Virus record (IMG/VR): IMGVR_UViG_3300008448_000820
Coordinates: 1 to 20,842 of that record
From: a virus
Direction: 5' to 3' (one strand)
DNA: 20,842 bases
The notes under the pieces are model-generated. The model was not told where the DNA came from, did no database searches, and saw only the letters and a list, made by a program, of their open reading frames with translations. Shown piece by piece: positions 1 through 20,842 of the stretch. The translations under genes and the position numbers were made by a program. Position 1 is the first letter of the stretch, and every line of letters begins with the position of its first letter.

Positions 1-886
1 GCTTGTTTTGGTTATTGTTAAATGCATCTATGTGTATTGGAGATGGATAAAACGCTCCATAAGATTGTCCAGGTCTTTCATTATTTATCAAATTAGGTGT
101 AACTCTTGCATACCAAAACTCTCGCTCTCTTGCAAAGTTTGTATTTCCTCTTTGAACATTTCTAAACAGATCATCAAAGTTTACCCAGTTTGAACTGTTA
201 CCAAAAACAAACGGAATCTCGTTTTGATAGGCATCTAAATCTGCTCCATTAGTTCTAATTTGTGATGCGTTATTCCAAATACTTGCAAAGTTTTGAGTTT
301 CAATTATTGAACTTGCCATCTGACGAACAACAATTTCTCCATCCGTAGTCCAGTTTTCTAAGCCTCTACTGCCATTATCATTCTGTATTAAGTTTTTATA
401 TAATAGTGGGTATTCTAGGGGATCTATTATCTGTAGTGTGAATGGTTCTGATATATTTGTTCCAAAATCGTTTGTGATTTCTAAAGTATAAACACCATTA
501 ATTTCCGGAGTTACAAACTCAGAATCTAAATAGATTGCAGATGAGCCTTTACCATCATTTAACAACGACACGGAATATATCTCTGCTCCATTCTGTCTCC
601 ACACAAACTTTAAGTTTGTATCACTATATGGATCTAAATTATTAGACGGATCTTCTACAATTGCACCAAAGCTTAGGGTAGTTCCTTTTAATAAAGTTAC
701 TACGTTGTTTACTGGTTGTATTGTTAATGGATTTCCTTGATTATTAAAGTGAGTGTATTGTATAAAGTTACGAATAGGTTGTGATTTTATAACCGGTGTT
801 CGTCTTTGTTGTGGTAGAAGTGTGAAGTCTGGCTTCACCCTACCTTTTTTGCTAGATTCTGTAAGATTTATTTTATAAACACTCAT
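1..886 (-). CDS. Ig-like domain virion protein, 3' end beyond window
   Basis: The frame is open from an ATG at 886 to the window edge: 295 residues are seen and the stop lies outside. Residues about 62-156 read as an Ig-like beta-sandwich, with a central Trp (KFVWRQNGAEI) and the late motif NGVYTLEITNDFG. Next comes NLIQNDNGSRGLENWTT (residues 165-181), which resembles the start of carbohydrate-binding jelly-roll modules (NLxxNG...GLEGWT), and then a FYPSPIHI segment. The same three elements occur in the same order in the gene just upstream (914-2800), so the two are probably tandem paralogues. Position at the end of the baseplate block suggests a tail-tip or receptor-binding role; that role is inference. 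The start lies 28 bases downstream of the upstream stop, with no Shine-Dalgarno. Confidence 0.85.
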   Translation of the reverse strand, partial: MSVYKINLTESSKKGRVKPDFTLLPQQRRTPVIKSQPIRNFIQYTHFNNQGNPLTIQPVNNVVTLLKGTTLSFGAIVEDPSNNLDPYSDTNLKFVWRQNGAEIYSVSLLNDGKGSSAIYLDSEFVTPEINGVYTLEITNDFGTNISEPFTLQIIDPLEYPLLYKNLIQNDNGSRGLENWTTDGEIVVRQMASSIIETQNFASIWNNASQIRTNGADLDAYQNEIPFVFGNSSNWVNFDDLFRNVQRGNTNFAREREFWYARVTPNLINNERPGQSYGAFYPSPIHIDAFNNNQNK

Positions 887-913
887 ATATATACATATCA
901 ACGTTAATCACTG

Positions 914-2800
914 TTACGGTGCTAATATTGATTCGTTTGATGAAGTACTAATATTAAAACCTCTACTAATTAAATCCTCAACTCTTGTTGGAAGTTTTAA
1001 TATCGATTTTGGAAATTCCAAACTAGTTGTTGTTGTTAGTTTACTATGTGGTGTTATTGGATACAGGCTTACATTGATGCCGGTAACCATCCCTCTCGAC
1101 TCAGCATTAAAAGGTACTCTTTGATCTGCTGGTACAGCTGTATTCTGTTGAAGTATAGAATTTATAAATCTATCTGTTTCCTTAAACGGATCAATGTCTG
1201 CTGAGCTATATACTTTTTCAAAACTGGCAATATCCTTTAACTGTCTTAAGGAGGTGTATGGATCCCAAAGTTCAGACATCCTTATATCATCTATGTCAAA
1301 TATTAGATATATTCTTATCTTATTTGTAAGTTTGTTTAACCCGTCTATGTAAGCAGCGTTATGCTTAACATATTGTCCATTTGTAAAATATAGATCCTTA
1401 TTGTTTTGGTATAATATTCTAAACCTTCTTATCTCCGTTGTTGCTGGATCATCTCCACTTAACGTAAGTTGCTTACCACCTATATTTACAGCTAGTGCTG
1501 CGGTGTTTGCTCGAGCTAAGTTTCCAGCCTCTGTTAATGGATCTATAAAGGTTATATTTTCCACTACGTTTGTACGTCCTGATTGTGTATCAACAATATT
1601 TGACTTTATTGGTTGATCATCATAAAGCTCTTGAAAGATTACTTGAACCTTTTCTGATACACGTGAAACACCGGCACGTGCCATGTTGGTTTCTGATAAT
1701 CGTGGCGATGATAAGTCATACTTATTGGGATTCTTTTTATCAGCAATAGTTATAACATCCTCGGTTGGTAGAAATCTTGACACACCATTACCTATGTAGC
1801 AGCTAACCATTGCTCGAACCTTTGTAACTCCATAAACTCTACCACTTATAAAATCAACTGCATCAGTTAAGTCAACGTCTTGGTAGGCTACAACCTTTCT
1901 ACTTCCACCCGCTATAAGATATGTTAAATCCTCTCGAGTAAAATAAGCTGCTTGATTGTTTGCCAATCTATTTAACTCATTTTCGTAAAATCGTTGATTT
2001 ACGTTTATAATGTTTTTAGGGTGTGGATAAAACATATCACTGTTATACCCTACGATGTCAGACCACTGCTTTCTAGCTTCTTTAGCTATAGACTCCTGTC
2101 CCTCTAAATCTACTAACAATGGCTTGCTCTTTATTTCACCAAAAGATGTTGTCCATCCTTCAACACCATTTAAACCTAAACTATTTTGAACTAAATTTTG
2201 TTTGAATTGTGTGTCGTAAGGGCTGTCTGGATTAAAAACAGAAATTTCAATAATTTCTGTTGTGGTTATTCCAACATCGTTTGCAATTTCACAAGTGTAC
2301 GAACCTTCTGCATCAGCTGATATATTTGTAAATCGAAGCTCACTTCCACTTATAACGGATATAACTGACTTTGGGTAATCTTGTAAGTAAATCTCTCCAC
2401 TTATAACTTCTCCATCCTTTGACCAGTTGTATATTAACTGCTCATCTCTTTGTTTAATAACCGGCACACCATTATCAACATTGAGTGTTTGTGGTTGTAT
2501 TGCTTTTACTTTTAAGGTAAAAGAGCTACCTAATGCCACTCTAACAATTCCATCTGCAGATAAGTATAGTGTCTGGCTTTGGTCTTTTATAGACAGCTCC
2601 TCTCGTTTAATTACTGGACTAGAAGCATCTAAAATAGACTCTGCGATTAAGGGTGTTCTGTTTATTGATTCTGGAAATAATGTGTATCTAGTTTGGTTTT
2701 CGTTAATGGAAGATGATGGATTAGGGACAAACGGAGCTACTACCCTTTCAGAGGTATTGTCTCCTAAATTTATAACAAGCTTGCCCGTATTATCTCTCAT
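914..2800 (-). CDS. Ig-like domain baseplate or adhesion protein, 628 aa
   Basis: No named T4 homologue is recognised. Residues about 85-190 form a clear I-set-like Ig domain: GSSFTLKVKA as the B strand, Trp126 in YNWSKDGEVI, and AEGSYTCEIANDVG near 164-177. Only the second of the usual cysteine pair is present (Cys170; the B-strand position is not Cys), so the core disulfide is missing. From about residue 201, QNLVQNSLGLNGVEGWTT looks like the start of a jelly-roll carbohydrate-binding module and parallels the next gene (1-886). The remaining ~400 residues are soluble and beta/mixed with no motif I can name. The ATG overlaps the stop of the DNRLRE-like gene (TAATG), so they are probably translated together. 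A virion surface or baseplate periphery role, possibly glycan binding, is inferred from the fold and the position after gp6. Confidence 0.85.
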   Translation of the reverse strand: MRDNTGKLVINLGDNTSERVVAPFVPNPSSSINENQTRYTLFPESINRTPLIAESILDASSPVIKREELSIKDQSQTLYLSADGIVRVALGSSFTLKVKAIQPQTLNVDNGVPVIKQRDEQLIYNWSKDGEVISGEIYLQDYPKSVISVISGSELRFTNISADAEGSYTCEIANDVGITTTEIIEISVFNPDSPYDTQFKQNLVQNSLGLNGVEGWTTSFGEIKSKPLLVDLEGQESIAKEARKQWSDIVGYNSDMFYPHPKNIINVNQRFYENELNRLANNQAAYFTREDLTYLIAGGSRKVVAYQDVDLTDAVDFISGRVYGVTKVRAMVSCYIGNGVSRFLPTEDVITIADKKNPNKYDLSSPRLSETNMARAGVSRVSEKVQVIFQELYDDQPIKSNIVDTQSGRTNVVENITFIDPLTEAGNLARANTAALAVNIGGKQLTLSGDDPATTEIRRFRILYQNNKDLYFTNGQYVKHNAAYIDGLNKLTNKIRIYLIFDIDDIRMSELWDPYTSLRQLKDIASFEKVYSSADIDPFKETDRFINSILQQNTAVPADQRVPFNAESRGMVTGINVSLYPITPHSKLTTTTSLEFPKSILKLPTRVEDLISRGFNISTSSNESILAP

Positions 2801-3885
2801 TATCTAGTTACTTTAAAAATCCAATTTTGATCAAACACATACTCCTCATCGTTAGTTGCTTTTGTTTTTATTGCCACTCTGTAATAGCGTTCAGGCTGTA
2901 AGCCGTCAAGGTATAGTTTGAAATAACTTCCCTTACTATCAGCACTTATTTGTGTGTAAGTTTCATCAAAAGGAATTATAACATCGTCAGTTTTAGCATC
3001 TAATATACTATAAAAACTTGAAGATGGTAGCTGATAAATGTCTAAGTAGTTACTACTTGTTGCGTAAGTTATTACTGGATATTTTGGTCTTGCTGTAATA
3101 TTGAATCTAGGTTTGTCTGATTCTTTATATTGATCTCTTAGATTTGTTAGGTTGATTACAACCTCATCATTAAATTGTACAACGCTGTGTGTGTTGTGGT
3201 ATACGGCATCCTTCCACTTAACTTGTAATTGCGGTTGGTAGATTGTGTGAGTATCTTTGCTAAAAAACTTTAAGCTGTTGAACGTGTTGGTATCAGATTC
3301 ATCGCTAAGTGCTTTTTTGATTATAAGACCATTGTTTGGAATGCTTCCAGTTAACCAAGCTCTTACCATGGTTGTAACATCCATGTCTAAATCTGTTGTA
3401 GAATAGTCAAAGCTTTGTGTAGCTGTGTAAGAAGTATACCATGTTCCTCCTCCTGGATTTGTTGCATACTCACCTGATGAGCTTGATGTGAAGAATGAAG
3501 TAGTCCATTTAGATCCACTATCATTTGCATTAAATCTATACTCCCACGAAGCTCCATTTAAAGTCATTGGTCCGTTAGTGTAGCGACCAGTACCCATGTT
3601 CCAACTTTGTGAAACAGGATGAGCATATAAGGTGTATTCTACAGGAATTTCTGATGCTTCTGCTGTAAACAACCTTAGTCCGTAGCTTGCACTTTGTAGA
3701 GCTTGTTGTGATAGAATTTTTTGTATGTTTGTAAAATCAAAGTCTAATAAGATTCTAGAATTATAAACCTCTCCTGTATCAACAATAGTCTTGTTAATCT
3801 CCAACATAGCGTCTAATCCAGTATTCATTTCTGGGTAACGCTCATATAATGTGGTATCTTTTTTATTAAAAATGCTAAATATCAT
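2800..3885 (-). CDS. DNRLRE-like domain baseplate protein
   Basis: 361 residues. The N-terminal two thirds match the DNRLRE pattern known from surface and carbohydrate-binding proteins: RILLDFDF (44-51), a YGLRLF strand (68-73), LYAHPVSQSWNMGTGRY (86-102), a GGGTWYT segment (145-151), MDVTTMVRAW (168-177) and NNGLIIKK (184-191). The last ~130 residues look like a beta-sandwich ending in RYYRVAIKTKA. The gene directly follows the gp6 homologue, where T4 carries wedge proteins gp7 and gp8, but I see no sequence likeness to either. Best reading: a baseplate wedge or wedge-attached protein with a binding domain. Its end overlaps the start of the Ig-domain gene, and one base separates it from the stop of gp6. 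Confidence 0.8.
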   Translation of the reverse strand: MIFSIFNKKDTTLYERYPEMNTGLDAMLEINKTIVDTGEVYNSRILLDFDFTNIQKILSQQALQSASYGLRLFTAEASEIPVEYTLYAHPVSQSWNMGTGRYTNGPMTLNGASWEYRFNANDSGSKWTTSFFTSSSSGEYATNPGGGTWYTSYTATQSFDYSTTDLDMDVTTMVRAWLTGSIPNNGLIIKKALSDESDTNTFNSLKFFSKDTHTIYQPQLQVKWKDAVYHNTHSVVQFNDEVVINLTNLRDQYKESDKPRFNITARPKYPVITYATSSNYLDIYQLPSSSFYSILDAKTDDVIIPFDETYTQISADSKGSYFKLYLDGLQPERYYRVAIKTKATNDEEYVFDQNWIFKVTR

Positions 3886-3886
3886 C

Positions 3887-5785
3887 TTAGTAAGTTACAA
3901 TTCTTCCTCTAATATCCTTTTCAGGAAATTTAATTTCAAATATAGATGGATCTAAACTTGGATACACTATACCATTCTTTGTTGCACTCTGAATATCGTA
4001 AGCAATGTTACTGTATCCCAATGCTGCATTATTTAGGTTCTTTATACCAATCGAAGATACACTTTGTACTCCTTCTACAGAATTTAACGCAAGCATTAAA
4101 TCACTGTAAAGTATTGGTTGGTTTATTTGCCATTTATCTATTGCAAAAAAATCCTTAAGAGCTTGAATAGATTTTGTTAGTACTTCATTAACATTATAGT
4201 TTGGTAAAACTACAATATCAAAATCAATACCAATGTTGATTACAAAACCATCTCTGATATTGATACTATCAGTCATCATTTTATATTGACTTAAGTATGC
4301 TTTGAGATTTTCTTTTATAGCTTTGTTTACCGGAATTAAATTCTTATTGTTATCATATCCAAGCACATACATATTCATGGCTAGTGGATTAGCTACCTTA
4401 TCAGTAACATCCTCAGTTGTGATATTATTTTGCTCGTCTGGTGTAATGAATACTTTTGCAACAGATCCGTATGTGTTTGGCATTGCATAAGCACGCACTA
4501 TATAATCCTCAACCGTAATAGCTCTATTTTGACTTGCAATTTGAGCTAGTGTGTTTTGTCTTATTTCCTCTATGGTTTCTTCAGATCTACCACCTACAGC
4601 AGACTCTGCATTGTTAACAGCTAAACTATTTATAATCGCTGTATTCAGTGTTGGTGTTGCCGTTGGTAGTGTTGATAGCGAAGTGTCTGCATTAATGATG
4701 TCTGTAATTGTGTTACTTGGAACATTTGCAGTGATTCCACCTCCTACTAAATACGTTACCGTTAAGGTAATGTTTGAGGGAGCAATACCATAAGTACTTG
4801 TTATTAGTGGATTAGCTGGATCTATTGATGCGTCTATATCCTCTTTTCCAGTTGGTAAGGATAAGCCAATGTTTTCTGGAGTTGGTAGAATTTCTTCATC
4901 CGGTTTTGATGATACACCAGCTCCGAATTGAATCTCAATTCCGCTTGTAGTTGTGCGTGTAACAAATCTCCTTGGAACCTTTTTTAGCTTTAAAAGATAT
5001 GGAGTTTCAGCACTATAAACTGCTGCATCTGGATCGTTAAATCTAGTGTTCTCTACTTTTTCAAAGATTGTATCTTGTGCTAAATAAGGCACTTCGTACC
5101 ACGTATTGCCATTAGAATCAACTACAGACTGTATACCTATAATTGGACTTTCTGAATCTGTTAATAAAAGCTTTTTAAATCTTTCGGCTTGGCCAATTGT
5201 GAAATCTGTTGTTTTGGTAGTTGCACTTATAGCACTTACCTGCTTTTTAGCTAAGTAGTATGTTGGATTACCGTTTGTATCTAAGCTGTAAATTGAAATC
5301 TCAGTTGGATTAAATACGTTATTTACTGTAAAGTCAACAGTGTTTTGTGTTAAGAAAGTTGCATTCTGTAATGGAGCTCTTACCTCCATACCTCCTGCAA
5401 TCTTTAAGCCATAGCTTAGATCAGGCATTGCAGATGCGCCACTTCCACTAGCCGGAAGTAATTGAAAAACATCTAAAGTTACTTGACTAGGAACGCTTAG
5501 TTTTGGTTTGTAGCCAAAAGCGGATGCAATGTTTAAAATATTCTTTCTCTCTGTTGCATGTAAAACTAAGTTCTCTTTAAACTGTGCATCTATATAGTAA
5601 CTCAACACATCACCAACATATGCAGCCATATCCAAAAACAATGACCCTGGTGAGGATTCATTAAAATCGTTGTATGTATTTGGGTAATAATTTTTTGCAT
5701 ACTCTATCAGCCCCTGCTTCAAGGTATCAAAATCCTTACCTAAATATTTTATATCCTTATTTGATTTTTTTGATATGATTGCCAT
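3887..5785 (-). CDS. 6: Baseplate wedge protein gp6-like (Baseplate J family)
   Basis: 632 residues, close to T4 gp6 (660 aa), which joins neighbouring wedges and forms the inner ring of the contractile baseplate. The N-terminus carries the family signature: LGKDFDTLKQGLIEYAKNYY (15-34), NDFNESSPGSLFLDMAAYVG (39-58), LSYYIDAQFKENL (61-73) and ATERKNILNIASAFGYKP (77-94). A later region reads GGRSEETIEEIRQN...TVEDYIVRAYAMP, the usual Baseplate J-like core. The C-terminal part resembles the gp6 region that contacts neighbouring wedge subunits. It follows the gp25 homologue with a one-base TAATG overlap, a gp25-gp6 pairing common in contractile tails and type VI secretion systems. The ATG start is fixed by that overlap. 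Confidence 0.95.
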   Translation of the reverse strand: MAIISKKSNKDIKYLGKDFDTLKQGLIEYAKNYYPNTYNDFNESSPGSLFLDMAAYVGDVLSYYIDAQFKENLVLHATERKNILNIASAFGYKPKLSVPSQVTLDVFQLLPASGSGASAMPDLSYGLKIAGGMEVRAPLQNATFLTQNTVDFTVNNVFNPTEISIYSLDTNGNPTYYLAKKQVSAISATTKTTDFTIGQAERFKKLLLTDSESPIIGIQSVVDSNGNTWYEVPYLAQDTIFEKVENTRFNDPDAAVYSAETPYLLKLKKVPRRFVTRTTTSGIEIQFGAGVSSKPDEEILPTPENIGLSLPTGKEDIDASIDPANPLITSTYGIAPSNITLTVTYLVGGGITANVPSNTITDIINADTSLSTLPTATPTLNTAIINSLAVNNAESAVGGRSEETIEEIRQNTLAQIASQNRAITVEDYIVRAYAMPNTYGSVAKVFITPDEQNNITTEDVTDKVANPLAMNMYVLGYDNNKNLIPVNKAIKENLKAYLSQYKMMTDSINIRDGFVINIGIDFDIVVLPNYNVNEVLTKSIQALKDFFAIDKWQINQPILYSDLMLALNSVEGVQSVSSIGIKNLNNAALGYSNIAYDIQSATKNGIVYPSLDPSIFEIKFPEKDIRGRIVTY

Positions 5786-6207
5786 TATTGTGAAGTATTA
5801 ATTTGGATTAGTATTGGTCTTGTATCAAACTGATTTCCTTGTAAACTTATTACCATTTTAATAAAAAGTTTGTTATTATCTGCATCGTCAGTTATAGTCA
5901 ACTCATTTATAAATATGTACGGTAAAAAGGTTGCAAAATTGGTTAGGATATTTTCTCTTAAAGTTTCTATTGTATCCTCTGATATATTTTCAAAAAGAGT
6001 CTTTTTAAGGTCACATCCAAGAGTTGGCAACATTATACGCTCACCCTTTTCAGTCAAGAGAAGGTTTTTTGCATTTGCAACAGCTTGATCTATCGTTGTA
6101 TAATTAAGTTGAAAATCTGCACCTGTTGGTTTGCTCATAGGCAAATCAATACCGACTGCAACGTCTGGTTCAAGATCAATTGGGTTTATCTTTATTTCGT
6201 ATGCCAT
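5785..6207 (-). CDS. 25: Baseplate wedge protein gp25-like (GPW/gp25 family)
   Basis: 140 residues, about the size of T4 gp25 (132 aa). The family core is visible: an N-terminal strand, then YTTIDQAVANAKNLLLTEKGERIMLPTLGCDLKKTLFENI (about 36-75), including the conserved KGER and P-x-x-G-x-D-L segments, and a C-terminal amphipathic sheet. In T4 and in type VI systems (TssE) gp25 sits where sheath assembly begins on the wedge and binds gp6. Older databases often label the family lysozyme; no catalytic residues support that. It starts in a TAATG overlap with the upstream 120-residue gene and ends in another with gp6. Confidence 0.95.
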   Translation of the reverse strand: MAYEIKINPIDLEPDVAVGIDLPMSKPTGADFQLNYTTIDQAVANAKNLLLTEKGERIMLPTLGCDLKKTLFENISEDTIETLRENILTNFATFLPYIFINELTITDDADNNKLFIKMVISLQGNQFDTRPILIQINTSQ

Positions 6208-6569
6208 TATCTAAGCTCTTCTGCTCGTTTTAGTATAGATGAGTAATCCTTTACAAACATGTTTGTTTGCTGACTTGTATATGGAAGTTCTGGATCAAAC
6301 TCATCTGGATTATTCAGGCTGTGTGCTGTTTCGTTTAAAAGAGAGTCTAGTACTCCGTTGCCTGTTGATATCTGTTGCATTCCAACTGGCTTAAAGTCTT
6401 CCTCCAAAGTAACTAACGGTGTAGTTCTAACTGGCTTCTTTGTAGCTGTGTTTGTTGGTGCTTTTGGTTTAACACCTTCTCTCAATACCTGCATCTCTTT
6501 ACGTACAGCTAGCTGAACCTCTTCTCTTATAATTTTTCTTATTGCACTTAAAAATTCTGATGTTTTCAT
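6207..6569 (-). CDS. Hypothetical baseplate-region protein, 120 aa
   Basis: I do not recognise a function. I place the start at the ATG at 6569 (MKTSEFLSAIRKIIREEVQL); the frame stays open to a GTG at 6593, but that would include the spacer and a TATTTATA motif. The first 35 residues form a charged amphipathic helix, a common start among small phage structural proteins. A Pro/Lys/Thr-rich linker follows (35-55), then GNGVLDSLLNETAHSL and a second helix at the C-terminus. It lies between the 932-residue protein and gp25, so a small baseplate component or assembly factor is plausible; that is inference from position. Confidence 0.75.
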   Translation of the reverse strand: MKTSEFLSAIRKIIREEVQLAVRKEMQVLREGVKPKAPTNTATKKPVRTTPLVTLEEDFKPVGMQQISTGNGVLDSLLNETAHSLNNPDEFDPELPYTSQQTNMFVKDYSSILKRAEELR

Positions 6570-6581
6570 ATATTGCTTTTT

Positions 6582-6589
6582 TATAAATA
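6582..6589 (-). promoter_or_regulatory. TATTTATA motif upstream of 120-aa gene
   Basis: In the minus-strand direction the 30-base gap between the 932-residue gene and the next gene reads GATATTTATAAAAAAGC, with TATTTATA 12 bases before the ATG. The same octamer at the same distance precedes the tail-fibre gene. Candidate late-promoter core for the phage sigma factor; unproven. Confidence 0.3.
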
Positions 6590-6599
6590 TCACAAATAG

Positions 6600-9398
6600 T
6601 TAAATCAATCCTACAAACGGGAATGATGGTATTCCAGTACTTGGATTTGGGATTACTGTACCTGATAAGGTTAGTAATTGTTGTTGAAAATTTGTGGCTA
6701 GTTCTGAAGCATATCCTCTTGCTCCATTAACTGGTAGTAATTTTAAACCCCCAAACAATCCTATATTGGTAACAATAAATGTTGTTCCTACTGGTGTTGT
6801 CCAAGAAAAACCTGTCCAAAACAACCTTGTAGCTACATTTAATGTAGCGGATAGAGTTATTGCTTCCAAGTTAACTCTCTTTTCAACTTGAGCCTCAGCA
6901 TCCTTTTGAGCTTTTTCAGCTTGCTTTCTTTTTGCTTCTTCTATTCTTGTATTTATTTTTTGAATTGCGGGACGAACTAATGACAGAACAAAGTCCCTTA
7001 CTGCTTTAGCAGCTTCTATAATTAATTCAAATAAGAATAGTATAACACTTCGCACTTTATCTACCGAATTGTAAAACTTATTTAAGGTTTTATTTTGTAT
7101 AAAAGAGCCTTGCTGTGTATCTCTAATTGTTCGAATAGTTTGTTTAAACTTTCGTAAGTATCTCTGCTCTAGTCTATATAAATCTTGTACAAAATTAATG
7201 TTGTTTAACACACTAAAATTTAATGCTTCAATTGCATCCAGTCTATTTTGACCTGGTTTGAATATGTTTAAGAGTGTATTATAGGTTGTGGTAAACTCTG
7301 AACCCAACTCTAAACTTTTATCTTGCACAACTCTTGTTAACTCTTCTAAAAGATCTCCACTATTAATTTCGTTTATAAGATCTTGTACCAGTTTGTATAA
7401 TAGCTCTGTTTGCAACAGCTTAGTGAACTGCAATCTTTTTGCTTGCAGTTGTCTTGCTGATTCTTCTGGACTTAGTTGATAATCTAATTTCAAGAAAAGG
7501 TAATACTCTCGAAGCATTTTATCTATATCTCCTTGATTATCACTTAAAGTAAATCCAGGTGCATTTGCTTTAACGGCAACTCTTGTAGCTGATATAGTAA
7601 ACCTTGCTCCACATGCAATTTTCTGAAGTAAGCGCTTACGCTCTTCGGCTCGCTTCTTCTTATCTATCAACTCACCCTCTTTCTGTCTCTTTCTATTTAG
7701 CTTTTGGTTTAAGTTAGCGTTTAGCTCTTTTAGATTATTTGTGTATTCAGTTACAAAGATTTTTAAGTCTTGTTTTTGTTTATCTATGAATAAAGTTAAA
7801 TCTTTAATCCTTCTATTCAAGCCTATTTGGATTTCCTTTAGCTCTGCCTTCAGAAATCCGAATAAATTAGACATATCCAACAAGCTTACACTCTTTTTGA
7901 TTTTTGTTTTAGGTTTTGTTTGACCTTGTGTTTCTCGAAGAGCTCTCTTTAATTCAGGTATATCAACTTCTATTATTGAGGCAGCTTCTTTATAAAGCTG
8001 CTCAATGTTGTTTGTGTTAATTAATATTAGGTATTTAATATCATCCAAAGACAGTCTATATTGAACTGCAATGCTTGTGATTGAGTTTAGTATCCCCAAA
8101 TCCTTGATACCTAAATCATTCCTGATTAACTTTCTAAGTTGGTTGCTTGTTTGTGTAGCTTGACCACTTGTGTTTATTTGTAAATTAGCAGCCGTGCTTT
8201 CTAACTCTTCAATCGCTCTCTTCACTCCAATAGAAAGACTGTCTATTTTTAAAATAAGGTTTACTAACAATCTTAAAATTCTTCTGATTCTTCTAATAGC
8301 GCTTGCTGCCTTCTTTATTCTTTTTTGTTTTGTCTGTCCTTCTTGTTTTACCTTTTTTGAAACACTTAAAATAACACCCGACTGTTTAAACTTTAACAGT
8401 TGATTAGTATATTCGTTTGTACGCTCCTTAATCAAAGCTTTCACTGCTTCCGTTTTTGGCTTTATAATTCCATCTAACTCATCTTTTAGCTTTTTTTGTT
8501 GAGCTTTTAATCGCTTTTGAGTATCTCTAAGAGTAGCAGATCTTCTAATAAACAACCTTGCTATCAATACAACTCGTCTGTATTTTCTCTCTATTCGTGC
8601 TATATCCTCTAATATATCAATTATTACAGTTGGGTTGGTAAATCCTTCCACTAAGCGCATAATAATGCCTATAACACCTTGTATCTTTCTATAAACATAA
8701 GCCTTAATAGTTGCGGGAGAACTAAGATCATATTGTAATCTATCTATATTCTTTCCTACTTCGGTTAAAAGAAGTGCAAATCTTCTATAATCTCTTGGAT
8801 TTGCTGTAGGGTTGAAGTTGGCAACTTCGTTGATTAGGTTTAGCTCTTGACGAAATAAGCTTTCAAAAGTCACCTCATCCAACTCCAATCTAAAACTATC
8901 AAACAGGTTTGGTAATTCTCTAATTTCATTCAACCTTTCTTTAATATATTCGATAAGTAATTGTATCATTTCTGCAAGGGTTTGTGGTAAGTTTACAAGC
9001 TCCCTTGCAACCAACTGCGCTTGCCTTACATTTGATCTTATCTGCTCTCTTAATATTCTAGATTTGCGAATTAAGCGTCTATACGAAACTATTAAGTCTT
9101 GTATATTTGCTTTTCCTTGAAGCAATGCTCTACCTTCGTAATAAATTCTTAACGTCTCAAAGAATAATCTCTGACGTGCCTCATAACCATTTATTGTTAC
9201 TATTCCTCCTACCGGTGCTGGTGCTCCAGATAATGCTGGTGCTGGTAGTGTTGGTGGTACTTTTGGTAATTGTCCTGTTAATAAAGTTGATACGTAGAAT
9301 TGGGTTATAGCGCTAGCCATATCACTTGCATTTCCAAGTAATCCATTTTCTAAATTAAAACTTAGTGGTTGTGTAAAGGTAGCTTCCCAATTTGCCAT
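6600..9398 (-). CDS. Long helical coiled-coil structural protein (possible tape measure)
   Basis: 932 residues, the largest protein here. A short N-terminal region ends in a Pro/Ala linker (KVPPTLPAPALSGAPAPVGG, about 46-65). From about 72 to 840 the protein is almost entirely predicted helix, rich in Lys, Arg, Glu, Leu and Ile, with long heptad-like stretches (QKRLKAQQKKLKDELDGII; LNRKRQKEGELIDKKKRAEERKR) and a hydrophobic helix (VILFLFELIIEAAKAVRDFV). The last ~90 residues are hydrophobic and glycine-rich (TTFIVTNIGLFGGLKLLP). Length and helicity would suit a tail tape-measure protein (T4 gp29 is about 590 aa), but the position inside the hub/wedge block also fits a long baseplate protein. 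It starts in a TAATG overlap. Confidence 0.8.
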   Translation of the reverse strand: MANWEATFTQPLSFNLENGLLGNASDMASAITQFYVSTLLTGQLPKVPPTLPAPALSGAPAPVGGIVTINGYEARQRLFFETLRIYYEGRALLQGKANIQDLIVSYRRLIRKSRILREQIRSNVRQAQLVARELVNLPQTLAEMIQLLIEYIKERLNEIRELPNLFDSFRLELDEVTFESLFRQELNLINEVANFNPTANPRDYRRFALLLTEVGKNIDRLQYDLSSPATIKAYVYRKIQGVIGIIMRLVEGFTNPTVIIDILEDIARIERKYRRVVLIARLFIRRSATLRDTQKRLKAQQKKLKDELDGIIKPKTEAVKALIKERTNEYTNQLLKFKQSGVILSVSKKVKQEGQTKQKRIKKAASAIRRIRRILRLLVNLILKIDSLSIGVKRAIEELESTAANLQINTSGQATQTSNQLRKLIRNDLGIKDLGILNSITSIAVQYRLSLDDIKYLILINTNNIEQLYKEAASIIEVDIPELKRALRETQGQTKPKTKIKKSVSLLDMSNLFGFLKAELKEIQIGLNRRIKDLTLFIDKQKQDLKIFVTEYTNNLKELNANLNQKLNRKRQKEGELIDKKKRAEERKRLLQKIACGARFTISATRVAVKANAPGFTLSDNQGDIDKMLREYYLFLKLDYQLSPEESARQLQAKRLQFTKLLQTELLYKLVQDLINEINSGDLLEELTRVVQDKSLELGSEFTTTYNTLLNIFKPGQNRLDAIEALNFSVLNNINFVQDLYRLEQRYLRKFKQTIRTIRDTQQGSFIQNKTLNKFYNSVDKVRSVILFLFELIIEAAKAVRDFVLSLVRPAIQKINTRIEEAKRKQAEKAQKDAEAQVEKRVNLEAITLSATLNVATRLFWTGFSWTTPVGTTFIVTNIGLFGGLKLLPVNGARGYASELATNFQQQLLTLSGTVIPNPSTGIPSFPFVGLI

Positions 9399-10141
9399 TA
9401 TATAAATAAATCTGTTAAGATGTTAGTGTTTGTAGCTGCTAGTTTATTAAAGGCTTGTTTTAGCTTGTCTGACTTCGCCTTAACGATTGCACCGTTATAA
9501 AGCCAATATCTTTTATCTATACCATACCAGATAAAACCATAATCAGAGGCGTTATTGATTAGGAATATAAAAATGTCGTCGGACAATTCATTAAATACAA
9601 AAAAGTTTCCTACCCTTCTTGGATCAACACTTGGGTAATTTGGAACTCCATACAATATAGTATTTGCTTGTAGGTAAGGATGCTTATTTGTTACAGTAAA
9701 CTTTCTAAAAGCTTTATCACCAATAGTAAAATCACCCTTAGGTAGCTTCTCTATTGCAGCCTCTAAACTTGTTATATTTGACGGAATCTTTAAATAGTTT
9801 TCAAAAGCTTCTGATCTTGGTAATAACGCTACTGCGGTTTGTAATGATCCCGTTGCTGCATTAGGTTTTATATATCCTACCAACTCCTGTAGTAGGGTGT
9901 ATCTAGATACAAACCCAGACTGTAGAGTTATATTAAAAGCCTTTCTATCGTATACAAACGCTGCCAAAGCTTTATAAGCATCTCCTATCTCCTTTGGTAA
10001 AACAACACCATTAATTTCTATAGCTACTGAACGTAGGTCGGTACTTAAATAAGCTTCGTTCGCTAATCTATCACTCTCTCTTGGACTTACTGCACCAACA
10101 GGTAGATTTGATATATCTGATATATAAGGTGGTAGTGGCAT
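9398..10141 (-). CDS. Baseplate-region protein, possible inactive M15 peptidase fold
   Basis: 247 residues, not firmly recognised. Elements recall M15/VanY D,D-carboxypeptidases in order: a helix then ITLQSGFVSRYTLLQEL (71-87; compare itSGyRs...Q), NKHPYLQANT (152-161) where family members have SxHxxGxAxD, and YGFIWYG...YWLYNG (201-217) where they have a late YGF plus a His/Trp ligand segment. His154 and Ala159 fit the motif, but the expected Gly and Asp are Leu157 and Thr161, and no third zinc ligand is obvious. If the likeness is real, the enzyme is probably dead and used as a binding or structural domain. It sits between the spike-like protein and the 932-residue protein, consistent with a tail-tip component. 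Confidence 0.7.
   Translation of the reverse strand: MPLPPYISDISNLPVGAVSPRESDRLANEAYLSTDLRSVAIEINGVVLPKEIGDAYKALAAFVYDRKAFNITLQSGFVSRYTLLQELVGYIKPNAATGSLQTAVALLPRSEAFENYLKIPSNITSLEAAIEKLPKGDFTIGDKAFRKFTVTNKHPYLQANTILYGVPNYPSVDPRRVGNFFVFNELSDDIFIFLINNASDYGFIWYGIDKRYWLYNGAIVKAKSDKLKQAFNKLAATNTNILTDLFI
9401..9408 (-). promoter_or_regulatory. TATTTATA motif before the 932-aa gene
   Basis: The minus strand reads GATTTATTTATATAATG, with the octamer two bases before the ATG and inside the end of the upstream gene. That is too close to act as a promoter for this start unless the message is nearly leaderless. Listed for completeness with the other copies. Confidence 0.15.
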
Positions 10142-10142
10142 A

Positions 10143-11066
10143 TTATAAGTTTGTTAATTGATCTAAAGACGGTGATGTTCCGTTCGTTTGGTAAAAATCT
10201 ACTTGCTGTGTTAGCTCTGTTTGTGTTGGTGTAGATTCTTGACCTTGTATTGTTCCATCTACAACAACCTCTCCCGTTACTTCCCCAGTTAAATTTGTTG
10301 GAGCTTGAGCTACCTTTGTTGGTGGAGGTGGTATAGTATCAGATTCTGGTTGTTCGTGTGAATGTCCATCAATAAACGCATAAGTAGATAACATCTCATT
10401 TATACGAGATTGCAATGCTATTAAGTCATACTGTGTGTCTTCACGGAAATAACCCTTTCCTACCGGTGTTAAAACAACCGAATTCTTTAAAACCTGAATT
10501 AAGTCGTCTAACCAATTTGCAAGCTTTATACCTAATACTAAAGGCTCATAATCAAAGTCTTTAGTTGCTGATGCTTTTGTGTTGTTTCCTAAATTGTCTT
10601 TTTTAATTAGACTTGGATCTGGATTTTTACTATCAGGTGGTGTTCCATTACCTTTATTAGGAACTCCTAAAAATAAACTGTTTTCTGCAAATATTGTTAC
10701 GGTGTCGTCTGCATCTATATTTACTTTGTTTGGTGAAGATATTGCAACTCCACGTTGTCCAAACAACATCGTGTAATCACTCTTACTGTTTATAATTACT
10801 CGATCTGAGTTAAATATAAGACTTGGTTGACTACTTGCATTAATGTTGGCTTGACCGTTGTTGGATAGACCAAGTGTATTCAAACCATCCTCCGTACTCA
10901 CTGTTGTTCCAGATTCAAATGTAACATCAGTTAGTGGTAGAGAAATAGGTTCCAATTGAGGTACGTTAATTACAGTGGTACCCTGTACCGTCTCGGACGG
11001 TTTGAATCCTGGCTTCTTACTACCATATTGTGATTCTAATTCAAGATATGTTAATTCTAATGCCAT
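10143..11066 (-). CDS. Baseplate spike-like protein (beta-helix), gp5 C-terminal equivalent
   Basis: 307 residues. The central part (82-138) is a run of short strands with turn residues: SLIFNSDRVIINSKSDYTML, RGVAISSPNKVNIDADDTVT and IFAENSLFLGVPN. This spacing resembles the trimeric beta-helix that forms the membrane-piercing needle at the end of T4 gp5. A helical segment follows (LANWLDDLIQVLKNSV), then INEMLSTYAFIDGHSHEQ and a Pro/Thr-rich tail with PPPP and repeated TGEV. It directly follows the OB hub gene and the muramidase gene, matching the N-to-C domain order of T4 gp5. The spike function is inferred from this order and the repeat pattern. It overlaps the muramidase stop by one base. 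Confidence 0.8.
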   Translation of the reverse strand: MALELTYLELESQYGSKKPGFKPSETVQGTTVINVPQLEPISLPLTDVTFESGTTVSTEDGLNTLGLSNNGQANINASSQPSLIFNSDRVIINSKSDYTMLFGQRGVAISSPNKVNIDADDTVTIFAENSLFLGVPNKGNGTPPDSKNPDPSLIKKDNLGNNTKASATKDFDYEPLVLGIKLANWLDDLIQVLKNSVVLTPVGKGYFREDTQYDLIALQSRINEMLSTYAFIDGHSHEQPESDTIPPPPTKVAQAPTNLTGEVTGEVVVDGTIQGQESTPTQTELTQQVDFYQTNGTSPSLDQLTNL

Positions 11067-12031
11067 TATAAATTAGGAAATACTAAATTTAGTTTAGTTT
11101 TATACATGAGAGATTTTTGTTTTAAATACTCAGCTTCTGCTGGAATTGAAGTTAATGTGCCACTATCTATTGCTGATACTATAGATACTATTGAGTGGGT
11201 CCAACTAATTTCTGGATTATAAACTAGTCTGTTTAGCCAACCCTTTCCAAATGGTGCTAACCTCATTCCAGGTTTAGTTACAGCTGTTATCCAGTTTGCG
11301 TGTTGGCCAAGTAAATCTCCAACTAAGTTTGGTGTATTATCTTTAACCAAAACACCACTTCTATAATCTACCAAGTTTGTTTTTATAAACGTTGCTACGT
11401 TAGCTGTACCATTCCAGCCATATTTTTTAAAACTATCGCTGTACTTGTATTGCTTCCAATAACCAGCACCTGATGCCCAAGCAGCTTGGTGCATTAAAAA
11501 ACCTAACCACGGATCTGTACTCATAACTGCTGATGGTGATCTATTTGCTGAGCTTGCAGCAAACTGATACACAAACAGACTTGCTATATCAGCATCACTA
11601 CACACTTTATACAATACTTGCTTTCCAGCTTCCCAACCTGGTGATCCCTTTTCTCCGGTAAACCAGTTTGATGAGTTCTTAAATCGTCTTGCTTCACTTA
11701 CAACTTCTGGTATCCCTGTTGTTATAAATATTTTATCAAAGGTTCCTCTGAAGGTTGTTAGTATGACACCTCTCATGGTTGGACCTCCACTATCATTTGG
11801 ATGATCACTCCAACCACCCTCGGCTGCATGAGTTGGTCCCACTACTATTTGCTCAATAACATTTACCACCGTTGCTGGTGATAGGTATGGATTCAATCCT
11901 GATGGAAATGAATTTTCTATCAAAGCAATTTTAAGTCCATTTATATTTTTCTTAACTACCGACATAAATGTAGTTGTTGCTGCATTCAGGGATTGGTTTA
12001 CTGCCGGTGGTGTTTTCCAAGTTACTGCCAT
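11066..12031 (-). CDS. Tail-associated GH108 muramidase
   Basis: 321 residues. The glycoside hydrolase 108 signature is intact at 71-88: EGGWSDHPNDSGGPTMRG, matching the family's EGG...P.D.GG.T..G. Glu71 is the predicted catalytic acid that cleaves the MurNAc-GlcNAc bond of peptidoglycan. Near the C-terminus FGKGWLNRLVYN (253-264) matches the peptidoglycan-binding domain that usually follows GH108. There is no signal peptide or holin nearby, and the gene lies between the OB hub and the spike-like gene, so this is probably the local cell-wall drill carried on the tail tip, doing the job of the lysozyme domain of T4 gp5, rather than the late lysis enzyme. The ~60-residue N-terminal extension before the catalytic motif could anchor it to the baseplate. 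It starts in a TAATG overlap. Confidence 0.9.
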   Translation of the reverse strand: MAVTWKTPPAVNQSLNAATTTFMSVVKKNINGLKIALIENSFPSGLNPYLSPATVVNVIEQIVVGPTHAAEGGWSDHPNDSGGPTMRGVILTTFRGTFDKIFITTGIPEVVSEARRFKNSSNWFTGEKGSPGWEAGKQVLYKVCSDADIASLFVYQFAASSANRSPSAVMSTDPWLGFLMHQAAWASGAGYWKQYKYSDSFKKYGWNGTANVATFIKTNLVDYRSGVLVKDNTPNLVGDLLGQHANWITAVTKPGMRLAPFGKGWLNRLVYNPEISWTHSIVSIVSAIDSGTLTSIPAEAEYLKQKSLMYKTKLNLVFPNL

Positions 12032-12918
12032 TATATTGTATACTCCTCAGTTATAGGTTTTGTAACATCGACAACCTTTTGATAAACAACACTAGGATCT
12101 TCTTTTGAAGACTTAGTTTCACCTGTTGTTACGTCAATATTCCATGACTTCATTTTAGCACTACATGCCAACTCCAGTGGCACAATCTGGGTTGTTGTTA
12201 GATACATATTTGAGTCATCTTCATTTATATTATCATCAACAAACACTAAGCCATCACTAGTTCGTCTATTATTTTTTAAGATTATAATTGGGTCACCATC
12301 TAAACTTTGGTTTACTCCAAAAGGTTGTGAAACCTTACTAACCGTACTTGAAAATTTTAAACTGCCACCAAAACGACCCTCTAGTATTTTATCTCCCTCT
12401 CTTAGTTTTTGTATGCTTTGCTTTTTTGCAACAACATCTAAGTTGTGATCAACCTTCTTAGCAAATCGTTTAGATTCTACATCCAAATTTGCGTTAAATC
12501 TTCTAGGATTTATATGTGCTACATCTGTACCTAGGAACGGCATGATGTTGTTTGTTATATTTGTATCTGAAGTTACTACACTAATATAATAGGCTTGTCC
12601 AACAAACTTTCCAAGTATCTGCATTCCAAATGCTCGAACACACACAACTTGCTCACCTGGTAGAGGTAATCTATAATTTGATCTATCTAAAGGTCTTGCG
12701 TATTTTGTAATAGAAGCTTCTGGTACATTGTATTGTCCTGTTACATCTCTTACACGAATTGAGCCTATAGTTTCTGGTCCATTATAACCTACAGAGTTCT
12801 CATCTTTAATTACATCTAGTACATGACCAATAAAGATCCTATCGCTATTTGTTGGCGACGGTGTTGGGTTATTTTGTTGACTTGTAAACTCGGCTAGGCC
12901 TGTGTATAATGTTGTCAT
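12031..12918 (-). CDS. Baseplate hub protein gp5-like, OB-fold
   Basis: 295 residues. Residues 27-113 look like the OB-fold barrel of gp5/VgrG hubs: RIFIGHVLDVI, GSIRVRDVTGQYN, then LPLPGEQVVCVRAFG and GKFVGQAYYI. The second half carries GDKILEGRFGGSLKFSSTVS (175-194) followed by DGDPIIILKN (207-216), a segment recurrent in gp5-like hub proteins of large phages. Unlike T4 gp5 there is no lysozyme domain and no long beta-helix; these functions appear in the next two genes. It starts with an ATGA overlap with the upstream 114-residue gene. Confidence 0.85.
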   Translation of the reverse strand: MTTLYTGLAEFTSQQNNPTPSPTNSDRIFIGHVLDVIKDENSVGYNGPETIGSIRVRDVTGQYNVPEASITKYARPLDRSNYRLPLPGEQVVCVRAFGMQILGKFVGQAYYISVVTSDTNITNNIMPFLGTDVAHINPRRFNANLDVESKRFAKKVDHNLDVVAKKQSIQKLREGDKILEGRFGGSLKFSSTVSKVSQPFGVNQSLDGDPIIILKNNRRTSDGLVFVDDNINEDDSNMYLTTTQIVPLELACSAKMKSWNIDVTTGETKSSKEDPSVVYQKVVDVTKPITEEYTI

Positions 12919-13259
12919 TTGGCACTTTGATCTAAAATCGCTTGAGCTTCCTCTAATAATTGACGTTTTTCAGCTTCACTTAAAGCACCTTCGTCAGTTG
13001 TGCTTTTTGTATTTGTTACTAGTAAACGTTGTATAATAGCTGTTAATCTAACTAGATTGTCATCATTTTTAACAGATATTTCTAGATACTCCTTAATTAA
13101 AGGAACTATCATCGACGCATCTGTTATATTCTTAATAAGATTTTTTAACTGGTCAACTAACGCTGTTACTTGAGCATCTTTCTTTTTAGTGTTATTATAA
13201 ACATCTCTTAATAAATCACTAAAGGATTTGTCATCAAATAAAATACTATCTTTATCCAT
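12915..13259 (-). CDS. Small helical protein, unknown
   Basis: 114 residues, acidic and almost wholly helical (LLRDVYNNTKKKDAQVTALVDQLKNLIKNI; EAEKRQLLEEAQAILDQ). It has no cysteine, signal peptide or membrane segment. It is the first gene of the baseplate block and overlaps the hub gene by ATGA, so a hub-associated structural protein or assembly chaperone is likely, but I do not recognise the family. The 23-base gap upstream contains a TATTTATA motif. Confidence 0.75.
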   Translation of the reverse strand: MDKDSILFDDKSFSDLLRDVYNNTKKKDAQVTALVDQLKNLIKNITDASMIVPLIKEYLEISVKNDDNLVRLTAIIQRLLVTNTKSTTDEGALSEAEKRQLLEEAQAILDQSAK

Positions 13260-13268
13260 ACCTTTTAT

Positions 13269-13276
13269 TATAAATA
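13269..13276 (-). promoter_or_regulatory. TATTTATA motif upstream of baseplate block
   Basis: The minus strand reads CTATTTATAATAAAAGGT then ATG, placing the octamer 9 bases before the first gene of the baseplate block. The gap is one of the few real intergenic spaces in this part, a sensible place for a late promoter. Candidate only. Confidence 0.3.
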
Positions 13277-13282
13277 GAATTG

Positions 13283-13540
13283 TTAAAGGTTTTTAATGTT
13301 TGCTGGCGTTGGAGCTTTAAGTATTTCTTGTCTTAAACGCACTAAGGCCTGAATACGCATTCCTGCTATCCAAGCCTCTCTATTACTATTGTAGCCTAAC
13401 CTTTCCAATTCTACTAGATCTACCGTTTCTGGATCAAAGTCAAACGCATTTAAGTTTGGACCTCCTCCCATCAACTCCCACGCCTTTATTTCTTTTTCTA
13501 TAAAGCTTAAAAGCTCATCTTGTTTAACTAATATTATCAT
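13283..13540 (-). CDS. Hypothetical protein, 85 aa
   Basis: Not recognised. The protein is acidic at its N-terminus (DELLSFIEKEIKAWELMGGGPNL) and ends in a helix (AWIAGMRIQALVRLRQEIL). The ATG overlaps the stop of the sigma-factor gene (TAATG), so the two are probably translationally coupled. A partner of the sigma factor or a minor structural protein are both possible; nothing in the sequence decides. Confidence 0.75.
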   Translation of the reverse strand: MIILVKQDELLSFIEKEIKAWELMGGGPNLNAFDFDPETVDLVELERLGYNSNREAWIAGMRIQALVRLRQEILKAPTPANIKNL

Positions 13541-14241
13541 TAATAAACTACATTTACTGGTACGTAACCCAATCGATCGTAGTCATTATACATTTGAATA
13601 TATTTAACTTTTAAGGTTTTTACCACCTTGGTTATTTGTTGAGTACTTGCATTTGTCATCTCTCGTATATAAATGTACAATGCCTTTTTGTTGAATATTT
13701 CTAAATTTTCTCTTTTTCTAAAAAGCTCTACAACAGCATCTGCTATTACTTGTTCTGACTTTTTTGGAAAACATTTTTCTAGGTTTTGATCAAAATACTT
13801 AACAAAGTATCCTATAAAGTCGTAAACAATATCTTCTGTTACCTCGTCAATTAATACATCGTTTTGATCATCATCAATATAATCAATTCGATAACTATCG
13901 GTTAGTTTTTTGTAATTTTTATTGTTGTGTAGAATTAAATAATTCTTGGCAACTATACTAAAGTAACTAAATGCCTTACCTTTATCTGAAGTAAATTTAG
14001 GTAACTTTTCAATTAAGAAACTCACCACTTCATGCTGTACATCATCTAAGCTTTGACCGTCTGTGTAGTAAAACTTAAAGGTGTGTATAATGTTTTCTAC
14101 TAGTTTATTGAATGCTGGTCTAATGTCACGTGCATAGATCTTATTCTTTAGTATTTGATCATCGGTTTCGTTATAAAGTTTTATACTATCTTCCGTCTGA
14201 GAATTAAAATACCAATTCTTACTTTGCTTCTTCTTTCTCAT
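13540..14241 (-). CDS. 55: Late-transcription sigma factor, T4 gp55-like
   Basis: 233 residues (T4 gp55 is 185). Residues 61-104 form a sigma region-2-like core: DGQSLDDVQHEVVSFLIEKL, then KFTSDKGKAFSYFSIVAKNYLI. The KGKAFSYF...AKN segment is typical of gp55 proteins in T4-like and cyanophage genomes. The C-terminal third (ITKVVKTLKVKYIQMYND) is basic and helical and may hold the DNA- or clamp-contacting tail. gp55 replaces the host sigma factor on RNA polymerase and reads a short -10-type element, so it should control the structural genes here. The start overlaps the upstream membrane-protein gene by 23 bases. Function is inferred from the region-2 likeness and genome context. Confidence 0.8.
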   Translation of the reverse strand: MRKKKQSKNWYFNSQTEDSIKLYNETDDQILKNKIYARDIRPAFNKLVENIIHTFKFYYTDGQSLDDVQHEVVSFLIEKLPKFTSDKGKAFSYFSIVAKNYLILHNNKNYKKLTDSYRIDYIDDDQNDVLIDEVTEDIVYDFIGYFVKYFDQNLEKCFPKKSEQVIADAVVELFRKRENLEIFNKKALYIYIREMTNASTQQITKVVKTLKVKYIQMYNDYDRLGYVPVNVVY

Positions 14242-14521
14242 TCTGATTTACGTATTTTTTTATAAACTGATCTAACTCTTCTAATTGGCTGTATATATCT
14301 TTGAATATAAAGCCAACCTCATCATCAGCCTCAAATGAACCCCTTTTATCTACTTCTTTTAGTCTCGTAAAAGTGTCTCTATACTTGAAGTATAAGTTTG
14401 CTATAAAAATAAGGTAGGTTTGAGTAAACACCATCAACTTCTCAAGTTTAATGGCGTTAACGTATAATAAATACCCAAGTAGAATATTTAATAAAACTGA
14501 AAATATTAATATGTAAACCAT
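14219..14521 (-). CDS. Membrane protein with cytoplasmic acidic tail, 100 aa
   Basis: Residues 3-20 (YILIFSVLLNILLGYLLY) form one membrane helix with a short N-terminus. The rest is soluble and charged: LYFKYRDTFTRLKEVDKRGSF, then FEADDEVGFIFKDIYSQLEEL. The DKRGSFEADDEVGF block seems familiar from small membrane proteins of T4-like phages, but the function is unknown to me. It is tightly linked to its neighbours: the ATG overlaps the HD-hydrolase stop by one base and its end overlaps the sigma gene by 23 bases. Confidence 0.75.
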   Translation of the reverse strand: MVYILIFSVLLNILLGYLLYVNAIKLEKLMVFTQTYLIFIANLYFKYRDTFTRLKEVDKRGSFEADDEVGFIFKDIYSQLEELDQFIKKYVNQNEKEEAK

Positions 14522-15264
14522 TAGCTGAATATATTAAAGATCTTCTTCAGCTCCTCAGACTCTTCTGGAGTAACTGCAGTTGTGGGTATAGTTGCCTTTT
14601 TCTTTTCTGTAGGCTTTGTGTTGTTACCTTTAACCCAATTCTCATACTCTACACGAGCAGCCATTTGATCTGCTTGATGTAATACATAAGGTAGGTTTGT
14701 TCTAAGACGAGAGTTAACATCATAGCTAATGTAATAAGCTTTATTTGACTCATCATACATTCCATCATGGAGCTTAATTCCAAACCATTCATTCTCTGAT
14801 ACTTTTATACCACGCTCAGCTAATATTCTCAAGCTTCTATCCGGAACGGTCATAAAAGAATTTGCTGGATTATTCTTGTAAATCTTTCCTTGGTTCTTTC
14901 TATGCCATTCTGAGTCGTTTGGAATATATTGCTCAGCCTCTTCCGTACCAATCTTACCTAAATCGTGATTTAGTGCTGCAAATACTAATTCCTCTTCGGT
15001 ATAGTTTATTGTTGCACCAAAGCTTTCCCAAAGCTGTTTAACTTTTAATGCAGCATCGATAACTCTCATAACATGGTCTACATAACCACCTGGCCACGCA
15101 TTATGGTAATGATCTGTTCCGGATGCTGGCATAAGCATAATGCGCTCCGCATGTGTTTCATACAATTCTTTTAATTGCTCTTTTCTTGGTGAGGAAATAT
15201 AAGTATCAATATAACTTAGAAACTTAATGTAATTTTCCTGTAACTGTTCTGCTGTTAATTTCAT
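14521..15264 (-). CDS. HD-domain phosphohydrolase
   Basis: 247 residues. The metal-binding HD motif set is visible: WPGGYVDHVMRV (His64), ALNHDLGKIG (His100-Asp101), a later KLHDGMYD (His166) and LHQADQMAAR (His196, Asp199). The lead-in DHYHNAWPGGYVDH resembles the YhaM group of HD nucleases (YHHAY.GGLLEH), though the OB domain of YhaM is absent. HD proteins remove phosphates from nucleotides or cleave RNA and cyclic nucleotides; the substrate cannot be read from the sequence. The C-terminal tail (Lys/Thr-rich, then EESEELKKIFNIF) looks like a flexible partner-binding end. It overlaps the zinc-ribbon gene by ATGA, which suggests the two work together. Confidence 0.85.
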   Translation of the reverse strand: MKLTAEQLQENYIKFLSYIDTYISSPRKEQLKELYETHAERIMLMPASGTDHYHNAWPGGYVDHVMRVIDAALKVKQLWESFGATINYTEEELVFAALNHDLGKIGTEEAEQYIPNDSEWHRKNQGKIYKNNPANSFMTVPDRSLRILAERGIKVSENEWFGIKLHDGMYDESNKAYYISYDVNSRLRTNLPYVLHQADQMAARVEYENWVKGNNTKPTEKKKATIPTTAVTPEESEELKKIFNIFS

Positions 15265-15671
15265 ATCTTCTTTTGTAACTTTTTTAATTGTGATTCGTAA
15301 CGCTTAATATAAGTTAGTCTAGTTTCCTTTTTTAACTTCTTTTTTAAGTCGTTTATCTGAACTAATATTCTTGAACGCTCTTCCTGCAGTTCAAACTTAC
15401 TAGGCTTCTTTTTAGCTTGTATAACAGTAGCTGGTAGTGTGCCTTTTAGGTGTGATTGCTCTATACCCTTATGATAAACACTACCATCAGCATGTACAAA
15501 CTCTTTCATAAAACGCCAACCTTTAGGATAGCCTACAGTTTTCTTCGAAGAAGAAGATTTTGGTGGATCCCAAGTATCAGCTATACAATCAACACATATA
15601 ACTCGAATTACTTCAGAACTTCCAACTGGTGTAGGTGCACCACAAGATTCGCAATCCAAATAATGTTTCAT
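15261..15671 (-). CDS. Zinc-ribbon protein with C-terminal coiled coil
   Basis: 136 residues. Two CxxC pairs at Cys7/Cys10 (CESCGAP) and Cys26/Cys29 (CVDC) make a likely four-cysteine zinc ribbon. The middle has YPKGWRFMKEFVHADGSVYHKG (48-69), which resembles a recurrent block in small phage proteins. The last ~45 residues are a basic coiled coil (RILVQINDLKKKLKKETRL). A nucleic-acid or protein-binding adaptor is likely; the partner may be the HD hydrolase encoded with a 4-base overlap. Function otherwise unknown. Confidence 0.8.
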   Translation of the reverse strand: MKHYLDCESCGAPTPVGSSEVIRVICVDCIADTWDPPKSSSSKKTVGYPKGWRFMKEFVHADGSVYHKGIEQSHLKGTLPATVIQAKKKPSKFELQEERSRILVQINDLKKKLKKETRLTYIKRYESQLKKLQKKI

Positions 15672-15674
15672 AAC

Positions 15675-15854
15675 TTATTCTTCAATTTCCAAATACTGGG
15701 CTGCTGTTTCTAATTTACTTTCAACATGACTTATAACACTTGTCATGTACTCAACTGTTACATGTAGCTTCCCGTTTGAGAGATCACTTTTAAGATTTGC
15801 TAATGTTTGTAACGCTGTTGTAATATTGTCGTCAATAATAGATTTATATCTCAT
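15675..15854 (-). CDS. Hypothetical small protein, 59 aa
   Basis: I place the start at the ATG at 15854 (MRYKSIIDDNITTALQTLAN); the frame extends upstream to a TTG at 15890, but that stretch is AT-rich spacer. The protein is one helical unit (ITTALQTLANLKSDL; YMTSVISHVESKLETAAQYLEIEE). Three bases separate its stop from the zinc-ribbon gene. No function recognised. Confidence 0.65.
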   Translation of the reverse strand: MRYKSIIDDNITTALQTLANLKSDLSNGKLHVTVEYMTSVISHVESKLETAAQYLEIEE

Positions 15855-15890
15855 ATAATTAAATATATGAAATATTCTCAAATAATACAA

Positions 15891-16307
15891 CTAGTTTGGT
15901 GATGGTGGAGTTATTGTAAAGGTTGCATCAAACAACACTGTGTGTATCGCCCTACCTTGAATATTATGTCTGCTTATATAAACTGGAACATCTCCATTTA
16001 CTGACAAGCTATACTCAATGGCTTGCTTTAGTTGAGCCTTACTTCTTGTTGCAGCGAATATAAATTGATCTAAGTGTGCGTAGTGCACTGCTTTGGATGA
16101 TTTATCTATTATATAAAGAAGATCAAAAAAGCCATACGATTCACAAACATCATAATATAATTGTCGCGCAACCTCTCTACTAGCATAATGTGTTGACTCT
16201 TGATAAAGTAATACATCAGACTCCAATAGGATTTTCCTAGCTTGTTGCAACTCTGTTTTTATGTTTGATAAAAACTTAGAATTGATTAAATTATCAAGTA
16301 GTGTCAT
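15891..16307 (-). CDS. Hypothetical protein, 138 aa
   Basis: Not recognised. The N-terminal half is helical (FLSNIKTELQQARKILLESDVLLYQ; REVARQLYYDVCESYGFFDLLYIID). The C-terminal half looks like strands (DVPVYISRHNIQGRAIHTVLFDATFTITPP). There is no signal peptide or membrane helix. It starts at an ATG 11 bases after the stop of the 50-residue membrane peptide gene and may be co-expressed with it. Confidence 0.7.
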   Translation of the reverse strand: MTLLDNLINSKFLSNIKTELQQARKILLESDVLLYQESTHYASREVARQLYYDVCESYGFFDLLYIIDKSSKAVHYAHLDQFIFAATRSKAQLKQAIEYSLSVNGDVPVYISRHNIQGRAIHTVLFDATFTITPPSPN

Positions 16308-16318
16308 AATACTTACAT

Positions 16319-16471
16319 TTAAGTTTTGGACATAGTATGCTCTATATATGTTATAATAGAATTGTATTTAGCATTTAAATCTTTATTCTTTTCTATAATT
16401 TTATAATTATTATAATATAGATAAAAGTTTAATAAAACACTTAATAATAGTAGTATGCTTAGTATAATCAT
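16319..16471 (-). CDS. Small single-span membrane peptide, 50 aa
   Basis: The frame runs from an ATG at 16471 to TAA at 16319. It begins MIILSILLLLSVLLNFYLYY, a strong membrane helix of about 20 residues, then a charged cytoplasmic-type tail (NNYKIIEKNKDLNAKYNS) ending in HTMSKT. The layout resembles the 100-residue membrane protein downstream, only shorter. It fills a 221-base gap between the tail-fibre gene and the 138-residue gene. Support is composition, the hydrophobic/charged split and correct orientation; the function is unknown (small phage membrane peptides include spanin parts, antiholins and exclusion proteins). Confidence 0.6.
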   Translation of the reverse strand: MIILSILLLLSVLLNFYLYYNNYKIIEKNKDLNAKYNSIITYIEHTMSKT

Positions 16472-16528
16472 AATTGTTACAATTTTATTTAATATCCGGA
16501 TTTTTTAGCAGAAAGTCAACAGTTTAGT

Positions 16529-18448
16529 TTATACTAAAGATCCTGATCTCCAAGCACTATTCATCCAAACGTAGATATAATGATTTCCTCCCGTTGTTCC
16601 AAACACAAACTGACCATCACTACCTGTAAAAGGTGGTAATCCAGAAGATGTTGGAAAAATTCTTGGAGCATTAATTATTACAGCTGATTGAGTTACATTA
16701 AGTACATGTTGCTGGACGTACGTTATATTATTCTCATTACCTACAGGACTTCCCACCGAATTAAAACCAGCTGATTGCAAATCGTTTGAAAGCTGATCAG
16801 AGGTGTTGCCAGATATAGTTACAGTAACACCATTTTGCAATTGTACTAAACTTACGCCTGATTTAGAATACCAACCACCATCTACAGGATTGTACACGTA
16901 TAGTTTGTATGTACTAACACTTCCACTACCAGCTGGTGATAAAGTTATTCCAGATGAGAAGCCTAACCTGAATCCACCTATAGGGTTATCCGTTTTAGTA
17001 CTAGCGTAAACAGGACTGATTTGAGTCTCATATGAGCTAGATACACCAGAGTAGTATATACTAAAATCTGAGTTCCAAAGTCCAATACTACCGGCGGTAT
17101 CGTTTATAAAACCTGTACCATCGAATGAGGCTGAGGTTGCATTAATTGATGAACTTATTGATGATGAAACTGTTCGAGAAGCACTTACAATTGCTACACC
17201 ATCCTCACCAACTATAGTAAGAGAGCCTCTGAATATGGTTGGACCTATGTTTGTAAAGGTTGTAGATCCACTTACGGTTAAGGACCCTGTTATGTTTACG
17301 CTACCGCTAATATTTTGTACTCCTCTAAAATTGTTAGAGCCAGTTGTTGCGAACGAACCAGTAAACACTGTTGTGGAATTTAAAGCAAATGATGCTGTAG
17401 CAGCAAATGAAGCAGATGTAGCATTGCGGGCAAGTGAAGCGGTACTAGCTAATGAGGCTGTGCCTGTTAAATTACCAATAAAGTTACCTGATTTCAACTC
17501 AAATCCAGTACCATCTTGATATAAACCTGCTAATACACTGTCTGTGTTGCTATAAAATAATAAATCTGATACAGTATCAAGACCGTTAACTGTACCACCC
17601 TTTAAATAAATAATTTCATCTGTAGGGCCTTGTATTGCAAACTTATTTACAGAACTTACTGTTTTATCACTCGAGATAGTTTGATCACCTACCACTGTAA
17701 GAAAATCCGTACTATTTAATCCATCTAATAGATTAGCATTTGAAGCACTTATTACATTTAAAGCATAGGAAGCGGTTAAAGCTTGACTAGCATATGAGGC
17801 TGTACCTATCAGATTACCTACTACGTTTTGCGTAACACTTAATGAACCTGTTACAGTAACGCTACCTGAAACATCTAGTTTTGGACCGGCTCCAAAAGAA
17901 TTAATTTTACCTATACTAACATTACCAGCTACGGGCTGTAACGAAATATTATAAGCTTCTGCTATCCCATCATTTCTATTTGATTGAAGCCAGGTTATAC
18001 CTGATGAAGAAACACCCATATATAAACCATATGCTCCGTTATCACCACCTAAAAAGAAACTTCCTGATCCAGTGCCTAATGCTGGTGCTTGTTCACTAAC
18101 AAACGGTCTCACACTCACTTTTCCTGTAGTAACAGGACTTAATGTGGTTACTGATCCAGTAATACCTAAAGATCCTGTTATCTGATGAGTGTCGTCAGAG
18201 GTATCACCAAACTTAGTGCTACCGCTAGAGTATATAACAGATGATGAATAATAAGTGGTTATGAAGGTCTCAATAGATGCAGTACCCAATACTCGGAGGT
18301 TACCTATATTAACCTCATTAAAGCTTGCTGTACCTTTTACTTTGATATCAGTCGCAGCTGTATCATTGAAGGTGTTAATGATGTTTAAAACGTGAGAAGC
18401 TTGTATTATTTGACCATTCTGTATGCTGGCACTGTTTATATATGGCAT
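16529..18448 (-). CDS. Tail fibre-like protein with Ala/Ser/Thr-rich repeats
   Basis: 639 residues from the ATG at 18448 (MPYINSASIQNGQII). The upstream frame to a TTG at 18481 is rejected because it crosses a palindrome and AT-rich leader. The body has degenerate repeats of two kinds: beta-type GSxxITGSVTITGSLTVSG units, and alanine/serine strings such as TASYASQALTASYALN and ATSASFAATASFALN. LLDGLNSTDFLTV is a common phage-fibre segment. The C-terminal ~150 residues hold a compact domain ending YIYVWMNSAWRSGSLV, probably the distal tip. Such proteins form long trimeric fibres that recognise the host surface. It is the first gene after the terminator at 18487-18508 and has a TATTTATA motif 12 bases before its start, so it probably has its own promoter. 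Confidence 0.85.
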   Translation of the reverse strand: MPYINSASIQNGQIIQASHVLNIINTFNDTAATDIKVKGTASFNEVNIGNLRVLGTASIETFITTYYSSSVIYSSGSTKFGDTSDDTHQITGSLGITGSVTTLSPVTTGKVSVRPFVSEQAPALGTGSGSFFLGGDNGAYGLYMGVSSSGITWLQSNRNDGIAEAYNISLQPVAGNVSIGKINSFGAGPKLDVSGSVTVTGSLSVTQNVVGNLIGTASYASQALTASYALNVISASNANLLDGLNSTDFLTVVGDQTISSDKTVSSVNKFAIQGPTDEIIYLKGGTVNGLDTVSDLLFYSNTDSVLAGLYQDGTGFELKSGNFIGNLTGTASLASTASLARNATSASFAATASFALNSTTVFTGSFATTGSNNFRGVQNISGSVNITGSLTVSGSTTFTNIGPTIFRGSLTIVGEDGVAIVSASRTVSSSISSSINATSASFDGTGFINDTAGSIGLWNSDFSIYYSGVSSSYETQISPVYASTKTDNPIGGFRLGFSSGITLSPAGSGSVSTYKLYVYNPVDGGWYSKSGVSLVQLQNGVTVTISGNTSDQLSNDLQSAGFNSVGSPVGNENNITYVQQHVLNVTQSAVIINAPRIFPTSSGLPPFTGSDGQFVFGTTGGNHYIYVWMNSAWRSGSLV

Positions 18449-18454
18449 GATTGT

Positions 18455-18476
18455 TTTTCTTATAAATATAAGAAAA
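18455..18476. promoter_or_regulatory. Perfect palindrome with TATTTATA core upstream of tail-fibre gene
   Basis: Ten-base perfect arms (TTTTCTTATA and TATAAGAAAA) flank a two-base centre, ending 6 bases before the tail-fibre ATG. On the minus strand the core reads TATATTTATAA, so the palindrome includes the octamer at 18461-18468. It lies between the upstream terminator and the gene. It could be an operator, a promoter core or a leader hairpin. Confidence 0.45.
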
Positions 18477-18486
18477 TACAAATAAA

Positions 18487-18508
18487 AAGGAGTCTAAAAA
18501 GACTCCTT
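18487..18508 (-). terminator. Rho-independent terminator after lipoprotein gene
   Basis: Read on the minus strand: AAGGAGTCT, a four-base T loop, AGACTCCTT, then TTTTATTTG. The stem is nine perfect base pairs and the T-rich tract follows only on the minus strand. It closes the tmRNA/lipoprotein unit and separates it from the tail-fibre gene. Confidence 0.85.
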
Positions 18509-18532
18509 CACTAATGTTTACAACAACCTTGA

Positions 18533-18703
18533 TTACTTTATACTATCCAACTCTACTACAGCTATAGTATCTACGAACATTTCGTCTACAGAAGGAGTAT
18601 CTACTAAGATAGTTGTTGAATCAGTTGAAGTAGTTTCAACTTTAGGATTGCTGCAAGCTACTACCATAGTAGCTAATGCTAAAAAGAAAAATAGTTTTTT
18701 CAT
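18533..18703 (-). CDS. Small lipoprotein, 56 aa
   Basis: The frame runs from an ATG at 18703 to TAA at 18533. The N-terminus MKKLFFFLALATMVVACSNP is a classic lipoprotein signal peptide: two lysines, a hydrophobic core and a lipobox-like VVAC with Cys17 as the predicted lipidated residue. The mature part is only 40 residues, Thr/Asp/Val-rich and acidic (VETTSTDSTTILVDTP, then VDEMFVDTIAVVELDSIK), with no lysine near the Cys except K21. It would sit on the cell envelope of the infected host. The start is 32 bases after the tmRNA 3' end, with an A-rich leader (TTTAAAAACAAACA) and no Shine-Dalgarno, as usual for Bacteroidota. A superinfection-exclusion or lysis-control role is possible but not shown. 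Confidence 0.8.
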   Translation of the reverse strand: MKKLFFFLALATMVVACSNPKVETTSTDSTTILVDTPSVDEMFVDTIAVVELDSIK

Positions 18704-18734
18704 TGTTTGTTTTTAAATTTAAAATAAAGTTTAG

Positions 18735-19113
18735 TGGAGCATAGCGGATTCGAACCGCTGTCCAGATCAGCTAATTTTAAGAACTCGTTCACAGGTTTAT
18801 TTAGTTTTTCTAAACTAACAAAATAGTTGGTTGGTTCTTCAACATCGTCAACCCAACAACCAATGTTTCTGACTTGGATTAGAGCCAGCCGGTGTGCTCA
18901 TCTTGTTCACTTCTTTTTAGTCCCCATGAGTGATACGGGAGCGGACTAAGCAGCTACTGCTAAATCAGCACCAACGAATGCCATAGCATCTTCGAAGGTA
19001 AAAGTTGACTTTTCGCCATTTATTGTTTACATAGGTTATTTAAGAGTTTCCAATGCTAACTCTACCTGCATCATTCAAAGAACTACGGCTGCCTGTCAAT
19101 TCCAGGATGCCCC
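18735..19113 (-). ncRNA. ssrA: tmRNA (transfer-messenger RNA)
   Basis: Complete one-piece tmRNA of 379 nt. The 5' end GGGGCAT (19113-19107) pairs with ATGCTCC (18742-18736) in a seven-pair acceptor stem followed by discriminator A (18735). The third pair is G-U, the alanine identity element. CCA is not encoded. The 5' part has GGAATTGACAGGCAGCCGTAG, close to known tmRNAs; the T arm is AGCGG-TTCGAAT-CCGCT. The tag frame, read from GGC at 19017 to TAG at 18946, starts GEKSTFTFEDA and ends VGADLAVAA (23 residues). Pseudoknot pairings are visible downstream (TTAGTCC with GGACTAA; CTCAT with ATGAG; GGTTG with CAACC). It frees ribosomes stalled on broken messages and tags the product for proteolysis. 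The resume codon is inferred from the Gly-Glu start usual in Bacteroidota. Confidence 0.96.
18946..19017 (-). other. tmRNA tag-peptide reading frame
   Basis: Encodes 23 residues plus TAG. It starts GEKSTFTF, then EDAMAF, and ends VGADLAVAA. The only other upstream codons in this frame before a TAA stop are Thr-Ile-Asn, so the resume codon is one of four positions. The AVAA end resembles the protease-recognised ends of known tags (ALAA, AVAA). The tag is roughly twice the usual length of about ten residues. Confidence 0.8.
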
Positions 19114-19115
19114 AT

Positions 19116-19137
19116 ATAAATACCCAACTCTCCAATC
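19116..19137 (-). repeat. Inverted repeat, copy next to tmRNA 5' end
   Basis: On the minus strand this reads GATTGGAGAGTTGGG then TATTTAT, ending two bases before the mature tmRNA. It matches the reverse complement of the copy at 19530-19551 at 20 of 22 positions, and both differences would be G-U pairs in RNA. Confidence 0.85.
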
Positions 19138-19141
19138 AATT

Positions 19142-19507
19142 TTAACCTTTAATTACTTGTTTGGCACCCAATGTGCCTGTTAATTTTTGTTCTAACTTAT
19201 CTAAACGACTGTCCGTATAAGCATTTGCCATTCCGATAGCACCGGTATACTTATCTTCAATCATTTGATGTAAATCCCGGCCGTTATCAGCCAACGCATT
19301 ATAGATATGCGTTTCACGGGTATCTATATCACGTCTCCATTCTTCTTGTGATTGCCAAACGTTATGTTCAAAATTTGTTAACCACTCTTGAGTTGATTTG
19401 AGTTCTTTTTGTTGTTTAAATACCTTAATAATACCTAAAACAATTACAATTACTAATGCAATTGCAACCATCGCAAGCATTCCTAAAGCGAATGATAATA
19501 TTTCCAT
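19142..19507 (-). CDS. Membrane-anchored coiled-coil protein, 121 aa
   Basis: Residues 4-28 (LSFALGMLAMVAIALVIVIV and on) form one membrane helix, followed by basic residues (KVFKQQKELK) and a soluble helical domain (TQEWLTNFEHNVWQSQEEWRRDIDTRETH; DSRLDKLEQKLTGTL). Not recognised as a family. The ATG is preceded by AAGGAG seven bases upstream, an unusually clear Shine-Dalgarno for this genome. A Bacteroidota-type promoter lies just upstream at 19553-19583. The gene is bracketed by a 22-bp inverted repeat, and its stop lies 28 bases before the tmRNA, so message and tmRNA precursor are probably one transcript. The membrane-bound coiled coil could act as a scaffold or envelope factor; function unknown. 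Confidence 0.8.
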   Translation of the reverse strand: MEILSFALGMLAMVAIALVIVIVLGIIKVFKQQKELKSTQEWLTNFEHNVWQSQEEWRRDIDTRETHIYNALADNGRDLHQMIEDKYTGAIGMANAYTDSRLDKLEQKLTGTLGAKQVIKG

Positions 19508-19511
19508 GTTT

Positions 19512-19520
19512 TTTCTCCTT
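19512..19520 (-). promoter_or_regulatory. Strong Shine-Dalgarno before 121-aa gene
   Basis: The minus strand reads AGAAAGGAGAAAAAAC then ATG. Most genes in this window lack any such site, so this one stands out. Confidence 0.6.
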
Positions 19521-19529
19521 TCTTATTAG

Positions 19530-19551
19530 GATTGGAGAGTCGGATATTTAT
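19530..19551 (-). repeat. Inverted repeat, copy in leader of 121-aa gene
   Basis: On the plus strand this reads GATTGGAGAGTCGGA then TATTTAT; the transcript carries the complement, ATAAATATCC then GACTCTCCAATC. It starts two bases downstream of the -7 box and ends before the Shine-Dalgarno, so most of it would be the first part of the message. Partner of 19116-19137. Confidence 0.85.
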
Positions 19552-19552
19552 T

Positions 19553-19583
19553 CAAATATAAAGAAAAGTTTTCTAAAAAACAA
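19553..19583 (-). promoter_or_regulatory. Bacteroidota-type promoter for 121-aa gene and tmRNA
   Basis: The -7 box TATATTTG (19560-19553) fits the Bacteroidota consensus TAnnTTTG exactly. A -33 TTG (19583-19581) lies 20 bases upstream and touches the stop codon of the RNase H-like gene. Transcription would start near 19546-19548. Confidence 0.65.
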
Positions 19584-20054
19584 CTACTTACAAATCTGAT
19601 CTGCTACTCGAACTGAAAAAGCATTATGTGGTTTCCATCTAGCTGTAAAACCAGATGCTTCAACATAACCAACTGCTGAGCGCAACACAGTGTTTGAGTT
19701 ATATTTAGGGTCTTCATTGAAATCTAAGTCAATGCTTTTAATAGTTAAACCTCCATCTCTGAGCATATTAGATACTTCAACTGAACGCTCTACTTCACCC
19801 CATAGACGAGTGAATTTATCTCTCATTTTAGGTAAATGTTCTTTACTATATAATACATGAGCACCTTTACCACTATCATTTTCATTCATATGCATAACAA
19901 TTACAGTAGCGTAAGTTGTCATTCTACGAGAGTTTTGAGAGTCTGTCCCTACATATAATTTAGTTCCTGGTTTTTCGTTAAGTAAGTTCTTAATGTAACC
20001 AAAAATATCATCAATTACTTGATGATTACCTAAAGACTTAAATTGTAGATTCAT
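19584..20054 (-). CDS. RNase H-like protein, YkuK/DUF458 family
   Basis: 156 residues, usual family length. The family pattern is clear: LYVGTDSQNS (33-42, Asp38), TYATVIVMHM (47-56), GEVERSVEV (86-94, Glu87), IDLDFNED with NSNTVLRSAVGYVEASGF (108-136; Asp109/Asp111), and KPHNAFSVRVADQICK (141-156, Asp152). The acidic residues are placed as in an RNase H fold using two metal ions, so nuclease activity on RNA or RNA-DNA hybrids is likely; the family is little characterised. AGGAGG six bases before the ATG is a strong Shine-Dalgarno, rare in this window. The gene lies between the tRNA cluster and the tmRNA unit, which fits a role in RNA processing or turnover (inference). Confidence 0.88.
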   Translation of the reverse strand: MNLQFKSLGNHQVIDDIFGYIKNLLNEKPGTKLYVGTDSQNSRRMTTYATVIVMHMNENDSGKGAHVLYSKEHLPKMRDKFTRLWGEVERSVEVSNMLRDGGLTIKSIDLDFNEDPKYNSNTVLRSAVGYVEASGFTARWKPHNAFSVRVADQICK

Positions 20055-20059
20055 AATAA

Positions 20060-20066
20060 CCTCCTG
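20060..20066 (-). promoter_or_regulatory. Strong Shine-Dalgarno before RNase H-like gene
   Basis: The minus strand reads AAACAGGAGGTTATT then ATG, a six-base AGGAGG match at normal spacing. Confidence 0.6.
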
Positions 20067-20073
20067 TTTTACA

Positions 20074-20081
20074 TATAAATA
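20074..20081 (-). promoter_or_regulatory. TATTTATA motif upstream of RNase H-like gene
   Basis: The minus strand reads ACAAATATTTATATG between the tRNA-His 3' end and the Shine-Dalgarno of the RNase H-like gene, 19 bases before its ATG. Candidate promoter core of the same type as at 18461, 6582 and 13269. Confidence 0.3.
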
Positions 20082-20089
20082 TTTGTTTG

Positions 20090-20164
20090 GGTGTCTAAGC
20101 AGATTCGAACTGCTGCCTCATGCGCCACAAGCATGTATGCTAAACCACTAACAACATAGACACC
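20090..20164 (-). tRNA. tRNA-His(GUG)
   Basis: Cloverleaf fits: acceptor GGTGTCTA with TAGACACC including the extra G-1 (20164) opposite C73, as required for tRNA-His. Anticodon stem CATGC/GCATG encloses loop TTGTGGC, anticodon GTG. T arm CAGCAGTTCGAATCTGCT. Full CCA is not encoded. It would serve CAC and CAT codons. Confidence 0.93.
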
Positions 20165-20258
20165 ATGTACAGGACTCTCCCCGTTTGTCACCCTCCACTA
20201 TTAAGCGCCCTCAGGTTACCCTAAGCATTGCGGTTGCGGACAGGTCATCACCGCTTCG
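20165..20258 (-). other. GC-rich spacer between tRNA-Arg and tRNA-His
   Basis: About 94 bases at roughly 55% G+C, far above the AT-rich surroundings. It contains possible hairpins on the minus strand (GCGGT...ACCGC near the Arg side; AGG-GTAA-CCT) and GTGGAGGGT at 20198-20190, which is complementary to a segment at 20448-20440. No tRNA fold or reading frame seen. Could be a structured RNA or processing spacer. Confidence 0.35.
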
Positions 20259-20331
20259 TACTTCCTAAGAGATTCGAACTCCTATCTCTCGGTTCGTAGC
20301 CGAGTGCTCTAATCCATTGAGCTAAGGAAGC
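20259..20331 (-). tRNA. tRNA-Arg(ACG)
   Basis: Acceptor GCTTCCT pairs with AGGAAGT (first pair G-U), discriminator A. D arm GCTC...GAGC, anticodon stem CTCGG/CCGAG with loop CTACGAA, anticodon ACG, T arm AGGAG-TTCGAAT-CTCTT. A34 would need host or phage deaminase to read CGT, CGC and CGA. CCA is not encoded. Confidence 0.94.
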
Positions 20332-20336
20332 ATTTG

Positions 20337-20409
20337 TGGTTCTAACGGGACTCAAACCCATAATAAACGCTTAGAAGGCGTGTGTGTTATTCAATTACAC
20401 CATAGAACC
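20337..20409 (-). tRNA. tRNA-Arg(UCU)
   Basis: Acceptor GGTTCTA with TAGAACC, discriminator A. D stem GTGT/ACAC, anticodon stem with ACGC/GCGT and loop CTTCTAA, anticodon TCT for AGA/AGG; the outermost stem pair is a C-T mismatch. The T loop is TTTGAGT, so position 56 is U instead of C, and the D loop has A at position 19 instead of G. AGA is a common Arg codon in this window. Five bases separate it from tRNA-Arg(ACG). Confidence 0.88.
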
Positions 20410-20599
20410 AAGTTTGAGAGGTCTCCGATGGCTCCTCTCGTGGAGGGTAAAGTTTTGTCTAATTTATCTTTCGATACATAGTCGCAGGCTCCCTCTTATT
20501 CTTTAACCCGAATCGGTTTTAAGCAAAAGTTAATGTTTTAGCGAATTTGTACTTAACATTTCTGTTGCATCCTTTCTTAATCACATTTCATTAACTTTG
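20410..20599 (-). other. Spacer between tRNA-Leu and tRNA-Arg(UCU) with inverted repeats
   Basis: 190 bases with no gene found. Right after the tRNA-Leu 3' end lies AAAGTTAATG (20598-20589), matched by CATTAACTTT about 55 bases further on, a perfect 10-bp inverted repeat that could form a long hairpin. Just before tRNA-Arg(UCU), GAGAGG and CCTCTC (within 20437-20414) can form a six-pair hairpin. ACCCTCCAC at 20448-20440 is complementary to 20198-20190 beyond the two Arg tRNAs. No tRNA fold or convincing frame. Confidence 0.4.
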
Positions 20600-20679
20600 T
20601 ACCCTCGGTCAGACTCGAACTGACACGCCTCTCGACACGGTTTCTAAGACCGCTGTGTATACCATTCCACCACGAGGGT
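20600..20679 (-). tRNA. tRNA-Leu(UAG)
   Basis: Class II tRNA of 80 nt with a long variable arm. Acceptor ACCCTCG with CGAGGGT, discriminator A. Anticodon stem GCGGT/ACCGT with loop CTTAGAA, anticodon TAG, reading CTA and other CTN codons. Variable arm around GTCGAGAGGCG; T arm GTCAG-TTCGAGT-CTGAC. CCA is not encoded. Confidence 0.94.
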
Positions 20680-20746
20680 AAGTTTTCCTATCCTGAGATT
20701 CGAGATAGTAGATTTTAACGGTTTAGTTTTCTTAAAAACAAACACA

Positions 20747-20842
20747 TTAGTGTCTTACCACATGAAAATATAAATCAACATTAATAGAGAGGAGTGTGTC
20801 CACATCCTTTTCATCCTCTATAACCGGCATTCCGCTGTCCGG
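20747..20842 (-). CDS. 3' end of an unidentified gene
   Basis: The last 31 codons of an open frame that enters from the right edge and ends at TAA (20749-20747). It reads PDSGMPVIEDEKDVDTLL then SINVDLYFHVVRH. The composition is protein-like and acidic with no obvious motif. It is in the same direction as all other genes and is followed by a 67-base spacer (with a CTATC/GATAG hairpin near 20689-20709) before tRNA-Leu. Too short to assign. Confidence 0.5.
   Translation of the reverse strand, partial: PDSGMPVIEDEKDVDTLLSINVDLYFHVVRH

Follow-up and report, generated by a model that had tools for sequence, protein, structure and literature searches.

The stretch of viral DNA analysed here (the window: 20,842 nucleotides, IMG/VR record IMGVR_UViG_3300008448_000820) carries a short protein-coding gene next to a tmRNA gene, and the two flanks of the coding gene are complementary to each other. 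The locus therefore raises the question of whether these flanks pair in the transcript, whether such a helix belongs to the message or to the tmRNA, and what enclosing a whole message might achieve. The features concerned, all on the minus strand, are the following.

19560-19553, minus strand: possible Bacteroidota-type promoter -7 box, TATATTTG, directly 5' of the 5' arm (weak evidence)
19551-19530, minus strand: 5' arm (leader strand), ATAAATATCCGACTCTCCAATC, from sequence and fold, with an equivalent arm in every family locus
19519-19515, minus strand: Shine-Dalgarno sequence (SD) AGGAG, outside the helix and unpaired when the helix forms
19507-19142, minus strand: enclosed ORF of 121 amino acids, with an N-terminal membrane segment, a long helical rod and a C-terminal DSRLDKLEQKLT motif
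19137-19116, minus strand: 3' arm (trailer strand), GATTGGAGAGTTGGGTATTTAT, from sequence and fold
19113-18734, minus strand: tmRNA with tag GEKSTFTFEDAMAFVGADLAVAA, downstream of the 3' arm

The helix in the window

A sequence-only reading had described the flanks as a 22-bp inverted repeat with just two departures from complementarity, both G-U. Both statements were confirmed at these positions: the arms form an uninterrupted 22-bp duplex, made up of 20 Watson-Crick and 2 G-U pairs, across 392 nt of intervening sequence, and 2 nt separate the end of the 3' arm from the mature 5' end of the tmRNA (19113). Folding of the 19116-19560 transcript, the check that had been proposed, gave an MFE structure in which the helix is closed, with a mean pair probability of 0.93; in the MFE fold of a transcript extended through the tmRNA the helix is again closed and the tmRNA fold is retained.

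With a score of 49, this helix is the top long-range duplex of the window. Across 60 dinucleotide shuffles of the whole window the best score averaged 34 and peaked at 46, a value that one of the 60 reached, and with a stricter score confined to gene flanks the window reached 38 against a maximum of 31 among 780 shuffled flank pairs. The single shuffle that came to 46 speaks for a chance repeat in this window, the probability of which we regard as close to negligible, given that relatives carry the equivalent feature at the same place with compensating changes; for the family, chance is excluded.

The 5' arm had also been said to follow directly upon a promoter -7 box. The sequence TATATTTG is indeed there, directly upstream. 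Since TANNTTTG is only weakly enriched in the window (42 found vs 30 expected) and is common by chance, the transcription start is a candidate only. A start some 5-8 nt 3' of the box would trim a few basal pairs from the helix and leave about 16. A search of the phage collection turned up no DNA closely related to the window, and the 3'-arm pattern had no match in viral contigs. Elsewhere in the window, a tRNA at 20090-20163 matches Rfam at 46.8 bits and is absent from the ARAGORN output.

The enclosed gene, its relatives and their neighbours

Pfam and PHROG searches with the enclosed protein gave no match, and AlphaFold2 modelled it as one long helix (pLDDT 90). Relatives, mostly of 30-45% identity, were found in 42 viral contigs and also in immuto, a Flavobacterium phage in culture; the parts conserved among them are the N-terminal membrane segment and the C-terminal DSRxDK motif. 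The ORF belongs to a previously undescribed phage protein family, small membrane-anchored rod proteins whose genes Bacteroidota phages have next to tRNA and tmRNA genes; no member could be confirmed among 84,980 genomes of bacteria and archaea. One further 122-amino acid ORF (L231, 8174-8542) lies between tRNAs, is hydrophobic at its N terminus, has flanks that form a helix of 16 bp, and is possibly a distant member.

Complementary flanks occur at the equivalent place in all 55 family loci examined (about 48 of them distinct), and in 39/39 loci of the set defined by protein alone; among the 55, the 11-bp helix of L004 is the single one that is indistinguishable from chance. The arms are 10 to about 50 nt long and lie roughly 300-430 nt apart; their sequences vary from lineage to lineage, and their spacing to the gene is kept, usually 14-30 nt 5' of the ATG and 3-20 nt 3' of the stop codon. 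Most helices measure 10-27 bp. The weakest, besides that of L004, are the perfect 10-bp helices of L005 and L006, and the longest is a single 45-bp case (L047, arms 2809-2853 and 3189-3233), where the gene has no directly adjoining tRNA. Phage immuto (L048) has both the gene and the helix, which makes the structure experimentally accessible.

The flank score was at least 25 in 34/39 family loci, with a family median of about 31, against 16 (median) and 24 (99th percentile) for dinucleotide shuffles of the same flanks. Among 316 other ORFs in the same contigs the median was likewise 16 and six reached 25; one high-scoring control ORF, in immuto, owes its score to a duplicated terminator hairpin. 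The rule that any ORF placed in a tRNA array acquires a helix was rejected, 2 of 179 other ORFs between tRNAs scoring above 25. The helix is specific to this gene family and above chance.

The RNA genes around it vary. In many loci an upstream tRNA or tmRNA stands a few nt from the helix, and in three (L001, L007, L025) tRNAs lie within 5 nt on both sides. A tmRNA follows the gene in the window, L023, L024, L027 and L033, and precedes it in L034, L040, L041 and L044; a few loci, among them L032 and L022, have neither a tRNA nor a tmRNA beside the helix. Because the neighbouring RNAs change among loci, the helix belongs to the gene and not to the tmRNA. A tmRNA-specific role was rejected on this ground, and the earlier suggestion that the helix ties the mRNA to the tmRNA found no support in that form: the helix tracks the gene family, to which tmRNA is one neighbour among several. 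The loci lacking adjoining stable RNAs also mean that separating such RNAs cannot be the whole story.

Several observations were made on these neighbours. Directly 5' of the 5' arm in L008, L012, L016, L036 and L038 lies a tRNA-like sequence, unreported by ARAGORN, with clear acceptor and T arms and odd middle parts; phage immuto (L048) has at the equivalent site a sequence annotated as tRNA-Cys (5876-5961). GOLLD RNA (RF02032, about 307 bits) occurs near the family gene in L004 (2076-2489) and L007 (119-532).

Two other functions can be weighed at this point. The 3' arm might combine with the distant 5' arm into the hairpin of a long-range intrinsic terminator, and a U tract does follow the 3' arm in a few loci (L003, L029). 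Most loci have none, the structure is no local hairpin given the distance between its arms, and in several loci a terminator would cut off a tRNA or tmRNA a few nt downstream, all of which makes this explanation scarcely credible. Pairing of the 5' and 3' ends might instead hold the message of a membrane protein inert, or mark it for RNase III, in the manner of the hok and icaR mRNAs. The protein is small and has a membrane segment, the ends of its mRNA pair, and the SD begins merely a few nt beyond the arm. That SD nevertheless lies outside the helix, and its predicted unpaired fraction over 31 loci is 0.80 with the helix and 0.70 without; since it stays open, translational control of this type is disfavoured, and we judge fold-back control of translation or decay unlikely overall.

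Covariation of the arms and the boxA-like sequence

If the arms pair, each should fit its own partner better than those of other phages. Over 32 distinct loci, own arms gave a total of -850.6 kcal/mol against -467 +/- 26 kcal/mol for swapped arms, and the best of 20,000 permutations reached -606.7 kcal/mol. Tighter flanks were used here, since tRNA sequence within 90-nt flanks had obscured the contrast. Next, 28 loci were aligned without gaps on the 5' arm: 89.3% of the cells were paired, vs 30.8-52.4% when the strands were slid, and 78 cells were double-changed, vs 22 +/- 4 after shuffling. Double changes fell at 13/18 pairs, and some positions displayed three or four Watson-Crick types with zero failures. 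These alignment figures lean towards structure, because the partner strand was set by each locus's own best helix with an artificial spacer between the arms, a bias that affects the swap and retrieval tests less.

For retrieval, viral contigs were queried with the 5'-arm and SD sequence alone (GTTCTTTGACATAYAGGAG). Each of the 31 contigs returned has a family member together with a 3' arm that fits; they include 16 distinct new loci, in which own arms gave -472.5 kcal/mol and swapped arms -326 +/- 17 kcal/mol. In the outer, variable part of the helix G-U outnumbers A-C by 14 to 2 (some of the loci being related), a ratio that favours RNA over a DNA palindrome; counts from the boxA part were dropped, as the fixed 5' strand there biases them. 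Comparative analysis has thus shown the helix to exist as a covarying RNA structure, most strongly in the large subset that bears boxA. The sequence-only reading had suspected selection on pairing and likened the helix to an rRNA processing stem looping out the whole message; all three points are supported. One-armed divergence without compensation, sought in dozens of relatives, gave a result in favour of pairing.

The same data bear on the view that the arms are terminal inverted repeats of a DNA cassette that moves the gene among tRNA loci. The neighbouring RNAs do differ by phage and the arms are nearly perfect repeats. Inside them, however, lie neither a transposase nor a recombinase but a single ORF that is not a transposase; transposon ends would be conserved on the outside, whereas here the inner end (boxA) is conserved and the outer ends covary freely; and the G-U excess is unexpected of a strand-neutral DNA repeat. 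We consider a mobile cassette very improbable.

The boxA-like sequence in question is GTTCTTT or a one-letter variant of it, found within or adjoining the 5' arm in 29/32 distinct loci of the main set, often as GTTCTTTGACATAT immediately 5' of the SD. GTTCTTTGACATAT is the core of a 17-mer, GTTCTTTGACATATTGG, which in about 40 of 80 genome matches, nearly all of them in Bacteroidota, stands some 50-330 nt 5' of 23S rRNA. A second rrn boxA is located at this same place before 23S (PMC10250234). In 10 of 12 operons with a locatable 23S end, a leader-trailer helix starts 7-32 nt downstream of the point where the 17-mer begins; by position and resemblance we regard this 17-mer as boxA-like. Further copies occur away from rRNA in Bacteroidales and related genomes (L052, L059, L068, L072, L103, L113), 5' of unrelated protein genes, often extended by TTTAC-CG and with a promoter-like TTTGC intervening. 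Because many Bacteroidales copies lie elsewhere, the boxA reading rests on the positions in rRNA operons and tRNA arrays.

In phage contigs the 17-mer is followed by a tRNA within 300 nt in 58 of 80 cases (L200-L279), the gap often being about 10 nt and the tRNAs sharing its strand almost without exception, and several phage tmRNAs have a GTTCTTTAACATAT-like sequence directly 5', ending just short of their first base. Phage tRNA arrays may be transcribed by way of the host's rRNA antitermination system. A GTTCTTTRA-type sequence stands 14 nt 5' of the tmRNA in L033 (3254), L034 (2533), L040 (2515), L220 and L264; at the corresponding site of the window (GAGTTGGGTATTTATAT) it has been lost and the 3' arm is there instead.

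The arms of the window, L004 and L005 contain no boxA. In the window the helix is kept and boxA is lost; a promoter belonging to the gene itself might explain the loss, owing to which the boxA-like sequence was invisible from the window alone. As its arms lack boxA they could not be placed in the covariation register, and the helix of the window is consequently supported by its own statistics and by its equivalent position.

Within the helix the boxA strand is nearly constant while its partner varies, most often towards G-U pairs, which means that something other than pairing also constrains the 5' arm. This pattern fits a switch in transcription rather than a processing device, in which a leader boxA bound by NusB-S10 would set RNA polymerase to rRNA mode, and the 3' arm, on emerging, would pair with boxA, strip off the Nus factors and reset the polymerase. 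The 3' arms of most loci are perfectly complementary to boxA, and phages of the same kind have unpaired boxA copies 5' of tRNAs and tmRNAs. Against such a switch, pairing in the variable outer 8 bp is kept as strictly as in the boxA part, and the helix persists in the window and L005 after boxA has gone; the switch seems to us rather unlikely, if somewhat better placed than control by fold-back, these two being the main alternatives to the reading given below.

A possible mechanism and comparison with known systems

The reading that we prefer, at about even chances, is by analogy with rRNA: a leader-trailer helix that would seal and separate one mRNA inside a stable-RNA transcript. The phage's stable-RNA array would be read by an rRNA-type elongation complex of the host, recruited through boxA (NusB-S10), and the leader strand would capture the trailer strand as it emerges. 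The resulting helix would set the message apart from the precursor of the neighbouring tRNA or tmRNA, in the case of long helices by RNase III cleavage and otherwise by acting as a spacer beside the cuts of RNase P and tRNA 3' processing. The outcome would be a stable, translatable mRNA with both ends base-paired and its ribosome-binding site free. RNase III cutting, end protection and the participation of Nus factors are what we infer; cleavage is possible for the long helices and doubtful at 10-13 bp. RNase III acts poorly on helices of that size (L005, L025, L034, L048), which counts against this mechanism, as does the fact that other ORFs in tRNA arrays manage without a helix. So do the missing boxA of the window, L004 and L005, the loci with no adjoining stable RNA, and the paired state of boxA, which in rRNA stays out of the helix. 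Altogether we are moderately confident, firmly so in the helix and moderately in the mechanism.

A wider proposal is offered more tentatively. Bacteroidota phages might express their tRNA and tmRNA arrays as imitation rRNA operons, using the host's boxA and Nus factors, and an mRNA within the array might be treated like rRNA, with boxA tethering guiding closure of the helix towards an end-sealed message. The family itself suggests a way in which large phages may read through long tRNA arrays that are not translated, and it lets one ask which elements of rRNA maturation (boxA, helix, RNase III) are enough for an mRNA to be treated alike. No account of the arrangement came up in the searches of open-access papers, and a covarying helix around an entire protein-coding message, one strand of it resembling rRNA boxA, is apparently no described mRNA architecture.

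Among known systems, hok-type type I toxin mRNAs encode a small membrane protein and have paired 5' and 3' ends, features which the phage gene shares. It differs from them in its larger, rod-like protein, in the adjacent tRNAs and tmRNA, and in that no occlusion of the SD is predicted. In the icaR mRNA of Staphylococcus aureus, the 5'-UTR pairs with the 3'-UTR, covers the SD and represses translation (PMC3868564). The phage gene has in common with this bacterial mRNA the pairing of the two UTRs and a potential RNase III substrate; in the phages the SD is predicted to be open, the pairing covaries across many genomes, and tRNA or tmRNA genes abut.

The closest resemblance is to the rRNA leader-trailer helices, as in E. 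coli pre-16S and pre-23S RNA (PMC10250234). In E. coli, active 30S subunits require this helix to be longer than 17 bp, in a role largely independent of RNase III, and boxA tethering has been proposed to poise the leader strand for pairing with the emerging trailer (PMC10250234). As in rRNA, complementary flanks surround the RNA that is to be freed and the same transcript has stable RNAs alongside; in most relatives a boxA-like sequence is found in the leader strand or close to it. Unlike those helices, the present one is phage-encoded, encloses a protein-coding ORF and no rRNA, and has a putative role in processing; it is mostly shorter (its one 45-bp case apart), and in the window it has no boxA. 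Where boxA is present in the phages it is paired inside the helix, whereas that of rRNA lies upstream and outside it.
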